Part shown: positions 1 to 39,421 of the stretch, in pieces
Layout of the letters: every line of letters begins with the position of its first letter
Numbering within the stretch: the first letter of the stretch is position 1
Assembly (NCBI GenBank): GCA_009929845.1
Contig: RZZM01000008.1
Span: 1 to 39,421 of the forward strand
Source: Spartobacteria bacterium
GTDB taxonomy: Bacteria > Verrucomicrobiota > Kiritimatiellia > RZYC01
Direction of reading: 5' to 3'
Length of the DNA: 39,421 bases
The notes under the pieces: model-generated
Database searches by the model: none
What the model was told of the DNA's origin: nothing
The model's input: only the letters and a program-made list of their open reading frames with translations
Translations under genes and position numbers: made by a program

Positions 1-16
1 AAAAAGGATAGAAACC

Positions 17-1813
17 ATGAACGCAAAATTTTCAATCGGCATCGACCTGGGCACAACCAACAGTGTGTTGGCCTATACCCCCCTGGATGTGGAAGAACCG
101 CACATCGAACTGCTGCCTATCCCGCAACTGGTGGCGGCGAGCACCGTCGAAAACCGCCCAATGCTCCCCTCGTTTTTGTACATCAGCACCGAGGAGGAGG
201 CGCAGGCGGGCAGTTGCGACCTGCCCTGGGCCGCGGGGAACCATTTCGCCGTGGGCGCCTACGCCCGGGCCCAGGCGGCGGATGTCCCCCGCCGCACCGT
301 CGCGGCGGCCAAATCCTGGCTGTGCCACAGCCGCGTGGACCGGCGCAAGGAGATTCTTCCCTGGAACGCCCCGGAGGATGTGGCGAAGGTCTCGCCCGTC
401 ACCGCGACACAACGCTACCTTGCCCACATGGCGGCCGCATGGCACGATGCCTTTCCAGAGGCGCCGATCGGCGAGCAGAAGGTCACCCTCACCGTGCCCG
501 CCTCATTTGACGCCAGCGCGCGCGAGCTTACCCGCGAGGCGGCGGTGGCCGCCGGCCTGCCCGAGGATATCATCCTGCTCGAAGAACCGCAGTCCGCGCT
601 CTATGCCTGGCTGGCCGCGGCGGGCCGCCAATGGCGCAAACAACTCAAGGTGGACGACACCCTGCTGGTCTGCGATATCGGCGGCGGCACCACCGACTTC
701 ACCCTGATCAGCGTGGCCGAGGAGAACGGCGAACTCCAACTGACCCGCCGCGCGGTGGGCAATCACATCCTGGTTGGCGGTGATAATATGGACCTCGCCC
801 TGGCGCACACCGCCAAGGGAAAATTCGGCGACCAGCAAGTGGATATCGATCCCTGGCAGGCGGTCGGCCTCTGGCATTCGTGCCGGACGGCCAAGGAACT
901 GCTCCTCGGCCCCGAGCCGTTGGAAGCCGCGCCGATCACGGTGCTCGGACGCAGCAGCAAGGTCATCGGCGGAACGGTGACCACCGAGCTGTCACGCAAC
1001 GAGGTCAGCGACATCCTCCTGGACGGGTTCTTCCCGCTGTGCGAACTCGGTGAACACCCGAAGCGCCGCATGGCCTCCGGCTTCAAGGAAATCGGACTGC
1101 CCTTTGAATCGGATGTGGCCATCACCAAGCATCTCTCCCATTTCCTCTCGCTGCACCACGGCGACGGGGAATCCGCGGCGCGTCCCACGCACATCATCTT
1201 CAACGGGGGCGTCATGAAGGCGACCGCCCTCCAGCAGCGGATGATGGAGGTATTCGAGCACTGGTTCGGCGATGGACAGGTTCCCGATATCCTGGAAGGC
1301 AGCCAGGACCTGGACTTTGCCGTTGCGCGCGGCGCGGCCTATTACGGACACGCCAAGGATACCGGCGGCATCCGTATCCGCGGCGGCACGGCCCGCGCGT
1401 ATTATGTCGGCATCGAAACCCTGGGACTGGCCGTCCCGGGCGCCGAACGGCCCCTGCACGCGCTCTGCGTAGTCCCCCACGGCATGGAAGAAGGCACCTC
1501 CATCGAAGTGCCCGGCAATGAGATCGGCCTCGCGGTTGGCGAGGAAGCCCACTTCCGCTTCTTCAACTCGGCCGTGCGCAAGGACGACCAGCCCGGCGTC
1601 ATCCTCGAACACTGGAACGAGGGCGAACTGGTCGAGACCGATTCCCTTGAAATGATCCTCGAGGCGGCGGATGAGGCGAATGACGGGTACGTCCCCGTGA
1701 AATTCGAGACCTGCATCACGGAACTCGGCGTGCTGGAGCTCTGGTGTGTAAGCGCCATTTCCGGCGACCGATGGAAACTCGAGTTCAGTGTCCGCGATGA
1801 ACGCGAAGGGTGA
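17..1813 (+). CDS. Hsp70-family (DnaK-like) ATPase, first of a pair
   Basis: A 598-residue Hsp70-type actin-fold ATPase, probably cytoplasmic. The phosphate-1 loop DLGTTNS lies at residues 10-16, phosphate-2 loop DIGGGTTDF near residue 219, and an adenosine-loop-like segment IIFNGG near 393 replaces the usual VGGSTR. The C-terminal substrate-binding part is short and diverged, so this is not housekeeping DnaK. The ATG at 17 follows a GGATAG ribosome-binding site. It is followed almost immediately by a second, larger Hsp70-like gene that shares the same opening and the motif AKSWLCH, so the two are ancient paralogues and probably function together. In other bacteria such pairs are often accompanied by a DUF2760 gene, which would lie upstream of this window (inference). 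Client and function are unknown. Confidence 0.9.
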   Translation: MNAKFSIGIDLGTTNSVLAYTPLDVEEPHIELLPIPQLVAASTVENRPMLPSFLYISTEEEAQAGSCDLPWAAGNHFAVGAYARAQAADVPRRTVAAAKSWLCHSRVDRRKEILPWNAPEDVAKVSPVTATQRYLAHMAAAWHDAFPEAPIGEQKVTLTVPASFDASARELTREAAVAAGLPEDIILLEEPQSALYAWLAAAGRQWRKQLKVDDTLLVCDIGGGTTDFTLISVAEENGELQLTRRAVGNHILVGGDNMDLALAHTAKGKFGDQQVDIDPWQAVGLWHSCRTAKELLLGPEPLEAAPITVLGRSSKVIGGTVTTELSRNEVSDILLDGFFPLCELGEHPKRRMASGFKEIGLPFESDVAITKHLSHFLSLHHGDGESAARPTHIIFNGGVMKATALQQRMMEVFEHWFGDGQVPDILEGSQDLDFAVARGAAYYGHAKDTGGIRIRGGTARAYYVGIETLGLAVPGAERPLHALCVVPHGMEEGTSIEVPGNEIGLAVGEEAHFRFFNSAVRKDDQPGVILEHWNEGELVETDSLEMILEAADEANDGYVPVKFETCITELGVLELWCVSAISGDRWKLEFSVRDEREG

Positions 1814-1823
1814 GGCCGCGGGC

Positions 1824-4610
1824 ATGGACGAGGTGGCGGGGCGCTATTGTGTCGGCATTGATTTAGGCACGACCAATTGCGCGGTCAGCTATATTGACAC
1901 CCGGGAGCCGGAGACCCCCATCCACACGTTCATGATCCCGCAGTGGATCGCGCCGGGTGAAATCGAGGCGCGCGCGACCCTGCCGTCGTTTCATTACGAA
2001 CCGGCGCAGGGGGAATGCGCCCCGGAGCAGTTGTGGCTGCCCTGGAGCACGGCGCCGGAAAGCGGCGCGGTAGGCGTCTGGGCGCGCGACCGGGGCGCAC
2101 TGGCGCCGGGCCGCCAGATTGCCTCGGCCAAATCCTGGCTGTGCCACAACGGCATTGACCGCACCGCGCCCAACCTGCCCTGGCATGGCGCCACGGATGT
2201 CACCCGGCTCTCCCCCGTACAGGCCACCACGCGCATTCTGCGGCATCTTCGGCACGCCTGGAACCATGCCTTCGCCGAATACCCCATGGAGGCACAGCAC
2301 CTGGCCATCACGGTCCCGGCCTCTTTTGACGAAGTGGCCCGCGAGTTGACCGTGGCGGCGGCCCATGACGCGGGACTCGCGCATTTTGTACTGCTGGAGG
2401 AACCCCAGGCGGCGTTCTACGCCTGGCTGCAGCGCCATGAAACAGACTGGCGGGACCACATCAACGCCGGCCAGGTGATCCTCGTGTGCGATATCGGCGG
2501 CGGCACCACCGATTTCACCCTTATCAGTTGCGAAGGCGAGGAGACCGCCGATCTCTCGTTCCGCCGCATTAGCGTCGGCCGGCACCTGCTGCTGGGCGGT
2601 GACAACCTGGACCTGGCGATGGCCCACCACATCGAAGAGGCCCTGCGCGCGCAGCAGACCCTCTCGATACCGCAATGGAGCGAACTGATCCGCCGTTGCC
2701 GCACGGCCAAGGAACAGGCGCTGAGCGAACACCCCCCGGAAAACATCACCCTCAGCATCAAGGGAACAGGCCGCGCGCTCATCGGCGACAGCGTGCAGTA
2801 CACGCTCCCGAAGGAACAGGCCGAAGCGCTGCTTCTGGATGGCTTCTTTCCCCGCTGCGCGCCGGACGACCAGCCAGCCGTTCGAGCTTCCGGCTTCCGG
2901 GAGTTCGGCCTGCCCTATGCGGCGGACGCAGCCATCACCCGCTACCTGGCCGCCTTCCTTTCGCAACACACCGATGCCAACGGCGCGCGCATGCCCGATT
3001 ATATTCTCTTTAACGGAGGCGTTCTGGCCTCGCCCGCTATCCGCCAACGCCTTCTCGATGTGCTGGCAAGCTGGTTCGATGGCCACCCCCCCCGCCTCCT
3101 TGAAAACGGTCGCCTGGATTTAGCCGTGTCGCGGGGCGCGGCCTACTTCGGACAGGTGCGGCGAGGCGAGGGCGTGCGTGTACAGTCCGGCCTTTCGCAC
3201 GCATACTATATCGGCATAGCATCCGACACCAACGATGCCAAGGCCCCCACCGCTATCTGCCTGGCGCCCCGCGGCATGCAGGAGGCCGAGAGCATCCTGC
3301 TGGACCAGACCTTCCTGCTGCGGGTTCGCCAACCCGTTGAATTCCCGTTTTATGCCTCCAGCCTGCGCACCCGGGATGTCCCGGGCGACCATCTTCCCCT
3401 GAACGAAGAGGCCTTCACCCCCCTGCCCCCCATTCGCACCGTCCTTAAAACCGGCAAGAAAAAACAGGGCGAATCCCTCCCCGTGCGCCTCCGTGTGGAC
3501 CTCACCGATATCGGCATCCTGGAAGTCCGGGCCGAAGAAGTCGACGGTTCGCGCCAATGGCGGCTGCCACTGGATGTGCGCGCCACGGTGGCGGCCGGGG
3601 AGCGCGCGCCGCGCATGGAGGCAATGGGCGGGCTGGAAGACAGTTCCTCCACACAGGCCGTCCGTGAATGCGTCGCACAGGTCTTCTCCCGGGACCACGT
3701 CGCGCGCAAGGCGCCCCGCGAGGTCACGCGACTGATTGAAGAAATCACGCAAACCCCGCGTTCAGACTGGTCCCTGCCGCTCCTGCGCGGCATCTGGGAT
3801 GCGGTACGGGCATTCCCCGACGCACGTCAGATGAGCGCCGGCCACGAGGCCCGCTGGCTGAACCTGCTGGGTTACAGTTTGCGGCCCGGGTTCGGATTTC
3901 CGGTCGACGACTGGCGCGTCGAGCAGACCTGGCGACTGCACCAGCAGGCGCTCGAACACAAACGCAGCGAGCCGTGCCGCGCGGAATGGTGGATTCTGTG
4001 GCGTCGCATCGCCGGCGGACTCACCAAAGGCCAACAACAGAGCCTGGCCGCCCCTCTCATTGCCGCCATGCAGCGTACCAACGCCGGCAAACAAGGCCCG
4101 ACAAAATGCCTGGCGCAAACCCTGAAAACCGGGCCGCACGAAATCGCGGAAATCTGGCGATTGCTCGGATCGCTTGAACACCTTGCCCCCGCCACCCGAC
4201 AGCAACTTGGCGACTGGATCATTCAGGATTTGGGCAGCGAGGGCATCCAGGCCGCGCAGGGCGCCGCCCTCTGGGCCCTGGGACGCATCGCCGAACGCAG
4301 TCCGGCCTACACCTCGCTGTGCAATGTGCTGCCCGCGGAAACCGTGGAAACCTGGGTCCGGCAACTGATGGCCCTTCCCGGATGGCAAAAAGAGCACCTT
4401 TTCAGCCTGGCCCTCATGACGCGCAGGACCGGCGACCGTTATCGCGACATCGACGAATCCCTGCGCAACGAACTGCTTGATTGGCTCGAGCGGCAGGACG
4501 CCTCACCACGGACCATCCAACTCATCGCCACCGAACAGCGCCTCGACCGCGAAGAGCAGGCCAAAAGCCTGGGCGACCAACTCCCCATCGGCCTGTCCCT
4601 GAAAACCTGA
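1824..4610 (+). CDS. Hsp70-family protein with long C-terminal extension (DUF3731-like)
   Basis: About 928 residues. Residues 1-~620 are an Hsp70-like ATPase: DLGTTN near the N-terminus, VCDIGGGTTDF near 225, ILFNGG near 400. The remaining ~300 residues are helical and Trp/Arg-rich and match in size and position the DUF3731 extension known from some bacterial Hsp70 homologues (recalled from family knowledge, not searched). The reading frame is open back to a GTG at 1788, overlapping the previous gene, and has an ATG at 1797. I prefer ATG 1824 because AAGGGTGAGG lies just upstream and the protein then starts at the same point relative to the ATPase fold as its neighbour. The two genes are surely co-transcribed, and a strong hairpin closes the unit at 4666. 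The actual partner or client cannot be read from the sequence. Confidence 0.88.
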   Translation: MDEVAGRYCVGIDLGTTNCAVSYIDTREPETPIHTFMIPQWIAPGEIEARATLPSFHYEPAQGECAPEQLWLPWSTAPESGAVGVWARDRGALAPGRQIASAKSWLCHNGIDRTAPNLPWHGATDVTRLSPVQATTRILRHLRHAWNHAFAEYPMEAQHLAITVPASFDEVARELTVAAAHDAGLAHFVLLEEPQAAFYAWLQRHETDWRDHINAGQVILVCDIGGGTTDFTLISCEGEETADLSFRRISVGRHLLLGGDNLDLAMAHHIEEALRAQQTLSIPQWSELIRRCRTAKEQALSEHPPENITLSIKGTGRALIGDSVQYTLPKEQAEALLLDGFFPRCAPDDQPAVRASGFREFGLPYAADAAITRYLAAFLSQHTDANGARMPDYILFNGGVLASPAIRQRLLDVLASWFDGHPPRLLENGRLDLAVSRGAAYFGQVRRGEGVRVQSGLSHAYYIGIASDTNDAKAPTAICLAPRGMQEAESILLDQTFLLRVRQPVEFPFYASSLRTRDVPGDHLPLNEEAFTPLPPIRTVLKTGKKKQGESLPVRLRVDLTDIGILEVRAEEVDGSRQWRLPLDVRATVAAGERAPRMEAMGGLEDSSSTQAVRECVAQVFSRDHVARKAPREVTRLIEEITQTPRSDWSLPLLRGIWDAVRAFPDARQMSAGHEARWLNLLGYSLRPGFGFPVDDWRVEQTWRLHQQALEHKRSEPCRAEWWILWRRIAGGLTKGQQQSLAAPLIAAMQRTNAGKQGPTKCLAQTLKTGPHEIAEIWRLLGSLEHLAPATRQQLGDWIIQDLGSEGIQAAQGAALWALGRIAERSPAYTSLCNVLPAETVETWVRQLMALPGWQKEHLFSLALMTRRTGDRYRDIDESLRNELLDWLERQDASPRTIQLIATEQRLDREEQAKSLGDQLPIGLSLKT

Positions 4611-4665
4611 AAACCAGCCAAAATTTGTGAAATTTCCGGGTTAGAAATAACACCCCTGACCGGAA

Positions 4666-4717
4666 CAAAACAAGCGTTTCCGTGACACGGCACCGTGTCA
4701 CGGAAACGCTTGTTTTG
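4666..4717 (+). terminator. 25-bp perfect hairpin, probable terminator
   Basis: Arms 4666-4690 and 4693-4717 are perfect reverse complements separated by only CA, the longest hairpin after a gene in this window. It starts 56 bases after the stop of the second Hsp70 gene. The 3' arm ends in TTTT and is followed by GGG, so the U-tract is minimal. A rho-independent terminator or a transcript-stabilising hairpin is the natural reading. Confidence 0.6.
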
Positions 4718-4756
4718 GGTGATGAGATTTCTGGGTAGATGCATGAGTTGTGGTTG

Positions 4757-4872
4757 TTGCGGCAGGCGTACTGCTCGCCGTGCGGGGCAGGCTAAAGTCT
4801 GTACAACGAGCCTCTTCCACCGCTTGCAACCGATTAAATGTCAGTGTGTTCCAAGCACGCGATCTCTTCGGA
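4757..4872. repeat. Dispersed intergenic repeat, copy 1
   Basis: Shares with 32263-32402 the succession GCTCGCCGTGC, GCAGGCTAAAGT, GTACAACGA, an identical 22-base block (4811-4832 equals 32336-32357), and the ending TCTCTTCGGA. Copy 2 carries an extra ~25 bases in the middle. No reading frame is conserved between the copies, so this is a non-coding repeat. Confidence 0.7.
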
Positions 4873-4878
4873 CTTAAT

Positions 4879-4994
4879 CACCTACCACCTAACCCCCTAA
4901 TCATCTAATCACCTACCACCTAACCCCCTAATCACCTAATCACCTATCACCTAAACCGCTAATCACCTACCACCTAAACCGCTAATCACCTACC
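4879..4994. repeat. Tandem repeat of CACCTA-type units
   Basis: Two 31-base units followed by two 23-base units and a partial one, all built from an 8-base theme CACCTAAY. The 23-base units look like the 31-base unit with one 8-base step removed, which suggests slippage. It lies just upstream of arnB. Confidence 0.8.
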
Positions 4995-5084
4995 CACGCA
5001 ACTTTCCACATTTAATGATGGAAAACGGGCGCCTTTTCTGCCAACAATGCAACAAAATTTGCAATTACAGAACAGGATAAATAT

Positions 5085-6236
5085 ATGCGAGAGAATTTTT
5101 TGCCGTTTTCGAAGCCGTCGATCAGCGAAGCTGACATCAACGCGATAGCCGATGTATTGCGTTCGGGGTGGATCACCACCGGGCCGCACAACGCGGAATT
5201 TGAACGCCAGGTCTGCAACAAGACCGGCTGCGCGCACGCCGTCGCGCTGGCCTCCGCCACGGCGGGGATGCACCTGCTGCTCAAGGCGCTGAATATCGGG
5301 CCGGGCGACGAGGTGATTACCCCTTCGATGACCTGGGTATCCACGCCAAACCTGATTACCCTGGCGGGGGCCAAGGCGGTTTTTGTGGATGTGGACCGCG
5401 ACACCCTGATGACCTCGCGCAAGCTGATCGAATCCCACATCACGGAACGAACCAAACTGATTGTTCCCGTGCATTTCGCCGGGGCGCCCGCGGACATGGA
5501 CCCGATCCGGAGCCTGGCCCGTGAACGCGGCATTGCCCTGGCGGAAGACGCCGCACATGCCATCGGCACCGAGTATAAAGATGTCCCCATCGGGAAAACG
5601 GGTACGTGTATTTTTTCGTTTCACCCCATCAAGAACATCACCACCGGGGAAGGCGGCATGTTCTGCACGGACGACCCGGCACTGGCGGACCGCATCCGGC
5701 AGTTGAAGTTTCACGGGCTGGGCGTGGACGCCTACGACCGCACGACGCACGGGCGCGCCCCGCAGGCGCAGGTCATTGAACCGGGCTACAAATACAACAT
5801 GACGGACATTTCAGCGGTGCTGGGTCTGCGGCAGCTTTCGCGGCTGGACGCGTTCAACCAGCGCCGCATGGAACTGGCGATTCGCTATCGCGAACGCCTG
5901 GAGGAGATCGACGAACTCCTCCCCCTGGCCGACCCGCCCTACCCCCACAAACACGCCTGGCATCTGTTCATCGTGCGCGTGGATATCGACAAAGCCGGTA
6001 TCAATCGTGATGCCTTCATGGCCCTGCTCAAAGAGCGCAACGTTGGAACCGGTCTTCATTTCCGTGCGGCGCACCTTCAAAAATATTACCAGGAAGCGGC
6101 AAAGATGCAGCAGGAATCTCTGCCCGCCACCGCGTGGAATTCCGAGCGGATATGCTCCCTGCCGCTCTTCCCGGATATGACCGACCGGGATGTGGATGAC
6201 GTTATCGAAGCAATCAAAGATGTACTGAAGGACTGA
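5085..6236 (+). CDS. arnB: UDP-4-amino-4-deoxy-L-arabinose--oxoglutarate aminotransferase
   Basis: A 383-residue PLP enzyme of the DegT/DnrJ/EryC1/StrS family. In the family it transaminates UDP-4-keto-pentose to UDP-L-Ara4N, a cytoplasmic step of the lipid A aminoarabinose pathway. The match to enterobacterial ArnB is extended and collinear: SGWITTGP near 27, ASATAGMH near 60, [22 protein letters not shown], the Schiff-base Lys183 in [31 protein letters not shown] and the ending [13 protein letters not shown]. Length equals the family norm. It is followed two bases later by arnC, so the two are an operon. arnA, arnD, arnT and arnEF are not in this window. Confidence 0.95.
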
Positions 6237-6238
6237 CC

Positions 6239-7216
6239 ATGCGCATGCAGGAAACACACATGAACACAAATCCATCCGTCACCGTTGTCATCCCGGTATT
6301 CAATGAAGAAGGCGCCCTACCCGAGCTGATCCGCCGCAGTCTGGCGGCCTGCGAAAAGACAGAATGCCTGTACGAGATACTACTGGTGGACGATGGCAGT
6401 TCCGACCGCTCACGCCAGATGATCGCCGAGGCCGCGGAAACATATTACGGGAAGATCGTCGGGGTCCTGCTGAACCGCAACTACGGCCAACACGCGGCGG
6501 TCATGGCCGGCTTCGGCCATGCGCGCGGCGATATTGTAGTCACACTGGACGCCGACCTGCAAAACCCGCCGGAAGAAATCCCTAATCTGGTAACCAGTAT
6601 CCTGGCGGGCTATGATGTCGTCGGAACCGTCCGCGTGCCGCGCCAGGACAGCGCGTTCCGAAAAATCGGCTCGTGGGTGGTCAATCGGTTCGCGCAACGC
6701 TCGACGGGCGTTATCATGCACGACTACGGGTGCATGCTGCGCGCCTACCGAAAACACATTGTGCAAGCCATGCTCGATTGCCATGAACGCAGCACGTTTA
6801 TTCCCATTCTGGCCAACAGTTTTGCCCGCCACACCACCGAAATCGAGGTCCATCACGAAAAAAGACCCGTGGGAGACTCAAAATACGGCCTCTGGAAGCT
6901 CATCAACCTGCAATTTGACCTTTTGACGAGTATGACGACCTTCCCGCTGCGTCTTTTGAGCGTTGTCGGGGCCATCATTTCGTTTTTTGGGGTCGGATTT
7001 GGCATTTTTTTGCTGATTTCACGTCTGATTATGGGTTCAGACTGGGCTGCCGAGGGTGTTTTTACGCTATTTGCGGTGCTTTTTATCTTTATCGGGGCCC
7101 AATTCATTGGAATGGGGATTCTGGGCGAGTATATCGGCCGGATTTATCACGATGTCCGGGCCCGTCCACGCTTTTTTGTCGAGACCCTGGCCGGTCAAAG
7201 CCGTATTGCACAGTGA
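6239..7216 (+). CDS. arnC: Undecaprenyl-phosphate Ara4FN transferase (ArnC-type GT2)
   Basis: A 325-residue family-2 glycosyltransferase that in ArnC transfers the formylated aminoarabinose from UDP to undecaprenyl phosphate at the inner membrane. The catalytic domain shows [46 protein letters not shown] and [13 protein letters not shown]. Two membrane segments follow near residues 235-258 and 270-292, and the tail [19 protein letters not shown] is typical. These features match ArnC closely, beyond a general dolichol-phosphate-type transferase. Two starts are equally well provided with ribosome-binding sites: ATG 6239 (AAGGA, 6-base spacing) and ATG 6260 (AGGAA, 6-base spacing); the shorter one gives a more typical N-terminus. 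Coupled to arnB. Confidence 0.92.
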
Positions 7217-7265
7217 TACAGGGCCTGGGTGAAGTGACACCAAGGAGTCCGAGGTCGGTTGCACG

Positions 7266-7323
7266 TTACAGCTTTCAGGTTTCAGGTTTCAGCACTCAGG
7301 TCTCGTGTACGGGCTTTAGCCCG
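7266..7323. repeat. Intergenic repeat with GGGCTTTAGCCC palindrome over the pgl stop
   Basis: TTTCAGG is repeated in tandem at 7274-7290, followed by CGGGCTTTAGCCCG at 7310-7323. The palindrome contains the TAA stop of the minus-strand pgl gene (7316-7318) and could act as its terminator. Its minus-strand reading GGGCTAAAGCCC followed by GTAC resembles the GGCTAAAGT...GTAC segment of the dispersed repeats at 4790 and 32290. Confidence 0.5.
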
Positions 7324-8017
7324 CTGCGCACACTGAGCCGCGGAATACCTCCACATGCGCGAGCGAACGGCCGCCGTTCAAGAGCGCGGCGCCGGCGGGG
7401 AGCTGTTCAGGTGCCCGCAGGAGTTGCTCGATCACCGGTAGTTTTTCCTCGCCGGTAACGTGGATAATGATGCGCCGCGCCTCCGCAAGCAGGTCGGCGG
7501 TCACCGACACCCGCGCAAACCCCGCGTGTTCCTGGACGGGAAAGGCCCAGCGCTCTTTCAACCTTGCGGCTTCGCGGGTAAAAATTGAACAGGTGTGTCC
7601 ATCCATGCCCAGCCCCAGGACCGCCATCGCCACCACCCCCTGCGCCAGGAAATCATCCAGCTCCTGGTGATAACGGGCCGCGGCATCCTCCAGGGAAAGC
7701 TCCGTGTGCACGCGCAACACACGTTCCGCGGGCACGCACAACGCCTCCAGCAGGGGGCGCGTGTTTCCATAATTACTGTCCGGGGAATCCGATGGGACCA
7801 TCCGCTCATCGGCAAACAAGATATAGAGATTCCTGCCGGCCGCGCACCCGGCGTCCATGATGCGCTGATACACCGGCAACGGGGTTCGTCCGCCGGAAAG
7901 CGCCACGGCGGTGGGCACGGCATACTCGCGCCTGAACACGGCCATCAATTCATCCGCCACGGCCTGGTCACACGCCGCCGCGCTCTCGAACAGTCGATCT
8001 TCCATGGAATGGATCAT
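7316..8017 (-). CDS. pgl: 6-phosphogluconolactonase
   Basis: A 233-residue protein of the NagB/DevB lactonase family that hydrolyses 6-phosphogluconolactone, the second step of the oxidative pentose phosphate pathway. Diagnostic segments are ALSGGRTPLPVYQ near 39, FADERMVP near 67, SNYG, and LGLGMDGHTCSIF near 135, which carries the GMDGHTxS active-site signature. It begins 12 bases after the zwf stop, with AGGAAA about 10 bases ahead of its ATG, so zwf-pgl is an operon. The last residues (CAAG) and the stop codon lie inside an intergenic-type palindrome, so the C-terminus may have been set by repeat insertion. Confidence 0.93.
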   Translation of the reverse strand: MIHSMEDRLFESAAACDQAVADELMAVFRREYAVPTAVALSGGRTPLPVYQRIMDAGCAAGRNLYILFADERMVPSDSPDSNYGNTRPLLEALCVPAERVLRVHTELSLEDAAARYHQELDDFLAQGVVAMAVLGLGMDGHTCSIFTREAARLKERWAFPVQEHAGFARVSVTADLLAEARRIIIHVTGEEKLPVIEQLLRAPEQLPAGAALLNGGRSLAHVEVFRGSVCAAG

Positions 8018-8029
8018 TGTATGTGTTTC

Positions 8030-9502
8030 CTATTTAAGTTTTACGTTGTGTGCCTCCGCCAGCGCAAACGCCGCCAACGGGCCCTGGGTCCCGAACGGAT
8101 ACGGGTCCGGTCGTACGCGCTCCTCATCAAGCTGTTTGAGCAACGGCGTAAAGATATCCCAGGAAACCTTGAGTTCATCCTCGCGAATGAATAACGAGCG
8201 GTCCCCGCGAATGACATCCTGCAGCAGGCTCTCGTAGGCGTCCGGAATGACACCATCAAATTTCGCGGCGTACCGCAGGTCCAACCGCGTCTCCTCGACC
8301 CGGTAATCCAGCCCGGGCACCTTGTTGACGATCTTCAGGTAAATCGCCTCGTCGGGTTGCACGCGAATCACCAGTTCATTGGGCGGCAGGCAGGTCCCGT
8401 CCGCGCAGAATTCCTCGTGCGGGACCTCCTTGAAGCGCACACGAATCTCGGTCTCGCGGGTATTCAATCCCTTCCCGGCGTACATCAGGAACGGCACCCC
8501 CTCCCAGCGCCGGTTGTGAATCTTCAGCACCACCGCGGCGTAGGTCGGCGTCACAGAATCCGTCGGTACGTTCTTTTCCTCGTGATAGCCGGGGTGGTGT
8601 TCGGCGCGATACATCCCGGCCGTGTACTGGCCCAGGACCACATCATCGCGCGTCACCGGCGCCACGCTCTTGAGAAGTTTGACCTTTTCATCGCGCACCT
8701 GCCTCTTCAAATTGGCGGGTTCCTCCATGGCCACCAGCGCGAGCATCTGCAACAAATGGTTCTGCATCACATCCCGGATGATCCCGTAACTGTCGAAGTA
8801 GCCCGCGCGGTCGCCGATGCCCAGGTCCTCCGTCCAGGAAATCTGCACATTCTTGATGTAGAGGTTCCGCCACAGCGGCTCAAACACCAGGTTCGCAAAG
8901 CGCAACACCATCAGGTTCTGGATCACCTCCTTGCCAAGATAGTGATCAATGCGGTAGATTTGTGACTCGTCAAACACCTCGCCGAGGGCCTCGCCCAGGG
9001 CATCCGACGACGCCCGGTCCGAGCCAAACGGCTTCTCAATGACCACGCGCGACCACGGGTCGCTGTCCGGCGGATAGACCAGCCCCGCCTGGTGAATCGA
9101 CCGGGCCACATCCAGAAAGACCGACGGAGGAACCGCCAGATAGAACAATCGCCGACCCGGACGCCCCTGCTCCTGTTCTTCGATGGCCTTGCGCAAGCGG
9201 ACAAAATCCTCCGCATGGTCATAGTGCCCCTGCAGGTAACTGAAATGACCCACAAAATCCTGCAACCGCTGTTCGCAACGCTCGCAGGGACCGTACTTGC
9301 AGTGCAGGTTCCCCCGGATGCTCCCGACAAAATCCTCGCGCGTCATCGCGCGGCGCGCAAACCCGAACACATGGAATTTCCCGTCCACCAGCTTCTGGCA
9401 ATACAACGGCAACAGGGCCGGCAGCACCTTCCGCCGCGACAAATCACCCGAAGCCCCTATCACCACAATGCTCAAATGCATCTGCGCTTCGCTCATAGCC
9501 AT
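8030..9502 (-). CDS. zwf: Glucose-6-phosphate 1-dehydrogenase
   Basis: A 490-residue enzyme that oxidises glucose-6-phosphate to 6-phosphogluconolactone with NAD(P). The nucleotide-binding motif GASGDL lies at 16-21, the substrate-lysine motif EKPFG at 156-160 and the family signature RIDHYLGKE at 184-192. An unusual Cys cluster (C68, C73, C76) lies in the coenzyme domain, where I know of no function. Three in-frame ATGs occur at the start (9502, 9496, 9481). ATG 9502 is preceded, 9 bases away, by the GGAAA end of a 31-bp-phased palindrome array, which may serve as its Shine-Dalgarno. pgl follows directly. Confidence 0.95.
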   Translation of the reverse strand: MAMSEAQMHLSIVVIGASGDLSRRKVLPALLPLYCQKLVDGKFHVFGFARRAMTREDFVGSIRGNLHCKYGPCERCEQRLQDFVGHFSYLQGHYDHAEDFVRLRKAIEEQEQGRPGRRLFYLAVPPSVFLDVARSIHQAGLVYPPDSDPWSRVVIEKPFGSDRASSDALGEALGEVFDESQIYRIDHYLGKEVIQNLMVLRFANLVFEPLWRNLYIKNVQISWTEDLGIGDRAGYFDSYGIIRDVMQNHLLQMLALVAMEEPANLKRQVRDEKVKLLKSVAPVTRDDVVLGQYTAGMYRAEHHPGYHEEKNVPTDSVTPTYAAVVLKIHNRRWEGVPFLMYAGKGLNTRETEIRVRFKEVPHEEFCADGTCLPPNELVIRVQPDEAIYLKIVNKVPGLDYRVEETRLDLRYAAKFDGVIPDAYESLLQDVIRGDRSLFIREDELKVSWDIFTPLLKQLDEERVRPDPYPFGTQGPLAAFALAEAHNVKLK

Positions 9503-9511
9503 CCCATCATT

Positions 9512-9559
9512 TTTCCAATCATTGGAAACTTTTTACCCGTTTTTTCCAATCATTGGAAA
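9512..9559 (-). repeat. Phased 17-bp palindrome array, locus 1 (2 units)
   Basis: Units at 9512-9528 and 9543-9559, both TTTCCAATCATTGGAAA on the plus strand (8-bp arms around one base). Unit starts are exactly 31 bases apart. Read on the zwf sense strand, the 14-base spacer begins AAACG and ends AAAAAG, like those of locus 2. The last unit ends 9 bases before the zwf ATG. Confidence 0.95.
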
Positions 9560-9831
9560 CTTTTTCTTTTTGCTTCTTCTGCAAATTTCATGGAAGCATG
9601 CTCAATTTGCCGCACAAAGCCCTCCTGAGTTGGAGTCAAGTCGACCCATATCAACCATGCCCACCTGCCACCCAGTGGACCCCGGCAAGATGCCGAGTGT
9701 GTTGTCTTCACTGGCTCAGAAAACGCACTCCACATCATGCCCCCGTTGGGGGCCAGATGTCGCCACGGGAACCGTGTCGGTATATCCCCGCTTTTCGGAC
9801 CGCCGCATCCAACTCGCGTGTCATTTCCCGA

Positions 9832-9860
9832 TTGACGTCCACCTTTTCAGTGTGTATTCT
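9832..9860 (+). promoter_or_regulatory. Candidate sigma-70 promoter for the 10022-14804 operon
   Basis: TTGACG at 9832-9837 and TATTCT at 9855-9860 are separated by 17 bases. Transcription would begin near 9867 and give a ~155-base leader before ATG 10022. It is the best match to the consensus in this gap. Confidence 0.5.
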
Positions 9861-10021
9861 TTTTCTGTGAACAAGTGGAACGTAGAAACAGACGTGCTTC
9901 TGGTCACAGGGCAAGAGGCGATTTTTCATCGGGTACAGGTTGGTTTTTCTGACGCTGGACAGACTGTAGGGCGAAACGGGATGACCTTCCTGAAAAGTTA
10001 GCAGTAAAGAAGGAGATCGTA

Positions 10022-12166
10022 ATGAGGACGAGAAATATCGGTTGGATGTGGGCGGCTATTCTGTTGATCGGGATTTGTTCGGCGCAGGCGCAAACGGTGC
10101 CGGGGGTGATCAACTATCAGGGCAAACTTATGGACGGGACGAACCTGTTCAGCGGGACCGTGCCGATCATCTTCCGCCTCTATGACGCGCCGACGGGCGG
10201 GATGTTCCCGTACTGCGAGGACTCGAACGACGTGGTGGTTGTGGACGGGTTGTATTCCACCCGAATCGGTGACGACGTGACCTTCGGCAGCCTGGAAAAC
10301 GCCCTGATCCAGACCCAGGTCTGGATTGAGGTCGTGATCGGGACAAACGTCATCACCCCCCGCGAGCAGTTGGCCAGTGTGGGCTACGCCCGCTATGCGG
10401 CGAAGCTGCCCGCCAACGCGGTGGACATGTCCATGATCGCGCCGAATGCCATTTATAGCTACCACATTGCGGACGGGCAGATCAACAGCGCCAAAATTGG
10501 CGCGTTCGCCATCTCGAACGTCAATCTGGCGGCCAATGCGGTCTCCACATCCGTCATCGCGGACGGAAATGTAACCAGTGTGAAAATCCTCGACGGGACC
10601 ATCACTGCCGCCGATGTCGCGACCAATACATTCTGGCAAACAACCGGCAATGCGAACATTACGCCCGGAACCCATTTTTTGGGCACCACTGACGATCGGC
10701 CCGTGGAAATCTACGCTAATAATCAGCGGGTGCTTCGACTGGATAACTCCTGGACGATGCCGAATATCACCATCGGCCAGTCGAATAACTACATCAATCC
10801 CAGCGCCGGAAGCGCCACCATCAGCGGCGGCGGCGGCCTGGGCGGCGGCAATCCCAACCGGGTGACAGACAACTATGGAACGATTGGCGGCGGCGCCGGA
10901 AACCTCGCGGGCAATGATGCGGGGAGTGTGTTCGATGCGGAATATGCGACCATAGGCGGCGGAGCCAACAACCGGGCACAGCTTTCCTATGCGACGGTCG
11001 CGGGCGGTCGTACGAATGTGGCGCTCAGCGCGGGCGCGGCCATCGGCGGCGGACAGATGAACCGCATCGCGGACCAGTCCACCAACTCAGTGATCGCGGG
11101 CGGGCGCGCGAACGATATAGGAACCGCAGCGTTCGACTCATCCATCGGCGGCGGGCGCGCCAACCAGATCAAAGACAACGCCTCGTATTCGGGCATCGGC
11201 GCCGGACAGTTCAACGAGATCGGCGAGCTGGCCGAGAACTCCGTCATCGGGGCCGGTCGGATGAATGTCATCGAATCCGAATCCATGAGCGCTGTGATCG
11301 CGGGAGGAATGACCAACCGCATTACACTTCTTTCGGCCAGCGCCGTGATCTCCGGAGGGCGGGACAATACCATCTCCGGCGGACGCTCGGCGATTGGCGG
11401 CGGGTGGAAACATCAAATCACAGGCCAGGATGCGACCATCGCGGGGGGTCAGCAAAACTTCGCGGAGGGCGATCTTGCCTTCGTTGGGGGCGGTTATGAT
11501 AATCGGGCGGCAATGTCCGCTGTGGTGGGCGGCGGTGAGGGCAACCGGGCATACGACTATGCAAGTGTCGTAGCCGGCGGTACAGATAACAGCGCCTTGG
11601 TCAATGGTGCGGTGGTGGGGGGTGGAACCATGAACGTGGCCTCGGGACAATACGCGACCGTATCGGGCGGTTCTCAGAACCGCGTAGAGGCGCCGTTCGG
11701 CGCAGTCGGCGGCGGCTTGGCGGCAAAGGCCGACAATTACGGTGAGATTGCTCATGCCGCGGGCGGATTCTCCGCCGGGGCAGGCAGCGCACAGGCCTCG
11801 CAATATGTCATGCGGCGTCAAACCACAAGCAGCGGCTCATCTGAATCTTTGTACTTGGATGGACAGGGCATCGTGATGCAAGTGGCCACCAACGAAACGG
11901 TGACCTTCCAGGCGCTGATCGTCGCGCGCGCCGATACAGGCGAAAACGCAAGCTATCGCATCGAGGGGATGCTGGAAGGACAGCCGGCAGGCGGCGTGGT
12001 CGCACGCGGCGTCACGGTGACGACCATCTGGGAGGACGACCTGACATGGGACGTAGGCGTATCAACGAGTCTGAGCCCTACTCAAGACGTATTCTTCGAG
12101 GTCCAAGGCAACGGCGAAAACATCCGATGGGTTGCCACCGTGCGCACGGCGGAGGTGGGCTGGTAA
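10022..12166 (+). CDS. Secreted protein with YQGKL module and YadA-head-like repeats
   Basis: A 714-residue exported protein. A signal peptide occupies residues 1-24, ending in SAQAQ. Residues ~25-150 are the VINYQGKL...PITFRLYD...VDGLYST module that starts many secreted and fibre-like proteins. Residues ~150-200 contain helical IADGxI/xSAKI-type repeats. Residues ~255-590 are more than a dozen short repeats of the type AxIGGGxxNxA, resembling the head repeats of trimeric adhesins (YadA/Hep-Hag) and tail fibres. The last ~120 residues form a compact C-terminal domain with no translocator barrel, so it is not a classical autotransporter. The ribosome-binding site AAGGAG precedes the ATG. First gene of a three-gene operon; likely a surface or extracellular trimeric fibre (inference). 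Confidence 0.8.
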   Translation: MRTRNIGWMWAAILLIGICSAQAQTVPGVINYQGKLMDGTNLFSGTVPIIFRLYDAPTGGMFPYCEDSNDVVVVDGLYSTRIGDDVTFGSLENALIQTQVWIEVVIGTNVITPREQLASVGYARYAAKLPANAVDMSMIAPNAIYSYHIADGQINSAKIGAFAISNVNLAANAVSTSVIADGNVTSVKILDGTITAADVATNTFWQTTGNANITPGTHFLGTTDDRPVEIYANNQRVLRLDNSWTMPNITIGQSNNYINPSAGSATISGGGGLGGGNPNRVTDNYGTIGGGAGNLAGNDAGSVFDAEYATIGGGANNRAQLSYATVAGGRTNVALSAGAAIGGGQMNRIADQSTNSVIAGGRANDIGTAAFDSSIGGGRANQIKDNASYSGIGAGQFNEIGELAENSVIGAGRMNVIESESMSAVIAGGMTNRITLLSASAVISGGRDNTISGGRSAIGGGWKHQITGQDATIAGGQQNFAEGDLAFVGGGYDNRAAMSAVVGGGEGNRAYDYASVVAGGTDNSALVNGAVVGGGTMNVASGQYATVSGGSQNRVEAPFGAVGGGLAAKADNYGEIAHAAGGFSAGAGSAQASQYVMRRQTTSSGSSESLYLDGQGIVMQVATNETVTFQALIVARADTGENASYRIEGMLEGQPAGGVVARGVTVTTIWEDDLTWDVGVSTSLSPTQDVFFEVQGNGENIRWVATVRTAEVGW
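10091..10480 (+). repeat. Duplicated N-terminal module, copy 1
   Basis: This 390-base coding stretch aligns without gaps to 13017-13406 (constant offset 2926) and is nearly identical over most of its length. Outside the block the two host genes diverge completely. Recent duplication or gene conversion is implied. Confidence 0.85.
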
Positions 12167-12194
12167 TGAGCATGAATAGAGAGAGGAGAAACGT

Positions 12195-12893
12195 ATGAAA
12201 GCATCCAACATTCTTTTTGTAATCGTGGCGATGGGCATTCCGGCAGGTGTGGCTTGTGCCCAGATTCATCACATCGGCTCGGTCCACAATGGCGTGGGCA
12301 GCATCAGCGACAACACGGTCGCGCTGGGTGGACGCGACTGGCGGCATATCTCCGCCGGAGCGCAGCCGGGCGGAATCGACAGCGGAACCGCGGGCACGCT
12401 CGACCATCGGGCGGGCTTCCTGCAAGCTGTCACAGTCCGAAAATGGGATCTCGACACCGACGGCAATGGCGTGCCCGACGAGCTGGATTGGGATAACGAC
12501 GGGGATGCCCTCTCCGATATCTCGGAGTTGGACGGCAGCGCGTTCGAGGGCTATGCCGTCACCGATCACAACAATCCCGATACCGACGGGGATGAGATGA
12601 GCGATTATGAGGAGTCGATCGGCATGTACGACCCGCTCGATCCGGGACATCGACTCGCCATCATCCGGTTCGAACTCGATGTTGGATCGCCGCGCGTCTA
12701 CTGGGTGGGCAAGGGCGGCGGTACGGTCAACACGGTCGAGTATTCCGATGACCTGGCCGACGATGCCTTCACCGGAACCCTCGATAGCGGCCCCTACTTC
12801 GGAGGCGATGCGCCGTGGTACAAGACCACCAACACCATCGCCTGGACGGCCGCCGAACCCGTCCGGGCCATCCGAATCCTAACCGAACGATAA
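12195..12893 (+). CDS. Secreted protein with Ca-binding DxDxDG-type repeats
   Basis: A 232-residue exported protein. Signal peptide 1-22 ends VACAQ. The middle carries Asp-rich loops, DTDGNGVPD, DWDNDGDALSD and DTDGDEMSD, of the thrombospondin type 3/EF-loop type, expected to bind calcium. The C-terminal ~80 residues are beta-rich with Trp and Tyr. It sits between two proteins that share the YQGKL module, with GAGAGGAG ahead of its ATG, so it is co-transcribed with them. The second half of its signal peptide (IVAMGI) is also found in the next gene. The function is not recognisable; a structural or attachment role at the cell surface fits the context. Confidence 0.7.
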   Translation: MKASNILFVIVAMGIPAGVACAQIHHIGSVHNGVGSISDNTVALGGRDWRHISAGAQPGGIDSGTAGTLDHRAGFLQAVTVRKWDLDTDGNGVPDELDWDNDGDALSDISELDGSAFEGYAVTDHNNPDTDGDEMSDYEESIGMYDPLDPGHRLAIIRFELDVGSPRVYWVGKGGGTVNTVEYSDDLADDAFTGTLDSGPYFGGDAPWYKTTNTIAWTAAEPVRAIRILTER

Positions 12894-12956
12894 ATGCACG
12901 ACTTCCGTTGGAGGTCGATCAGCTTGGACCAGTGAAATACTAAAAGGGAGAATACT

Positions 12957-14804
12957 ATGAGGGCAACATGGATTGGAACGATTGTGGCGATGGGCATCGC
13001 ATGGGCATCCCATGCGCAAACCGTGCCGGAGGTGATCAACTACCAGGGCAAACTTATGGACGGGACGAACCTGTTCAGCGGGACGGCGCCAATCACCTTC
13101 CGCCTCTATGACACGCCGACGGGAGGAATGTTCCCGTACTGCGAGGACTCGAACGATGTGATCGTGGTAGACGGTTTGTATGCCACGCTGATCGGCGACA
13201 ATGTGACCTTCGGCAGCCTGGATAACGCCCTGATCCAGACCCAGGTCTGGATTGAGGTCGTGATCGGGACGAACGTCATCACCCCCCGCGAGCAACTTGT
13301 AAGCGTGGGCTATGCCCGCTATGCGGCGAAGCTGCCCGCCAACGCGGTGGACATGTCCATGATCGCGTCCGACGCCATCTACAGTTGGCACATCGCCGAC
13401 GGGCAGGTGCGGGGCCATCATATTCAGGCGGGCGCGATATCCAATGTGCATCTGGCGGACGGCAGTATATCCAACGTGAAATACGGATTTGAATCCGTGG
13501 ATATGAATGCGCTTGGACAGAATGCGGTCCAGTTCTGGCATATCGCCAATAATCAGGTGCGCGGTTACCATATTCAGGCGGGCGCGATCTCGAATACACA
13601 TCTCGCCGCGGGCGCGGTTACAGGCGTGAAGATTGCCGATGGGGCTGTCAGCAATTCGCATCTGGCGGCCGATGCGGTAACCAGCAACAAGATTGACTGG
13701 ACGACCATGCCTGATGACATCGAGTATACCGCGGGCACCGGCCTCTCGATTGCAGGCGGCGTGGTTTCCATTACCAACGGGGCCATTGGCAATGCGCAGC
13801 TTGCCGCGAATGCCGTAACCAGCGCAAAGATTCAGGACAGCTCGATCCTGTTTGACGATCTCGCGCAGAACGGCGCCGCCGCCGGGGAGTTTGTGAAGTG
13901 GAGCGGAAGCTCGTGGTCGCCCGGCGCGGCGGATACCGCCGCCAGTCGGATTCCTGTCACAAATGCCGGAACCATTATTAGCCAGCCGGGGTCATATTAT
14001 CTGCCCACAAATCTGATTTGCATCGGGCAAACCGGTATCCACATCGCGACTAATCATGTAACGCTGGATCTGAACGGTTTTTCGATTATGGGCGACGGTT
14101 CTAGCCATCATGGCATTAGCGCTCTGGCGGGCCTTAAATACAATTTCACGCTGCGAAACGGCACGATCACCGGATTTGGTTCGTCGGGCATGGATGCGAG
14201 CGTCATATACGGTTCACATTTTGAAAATATAACGGTCATTGGAAACGGGGGCAATGGAATGGGCGTCGGAGAGCGATCGCTGGTTATCAACTGCCGGGCA
14301 ATCCAGAATGGTAGCGATGGCATTTACGCCTCCGACCGCAGTGTAACCAGAGATTGTGTGGCCACAGAAAACGGCATGCATGGCATTTATATGGATCGTG
14401 CGGGCCTGGTGGTGAACTGTGTATCAACATTAAATTCCAGCAACGGGATTTGCGGCGGTGAAGGGACCAAGATCAGCGGCAATGTTGCTTCGTACAATGA
14501 TAATCATGGCATCCAGGTGTACGCCATTGCCCTCGTTAAAAATAACGAGTGTGCATATAACGGCCAAACGTCCGCTAATGGGGCCGGCATTTATGCCATC
14601 GCCAGTCGTAACCGCATTGAAGAAAACCATGTGATGTATAACGACACCGGTATCTGGGCGCCGACCTCGCCCAATTTCATCGCCAAAAACACAGCCGCAG
14701 GTAATACCACGGAGTACGATGTGAGCGCATCGTCAGGCAACCGGTTTGCCCCGCTGGATACCTCAGGCGATTTCACAAACGCCTGGGCAAATTTTGACTT
14801 CTGA
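12957..14804 (+). CDS. Secreted protein with YQGKL module and parallel beta-helix
   Basis: A 615-residue exported protein. Signal peptide 1-~20 ends ASHAQ. Residues ~20-150 nearly duplicate the N-terminal module of the gene at 10022. Residues ~150-300 hold repeated IADGQVRGxHIQAGAISN-type units. Residues ~330-600 form a right-handed parallel beta-helix: GIHIATNHVTLDLNGFSI, then NGxxGI-type turns (GNGGNGM, NGSDGIYA, NGMHGIYM, NSSNGICG), resembling NosD/pectate-lyase-like folds. The AAGGGAG ribosome-binding site is well placed. It probably binds or cleaves a polysaccharide, or is a fibre; no catalytic set is evident. Domain shuffling with the first gene of the operon is clear. Confidence 0.8.
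   Translation: MRATWIGTIVAMGIAWASHAQTVPEVINYQGKLMDGTNLFSGTAPITFRLYDTPTGGMFPYCEDSNDVIVVDGLYATLIGDNVTFGSLDNALIQTQVWIEVVIGTNVITPREQLVSVGYARYAAKLPANAVDMSMIASDAIYSWHIADGQVRGHHIQAGAISNVHLADGSISNVKYGFESVDMNALGQNAVQFWHIANNQVRGYHIQAGAISNTHLAAGAVTGVKIADGAVSNSHLAADAVTSNKIDWTTMPDDIEYTAGTGLSIAGGVVSITNGAIGNAQLAANAVTSAKIQDSSILFDDLAQNGAAAGEFVKWSGSSWSPGAADTAASRIPVTNAGTIISQPGSYYLPTNLICIGQTGIHIATNHVTLDLNGFSIMGDGSSHHGISALAGLKYNFTLRNGTITGFGSSGMDASVIYGSHFENITVIGNGGNGMGVGERSLVINCRAIQNGSDGIYASDRSVTRDCVATENGMHGIYMDRAGLVVNCVSTLNSSNGICGGEGTKISGNVASYNDNHGIQVYAIALVKNNECAYNGQTSANGAGIYAIASRNRIEENHVMYNDTGIWAPTSPNFIAKNTAAGNTTEYDVSASSGNRFAPLDTSGDFTNAWANFDF
13017..13406 (+). repeat. Duplicated N-terminal module, copy 2
   Basis: Gap-free counterpart of 10091-10480. 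The two copies lie in the same operon, 2.9 kb apart in direct orientation, so recombination between them could delete or swap the intervening gene. Confidence 0.85.
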
Positions 14805-15027
14805 AGTGTGAGCATGTCCGCCTGTTCGTCAAGCTACCCCGCTGGTTCGTGGTAGATACGCCCATCGGCGTTGATTTCAAGACCGTAACGACGGCGGAGA
14901 GACCATAGTTAAATGGAAGGCTCAAATATCTAAAACAAGGTTACACATAGGTTACACATTCGCATTTTTCGCACAGACCACTACGTCCTGTGTGTGACGT
15001 AAAAGCCTTGTTTACAAGGCGTTGGGA
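14805..15027. other. Intergenic stretch with a possible restriction-enzyme remnant
   Basis: Frame 14828-14908 reads KLPRWFVVDTPIG followed by 12 unrelated residues and a stop. The first 13 residues resemble the C-terminal KLP-WF---TP-G segment of type III restriction (Res) subunits, as I recall it. No start codon or ribosome-binding site precedes it, so at most it is a relic. The direct repeat GGTTACACAT occurs twice at ~14939-14960. The tRNA terminator follows. Confidence 0.3.
15001..15020 (-). terminator. Terminator of tRNA-Pro
   Basis: On the minus strand GCCTTGT and ACAAGGC (15020-15014 and 15011-15005) form a 7-bp stem followed by TTTT. It begins 8 bases after the tRNA CCA end. Confidence 0.7.
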
Positions 15028-15104
15028 TGGTCGGGGTGACTGGATTCGAACCAGCGACTTCTACGTCCCGAACGTAGCGCTCTACCAGGCTGAGCCACAC
15101 CCCG
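15028..15104 (-). tRNA. tRNA-Pro (anticodon CGG)
   Basis: 77 bases on the minus strand with the CCA end encoded. The acceptor arms are CGGGGTG and CACCCCG followed by ACCA. The D-arm includes GCTCAGCCTGGTAGAGC, the anticodon stem CTACG/CGTAG encloses loop TTCGGGA (anticodon CGG, reading CCG), and the T-arm contains GGTTCGAATCC. The sequence closely resembles bacterial tRNA-Pro(CGG). Confidence 0.97.
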
Positions 15105-15146
15105 TACCGGGAAAATGCTGCGTCGACTTTTCTCGACGACCGCGCT

Positions 15147-15174
15147 ACTCTAGTCAAACTCAATGTAAAGGCAA
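15147..15174 (-). promoter_or_regulatory. Candidate promoter of tRNA-Pro
   Basis: Read on the minus strand, TTGCCT and TAGAGT are separated by 16 bases. The -10 element lies 42 bases before the mature tRNA 5' end. The leader between them contains the small palindrome CGTCGA-GAAAAG-TCGACG. A moderate match only. Confidence 0.35.
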
Positions 15175-15207
15175 GTGGTTTTTTTACTCTGGGGCCATTT
15201 ATACGTT

Positions 15208-15348
15208 TTTCCAATGATTGGAAAAATCGCGGGAAAAGTTTCCAATGATTGGAAAAAATGGGATAAATTTTTCCAATGATTGGAAAAATTGGCGAAAAAG
15301 TTTCCAATGATTGGAAAAATCGCTAAAAAAGTTTCCAATGATTGGAAA
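15208..15348 (+). repeat. Phased 17-bp palindrome array, locus 2 (5 units)
   Basis: TTTCCAATGATTGGAAA occurs at 15208, 15239, 15270, 15301 and 15332: five identical units with an exact 31-base period. The four 14-base spacers differ but are A-rich, typically AAtcg...AAAAAG. The last unit ends 6 bases before the rlmN ATG, placing GGAAA at Shine-Dalgarno distance. Confidence 0.98.
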
Positions 15349-15354
15349 CTTTTT

Positions 15355-16386
15355 ATGCGCGCGTATTTATTTGGAAAAGTATTGGCTGAGCTGAGGGAAC
15401 TGGTCCTGGAGATGGGATTGCCGGGGTTTCGGGCGGGACAGTTGGCGGAATGGCTGTATGGGAAGCATTGTGTGGATATCGGGGCGATGACGACGTTGTC
15501 GAAGTCGCTGCGCGAGATGTTGTCGGAGAAATATGAGGTCGGGCGCCTGCCGTACGAGCAGGTGGCGGTTTCCGCGGATGGCTGCCGGAAGTATCTTTTT
15601 CCCACGCACGAAGGCGCGCACGTTGAAAGCGCGCTGATTCCGGATGCGGACCGGGCGACGTTGTGTGTTTCGACGCAGGTGGGTTGCAAACGGAAATGCG
15701 CGTTCTGCATGACGGGGTTGCAGGGCTTTCAGGGTCAGCTTTCAGCGGGGGAAATCCTGAACCAGTACGCGAGTTGCCCGGAACGGGAGGTGATCACCAA
15801 CGTGGTGTACATGGGGATGGGCGAGCCGTTGGACAACCTTGACGCGGTGATGAAGAGCATCGATGTTTTTACGTCGGACTACGGGTATGCGAAGAGTCCG
15901 ACGCGCCTGACGGTATCGACGGTCGGCATCCTGGCCGGCCTTCCCCGCTTCATCGAGGGTTGCCAGGCGCATCTGGCGATCAGTTTGCATTCGCCGTTCG
16001 ATGAAGAACGCGTGCGACTCATTCCCGCGCAGCGGTCCAATCCGATCCGTGAGGTGGTGCGCCTGTTGAAGGGCTATGATTTCGGGCGGCAACGTCGTTT
16101 GACGTTTGAATATGCGCTCTTCGCAGGGGTCAATGATTCGGAGGAACATGCGCGGGAGACAGTGCGTTTGCTCAACGGGTTGCGGTGTCGCGTGAACCTG
16201 ATTCCGTTCAATCCGGCGCCGGAGATTCCCCTGCGGCCGGCGTCGCGCGAGAAGGTGGAGGCGTTCCAGGAGTTACTGAAGGATAAAGGAGTAGTGACGA
16301 CGATTCGAAAATCGAAGGGGCAGGACATTGCGGCGGCGTGCGGACTGCTTTCGACGCGTCGGGGAGCTACGCCGGCGTCCCCTTGA
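15355..16386 (+). CDS. rlmN: 23S rRNA (adenine2503-C2)-methyltransferase
   Basis: A 344-residue radical-SAM enzyme that methylates A2503 of 23S rRNA and, in some bacteria, A37 of tRNAs. The cluster motif CKRKCAFC (CxxxCxxC) lies near residue 111, preceded by the LCVSTQVG cysteine used in catalysis. MGMGEPLDN, STVGI, SLHSP and the C-terminal AAACGLL, with the second catalytic cysteine, all match. The frame is open back to 15280, but residues upstream of ATG 15355 are only translated palindrome repeats, so 15355 is the real start. Its 3' end overlaps the convergent mtaB by 20 bases. Confidence 0.93.
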   Translation: MRAYLFGKVLAELRELVLEMGLPGFRAGQLAEWLYGKHCVDIGAMTTLSKSLREMLSEKYEVGRLPYEQVAVSADGCRKYLFPTHEGAHVESALIPDADRATLCVSTQVGCKRKCAFCMTGLQGFQGQLSAGEILNQYASCPEREVITNVVYMGMGEPLDNLDAVMKSIDVFTSDYGYAKSPTRLTVSTVGILAGLPRFIEGCQAHLAISLHSPFDEERVRLIPAQRSNPIREVVRLLKGYDFGRQRRLTFEYALFAGVNDSEEHARETVRLLNGLRCRVNLIPFNPAPEIPLRPASREKVEAFQELLKDKGVVTTIRKSKGQDIAAACGLLSTRRGATPASP

Positions 16387-17650
16387 GACCCTGCGCGGAC
16401 ACGGTGTCGATGCGAATCGCGATGATATCGCCCCGCAGATGTGACGGGCCCTGGAAGGTCACCGGCATATAGCGGTCGGAGTAGCCGTGGCACAGTCCTG
16501 CGCCGCATTGATGCACAAGCACATGTATCGTGCGGCCCGCAAATGGCCGGTAGAAGGCGGCCGCCAATTCGTCGGCCAGCGCGGCCAGTTGTTCACACTG
16601 CTTTTTGACCACCGCGCCCGCGGCGACAGGTTTTTTTCCGGCGCGGGTCCCCGGGCGGGGCGAATAGGGAAAGATGTGTATACGGGAAAAGCCGGCCTGT
16701 CGGCACACATGCATGGTTTCGATGAAATCCGCGGGGGTTTCGCCGGGGAAGCCGACGATGATATCGGTAGTGAAGGCGGGGGTGTCGAGGCGTGCGCGGA
16801 CGCGGGCGACCGCATCGAGGAACTCCCGTTGTGAATAGCCCCGGTTCATGCGCCGCAGGACGGAGTCGGAACCGGCCTGCAGGGGCAGGTGCACATGTGG
16901 GAGCATTTTGGGGGTCTGGGCCCAGACATCAAGGAGTTCGGGCGTCAGTTCGTTGGGATGGAGGCTTGAAAGGCGCAGGCGTTCTGTTTCCGGCAGGTCG
17001 ACCAGCGCGCGCATGACATCGGCGAGCGATTGGTGGGTGGACCGTCCGTAGAGTCCGACGGAAACCCCGGAGATGACGAGTTCGCGGAATCCGGCACGGG
17101 AGAGCGAACGGGCCTCCTGGAGGATGAGTTCGCGTTCCTTGTCGCGCGAGGGCCCCCGCAGGCTGGGGACGATGCAATAGGCACACGCATTATCGCAGCC
17201 ATCCTGGATTTTGAGAAAGGCGCGGGCGTGGCCGGCGAAGGATTCGATCGGAAAATGGTCCGCGCATTCGGGCAGGTTCATCGCGGGCAGGTCCGGCAGG
17301 GCGGCGCGCAGAGCGGTCGCCACGCGGTGCAGCCAGTCAGGGCCGGGGGGGACGCAGCAGACGGCGCCTTGGGGGGCCTCGAACGCGGGCACCGCGGCGC
17401 CGCACCCGGTGACAATCAACGGCGCCTGGTCATGTCGGGCATAAAGGGTGCGCGCCGCCTGGAGCGACTTGCGAAGGGCCCGGGCGGTGACGGCGCAGGT
17501 ATGGATCAGTACCACATCAGCGGACGCTCCGCGCGCCACCGTGCGCAGGCCCATGGCTTCAGCCAGGGTGCGCAACTGCTGCGCCTCGTACTGGTTCACC
17601 TTGCAGCCAAGCACATGAACTTTAAAGGAATACGCCACGGGGCTACCCAC
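16367..17650 (-). CDS. mtaB: tRNA N6-threonylcarbamoyladenosine (t6A37) methylthiotransferase
   Basis: A 427-residue methylthiotransferase that converts t6A37 to ms2t6A in tRNAs. The N-terminal UPF0004 domain has C16 (LGCKVNQYE), C52 and C83 for the auxiliary cluster. The radical-SAM motif CxxxCxxC is at C152, C156 and C159, followed by IVPSLRGPSRD. GFPGET and the HIFPYSPRPGTRA segment are present, and a TRAM-like end binds tRNA. LGCKVNQYE and PSxRGxSR favour MtaB over MiaB and RimO. The assigned start is a GTG with a poor ribosome-binding site, so the true start may be a few codons inward. It lies 24 bases after the hybrid regulator and may be read through from that operon. Confidence 0.9.
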   Translation of the reverse strand: MGSPVAYSFKVHVLGCKVNQYEAQQLRTLAEAMGLRTVARGASADVVLIHTCAVTARALRKSLQAARTLYARHDQAPLIVTGCGAAVPAFEAPQGAVCCVPPGPDWLHRVATALRAALPDLPAMNLPECADHFPIESFAGHARAFLKIQDGCDNACAYCIVPSLRGPSRDKERELILQEARSLSRAGFRELVISGVSVGLYGRSTHQSLADVMRALVDLPETERLRLSSLHPNELTPELLDVWAQTPKMLPHVHLPLQAGSDSVLRRMNRGYSQREFLDAVARVRARLDTPAFTTDIIVGFPGETPADFIETMHVCRQAGFSRIHIFPYSPRPGTRAGKKPVAAGAVVKKQCEQLAALADELAAAFYRPFAGRTIHVLVHQCGAGLCHGYSDRYMPVTFQGPSHLRGDIIAIRIDTVSAQGLKGTPA

Positions 17651-17674
17651 ACGCCGGTCCGACTGATCGGCGGA

Positions 17675-19276
17675 TCACGACCGCAATTCCTTGCGAACCG
17701 CTTTTCCCAGCTCTTCGAGGGTGTAGGGCTTCTGGATATAGCTGCCGGCGCCCAATTTACGGACCGCCACAATGCGGTCGGTTTCCGCGAAACCACTGAC
17801 GATAATCGCCTTCTGGCCGGGGTTGATTTCGATGATGCGCTTGAAGGTTTCCAGGCCGTCGAAGTCATCGGCCAGGATCATATCCAGCACCACGAGGTCG
17901 ATGGGATGGCTGCCTTCCTCGGGGCGCATTTCTTCGAAGATGCGGACGGCTTCCTGGCCACTGGCGGCGGAAAGCACCTTGTAGCCCATGGTATCAAGGA
18001 GGGTACCGGCCACCTTGCGCTGCTCCTCGTAGTCATCGACGATCAAAATGGTTTCGCCGGAACCGAATTCAATAATCTGGGTATCCTGTTTGATGAGGTT
18101 CCCCAGGGTAGCCGGGGGGAAATAGAGGGTGAAGCTGTTGCCCTGTTCGGGACTGCTGCTGACCTTGATATAGCCATTGTGGTCTTTGACGACACGATAG
18201 ACGAGGGTCAGGGCGAGGCCGCTGGTCTTGCGTTTTCCCTCGCTGACGCGGGGAGAGTAAAACGGCTCGAAGACGCGGGTACGGTCGCGCATATCCATGG
18301 GCTGGCCCGTATCGCAGACCGTCAGAACCACGTAGTTGCCCAGGGGGCCGGATTCGAAGAATCCATCGGGTTTGATCCCCTGTTCGAACCCGGTGGCGAT
18401 CATCAGTTCACCGCCACCATCCATCAGGGCCTCGCGGGCATTGAGGATGAGATTGGCCATAACGCGATTCAACTGACTGCGGGCGCAGGCCACGGGCGGC
18501 AACTCGTCCTGGAGTTCGAGGGCCACATTAATTTTCAGGCGTCGGGCCTCGCGTTCGGAAAGTTCTTCGTCCACCATTTTCCTGATCACCTCATTGACAT
18601 TCGCGAACTCGTTGGGGGATTTGGAGCCGCGCCCGATGAGCTGGAGGTCATGGATGACATTGGTCGCGCGCCGTCCGGCGGCCTTGATTTCCTCGACATA
18701 CTGACGGGCGAGGCTTTCGACGGGAATATGTTCGAGGATCAGGCTCGGATAGCTCACGACCGGGGCGAGGATATTATTAAGTTCGTAGGCCATACCGTCG
18801 GCCAGGGTACCCAGCGAGGCCATCCGTTCCGCGCGGACGACCTGGTCGAAGAGTTCCCTTTTGCGTTGCTCGGCCTCTTCGCGTTCCCGCGCCATCATTT
18901 TGCGCAGGCGGACACTTTCGAGGATAGTTTCGAGGCGGTGGACGATTTCGGCGGGGCCGGCGGGTTTTTGGATGTAGTCACGCGCGCCCAGACGGAGGGC
19001 CTCGACGGCATTATCCATCGAGGCATAACCGGTCATCATGATCACCGAGATATCCGGATAATTTTCGCGCAGGAAGCGCAACAGCTCCATGCCATCCTCG
19101 CCTTCCATGACGATATCACTCAGGACGAGATCGAGTTCCAGTTTGGGGATCATCTCCTTGGCCGCCTCGGTGGAATCCGCCGTGGTCACCATATAGCCTT
19201 CCTGCTTCAGGAGTTCCGCGAGACCGGTCCGTACAATAGCCTCGTCATCGACAATCAGTATGTGATCTTTATTCAT
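17675..19276 (-). CDS. REC-kinase-REC hybrid signalling protein with degenerate kinase core
   Basis: A 533-residue cytoplasmic protein. REC1 (1-120) has D10/D11, phospho-acceptor D54, T82 and K104. A short coiled coil follows. The HisKA-like helix reads ASLGTLADGMAYELNN, with Tyr164 where the phospho-acceptor His should be. The HATPase domain keeps the N-box (NLILNAREA) but has DTGQPM for the G1 box DxGxG and SGLAL for the G2 GLGL. REC2 (~412-533) retains DD, the LDMIL aspartate, S and K. The receivers look functional while autophosphorylation is doubtful. Its ATG overlaps the stop of the upstream kinase by one base (TAATG), so the orthodox kinase probably phosphorylates it. Confidence 0.85.
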   Translation of the reverse strand: MNKDHILIVDDEAIVRTGLAELLKQEGYMVTTADSTEAAKEMIPKLELDLVLSDIVMEGEDGMELLRFLRENYPDISVIMMTGYASMDNAVEALRLGARDYIQKPAGPAEIVHRLETILESVRLRKMMAREREEAEQRKRELFDQVVRAERMASLGTLADGMAYELNNILAPVVSYPSLILEHIPVESLARQYVEEIKAAGRRATNVIHDLQLIGRGSKSPNEFANVNEVIRKMVDEELSEREARRLKINVALELQDELPPVACARSQLNRVMANLILNAREALMDGGGELMIATGFEQGIKPDGFFESGPLGNYVVLTVCDTGQPMDMRDRTRVFEPFYSPRVSEGKRKTSGLALTLVYRVVKDHNGYIKVSSSPEQGNSFTLYFPPATLGNLIKQDTQIIEFGSGETILIVDDYEEQRKVAGTLLDTMGYKVLSAASGQEAVRIFEEMRPEEGSHPIDLVVLDMILADDFDGLETFKRIIEINPGQKAIIVSGFAETDRIVAVRKLGAGSYIQKPYTLEELGKAVRKELRS

Positions 19277-20559
19277 TATTTCTCCTCCCTCACTAAGGGA
19301 ATTTTCAGACGAAAAGTCGAGCCTTTATTTTCGGCGCTTTCCACGTGGATACTTCCTCCGCAGTGCCGCAGGATTGATTCGGCCACGCTCAGGCCCAGGC
19401 CGGTTCCGCGCGCGCCCTTGGTGGTAAAAAACGGGGAAAGAATCTGCCCGAGCAATTTTTTTGGAATACCCTGGCCGGTATCGGCCAGGCAGATAACGCA
19501 ATGGTCCTCTTCCGCAAAGGTGGTCACCGTCAGGCGTCCGCCCTTCGGCATCGCGTCCTTGGCGTTGATATAGAGATTGATCAGCACCTGGATAAGTTCC
19601 TGTTGGTTGATATTGAGCTTGAAGCGGGTGCTTTCTTCCTTGCGGATGATTTTAATCCCGGCGCGTTTGAATTCGTGTTCGAGCAACTGGGTAACAAAAT
19701 CGAGGGCCACGGAGCTGATGGCAGTGGCCGGGCCGCTGTGGCCGGACTGCCGGGTCAGGGTGAGCAGTTTATTGACGATCTCGGAGATGCTCTGGATGCC
19801 CTCTTCGACCATTTCGATGCTGTCGTTTTTCGGGAAGTCCTCCGGGAGGGCGCGGCGGACGGCGTGCATATGGCTGAGCATGCCTTGCAGGGGATTGTTC
19901 ACCTCGTGGGCAATGCCCGCGGCCAGGAGGCCGATGGAGGCCAGGCGGTTGGTCCGTTCCATCAGTTCACGTTCCTTGGAAGCCGCCGCGTCGCGCGCCA
20001 TCGCCTCACGTTCCATTTCGGCCTGTTTGCGTTCACGGATTTCGCGGCGCAGCAACTCGTTGCTCATCTTCAGTTCCGAGGTGCGCTCCTTGACGAGTTC
20101 CTCGAGGTGCTCGCGATAGCGTGACAACTCCTGTTCGACTCGTTTACGGCGCGCATTTTCCGAAAGGGTCTGGAGGACAATTTCGACGCGGCGGGCAAAG
20201 ACCGTAAAAATCCTGCGTTCGCGTGAGAGGATGGGCTGGGCCTGCTCCATGAAAACCAGTCCGGTTTGGCCCTTCTCCCCCAACGGGAGATTAAAGCGTT
20301 CCGGACTCGGGATGTTAATCCGCTCTTCGATCCTGGCTACATCCTGAAACCCCCAGGAGGCCAGCAGACGGCGGTTCCCCGGAGGACCGGCGTGGAGCGT
20401 AAAGTATCGCACGCCGAAAAGGCGGGTCGCCTTCTCCACCACTTCCGCGGCGAAACGCTCTTCGGAGTCGGAAAAGGAGAGCGAAGGGATCTCGTAGAGC
20501 GCGGACAATTCCGCGGTGATCAGGCTGTAGTTGGATTGTTTTCCGGGCACTCGTTTCAT
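19276..20559 (-). CDS. Sensor histidine kinase, soluble, GAF-like sensor
   Basis: A 427-residue protein without membrane segments. Residues ~15-135 resemble a GAF sensory domain. A long coiled coil (~135-205, Glu/Arg-rich) connects to a canonical HisKA H-box GIAHEVNNPL with H218, then a HATPase with INAKDA (N-box), DTGQGIP (G1), FTTK and GTGLGLSV (G2). All catalytic elements are present. It is transcribed after a FIST-domain protein (6-base gap) and before the hybrid receiver. In known FIST-kinase pairs the FIST domain senses small ligands such as amino acids and the kinase relays the signal. A cytoplasmic sensory relay is inferred. Confidence 0.9.
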   Translation of the reverse strand: MKRVPGKQSNYSLITAELSALYEIPSLSFSDSEERFAAEVVEKATRLFGVRYFTLHAGPPGNRRLLASWGFQDVARIEERINIPSPERFNLPLGEKGQTGLVFMEQAQPILSRERRIFTVFARRVEIVLQTLSENARRKRVEQELSRYREHLEELVKERTSELKMSNELLRREIRERKQAEMEREAMARDAAASKERELMERTNRLASIGLLAAGIAHEVNNPLQGMLSHMHAVRRALPEDFPKNDSIEMVEEGIQSISEIVNKLLTLTRQSGHSGPATAISSVALDFVTQLLEHEFKRAGIKIIRKEESTRFKLNINQQELIQVLINLYINAKDAMPKGGRLTVTTFAEEDHCVICLADTGQGIPKKLLGQILSPFFTTKGARGTGLGLSVAESILRHCGGSIHVESAENKGSTFRLKIPLVREEK

Positions 20560-20565
20560 AGGGAA

Positions 20566-21708
20566 CTATTCCTTGGCAACCTCGTCCAGCACCGCGATAG
20601 TTGTGGTCTTGTTGTGCAGCATGGGGACATCGACGTAACTGCCGACCTCGCCGAAGGTCAGCGCCCCCAACATCGGCACGCCCTCCCCCAGCTCCTCCTG
20701 GATGGCCGCCAGTTCGCGGTTAAAATCCCCTTGCATCAGGAGAAAACGCGAGATGCAGTCGAAGAGAAGGGCCACCACCGGTTTTTTGAGAGGGGCCACC
20801 GCCTCACGGGTGATTTCCGCCGCCGTGTCGATGAGTTCGTCAAGATGACCTTCCATGATATTGCCCACGCCATGCCGGGGGATTTCGCTGATAAAATTAA
20901 GGGCGTTGTCATCGGCCAGGCCGATCGGGTCGCGGATCAGGTAATGGCCGGCGATATCCGGAAAGCCCAGGGGGTGTTTCATGCCGACAATCGCGAAATC
21001 ATTCCTGTTCACGCCACCCAGGCGTTCGGAATAGGCGTCAAACGCCGGGCTGCCATCAATCTCGACAACACACTTCTCGCGAACGGCGGTGATGACCAGC
21101 GGATCGCCGATGGGCTGCCAGCCATGTCCGAGGCCGGTGGAGATGACCAGGCCGTCGACCAGCGCAACCGCCAGGGCATCGCTGGTCATTTTTTCGTCGG
21201 TAAACTGAAAAGCTTTGTAGAATTTCAGGTTATCCCCGGCGCCGCCGCCGATGTACCGGTATTCCGGTCCAAGGCCGTTATAAAGCTCGCGCAGCATGAC
21301 GGAGATATCCCCGCCAAAGCCATCCGGGAAAATAAACACTGTGCCCTTTTCGATGCCACTTTTGTGCAATGTGGCGGCAACAATGCGGCCCACGCCCGCC
21401 GAATCGCTGGAAAGCCCTTCGCACAGGGCGGTGGCGACGCGCATGCCCGGACTGCTGAGAGTGCAGACCCCCAGCCCGTCCTGGAGAACGCCCTTTGCGC
21501 AAATCACCCCGGCGCAACACATGCCGACGAGACGCGACGCCCCGATGCGGGATTTAACCGTATCGTACACCTGCTTTTGATCGTACCCGTCTGTTGTGAA
21601 CAGAAAAGTAAGGCCCGGCTCACCCGATACTTCGAGGGCTGCGCGCACCGCCTCTTCGGCGGCTTTTTGACTATCTTTGTGTGTGCTGAATCCAATGCCA
21701 GCCTTCAT
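20566..21708 (-). CDS. FIST-domain sensory protein
   Basis: A 380-residue soluble protein with FIST_N (~25-220) and FIST_C (~220-360). Typical features are the Gly-rich GGGAGD near 160, TGLGHGWQP, FDAYSERLG and the C-terminal LFDCxSR...LGALTFGEVG block. FIST domains are ligand sensors found with signalling partners. Here the kinase begins 6 bases after the stop, which supports a single sensory unit. GGAG about 8 bases before the ATG is the ribosome-binding site. The ligand is not predictable. Confidence 0.88.
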   Translation of the reverse strand: MKAGIGFSTHKDSQKAAEEAVRAALEVSGEPGLTFLFTTDGYDQKQVYDTVKSRIGASRLVGMCCAGVICAKGVLQDGLGVCTLSSPGMRVATALCEGLSSDSAGVGRIVAATLHKSGIEKGTVFIFPDGFGGDISVMLRELYNGLGPEYRYIGGGAGDNLKFYKAFQFTDEKMTSDALAVALVDGLVISTGLGHGWQPIGDPLVITAVREKCVVEIDGSPAFDAYSERLGGVNRNDFAIVGMKHPLGFPDIAGHYLIRDPIGLADDNALNFISEIPRHGVGNIMEGHLDELIDTAAEITREAVAPLKKPVVALLFDCISRFLLMQGDFNRELAAIQEELGEGVPMLGALTFGEVGSYVDVPMLHNKTTTIAVLDEVAKE

Positions 21709-21774
21709 ATCCTGACTCCAAATCGTGTTTCGCAGCCCAATGCATTACGCCCCTATGCTGCCTTCAATAACGAC

Positions 21775-21805
21775 AGTATACCCCAAGTCCCCCCATGGGG
21801 GTCAA
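21775..21805 (-). promoter_or_regulatory. Candidate promoter of the FIST-kinase-receiver operon
   Basis: On the minus strand TTGACC and TATACT are separated by 19 bases, and the spacer contains CCCCCATGGGGG. The elements are good but the spacing is longer than the optimum of 17; the GC palindrome in the spacer could bind a regulator. The start codon follows ~65 bases downstream. Confidence 0.4.
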
Positions 21806-21827
21806 GGCACGAATAAAGAGAAACTGC

Positions 21828-24449
21828 TTACTCGCTGAACCGGGAGGCGGAAATCACCGGCTGTGCCGCGGCCCAACCCCAGTTGAAGGAGAGGAGTTGG
21901 CCGGACGAACGGTCCCACCGGTACCAGTTTCCCGTACCGGGGTCGTAGGCCATCGGCTCCGCGCGGCCGTCCCCATCATAATCACCGGGTACGGGTGTCC
22001 GATCAGCGCCCCCCGTCTGGAACGTCAGCAACAGGCCTTCTGAACTTGTCAAGATGTACCAGGTACCCGAAGCCTTATGATAGACCGCCACATCGCCATG
22101 TCCATCCCCGTCATAATCGGCCAGCACCGGCAAGGTGGCCTCCCAACCGAAATTTACTTCATGCAGGCTGTCGTCTGAACTGTGCCGGAGATACCACTGA
22201 CCGGCATCCGGGTGAAAGACCACCAGGTCTGTTTTTCCGTCCGCGTCCACATCCCCGGTTGCGGGGATGGTGTCGGACCAACCGAACTGTTCCTCGCGGA
22301 TTTGACCGGTCGAACTCTCGCGGATAAACCAGCGTCCGGTCGCCGGATGCCACACCGCTACATCCTGGCAGGCGTCGCCATCATAATCGCCCGGGACCGG
22401 GAGGGTCTCCGCCCACCCGAAATTCAACTGCCAGACGCGCTCGCGGGCGCTTTCATGAATGTACCAGTCGCCGGTAAGCGGATAAAAGACCGCGAAATCG
22501 GTTTTGCGGTCCCCATCATAATCGGCGGGCGCGGCGATTACATCGGCCCAGCCCCAGTTGAACTGGCGCGAGGAGTTAGCGCTGAAGCGCGCGTACCAGT
22601 CACCTTCAGCGCCATAGAAGACCGTCGCGTCCGTCTTGTAGTCGCGATTGAAATCATAGGGCTCCTGGCGGAGCGCATACTCGTAGGCGCCGATATCCGG
22701 GGCGGAAAACCCGCTTGCCGTCCCGTCCAGCGCACGCGGGTAGCCATCCAGATCAGAAGAAATAGCCGGTATCCCGATTGTGGTTCCATAATCAATACAG
22801 GGCGAGTCGGGGCGCAACCGATAATTGCCGCGCGCCCGGTTCACGAAGGCGGGTTCGTCAGTGAGCGTCGCGAGGCTGCCGTCAATAGCGGGGGCCGTAT
22901 TGCAGTGCCAGTAATTGGACCCGCCCAACGAAACGTTGTTGAAGCAGTTGGCATCGACCGGGGCTTCATTGTGGTAGATAATTGTATTGCGCAGATAACC
23001 GGCCAGCACGCAGGCGACCCCGCCGCCACGGGTGGTTGCCACATTATCCACGATGGTGTTGTTGTAGCAACGACCACCATAAAGGGACATACCGCCGCCC
23101 GAATCAGCGCGATTGCCCGCCACGCGCACACATTGCGCCAGGCTGTTGGAGAGACAAAGGACCCCGCCGCCATTGCGACTAGCGCAATTTCCAGCAATCG
23201 TCGAGCGATCAAGCGTACAGTTGACGCCCAGGTAGACCCCGCCACCGGACCACGCCATGTTATTTGAAATGGAACATACAAACACATACGACGTCCCCCG
23301 CAGGTAGACCCCGCCGCCTTCGCCCGCCGACATCATGGCGTTGGTCGCCATATTCCAGCATACGTCGCAATCCACCGCAAGGCAGTGACCGTCAAGATAC
23401 GCCCCGCCGCCCATATTGATGGTCCGGTTGCTCTCGATAAGACAGCCTTCAAGGATACAGGCGCGCCTTGCATTCACGCCACCGCCGCTGTAGGCGGCAA
23501 AATTACCGGACACCACACAATTACTCAGGGCGCAACTGTCGGACAGGTACACCCCGCCGCCCGCGGACCCGGCCTGCTCATCCACCGCGTTGAAGCTGAT
23601 GAGACAATCCTCAATCAGGGCGCCGTGCAGGGCGCTGATACCACCGCCATTGGCAACCGCGGTATTTCCGACCACTTCACAACGCCGCACCGCGCCGCCC
23701 GCCGCGCAGAGCACTCCACCGCCATGATAGCCGCGGTTGGTGACAAACACACAATCTTCGACAACCACCCCATCAACACAAGCCAACCCGCCGCCGCCGA
23801 CACCGCCTATGCCATTGGTGGCCATGTTCTCCGCAAAAAAGCAGTTGCGAACAACCGCCGTCGAAGCGCAATAGGCGCCGCCCCCCTGGCCGGGGGACCA
23901 GTTGGCATACACCGAACAATTTTCAAGACGTCCGGCATTGAGATAAATACCCCCGCCATTGCCTTCCGAGCCCGGAAACATTGAGCCACACGACTTGCAG
24001 GACCGAACCACACAATTGGTTATCGTCGCGGATCCTGTCACATAAATCCCGCCACCACGCCCATCCGAAAACGGGAACTGGGCGCTCCACGGATCGCCGT
24101 TCTCAAAAGTGATACCATCGACCACCACCCCCTCCGCGGTAATGCGCAGGCACCGCGCCATTTCCCGGGCGTCCACAACAGTCGTTTCCGGTCCGTTCAG
24201 ACTCCGCAGAAAAATCGGCTCATCGATTGAAATCGACGTCTCCAGCGCATAAACCCCCGAAGCCAACAGCACCTCATCGCCCGCCCTCGCGACCGCCACC
24301 GCCTCCTGGATCGTATGGGCCGCCGAATCCCAGGTGGTATACGGCGCCGCGGGCGCCGGACTGTTCGTCCACGCATAACGGGTGGCCCCCTCGACATGAT
24401 GAAAACAACAAACACCCAATATCAGCCCGATTACAAAACGCATCTTCAT
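21828..24449 (-). CDS. Exported beta-helix protein with C-terminal FG-GAP-like repeats
   Basis: About 873 residues from ATG 24449, chosen because AGGAGA lies 6 bases before it and a signal peptide (MKMRFVIGLILGVCCFHHVEGA) follows at once; the open frame extends to 24635 without a sensible N-terminus. Residues ~25-70 carry the WDSAAHTIQEAVAVARAGDEVLLASGVY opening of DUF1565-type beta-helices. Residues ~100-570 are repeats GGGVYL/GGGAYC...NCxVxxN, reminiscent of PbH1 and of chlamydial Pmp GGA/FxxN repeats. Residues ~605-870 are six ~45-residue repeats of the type DYDGDgktDvaVfhPatGdWyir..s...nFGWaetlPvp, FG-GAP/VCBS-like and calcium-binding. No autotransporter barrel is present. Extracellular polymer binding or adhesion is likely. 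Confidence 0.82.
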   Translation of the reverse strand: MKMRFVIGLILGVCCFHHVEGATRYAWTNSPAPAAPYTTWDSAAHTIQEAVAVARAGDEVLLASGVYALETSISIDEPIFLRSLNGPETTVVDAREMARCLRITAEGVVVDGITFENGDPWSAQFPFSDGRGGGIYVTGSATITNCVVRSCKSCGSMFPGSEGNGGGIYLNAGRLENCSVYANWSPGQGGGAYCASTAVVRNCFFAENMATNGIGGVGGGGLACVDGVVVEDCVFVTNRGYHGGGVLCAAGGAVRRCEVVGNTAVANGGGISALHGALIEDCLISFNAVDEQAGSAGGGVYLSDSCALSNCVVSGNFAAYSGGGVNARRACILEGCLIESNRTINMGGGAYLDGHCLAVDCDVCWNMATNAMMSAGEGGGVYLRGTSYVFVCSISNNMAWSGGGVYLGVNCTLDRSTIAGNCASRNGGGVLCLSNSLAQCVRVAGNRADSGGGMSLYGGRCYNNTIVDNVATTRGGGVACVLAGYLRNTIIYHNEAPVDANCFNNVSLGGSNYWHCNTAPAIDGSLATLTDEPAFVNRARGNYRLRPDSPCIDYGTTIGIPAISSDLDGYPRALDGTASGFSAPDIGAYEYALRQEPYDFNRDYKTDATVFYGAEGDWYARFSANSSRQFNWGWADVIAAPADYDGDRKTDFAVFYPLTGDWYIHESARERVWQLNFGWAETLPVPGDYDGDACQDVAVWHPATGRWFIRESSTGQIREEQFGWSDTIPATGDVDADGKTDLVVFHPDAGQWYLRHSSDDSLHEVNFGWEATLPVLADYDGDGHGDVAVYHKASGTWYILTSSEGLLLTFQTGGADRTPVPGDYDGDGRAEPMAYDPGTGNWYRWDRSSGQLLSFNWGWAAAQPVISASRFSE

Positions 24450-24495
24450 AACCATCTCCTGTTTCTGGTTAAACTGCCGGAATATATACGCAATT

Positions 24496-24525
24496 ATTAT
24501 GCCAATCCACAGAATTCGATCACAA
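24496..24525 (-). promoter_or_regulatory. Candidate promoter of the beta-helix gene
   Basis: On the minus strand TTGTGA and CATAAT are separated by 18 bases, with the -10 element 47 bases before ATG 24449. A fair match in an A+T-rich stretch, so weight it lightly. Confidence 0.3.
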
Positions 24526-24620
24526 GATGCAAACACCTCCCTTGACAACCATCGCCCCGATAGGACAACGCCCACCGGACACCACCCCCTCATATGCAAA
24601 CGGATTATCATCCAAGTTTT

Positions 24621-24664
24621 CATTATCATTTTCATGTCACGATCGTGACATGAAAATGATAATG
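24621..24664. repeat. 44-bp perfect palindrome
   Basis: Bases 24621-24642 are the exact reverse complement of 24643-24664 with no spacer; the centre is CACGATCGTG flanked by ATGT/ACAT. It stands at the left edge of the accessory island. Possible roles are a cruciform, a bidirectional terminator or a dimer-binding site. The TGTCACG/CGTGACA element is also found in the 4666-4717 hairpin. Confidence 0.97.
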
Positions 24665-24805
24665 CAGGAGAAGGGATGTGCTCTGTACCTGCTGTTTCTC
24701 CTATAATAACCGCGATTTGTTACCGGCTTTGTATTCTATTCAGTTTTGCCATTGACAGACTGTTTCCAACATCTATAGAGTGCGCGGCGAAGGATAGAAA
24801 AGGAG

Positions 24806-27415
24806 TTGGGATATTGTCTCAAAAAGCAATGGGTAGATTATGTCTGTCAATATGGACATTATCGCAGGCGTCTAGTCCATCCGGGATCTTTTTCACTTTA
24901 TGCCGTTTGCAAGGAAGGTTGCGGTCAAATCCAAATGCCAGGATACTACACATTTACACAAACAGGCGTTTATACCTTTATTTTACAAGCCCATGTAAGC
25001 GACCATGATGTATGTAGAACAGATATTGCCATAAGCAAAACATACTATATTTTCTGCGTATTGTTTGTGGACATACAGCAGGATGAAATATCCCATTGTC
25101 ATAGCGAAGATGCGGTCGTCACACTTCATCTTACAGGGAGTAGCTTTTCTCCTGGCGGCTATAGCTGGAGCGCCAGTCCGGCGGGACTGTCCGGCAGCGG
25201 GAATACGGCTACTCTTATTGAGCAGAAAACAGCCAGCAGCGCCTACCAGGACGAAGTCATCAGGGTCAGACTCGACTCGGAAGGTTGCGAAGGGGAGGAG
25301 CCCTTTACGGTTGTGCGGATTGATATCGAAATGCAGGGTTTGCCTGAAAGTTTGGAAGAATCCGAAGGCGCCTTTGTCGTATTGAATGCGAATGACGACA
25401 ATGGCAACGGCCAACCCGACAACACCGAAAACAATGTCGCAAACGAAAAAGATCTCGTTCCGGTCACAATCACCCTTTACCCCGGCGATCTCCCCGGCGC
25501 GGACCTGGTTTCCATTGCGGACTATGCCAATCTATATGAAGATGATCATAAACAAACACCCGCCCAGGCCAGCTACCCGGCCTCACAATTCCCCCTGACC
25601 CTCTGGTACGAGGGCAAAACCCTGTCCACCGCCCCGCGCGACCAGGAGATCACCGTCACCCATAACCGGAGCGGGGCCCGGGATAAGGTGAAGGTAACCA
25701 TATTCTCTCCTAGACTTGTTCCCGACTGGAATCACGACAAGAAAATCGACTCTTCAGATGAGAACCAGGCCACATGTTCAAATCCTTTCCGGTTCTGGAT
25801 CAATGATGATGATGACCAAACCGCAGACAGCGGGAATGACATTCCGGGAGAAGGTTCGTCGGATTCAGGTAATAACCAGATTGACAGCGTGCGTGACCTG
25901 ATTGATTTCTTCCCGGTCTTTGTCGACCTCAAGGACACCCTGGACCTTCTCGGGACGACCGACTTTACCTATGCCCTGCAGTACTATCTTGGCGGCATTG
26001 GTTTTGTGTATACCGGCCTGACGCCCGCAAATGCAGGGGATTATCTGTCCGACTGTACAACCGCCGAGAACTTGGCGGGAGAGACAGTCAACACTATCAG
26101 CGGCTTCGGAAATGGCTTCACGTTAGACTCGGCCTTTTTGTCGGATATACAGAATAACGGCAAGGGCATTATCCTCGTCGAGGCAGACGCTTCGAGTGCT
26201 GACCCGCTCGTACTCAATGTCATCGATTCCAGCGACAACATTATCTGTTCTGTAAACCTCGAACTTAGCATCTCTGGGGTCGAGGACATGTACCGGCACG
26301 TAAACCTCCGCCCTGATGGAGATGGACGGGCGACACAGACCGGAGAGCCACCCAATTATCCGGATTCATTGGCGCCGAACGGCAAAAACGTATTCTTCCT
26401 GCATGGGTTTAGTACCGACGGAGCGGGGGCAAGGGGTTGGCATGCTGAAGTCTTTAAGCGCATGTATTGGGCGGGTTCAAATGCCAAGTTCTGGGGCGTG
26501 ACTTGGGAAGGTGATTTGGGATTGTTCAATGCGCTGAATTATCAGGAGGATGTGGCGAACTGTTTCCTGGTGGCCTCCAATCTCTATGAAGCAATCAACC
26601 GTGTCCCGAACAAAACTGTCATGGCTCATAGCTTAGGCAACATGGTGGTGTCCGCGGCTATCGAGGATTATGGCCTGAGCGTGGATAACTACTTCATGCT
26701 AAACGCGGCAGTAGCCATCGAAGCGTATGATCAAGCGGAGTTCGACACGTCCACAACAGGCAACCACATGGTGCATACGGACTGGTCTGGATACGACACG
26801 AACACTTGGAGTGCCACTTGGCACAAGCTCTTCACCGCGCCGGATGACCGAGAAAAGCTCACATGGAAAAACCGTTTTGATTCGGCTCTGAACAATGCCT
26901 ACAATTTCTATTCCACGGGTGATGAAATCTTTGAATTATATCCCGGCACGCCGGATTCTTTTTCTGGCGGGTTGTTTCATCTTGAGCAATACGCCTGGCA
27001 TAAGCAGGAAATATTCAAGGGTCGGTTCGGGTTGGGCTCGACTGATGAGGCAGGTTGGGGGTTCAGTGGAGAGTACACCGAGGCCGAAGCCAACGCGGCT
27101 ACGCCCGACAATCTCCGCACCAACGTGGTCTTCCGCCAGGAACCAGCGGAGATGTTTTCCTCGAACATCGTGCAGCAGACGCAGAACGAAATCCTGGGGC
27201 TAGGCATTCCGGCTCTGTCGGGAGCGTTGGGTCGCAATGGTATAAATCTTCCGGGCTGGATAAATAACTATGACATGGACGCCAACAAGCCGTCTGGCTA
27301 TCCGAGAACAGGATACTATGCCAATCGCTGGTTGCATAGTGACCTGAAGAATATGGCGTACCCATACACGTACAACCTTTTTGAGAAGCTTGTTTTGGAA
27401 GGAGCATTGGAATGA
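24806..27415 (+). CDS. Large alpha/beta-hydrolase (putative secreted esterase/effector), 5' end uncertain
   Basis: 869 residues from a TTG at 24806. The N-terminal ~550 residues are Ig/PKD-like, with segments such as FSPGGYSWSASPAGLSGSGN, an Asp/Asn-rich NDDNGNGQPDNTENN calcium-loop-like stretch, and beta-rich linkers. The C-terminal third is a serine hydrolase: oxyanion-type FLHGFS at H533-G534, nucleophile elbow AHSLGN with Ser609, probable acid Asp706 (STGDEIF) and a His at 725 or 732. Such multi-domain hydrolases are normally exported, yet no signal peptide is seen. Stops interrupt the frame upstream, so the gene may be 5'-truncated or frameshifted. Its stop overlaps the ATG of the next gene (ATGA), so the two are translated as a pair. 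Substrate unknown; lipase/esterase activity is inference. Confidence 0.7.
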   Translation: MGYCLKKQWVDYVCQYGHYRRRLVHPGSFSLYAVCKEGCGQIQMPGYYTFTQTGVYTFILQAHVSDHDVCRTDIAISKTYYIFCVLFVDIQQDEISHCHSEDAVVTLHLTGSSFSPGGYSWSASPAGLSGSGNTATLIEQKTASSAYQDEVIRVRLDSEGCEGEEPFTVVRIDIEMQGLPESLEESEGAFVVLNANDDNGNGQPDNTENNVANEKDLVPVTITLYPGDLPGADLVSIADYANLYEDDHKQTPAQASYPASQFPLTLWYEGKTLSTAPRDQEITVTHNRSGARDKVKVTIFSPRLVPDWNHDKKIDSSDENQATCSNPFRFWINDDDDQTADSGNDIPGEGSSDSGNNQIDSVRDLIDFFPVFVDLKDTLDLLGTTDFTYALQYYLGGIGFVYTGLTPANAGDYLSDCTTAENLAGETVNTISGFGNGFTLDSAFLSDIQNNGKGIILVEADASSADPLVLNVIDSSDNIICSVNLELSISGVEDMYRHVNLRPDGDGRATQTGEPPNYPDSLAPNGKNVFFLHGFSTDGAGARGWHAEVFKRMYWAGSNAKFWGVTWEGDLGLFNALNYQEDVANCFLVASNLYEAINRVPNKTVMAHSLGNMVVSAAIEDYGLSVDNYFMLNAAVAIEAYDQAEFDTSTTGNHMVHTDWSGYDTNTWSATWHKLFTAPDDREKLTWKNRFDSALNNAYNFYSTGDEIFELYPGTPDSFSGGLFHLEQYAWHKQEIFKGRFGLGSTDEAGWGFSGEYTEAEANAATPDNLRTNVVFRQEPAEMFSSNIVQQTQNEILGLGIPALSGALGRNGINLPGWINNYDMDANKPSGYPRTGYYANRWLHSDLKNMAYPYTYNLFEKLVLEGALE

Positions 27416-28407
27416 AGTTTAAGAATTGCATATGGTTGATGATGGTTGCTGGAATGATAACATCCAGCCTAGAGGCAGCTTCTCCTGAACTAAAAAAGGC
27501 CAGGAGCTATGGAGCACAGGGCAAAGTGACTCTTCGTGTGGTTGATGATTTGGGTAACGCTGTTACTAATGCGTTTATCGATGCAGCCTTAAAGTTTTCG
27601 GATACTCGTGACGGCTTCACTTCACATGAGGGATACACAGACACAAACGGGACGTTCGAAGTTGAAGGGAAAGTCAAATCTGACATGGTGTACACGGTCA
27701 CAAAGAGTGGCTATTACAAAACAATAGGTCGATATTGGTTTTATAGCTGGGAAAAAGGAGATGTTCAAAATGGCCGCTGGCTACCATGGAATCCAGTTGT
27801 TGAGGTGGTTCTTAAGCCGAAGAAAAATCCTATTCCAATGTACGCGAAGCGTGTTCATGTTGAAATTCCGGGACAAAATCAACCGATTGGATTTGATATG
27901 GAGAAAGGAGACTGGGTGTCTCCTCATGGAAAAGGTCTAGTCGCTGACGTATATATTAACTACTCCCTGAAGCAACAGGACTTATGGACGGGTGATGAGC
28001 GATTCGAGATGTCGAATACAAATCTGCTGTGCGGCGTCCAGGAACTAAATGCTGACATGTTCAGCGCATTTAGGTCTGTATACGATGCTCCGTTGACGGG
28101 CTATGTCGAGTCTTTGAAGTACGTCTTGAACAGAACCAAGACAACAATTATCGAAGAAAAGAAGTTGAGCGATTCCAACTATATCGTGTTTAGATCCCGT
28201 GCCGCCGTTGATGAGGATGGACGGCTTGAGCGTGCAAACTACGGAAAGGTATATCCCCCAATAAAACATGGGCGGCAGCGTGGCACGGACAGCATGGTGC
28301 TTATTTACTACTTCAACCCCACACCGAACGACCGGAATCTTGAGTTCGACCTGGATAGGAATCTCTTCAAGTATCTTTCCTCGCGTGAGCAAGTTGTGGA
28401 GCCGTAG
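27412..28407 (+). CDS. Exported partner protein of the hydrolase, copy 1
   Basis: A 331-residue protein with a signal peptide (residues 1-~23, ending SLEAA). Residues ~35-105 resemble a carboxypeptidase-regulatory/Ig-like beta-sandwich: VVDDLGNAVTNAFI, TDTNGTFEVEG, YTVTKSGYYKT. The rest is unrecognised but strongly shared with the gene at 30558: WxPWNPxxxxVxKPxxNPxPxYA, PIGFD, KGDWxxPxGxG and the C-terminal motif PTPNDRNLEFD. It starts on the ATGA overlap with the hydrolase stop, with AAGGAG 8 bases upstream. Co-translation with a hydrolase and independent retention in a second copy suggest an inhibitor, immunity or chaperone role (inference). Confidence 0.75.
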   Translation: MKFKNCIWLMMVAGMITSSLEAASPELKKARSYGAQGKVTLRVVDDLGNAVTNAFIDAALKFSDTRDGFTSHEGYTDTNGTFEVEGKVKSDMVYTVTKSGYYKTIGRYWFYSWEKGDVQNGRWLPWNPVVEVVLKPKKNPIPMYAKRVHVEIPGQNQPIGFDMEKGDWVSPHGKGLVADVYINYSLKQQDLWTGDERFEMSNTNLLCGVQELNADMFSAFRSVYDAPLTGYVESLKYVLNRTKTTIIEEKKLSDSNYIVFRSRAAVDEDGRLERANYGKVYPPIKHGRQRGTDSMVLIYYFNPTPNDRNLEFDLDRNLFKYLSSREQVVEP

Positions 28408-28410
28408 AGG

Positions 28411-28746
28411 ATGATTAAATGGCGTATCGGCTTTATCGGCGTCTTGCTCACGATGCCCATTCTTGTGACAGGTTGCGCGACGGTTATCGTTCGCAGCAGT
28501 CCTCACGAAATCGCTCCCGGACCATATCCCGCAACACGATTTGATTTAGCGTTTACCAAGGAGTATGTGTCTCGGGATACGCGTAACGCATGGACAGGCG
28601 ATAGTGTTCGCTTTCGTGACCGAGCAGGTGTTTTGACCCTGTGTGTGTTGGATATTCCCTTTTCCCTTGTGACGGACACAGTTCTATTACCTGTTGACCT
28701 TTTCACATGGGACCGCCCATACCCCCCGCAAGAGTCCCGCCAGTAA
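28411..28746 (+). CDS. YceK/YidQ-type lipoprotein
   Basis: A 111-residue lipoprotein. The N-terminal hydrophobic segment ends in a lipobox VTGC, giving acylation at Cys22. The mature part has the YPATRFD segment and the Pro- and Leu-rich IPFSLVTDTVLLPVDLF segment typical of the YceK/YidQ family of small envelope lipoproteins, whose function is poorly known. It starts three bases after the partner gene and is the third gene of that transcription unit. In the second copy of the cassette no lipoprotein follows. A short hairpin overlaps its stop codon. Confidence 0.72.
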   Translation: MIKWRIGFIGVLLTMPILVTGCATVIVRSSPHEIAPGPYPATRFDLAFTKEYVSRDTRNAWTGDSVRFRDRAGVLTLCVLDIPFSLVTDTVLLPVDLFTWDRPYPPQESRQ

Positions 28747-28753
28747 AACTGGC
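28739..28753 (+). terminator. Small hairpin over the lipoprotein stop
   Basis: GCCAGT-AAA-ACTGGC, a 6-bp stem containing the TAA stop. No U-tract follows, so a terminator role is only a possibility. Confidence 0.35.
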
Positions 28754-29369
28754 AGGCCTCTTGCTAACCACCCCGCTGCCGCGTGATGCGTACGCCCTTA
28801 ACGGTTGCGCGGGCACGTCGACCGATGACGATAAACCGACGCGCACAGTGCTCGCGCTATGACGCTACGCTGATGCGGACTCGCTCCAGCAGAGAGTCCG
28901 CCGAAGTATCGGCGAACTCACTGCTTCCGCTCAATGTCGGGCCGCTACGGGATGCGGCTTTGAATGAACCAAGCGTTTACCGTGATGCCAACGTCCGCAG
29001 CGCCAAGCCGTGCGTGGCCGCGCCTGAATCCGGCGCACACGATGCGTGCGCCGACCGGGCAACGTCGCATAATGCTGCATTATGCGTTCGTTCGGTCGAA
29101 GACTCCCTCACACGTTGCCCTTTCAGGCGCACCCCCGCATGGCCTCCACTCGAAAATGTCCGGCTCCGGCTGTCGCCACACATTTTCGAGTTCCGGCCAC
29201 CCTTCGGGCTGCAACAGAAAGTCTTCTGTTCCCTTGGCGCTGCTTTGGGTGCATCCGACATGGTGGGTGATGTCGACGAACGCCGCAACCCTACGCGGCC
29301 CGAAGAGCGTCCTCCCGTTGGTCGGCCTTAGTCTTGACTCATCATCCCCCAATCAGCTACCTTCATCCC
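28747..29369. other. Highly structured non-coding stretch
   Basis: 623 bases without a credible gene; the frames spanning it are low-complexity and lack ribosome-binding sites. Inverted repeats: 28876-28882 with 28894-28900 (7 bp); 29031-29038 with 29046-29053 (8 bp); 29057-29065 with 29112-29120 (9 bp) enclosing the perfect palindrome 29066-29086 (10-bp arms); and 29148-29159 with 29180-29191 (12 bp). They are clustered within 29031-29191. A structured RNA, a recombination site or a remnant of mobile DNA are possible; I recognise no known family. Confidence 0.5.
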
Positions 29370-29663
29370 ATGAAAACGCTATTCCAGACCAGTATCAGTG
29401 GGCGGTTGTCCACGCTACCTGAAAAGCGATTTCTTATCAATTTTAGGGACATTACCGAGTTGAGTCGAACGCAACGATCACGCAAAATAACGAATGAATC
29501 ACCAAATACGAAAGGAAAATTCAAATGGATACTCACAATCGGCATGGACGCTTTTGGTCGTATTCTTGTCGTTGTTTACATGTGGCGAGGCGATAATATC
29601 CGCATCATCTCGGCACGAAAAGCAGAGCGGTCTGAGGTGAGACAATATGAAAGCGAATTATGA
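29370..29663 (+). CDS. brnT: BrnT-type ribonuclease toxin, N-terminus aberrant
   Basis: 97 residues from ATG 29370. The C-terminal half is clearly BrnT: LTIGMDAFGRILVVVY, GDNIRIISARKA, RRQYE-like VRQYESEL. BrnT is a RelE-fold mRNA-cleaving toxin neutralised by BrnA. The N-terminal half lacks the expected W-D---K---N--KHGI-F signature. Instead the +1 frame just upstream reads DQYQW, followed by a stop. A frameshift near 29415 that detached the first strand of the toxin is a plausible explanation. No Shine-Dalgarno precedes the ATG; TTGACT at 29334 could be a -35 element for a leaderless transcript. The 3' end overlaps brnA by 17 bases. Confidence 0.6.
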   Translation: MKTLFQTSISGRLSTLPEKRFLINFRDITELSRTQRSRKITNESPNTKGKFKWILTIGMDAFGRILVVVYMWRGDNIRIISARKAERSEVRQYESEL

Positions 29664-29901
29664 TTTCAGCAAAGCCCGGCGCGGTGCAGTAATCCCTGCC
29701 AAAGGCAGTAAAACAAGGATTACCATCAGGCTGGACTCCGATCTTGTTGAGTGGTTTAAATCCAAAGCAGAAGACCAGTGTGCCGGTAATTATCAAACAA
29801 TGCTCAATGACGCACTGCGCTCCTATACAGAGCAGCAAGACCAAAACCTTGAAACCCTTCTTCGCAAAGTGTTGCGTGAAGAGCTGAAAAAGGCATCATA
29901 A
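29647..29901 (+). CDS. brnA: BrnA-type antitoxin
   Basis: An 84-residue ribbon-helix-helix antitoxin. KARRGAVIPAKGSKTRITIRLDSDLVEWFKSKAE matches the BrnA core (KxRITIRLDxDxxEWFK), followed by NYQTMLNDALRSY. It binds BrnT and autoregulates the operon in known systems. It overlaps brnT, as usual for the pair, and is intact, unlike brnT, so it may survive as an orphan antitoxin. Confidence 0.85.
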   Translation: MKANYDFSKARRGAVIPAKGSKTRITIRLDSDLVEWFKSKAEDQCAGNYQTMLNDALRSYTEQQDQNLETLLRKVLREELKKAS

Positions 29902-30141
29902 AATTGCGAACCAGAGCCTGAAGCGTACGCGGACAAGCCGCGCCACTTAGGCTGACCGTTCAATGAAGAGAGATGAAGAGAAGCTTGGGCTGCGGGAAGA
30001 GAGATGAGGGGGCTCCGGAGACCCGGGCACGCGAGGCTCCGTACCCGCGCGTAGAAATGACTGGCGAGTGCGGATGGGCACAAATCATTTATTTTAGGCA
30101 CGGATAAGCGCGGATTTGTCACGACGGAGGAACGTAGGCAG

Positions 30142-30561
30142 ATGAAAAACCGGAGAATGAACCGCCAGAACGAGTCTTTTGGCCGAAAAATGACAATTAT
30201 CAAGTTCTCTGTCCCCGTAACTCCTGCTCAGGCTGAGCTGCTAACTGAGACTGAACTTAAAGCCAACTCTTTCTTTAAGTCATTCAATGTATTTGGGCTC
30301 TATGGCCCCAGTGGCAGCACTCTGGCTGCGGATTATACTATTCGTAGTAAATTGTTAGCTGAAGCTATTCCATCTACTTCACGTGCAGCAGGTCGTAATA
30401 TAATGTCTGGTTTCGGTATTGCCAACATTGACTTAATGCTTAGAAAAACCGGATGGCCCCGGTCAGACGCGAGCTGGTTACACAGCGATTTTAAAAATAT
30501 AGCTTACCTGCATGTTTATACATTTTATGATGATATGGTATCTAAAGGAGGATTGAAGTGA
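30142..30561 (+). pseudogene. C-terminal relic of a second hydrolase gene
   Basis: 139 codons, ending with a block homologous to the last ~110 residues of the hydrolase at 24806. RSKLLAEAIPSTSRAAGRN corresponds to QNEILGLGIPALSGALGRN, and WLHSDFKNIAYLHVYTFYDDMVSKGGLK to WLHSDLKNMAYPYTYNLFEKLVLEGALE. The whole catalytic region (HG, AHSLG, Asp) is absent. It nevertheless has an open frame, a GGAGGA ribosome-binding site and a GTGA overlap with the next gene, mirroring the ATGA overlap of the intact cassette. Either a decayed toxin/enzyme gene or a short protein kept for coupling translation of its partner. Confidence 0.65.
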
Positions 30562-31601
30562 GGAGCTGTTTTTTTGTTCTACTGTTTATAGGAATGTTAT
30601 CTAGTTCTGCCTTAGCAAATGAGCCGATTGCTCAAATGACATTCAAAGTTGTTGATGACTTTGGTAATGTGATAACAGGAGCTCCTGTTATTGTTAGTAC
30701 TTTTCTTCATTGGGTGCCAGGATCAGAAGCTGGCCGCAATGAGTATGAGAAGATGAATGGTGTTACAGACACAAACGGACTTGTCGTACTTTCGATTCCC
30801 AGTAAAACAGGCTCTATCCGTTATTCTGTTTTAGCTGAAGGAACTTATTTTGAGAACATGAATAAAATGAAATTTGATGATAATGTTTATTATCGCGACA
30901 ACGGGGGGACATTCATTTTTACAAATCAGATCTCTGATAAATGGCAACCATGGAATCCCATCATTGATTTAGTTGTAAAACCGGTTATTAATCCCGTTCC
31001 TGTATATGCATTAGCCTATGGTACGGATTGGCAACAACACAAAGTTCCTGAGTATAATAAGCCTATAGGTTTTGACTTAATGAAAGGGGATTGGTTACCT
31101 CCATATGGAGACGGGGTAACTGCTGATTTTATTATGACTCTAAAATGTAACCTTGGAGGATTAACATCAAGTAGATATCAAATCTTTGATGCAACTTTGA
31201 TGATTGATTTTCCTAATGACGGTGATGGTATTCAATCGGTGTATTCAAATCCTCGGGAAGGAAGCGTTTTACGATTAGCCAGATATGCACCTGAAACAGG
31301 CTATGAAACAAATTGGACAATGACTACATATAAACATGAAGATGAAGGTCTTCATGAAATTCGTGAAGACCAGAATTATATCTTTCGAGTACGAACAAAA
31401 AAAGATGAGACAGGCAACTTCACTTCAGCATTATATGGAAAAATATATGGGATGATAGATTATGAGATACGTCCAACAGGTAATCACCTTCAGTTTATGT
31501 ATTATCTTAATCCTACACCCAACGATAGGAATCTAGAGTTTGACCCTTCTCAGAATCATCTGAAAAATTTAAGTACAATTGAAAGACCCAAAGAGCCATA
31601 A
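30558..31601 (+). CDS. Exported partner protein of the hydrolase, copy 2
   Basis: A 347-residue protein starting at GTG 30558 behind a strong AAAGGAGG site. Signal peptide 1-~20 ends SALAN. It is a diverged paralogue of the 27412 gene: VVDDFGNVITGAPV, TDTNG, KWQPWNPIIDLVVKPVINPVPVYALA, PIGFDLMKGDWLPPYGDG and PTPNDRNLEFD. Its DNA is far more A+T-rich than copy 1 (roughly one-third G+C in sampled lines), so it was not made by a recent local duplication but acquired separately. It is complete although the hydrolase before it is reduced to its tail. Confidence 0.75.
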   Translation: MRSCFFVLLFIGMLSSSALANEPIAQMTFKVVDDFGNVITGAPVIVSTFLHWVPGSEAGRNEYEKMNGVTDTNGLVVLSIPSKTGSIRYSVLAEGTYFENMNKMKFDDNVYYRDNGGTFIFTNQISDKWQPWNPIIDLVVKPVINPVPVYALAYGTDWQQHKVPEYNKPIGFDLMKGDWLPPYGDGVTADFIMTLKCNLGGLTSSRYQIFDATLMIDFPNDGDGIQSVYSNPREGSVLRLARYAPETGYETNWTMTTYKHEDEGLHEIREDQNYIFRVRTKKDETGNFTSALYGKIYGMIDYEIRPTGNHLQFMYYLNPTPNDRNLEFDPSQNHLKNLSTIERPKEP

Positions 31602-31652
31602 ACCTACATAACCAAACTGGCGGTATTGTTCATTATTGGAATCAGGCAGCAA

Positions 31653-32201
31653 ATGAATGCTGAACAAAATATCGAGCAAATAGACAAAGAGGATGATGTA
31701 CTAACGCATCAATATTGGGCTGTCGCTTTTGTTGATATTCTTGGGCAGAAAAACTACTTAAAATCGATCAACTTTATTCCTGAGCAATCAAACGAAGAGC
31801 AAGTGCGTTTATTTACTGAATGGATAAAGAAAGTTTACGGAGCAGTTGAACATATTCATGACTCCTTTCAGAACTGGCCCAACCAGAATAAGGACCCCAA
31901 AAACAATCCTTTATTCAAAGATCTGACAGAGGAGGAACTTGCTGTAGCAAGGACATTTAAAACAACAACTTTTCAATTTCAAAGGTTTTCAGATGGTCTT
32001 GTCGTATTCATATCATTAGCTGACTGTAAGGAAACTTCACCAATAGCAGCTATTTTTTCACTATTTTCTGCATGTGCATCAGTCTTATTATGTTCATTAG
32101 CTGGCGGAACTCCCATTAGAGGAAGTATTGATGTCGGTACTGGCGTAGAGATGAAGAAGAAGAATGAATTATATGGTCCTGTCATGGCACATGCAGGGTA
32201 G
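31653..32201 (+). CDS. Truncated nucleotide-cyclase-like protein
   Basis: 182 residues from ATG 31653. The layout is AVAFVDILG with D28 near the N-terminus, RFSDGLVVFI with D114, PIRGSIDVG with R156, and YGPVMAHAG at the end. This resembles soluble proteins of class III nucleotide-cyclase fold, in which the two Asp bind metal, including the pyrimidine cyclases of Pycsar antiphage systems (inference). Related proteins continue after the YGP-A motif for tens of residues. Here the frame stops exactly where non-coding repeat DNA begins, so the C-terminus has been lost. The A+T-rich composition matches the preceding gene. No effector gene follows. Function uncertain; a pseudogene is possible. Confidence 0.5.
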   Translation: MNAEQNIEQIDKEDDVLTHQYWAVAFVDILGQKNYLKSINFIPEQSNEEQVRLFTEWIKKVYGAVEHIHDSFQNWPNQNKDPKNNPLFKDLTEEELAVARTFKTTTFQFQRFSDGLVVFISLADCKETSPIAAIFSLFSACASVLLCSLAGGTPIRGSIDVGTGVEMKKKNELYGPVMAHAG

Positions 32202-32485
32202 CGTCGCTTTCGCGCCACAGATGTCTGGGCTAACATCTGCAACCCCTTGGGGTTGGGGAGATTGCGGCACGGCTCGCCGTGCGCGGCAGGCTAAAGTTGT
32301 ACAACGAACGGGCAGGCTGACGCCTGTATAACAAACCTCTTCCACCGCTTGCAACCGCTTGAGTGTCCGGGTAATTTTCCAAACACGGCGTCTCTTCGGA
32401 AGTGGGTACCATCAAAAAATGACACCGCAGGCGGGGGGATTATGCGTGATGCCCTATGTAATCGTCGCCCAACCTCCGATTTTTT
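32202..32485. other. Repeat-filled gap including dispersed repeat copy 2
   Basis: The gap starts at the stop of the truncated cyclase-like gene. It holds short palindromes (CAACCCC-TT-GGGGTTG, GCACGGC-TC-GCCGTGC, CAGATGT...ACATCTG) and the dispersed repeat 32263-32402 that is also found at 4757-4872. No gene is visible. Confidence 0.65.
32263..32402. repeat. Dispersed intergenic repeat, copy 2
   Basis: Same order of blocks as 4757-4872, with an identical 22-base block at 32336-32357 and an extra insertion near 32308-32330 that contains CAGGCTGACGCCTG, itself palindromic. It marks the right edge of the A+T-rich accessory DNA. Confidence 0.7.
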
Positions 32486-32758
32486 TTACAAATTACAGGG
32501 GGAGTGGCCCGTGCGCAACATGGCCAGCGCATGAATGCGCTGTGTCTGTTTGGTTCGATGCAACAGTACAGCGTGTTGCGCCAGTTTCAAGGCCTTATCC
32601 GGTTCTGCAGATAAGCATGCAAGGGCCTGCAAACCGATATGCTCCGCCTTGTCGATAATATCAAAACAGGGTTGCAGATCGGCTTTGCAACGGGGACATT
32701 CGGCGGATGTCCTGCCATCCGCTTCCAGTTGTCGATGGCAAACCGGGCAATGAGTCAT
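32486..32758 (-). CDS. Small zinc-ribbon protein of the chaperone operon
   Basis: A 90-residue protein. CPVC (residues 4-7) and CPRCKADL (near 21) form a probable four-Cys zinc ribbon. The remainder is a predicted helical region (ALKLAQHAVLLHRTKQTQRIHALAML). Its ATG overlaps the TGA of the dnaK-like gene (ATGA), as at the other junctions of this operon, so it is made together with the chaperones. A zinc-containing domain is a known element of canonical DnaJ; here it could be a detached substrate-binding or docking module (inference). No homologue recognised. Confidence 0.7.
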   Translation of the reverse strand: MTHCPVCHRQLEADGRTSAECPRCKADLQPCFDIIDKAEHIGLQALACLSAEPDKALKLAQHAVLLHRTKQTQRIHALAMLRTGHSPCNL

Positions 32759-34533
32759 GACTCATGTCCTTCCACATAAAACAGAATATCTTCGATTTCG
32801 GTACGGGCTTTTTGCTCCGCGTCCGCATCGTTATTCTGCTGCGCTTCGCCTAAGGCGGTCAATGCGGTTTGCATATCTCTCCGATCAACTTCGCCCAGCC
32901 GACCCAGGCAAAACCTGGCCCGGTCCACCAATTCATCTGCTTCCACTGTTGTTGACGGGGCGGCGGGCTCATCGTGTGGTTGCGCATTGCCGGTCATCAT
33001 TTCAAGTTTGGGCAGATCGGGTAAGGACCCGAAAAGGGCTGATATTTTTTCTCTATATGCGGCAATGGTTTTATCATCAATAGCCTTCAGCGCGCCTTCA
33101 AGAACCACGGATTTACTCAGGCCGGTGTGCTGTTCAATGGCCGTCACGGTTAACAACCCGTCAATATCCAGGTTCATATTGAGCAGGATAGGACTCAAAC
33201 TTTCCGCGTCTTCATCCAAATCTTCCACCATGAAATCGCCGACGTAAACATTCTGACGACAATCTTCTGATTCACCCTGAAAAATATTAACCTGCACCTG
33301 TTCCTGTCCTGGAACGGCGGTATAGAACACCTGTCCACGCTTTGCGGGTAATGGGGTGCCGGCTTTGATCACCGGAACGAACAGGTTGGGCCCATACTCG
33401 CCGTTGACCATACCCAGGCAACTGGTGCCGAAGGTGTAGGGCGTAACATCGACTAGTATCCGATGGCTTTTTATACCCGAGAGCCGCGCCGCCATGACGC
33501 CCGCGCCGGAGGCCACGGCGAGTTCAGGATTGATGTCATGGCGCGGTCTACAGTGCAATTCCGCCTCCAGCATATCCCCAATCGCCGGTATGCGCGTTGA
33601 GCCGCCCACCATGATGACCTCATCGAGTTTGTCGGCGCTCAATTTGCTCTGCGTCAGGACATGCCGGACCGAGGTCATGGTTTTTTCCAGCAACTGTTCA
33701 CACAAATTTTCAAGATCCCGCCGGGTGATCTGCATGGTGATATCAAGCGGTTTGCCTTCTTCCGTTGGAATACCGGTTTCAGCCAATGTGGCGGCCGCCT
33801 GATTGGACAGATCGATCTTGAGTTGCTCACAGGCCAGTTTCATGCGGTTAATACCCACGGTTGACAAGGTGCCGCTGTCTTTATGATCTTTCTTAAACTG
33901 TTCGATCACATGGTTAAACAACAGGTCATCAATGTCATCACCGCCCAGTTGGTTATCGCCGTGTGACGCGAGCACTTCGACAATATCGCCACTTATCTTG
34001 ACCAGCGAGACATCAAAGGTACCGCCCCCCAGGTCATACACCAGCACATGGCGGGTTTTATTGGTTTGGCCCTGTTCGAAGGCCAGGCTTGCGGCGGTAG
34101 GTTCGTTGAGAATACGCAGCACATCCAGACCGGCAAGTATCCCGGCTTCGCGTGTAGCTTGACGTTGCGCATCATTGAAATAAGCCGGTACCGTGATCAC
34201 CGCTTTTTCAACGGGCGCCCCCAGTTCCTGTTCAGCCAGCATCTTCAGTTTACGCAGGATCATGGCGGACAATTCAGGCGGGGTATATGTTTTGTCACCC
34301 AGACGGATTTGCGTGGAAGCGCCCATCAGCCGCTTTATGGAGCGCACCGTGTGGTCAGGCCGAACGCAATACTGGTTGCGCGCGGGCTGTCCTACCAGCA
34401 GGTTCCCCGCTGGATCAATCCCGACACAGGAAGGTATGGTCTTCGCGCCGTGTTCTTCTACAATATGTATCTGCCCATCACGGATGAAGGCCACTTCACT
34501 GTTTGTTGTTCCCAAATCAATTCCAATGATCAT
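32755..34533 (-). CDS. DnaK-type chaperone (alternative Hsp70)
   Basis: A 592-residue Hsp70. DLGTTNS is at residues 5-11, NEPTAASLAF near 142, VYDLGGGTFDVSL near 168 and VGGSTRIPA near 312. The substrate-binding domain (DVTPYTFGTSCLGM, then GTPLPAKRG) and a short helical lid follow. All ATPase motifs are intact, so it should be an active chaperone, but the length is below the ~635 of housekeeping DnaK. It overlaps the grpE-like stop by ATGA, and the zinc-ribbon gene overlaps its own stop. With its own GrpE and J-like protein it forms a self-contained second Hsp70 machine. It is unrelated in operon structure to the Hsp70 pair at 17-4610. Confidence 0.92.
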   Translation of the reverse strand: MIIGIDLGTTNSEVAFIRDGQIHIVEEHGAKTIPSCVGIDPAGNLLVGQPARNQYCVRPDHTVRSIKRLMGASTQIRLGDKTYTPPELSAMILRKLKMLAEQELGAPVEKAVITVPAYFNDAQRQATREAGILAGLDVLRILNEPTAASLAFEQGQTNKTRHVLVYDLGGGTFDVSLVKISGDIVEVLASHGDNQLGGDDIDDLLFNHVIEQFKKDHKDSGTLSTVGINRMKLACEQLKIDLSNQAAATLAETGIPTEEGKPLDITMQITRRDLENLCEQLLEKTMTSVRHVLTQSKLSADKLDEVIMVGGSTRIPAIGDMLEAELHCRPRHDINPELAVASGAGVMAARLSGIKSHRILVDVTPYTFGTSCLGMVNGEYGPNLFVPVIKAGTPLPAKRGQVFYTAVPGQEQVQVNIFQGESEDCRQNVYVGDFMVEDLDEDAESLSPILLNMNLDIDGLLTVTAIEQHTGLSKSVVLEGALKAIDDKTIAAYREKISALFGSLPDLPKLEMMTGNAQPHDEPAAPSTTVEADELVDRARFCLGRLGEVDRRDMQTALTALGEAQQNNDADAEQKARTEIEDILFYVEGHES

Positions 34534-35261
34534 TTTTTATGCTCCTCTATTACAACCTCTGCCATGCGTAATTGCTCTGTTCCCCAGGTAAAGGCCTGTC
34601 GTATGATGGCGCTGACGCATCCTTCTTCTACCACGTCATCCTGACTGACACTTACCGCGTTCATGAATGAGGCGTCGAAGGTGTCGCCCACCTTGACCAT
34701 CGGGTGCAGATTATAGCGTTCCAGCAGGGCCTTTGCTTTGACATTTAAAACATCGACTGACGCATCCAGGGAGGCCTCTACGCGTTGTCGTATAAAACCA
34801 GGAATATACGCAGGCCAGTCCAGGGAAGTCTTGCGTGCGCTGACTTCCCGTAACGCATCAGCGATATCCGCAATTTCCAGCAGCATGGGGCGCATGGCGT
34901 CTCGTTTGATTCGTTCACTGTTGTCACGGATTTCATCAAGCTTGCGTGCCGCCGCCGTTTCCCGTTCCGCCAGTTGATCCGTCAAGGCGGTAACGGCATC
35001 ATGCAATGTCGCGCCGGATGTTTCGACGGCATTGACCAGCCGGGCGGATGAGCGGCCCATACCGCGCACTTCCTGGCGTAATGCGGTTAATTCCTGAACG
35101 ATACTCAGCAGGTCCGTGTGATCATCCTCTGCCGTTGACGGAACAGGAAGTTCGTCGGGTTGCGCCTGCAACCATTGTGTGACATCGTCCAGTATGGCCG
35201 CTTTCCATGCGCACATGGAAGACGCGGGCGCGCGCTTGGCATTTAACTTCCAGAAGCTCAT
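34530..35261 (-). CDS. GrpE-like nucleotide exchange factor
   Basis: About 243 residues from ATG 35261, chosen because ATGA overlaps the J-like gene stop; the frame also offers a longer start at 35282. Residues ~50-130 are a long coiled coil. MLLEIADIADALRE resembles the GrpE helix preceding the beta-wing, and the C-terminal part (VKVGDTFDASFMNAV...EEGCVSAIIRQAFTWGTEQLRMAEVVI) matches the GrpE head. Fairly diverged and longer than typical GrpE at the N-terminus. It would release ADP from the co-encoded DnaK. Confidence 0.82.
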   Translation of the reverse strand: MSFWKLNAKRAPASSMCAWKAAILDDVTQWLQAQPDELPVPSTAEDDHTDLLSIVQELTALRQEVRGMGRSSARLVNAVETSGATLHDAVTALTDQLAERETAAARKLDEIRDNSERIKRDAMRPMLLEIADIADALREVSARKTSLDWPAYIPGFIRQRVEASLDASVDVLNVKAKALLERYNLHPMVKVGDTFDASFMNAVSVSQDDVVEEGCVSAIIRQAFTWGTEQLRMAEVVIEEHKK

Positions 35262-35569
35262 GAAAGCCCTCGGGTCAGCCAAAGACGCCGGGCATTCCGC
35301 AGCCAGACGGCATGATCCGCGACAGGCCGTGACGGTTCTGGTTCACCCGCTAATTGGCCCAGCTCATGGAGTGTTGGAAGAGGCCCGCCCAGGAAATAAT
35401 CCCGCCGGTCATAGTCGGTGCGAATGAGTTCATAGGCCTCGCTGATATCGGCAAATTTCCGGGGATTTTCTTCGGGAGGGTACTTGCGCAGGCAACGATG
35501 GTAGGCGTCCTGCACGTCCTGATCGGTTACTTTCTCATGTATGCCTAGTGTAATATAGGGGTCCTTCAC
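35258..35569 (-). CDS. J-domain-like protein lacking HPD
   Basis: A 103-residue protein. Residues 3-55 follow the J-domain plan: YITLGIHEKVTDQDVQDAYHRCLRKY, then a loop, then NPRKFADISEAYELI. In the loop, HPD is replaced by PPE (residues 31-33). HPD is required in classical J proteins to stimulate Hsp70 ATPase. I recall similar J-like proteins with a YPPE loop next to other divergent Hsp70 genes, so this may be a distinct subfamily rather than decay. The start is a GTG 39 bases after the large upstream gene. It couples to grpE by ATGA. Confidence 0.75.
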   Translation of the reverse strand: MKDPYITLGIHEKVTDQDVQDAYHRCLRKYPPEENPRKFADISEAYELIRTDYDRRDYFLGGPLPTLHELGQLAGEPEPSRPVADHAVWLRNARRLWLTRGLS

Positions 35570-35608
35570 GGTCGTTTCTCTTTTATCATGGTTATTCTGT
35601 ACATACGT

Positions 35609-38257
35609 TCAATTCTGTTCGCGATAGGGCAATAGTTTTGCGCACAGCTCAAGAAGCTGTACCTTGCTTTTATCAGAAAGGGTTATCGATGCGCGAATCA
35701 TCTCAACCAGCTCCTGGGTCATGCTGACCTTTTTGCTTTCGTTCACCACATTGGAAACCCGGTAGACTAATACTTCAAATTCCATGAAGGTTGCGGGATG
35801 GCTTTTCGCGAGATCTACATCAGGCGACAGCCCGGCCAAAGGATGGGGCGGTGAAGGGGGTTCCGGGAAATCCGGCATTTCAAAATCAGGATCAAAATCC
35901 ATATCATACTCTGGGTCTTCAAAAATTTTTTGCCCGGCGCGTAACACATCCGAAAGGGAGATATCGAATCGAAATGGATTCTTTTTTTGGGAAAAGTGCT
36001 TTCTAAAGTCGTTGAGTGTTTTAATTTTTTGTTGCGTTTTCAGTATGCGCAATGAGGCGTTGTTACTCTGTTTTCTCTCGAATTGAATCATATTGTCAAA
36101 GAATTTGGAGGAGCAGGTTTCCAGCAGGGAACGCATGGTATGTGACGGCGCCATATTCCATACGGTGATCAACACTTTTTCAACGGCTTTTTTATTGTAG
36201 CAGTAAAAACACTGACTGGCTAACGTCGCGCGCATAAGTAAGCCCAAAGCCTGATCTTCCTCATTCTTCTGTAAAAGGCGCAAGGACATGCGCACGGCAT
36301 CCTCCTCATCCCCGCGGAAGATAAAGAGGATATTTGCATTCAGCATAGCGATACAGGCCTCGCGCAAAACCTGTATATCTGTAGCGGGATTGGCCAGCGC
36401 GACTGTGAGTGTTGAGTATAATTTACTGTTAAGCCCTAAGAATATATCTCTTTTTGCATGTTTCAGTAGGGCTGTGAGCCCCCGCAGCACGTCACCAGGA
36501 TTGTCATTGAGCGCGCGTTTGAGCGCGGCGGGCAGGCTGTTCAGCATCGATTTCTGTTCCAGCATTTCACAGATAAAATAGACCAGCCACGGGGAGTTCA
36601 AGGCGACCATGTCAAGTCCACGTTCCCGCCGATCTTTATTGTTCGAGGCGGCCAGCCATCTACAGGCGGCCACATAGACCCGCTCAAACAAATCATGTCC
36701 GTGATAGGCGCTGCCCAATTCTTCCACGCGCCCCGCTTCACCGTCTTCATAGGCCGCGCGCGTCATGGTATAGATTAAGGTTTGTTCCAGTTCCTCCGCG
36801 GTGGCTGAGGTTCCAGGCAGCATACGCAGTTTTTGCAGCGCGGGCCGGGCCTTATCAAACATCCCGAGCTGGATGGTCCGCTTGCAAAGTAAAATCAATG
36901 CTTCCGGCTCGTTGGGCCAGGCCCGATGGTAGGCTTCTGCCGCTTCACATGTCATATTGCCGGTTTCGTCCACCCAATCCCAGATTCTGTAAAGTTCCCG
37001 CAGGCCGGGGTCCAGTCGCGCGGCCATATTGCAGTTTTCCGCAATTTCACACAGCTCATCGAACATAAGCTCTTCTTCGAATGAGTCTTCATCAGGAAAA
37101 TCGCGGCGCAGCCCCCCCGGCTGATTACAGATAATGGTTCGTTGGTGCTGCTTGACGCCATACAATAAAATCATTGCTTTTTCTTTGGCCGTGAAGCCGA
37201 ACTCATCGGCTATTTCGTAGTATTCCTCGGCGGAGAAAAACTCATTGGCGCGATTAGCGCGACAGGAACGTATAATCATATGCGATAAGGTCAAGGGTTT
37301 CCACTTTATGAAGTGGTTGATCATATCACTCACGGGATAATTCGCGATCATCTCTCCTTCCCGCATGGAGGCACATATGATGGCGAGGGCCAATCCCGGC
37401 CGATGTTGTTTGTTGGCGAGTTGGACAACAGTATCCAATGCCGGCATTAATGCGCGGGAGAACCCATGCGCCGCGACCTTCTGTTGAAAAGCAGATAACA
37501 AGGCGGCTAATTGGCTGGCCCCCGGTGACTCGACGATAGCTTCCAGGTGACCCTGTGAGGATGGGGCTTCTCCTCGCAGAGTTTGGGCCAGCAGGCAGGC
37601 CGGGGTGCCGGGACGAATTCGTTTGAACGCCGCTTCTGCATGGTCCGGCTGGTTACTTCGTTCAGCTTGCAGCATATCCAGGAACAACCGCCAATCCGCC
37701 AGGGGAGAATGCCGGCCTATCGTGCGCAGTTGAGCCAATGCCTCATCCGGTCGGCCGGTTTCCATGGCGTTCCACGCCTGCATGATCGCTTGGGCCTGTT
37801 GGGCGAGTTGACCTTCCGAAACATACAGTACATCCTCTGGTGAAACCAGTTCATCCCGCAGGCGTGATAACCAGGTTTCATCCGCCAGGCAGTCAGTGAG
37901 TCGATCGATCAAGCCCAGTCGCAGTTGTAAACTCAAGGACCAGTCGGCGCCTAATTCCGGTTTTTGCGTCCGTAGTTTGAGACCATAAGCACAAGCCTGT
38001 TCCGTATGGCCTTTGTCCAGCAATTCGCGCGCATACAATTCAGTCACGCGCGCATAATACCGTTTTTGCTGATCCTCCGGCAGCCCCTCGGCAAACATGA
38101 GCTTATCCGCCAAGGCCGCGGCCCGTCTGCCGCGCAGCTCCGCCAAGGCTTCGACAATACCGCTTTTAAGGGCCTCAGGATTTTTAGGCGGGACTGCATC
38201 CTTTGATGGCGCACTGCCGTGGCCTTTCTTTTTTCGCTTTTTCCTGCTTCCTGCCAT
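35609..38257 (-). CDS. Large helical-repeat (TPR-like) protein heading the chaperone operon
   Basis: An 882-residue soluble protein. The N-terminus is a basic tail (SRKKRKKKGHG). Most of the rest is alpha-helical with TPR-like hairpins such as EALAQLRTIGRHSPLADW and AYHRAWPNEPEALILLCKR. Near 800 there is an acidic, Pro-rich linker (DMDFDPDFEMPDFPEPPSPP). No enzymatic motif is seen. As first gene of the DnaK-GrpE-J-zinc-ribbon operon it may be a scaffold or client-selecting adaptor (inference). ATG 38257 is preceded by AGGAAG at about 8 bases. I do not recognise the family. Confidence 0.75.
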   Translation of the reverse strand: MAGSRKKRKKKGHGSAPSKDAVPPKNPEALKSGIVEALAELRGRRAAALADKLMFAEGLPEDQQKRYYARVTELYARELLDKGHTEQACAYGLKLRTQKPELGADWSLSLQLRLGLIDRLTDCLADETWLSRLRDELVSPEDVLYVSEGQLAQQAQAIMQAWNAMETGRPDEALAQLRTIGRHSPLADWRLFLDMLQAERSNQPDHAEAAFKRIRPGTPACLLAQTLRGEAPSSQGHLEAIVESPGASQLAALLSAFQQKVAAHGFSRALMPALDTVVQLANKQHRPGLALAIICASMREGEMIANYPVSDMINHFIKWKPLTLSHMIIRSCRANRANEFFSAEEYYEIADEFGFTAKEKAMILLYGVKQHQRTIICNQPGGLRRDFPDEDSFEEELMFDELCEIAENCNMAARLDPGLRELYRIWDWVDETGNMTCEAAEAYHRAWPNEPEALILLCKRTIQLGMFDKARPALQKLRMLPGTSATAEELEQTLIYTMTRAAYEDGEAGRVEELGSAYHGHDLFERVYVAACRWLAASNNKDRRERGLDMVALNSPWLVYFICEMLEQKSMLNSLPAALKRALNDNPGDVLRGLTALLKHAKRDIFLGLNSKLYSTLTVALANPATDIQVLREACIAMLNANILFIFRGDEEDAVRMSLRLLQKNEEDQALGLLMRATLASQCFYCYNKKAVEKVLITVWNMAPSHTMRSLLETCSSKFFDNMIQFERKQSNNASLRILKTQQKIKTLNDFRKHFSQKKNPFRFDISLSDVLRAGQKIFEDPEYDMDFDPDFEMPDFPEPPSPPHPLAGLSPDVDLAKSHPATFMEFEVLVYRVSNVVNESKKVSMTQELVEMIRASITLSDKSKVQLLELCAKLLPYREQN

Positions 38258-38605
38258 GTCATTAACTTCCTGCTAAAATTGAAGGTGAAATAAATTGCAT
38301 ATCTATCAGCATTTACCAGCATATTTTTGCATGAAATGCGAGATTCGTGAGATTGTGTGCGCGATATACAGAACGCCTTACCTCGACAGTTAGCCGCAGA
38401 ATGCCTGGGAAATAAAACGGACACAACTATTCACCGAACAGCCTCCGGAGGAGGCCAGCATACGGCGCAGCGAATTCCAGCGGTACGAGTCGTCGCCCTG
38501 ATGTCCAGCCTCGGAAAATCCTGATTTCTGATTTGATTATTGCCCAATTTGCGGGTATCAAGTTCGTTAAACAAAAAAATTGCAAAAGAAGGGATAATCG
38601 CCAAA
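38258..38605. other. Divergent gap holding repeat copy A
   Basis: 348 bases between the chaperone operon (minus) and the toxin-antitoxin pair (plus). It includes an A+T-rich stretch (38275-38340) that should carry the promoter of the chaperone operon; no clear -35/-10 pair and no CIRCE element are seen. The repeat at 38369-38450 follows. Confidence 0.6.
38369..38450. repeat. Repeat flanking the toxin-antitoxin pair, copy A
   Basis: Block 1 (38369-38397) matches 39256-39284 at 26 of 29 positions. Block 2 (38404-38450) aligns to 39362-39410, sharing CCTGG-AAATA-AA--GACAC and CAGCCTC-GGAG. Copy B has ~77 bases between the blocks where copy A has only six, so A carries a deletion or B an insertion. 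Confidence 0.75.
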
Positions 38606-38812
38606 ATGACAACCGTGCAAGAAATTGAACAAGCCATTGATCATCTCCCTCGAGATCATTTCTTTGAACTCATTGGTTGGATAAAATCTCGATTTGAAGA
38701 CGTCTGGGACGCTCAAATAGAGGCTGATGTTAATGCCGGAAAACTCGATTCTCTTGCTGATGAAGCTCTTGAGGAGTTTCGTTCAGGAAAGACATCGGCA
38801 TTCCCACAATGA
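38606..38812 (+). CDS. Antitoxin of a RelE/ParE-type pair
   Basis: 68 residues from ATG 38606; a longer frame from TTG 38540 is unlikely, since AAGGGA lies ~11 bases before 38606. The protein (TVQEIEQAIDHLPRDHFFELIGWIKSRFEDVWDAQIEADVNAGKLDSLADEALEEFRSGKTS) is of the short, acidic type whose C-terminal LDxLADEALEEFRxGK segment wraps a RelE-fold toxin. Its stop overlaps the toxin ATG (ATGA). Neutralisation of the toxin and autoregulation are inferred from the family. Confidence 0.85.
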   Translation: MTTVQEIEQAIDHLPRDHFFELIGWIKSRFEDVWDAQIEADVNAGKLDSLADEALEEFRSGKTSAFPQ

Positions 38813-39069
38813 AGAGCCATGTAACCAATCGTTTCTGGAAATGCTTCTATGCATTATCGCCCAATATACAGGACATCGCAGAGAAACAGTACAGGCTTTG
38901 GCATGATAATCCGCGACATCCATCACTTCAATTCAAGCGGATTTCATCATCTCGATACTGGTCAGCGCGAATAACAGATGATTACCGATGCCTCGGCGTT
39001 ATGGATGAGGATACCGTTGTTTGGTTCTGGATAGGTCATCATGCCGAGTATGAAAGAATCATTCGGTAA
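38809..39069 (+). CDS. RelE/ParE-family toxin
   Basis: An 86-residue basic protein with the RelE/ParE fold signature: RFWKCFYALSPNIQDIAEKQYRLWHDNPRHPSLQFKRI, then WSARITDDYRCLGVMDEDTVVWFWIGHHAEYERII. The WIGHHAEYERII ending is common in a subgroup of RelE-like mRNA interferases. Translationally coupled to its antitoxin. The pair lies between two copies of a repeat and immediately before palindrome array 3, which suggests a mobile or recombined cassette. Confidence 0.87.
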   Translation: MKSHVTNRFWKCFYALSPNIQDIAEKQYRLWHDNPRHPSLQFKRISSSRYWSARITDDYRCLGVMDEDTVVWFWIGHHAEYERIIR

Positions 39070-39099
39070 GCGATTGGTTAAAAAATGGTCGAGGATATT

Positions 39100-39178
39100 T
39101 TTCCAATGGTTGGAAACTTTTGTTTCCTTTTTTCCAATGATTGGAAACTTTTCGGGCGGGTTTTCCAATCATTGGAAA
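39100..39178 (-). repeat. Phased 17-bp palindrome array, locus 3 (3 units)
   Basis: Units at 39100-39116 (TTTCCAATGGTTGGAAA, one arm base changed), 39131-39147 and 39162-39178, again exactly 31 bases apart. On the minus strand both spacers end AAAAG, the polarity seen at loci 1 and 2. No minus-strand gene starts immediately after it; it stands 30 bases beyond the toxin stop. Confidence 0.95.
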
Positions 39179-39255
39179 ACCGCGATGGCGGCCTCGTCGG
39201 GTGTGCCCTGATCGTTGATCGCAATCACATGCCGGTACGACATCAGACGGAAGGT

Positions 39256-39410
39256 CAGAACTCCTTACCTCGACCGTTGGCCGCGGGTGGAGATTATCGT
39301 CGATTTTGCAATCATGGCAGTCATATTTCCTGCTGTAATCCAGCGTCAAAGAGATCGTGAACCTGGAAAATAGAAATGACACGTCCATTTCGCCAAAACA
39401 GCCTCTGGAG
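39256..39410. repeat. Repeat flanking the toxin-antitoxin pair, copy B
   Basis: Counterpart of 38369-38450 in the same orientation, with block 1 at 39256-39284 and block 2 at 39362-39410. Together the copies bracket the toxin-antitoxin genes and array 3 as a direct repeat about 0.89 kb apart. Confidence 0.75.
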
Positions 39411-39421
39411 CATGCTAACCG

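Follow-up and report, generated by a model that had tools for sequence, protein, structure and literature searches.

Helically phased palindrome arrays in Kiritimatiellae genomes as probable operators of a predicted dimeric DNA-binding protein

Results

Palindrome arrays in the window and in its genome

The window, i.e. the whole stretch of DNA that was analysed (39,421 nucleotides), belongs to a fragmented 5.6-Mb Kiritimatiellae MAG of 779 contigs (G000). It contains nine exact copies and one near-exact copy of the palindrome TTTCCAATNATTGGAAA, which occupy three intergenic clusters and follow each other at exact 31-bp steps. The arrays and the adjoining genes are:

8030–9496, minus strand: zwf, glucose-6-phosphate dehydrogenase (G6PD_N and G6PD_C), adjoining the two-site array
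9512–9559, no strand: two-site array, step 31 bp, TTTCCAATCATTGGAAA twice, 15 bp upstream of the zwf start codon used here
15028–15104, minus strand: tRNA-Pro (CGG), its transcription heading away from the five-site array
15208–15348, no strand: five-site array, step 31 bp, TTTCCAATGATTGGAAA five times, between the divergent tRNA-Pro and rlmN
15355–16386, plus strand: rlmN, adjoining the five-site array, with its probable ATG 6 bp past the last palindrome
38809–39069, plus strand: gene with a ParE-like toxin domain, ending 30 bp before the three-site array
39100–39178, no strand: three-site array, step 31 bp, its first site with one mismatch to the consensus (GG centre)

This first site, at 39100, reads TTTCCAATGGTTGGAAA; the other nine are exact. 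Based on shuffled sequences, 0.19 copies were expected by chance in the window when up to three mismatches were allowed. The 14-base spacers within the array at 15208 were 50–79% identical to one another. Ten copies in these three clusters, separated by 31-base steps with differing 14-base spacers, had been reported in the initial annotation; all of them were found, and step and spacers were borne out at all three loci. Directly before the third array, at 38543–39069, an 89-aa ORF is followed by the ParE-like toxin gene, and the two apparently form a toxin-antitoxin pair.

The genome of the window held 220 exact copies of TTTCCAATNATTGGAAA and 276 copies of TTTCCAANNNTTGGAAA (TTTCCAA-NNN-TTGGAAA), and a control search with the reversed pattern gave 0 matches. 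The initial annotation had held that the phasing would be a coincidence if most genomic copies were single or irregularly spaced; nearly all of the 276 copies were located in 31-bp arrays. Among the first 100 pairs listed, the spacer was 14 bases long in 98 and 15 bases long in 2, with a pattern that allowed only 13–15 bases. Arrays were also observed at or near contig ends of this assembly (C163, C187, C197, C202, C334 and the end of the window, 39100–39178 of 39421). Because contig breaks frequently fall inside or next to arrays, the arrays themselves probably interrupt the assembly.

Anatomy of the palindrome

The site consists of the arms TTTCCAA and TTGGAAA, always separated by 3 bp, and can be written as TTTCCAA-NSN-TTGGAAA. 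Other arm gaps from 0 to 11 were absent from the sampled sequence, and the half-site TTGGAAA alone was not enriched outside the palindrome with the 3-bp gap. Perfect arms were present in 515 of 586 array sites, and substitutions were mostly found at the outermost arm base. The dyad base was C or G in all 515 array sites with perfect arms and in 109 of the 113 sites sampled from a single-contig genome with dispersed copies (G080, see below). The three central bases varied by lineage, being TSA in the family of the window and GCC or GGC in another family (f7). Many palindromes in the genome of the window were flanked by A5G/CT5; the T-tract was lacking in other lineages. The arm centres are 10 bp, or one turn, apart, a geometry to be expected if the two halves of a dimer contact successive major grooves.

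Spacing and helical phase

Spacing was analysed in at least 86 loci from a GTDB-wide scan in which the step could take any value between 21 and 51 bp. The 106 adjacent exact pairs in the listed loci had steps of 21 (1 pair), 22 (1), 30 (1), 31 (63), 32 (36) and 51 bp (4), and no exact pairs at 23–29 or 33–50 bp were present among the matches listed. In a set of 193 distinct arrays with 2–7 sites each, 390 of 393 adjacent steps were 19–23 or 29–33 bp (up to two arm mismatches allowed), and all pairwise distances followed a 10.35-bp period whose offset was close to zero. Part of this set had been chosen with steps of 21–32 bp, and the scan with steps of 21–51 bp is therefore the unbiased one. 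The steps in arrays thus corresponded to two or three helical turns, and a four-turn step was never seen. Quantised steps and the 10.35-bp period support, at the level of sequence, the earlier proposal that all sites face the same side of the helix and would be bound by a cooperating dimeric protein.

The exact step depended on the lineage: it was 31 bp in the lineage of the window, 32 bp in AM-2014_bin-1020, and alternated between 22 and 30 bp in rumen MAGs, where the two sum to five turns. Phased arrays were thus found in relatives, but a step of exactly 31 bp is lineage-specific. Since the steps differ between lineages and are always helix-integral, the fixed period appears to be a property of helical phase and not of one copied unit.

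Signs of copying were also present. The central bases had the same orientation in 154 of 187 neighbouring site pairs (P = 7e-20), some spacers were near-identical, and of two gyrA loci that are themselves near-identical, L040 carried five sites and L087 six. Unit duplication therefore evidently helps array growth, and the earlier argument that a fixed period with variable spacers speaks against simple tandem duplication was not fully supported.

Distribution across genomes

Phased pairs were detected in 45 of 240 genomes of the class Kiritimatiellae, almost all genomes compared being MAGs. The highest numbers of single sites in relatives were 1,108 (G088), 1,010 (G008) and 712 (G035). The distribution was patchy within several families, in which some genera had hundreds of sites and sister genera had none. 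In the other classes of the phylum (192 genomes) no genome had more than one copy. When one genome per GTDB species was scanned, informative titles among the matches listed were nearly all those of Kiritimatiellae, Lentisphaerae or Verrucomicrobia MAGs. As a sequence marker, the palindrome may also help to recognise Kiritimatiellae contigs in metagenomes.

A contig titled Bacteroidales bacterium Tb.RUG.143 (L040, JAEEIJ010000041.1) carries a gyrA fragment that matches the one of a Kiritimatiellae MAG at 99.5% identity, and this contig is probably mis-binned. A 31-bp phased pair or triple was also present on two IMG/VR viral contigs (L194:3428–3506 and L195:10588–10635), which possibly represent Kiritimatiellae phages using host sites; beyond these two contigs with an array, nothing pointed to a phage link.

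In two families (f17 and f30), hundreds of mostly isolated copies were found, often inside genes (L295–L354 of G080; L202–L223, L230–L232). In 1.2 Mb sampled from the 3.88-Mb contig of G080 there were 113 sites, of which 66% were located in coding sequence, compared to 85% expected. The copies were spread along the chromosome, and no bias towards ori or ter was seen in this sample. The copies in coding sequence had a preferred codon frame (38 of 75). Phased arrays may represent a derived or parallel use of the palindrome that occurs as single copies in these families.

Placement relative to genes

Genes were called with our own hexamer-based procedure. The sample of arrays was obtained partly from pattern searches. 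Of 176 arrays that could be placed, 165 were intergenic, in loci that are ~83% coding. Of these, 102 were located in tandem, 46 in divergent and 17 (~10%) in convergent gaps, and array-free control gaps in the same loci comprised 60, 20 and 20% by length, respectively. With control divergent and convergent gaps about equal in total length, arrays were denser in divergent than in convergent gaps (P = 3e-4). The distance from an array to the next start or the previous stop covered a broad range. Among the adjoining genes, 95 matched 170 Pfam families, mostly housekeeping, and neither functional enrichment nor a coherent regulon was detected among the array neighbours.

To locate orthologues, the N-termini of five genes with arrays in the genome of the window were searched in relatives. 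Arrays were found directly upstream of ruvB in G000, G001, G008, G035 and G103, and directly upstream of aspS in G000, G008, G035, G076, G088 and G103; in G076, the NSN pattern retrieved no array other than this one. The array at topA recurred in G035. At the orthologues examined of zwf and rlmN, the window's own targets, no array was present. The five genes gave 10 recurrences, compared to 1.8–3.7 expected from per-genome base rates (P = 6e-6, or 2e-3 with doubled rates); this is a rough test that assumes 850 genes per Mb, with genes picked because the genome of the window has arrays there, and its counts rest on approximate start codons. The arrays at ruvB and aspS had unrelated spacers and different centres across families, and their recurrence therefore argues for a selected function rather than inert repeats. 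Further recurrences were observed at dapA (G068, G173), pyrE (G008, G169) and topoisomerase VI B (AM-2014_bin-1020, G047), gene names that rest on reading of the sequences.

Candidates for the binding protein

A 76-aa protein encoded beside an array (L096:1588–1818) looked helix-turn-helix-like by eye and had no Pfam match. It was present in 28 of 57 genomes, i.e. about half of the class genomes searched, regardless of the motif, and was missing from G008, G024 and G035. The Lrp orthologue (PF01037) was found in 28 of 30 genomes, including 12 of the 14 genomes with 0–3 sites. In its alignment no column separated motif-bearing from motif-free genomes, and the helix-turn-helix residues varied among the bearers. 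LexA was suggested by the arrays at ruvB, and PF01726 gave no match at E 0.001 in G000, G008, G035, G065, G085, G080 and G172. LexA (PF01726) was missing from most of the 30 Kiritimatiellae-class genomes searched, whether motif-bearing or not. No recurrent DNA-binding protein that could represent an autoregulated transcription factor was seen beside arrays, either among 188 genes over many genomes, in the genome of the window or in genomes with 1–5 arrays. The initial annotation had suggested a test for a co-occurring family of DNA-binding proteins, which all three candidates fail.

Discussion

We propose, with a probability of roughly 0.7, that the arrays are operator arrays for a predicted dimeric DNA-binding protein specific to part of the Kiritimatiellae. 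A homodimer would read the palindrome arms in two successive major grooves, and neighbouring dimers on one helix face would touch and cooperatively coat or bend 50–200 bp beside or over promoters. Dimers bound in this way may act as a broad transcriptional regulator and, at arrays that adjoin a start codon directly, as a repressor or roadblock. Units would be gained and lost via duplication of the 31-bp unit, with selection for helical phase keeping the step constant.

The strongest competitor is a class-specific nucleoid-associated or chromosome-organising protein (comparable in function to a nucleoid protein, or to factors with dispersed sites such as Noc or MatP), for which transcriptional effects would be secondary. 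Genomes with hundreds to a thousand sites but no regulon coherence would be expected of such a protein, and the copies along the single contig of G080, without ori/ter bias and to 66% in coding sequence, also fit it; the isolated, often intragenic copies of f17 and f30 leave room for a role of this kind. In array-bearing families, however, the arrays avoid genes, favour divergent gaps and recur at particular genes. Gene regulation accommodates these three observations better, and we regard a primarily chromosome-organising protein as unlikely, if still a serious contender. The arrays could also be tandem repeats of a VNTR or REP/BIME-like type, either inert or mobile, that multiply through duplication of units or the action of a transposase, in which case the phasing would be a by-product of copying a 31-bp unit. 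The shared orientation of neighbours, the near-identical spacers, the one-unit difference at gyrA and the contig ends within or beside arrays are all of the kind that such copying produces. It accounts poorly for families that keep different yet helix-integral steps (31; 32; 22/30), for invariant arms next to diverging spacers, for the empty ranges of 23–29 and 33–50 bp among the matches listed, and for arrays with unrelated spacers at orthologous ruvB and aspS across families. We therefore assign this explanation a small likelihood.

The slightest chance is given to an element that acts as RNA, i.e. as hairpins in untranslated regions or as bidirectional intrinsic terminators. The strong fold of the transcript of 15195–15358 (-62.6 kcal/mol, z -8.2) and the A5G/CT5 flanks of many palindromes in the genome of the window speak for it. 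Helical phasing would be meaningless for RNA, however, and a compensatory double change was found in just 3 of 71 variant sites. Terminators would be expected in convergent gaps, yet arrays are fewer there than in divergent gaps, and other lineages lack the T-tract. Scoring for terminators gave no candidate site at the array, and the array is not covered by any match in Rfam.

The operator reading would become wider if the protein were part of a class-restricted, global chromatin-like system. A new protein family would then form helically phased multimeric complexes that mark intergenic regions by the hundred in some families, and would occupy dispersed single sites in others, linking the regulation of housekeeping genes to chromosome organisation. 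We consider this extension conceivable, though doubtful. If such a function is confirmed, the arrays would constitute a genome-wide code, regulatory or nucleoid, that has gone unreported in a major bacterial class with mostly uncultured members, with a strictly conserved 17-bp operator in up to ~1,000 copies whose helical phasing can be read directly from sequence. It can be tested which protein reads the palindrome, and whether cooperativity over two or three but never four turns reflects oligomer geometry.

Comparison with known systems

The initial annotation knew of no described element of this form. A literature search for the palindrome sequence and for Kiritimatiellae palindromes returned nothing relevant, and to this extent the statement stands; the principle of phased palindromes has been described, at two or three turns for Lrp (PMC2995911) and at three or four for NrdR (PMC12051234).

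Lrp-family regulators bind clusters of palindromes on one helix face with centres two or three turns apart, and their cooperative dimers form higher oligomers, as in archaeal Lrp-like regulators and BarR (PMC2995911, PMC10201364). The Kiritimatiellae arrays use precisely these two distances as their steps, which suggests that an array works like an Lrp-type cooperative operator cluster. Our best reading is a dimeric, class-specific global regulator or nucleoid protein that would bind one helix face at cooperative operators, in the manner of Lrp-family proteins. Known Lrp sites are degenerate, with AT-rich centres in the case of BarR, whereas the Kiritimatiellae arms are invariant and the centre is C or G (515/515). 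Membership in the Lrp family is unsupported for the one conserved orthologue, because it also occurs where the motif is scarce or absent, its reading head is not conserved among motif-bearing genomes, and the sites are neither degenerate nor AT-centred.

NrdR boxes are pairs of palindromes with centres an integral number of turns apart, typically with 15–17-bp spacers, and three or four turns are tolerated (PMC12051234). The integral spacing is shared with the arrays. NrdR however uses two boxes at ribonucleotide reductase genes, and the arrays have two- or three-turn steps, up to seven sites and hundreds of unrelated genes as neighbours. Lambda CI binds 17-bp operators, with neighbours about two turns apart, as cooperative dimers, and is confined to a few operators at one prophage locus. 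The Kiritimatiellae sites share operator length and spacing with such CI operators, and would share the cooperative dimers, but form a genome-wide set. REP/BIME elements are intergenic palindromic repeats that are clustered, lineage-restricted and present in hundreds of copies, features that the arrays share; they differ from the arrays, which show a strict helical step and recurrence at orthologous genes, and in which no conserved tetranucleotide was noted outside the palindrome. DNA uptake sequences are short polar motifs with single half-sites enriched on both strands, unlike the half-site found here. LexA/SOS boxes are likewise a poor match, as lexA had no match in the seven genomes named above, and the arrays also depart from intrinsic terminators, with their convergent or 3'-end placement, T-run and compensatory stem changes. 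Compared with described phased sites, the arrays are unusual in their scale, their invariance and their restriction to one class.
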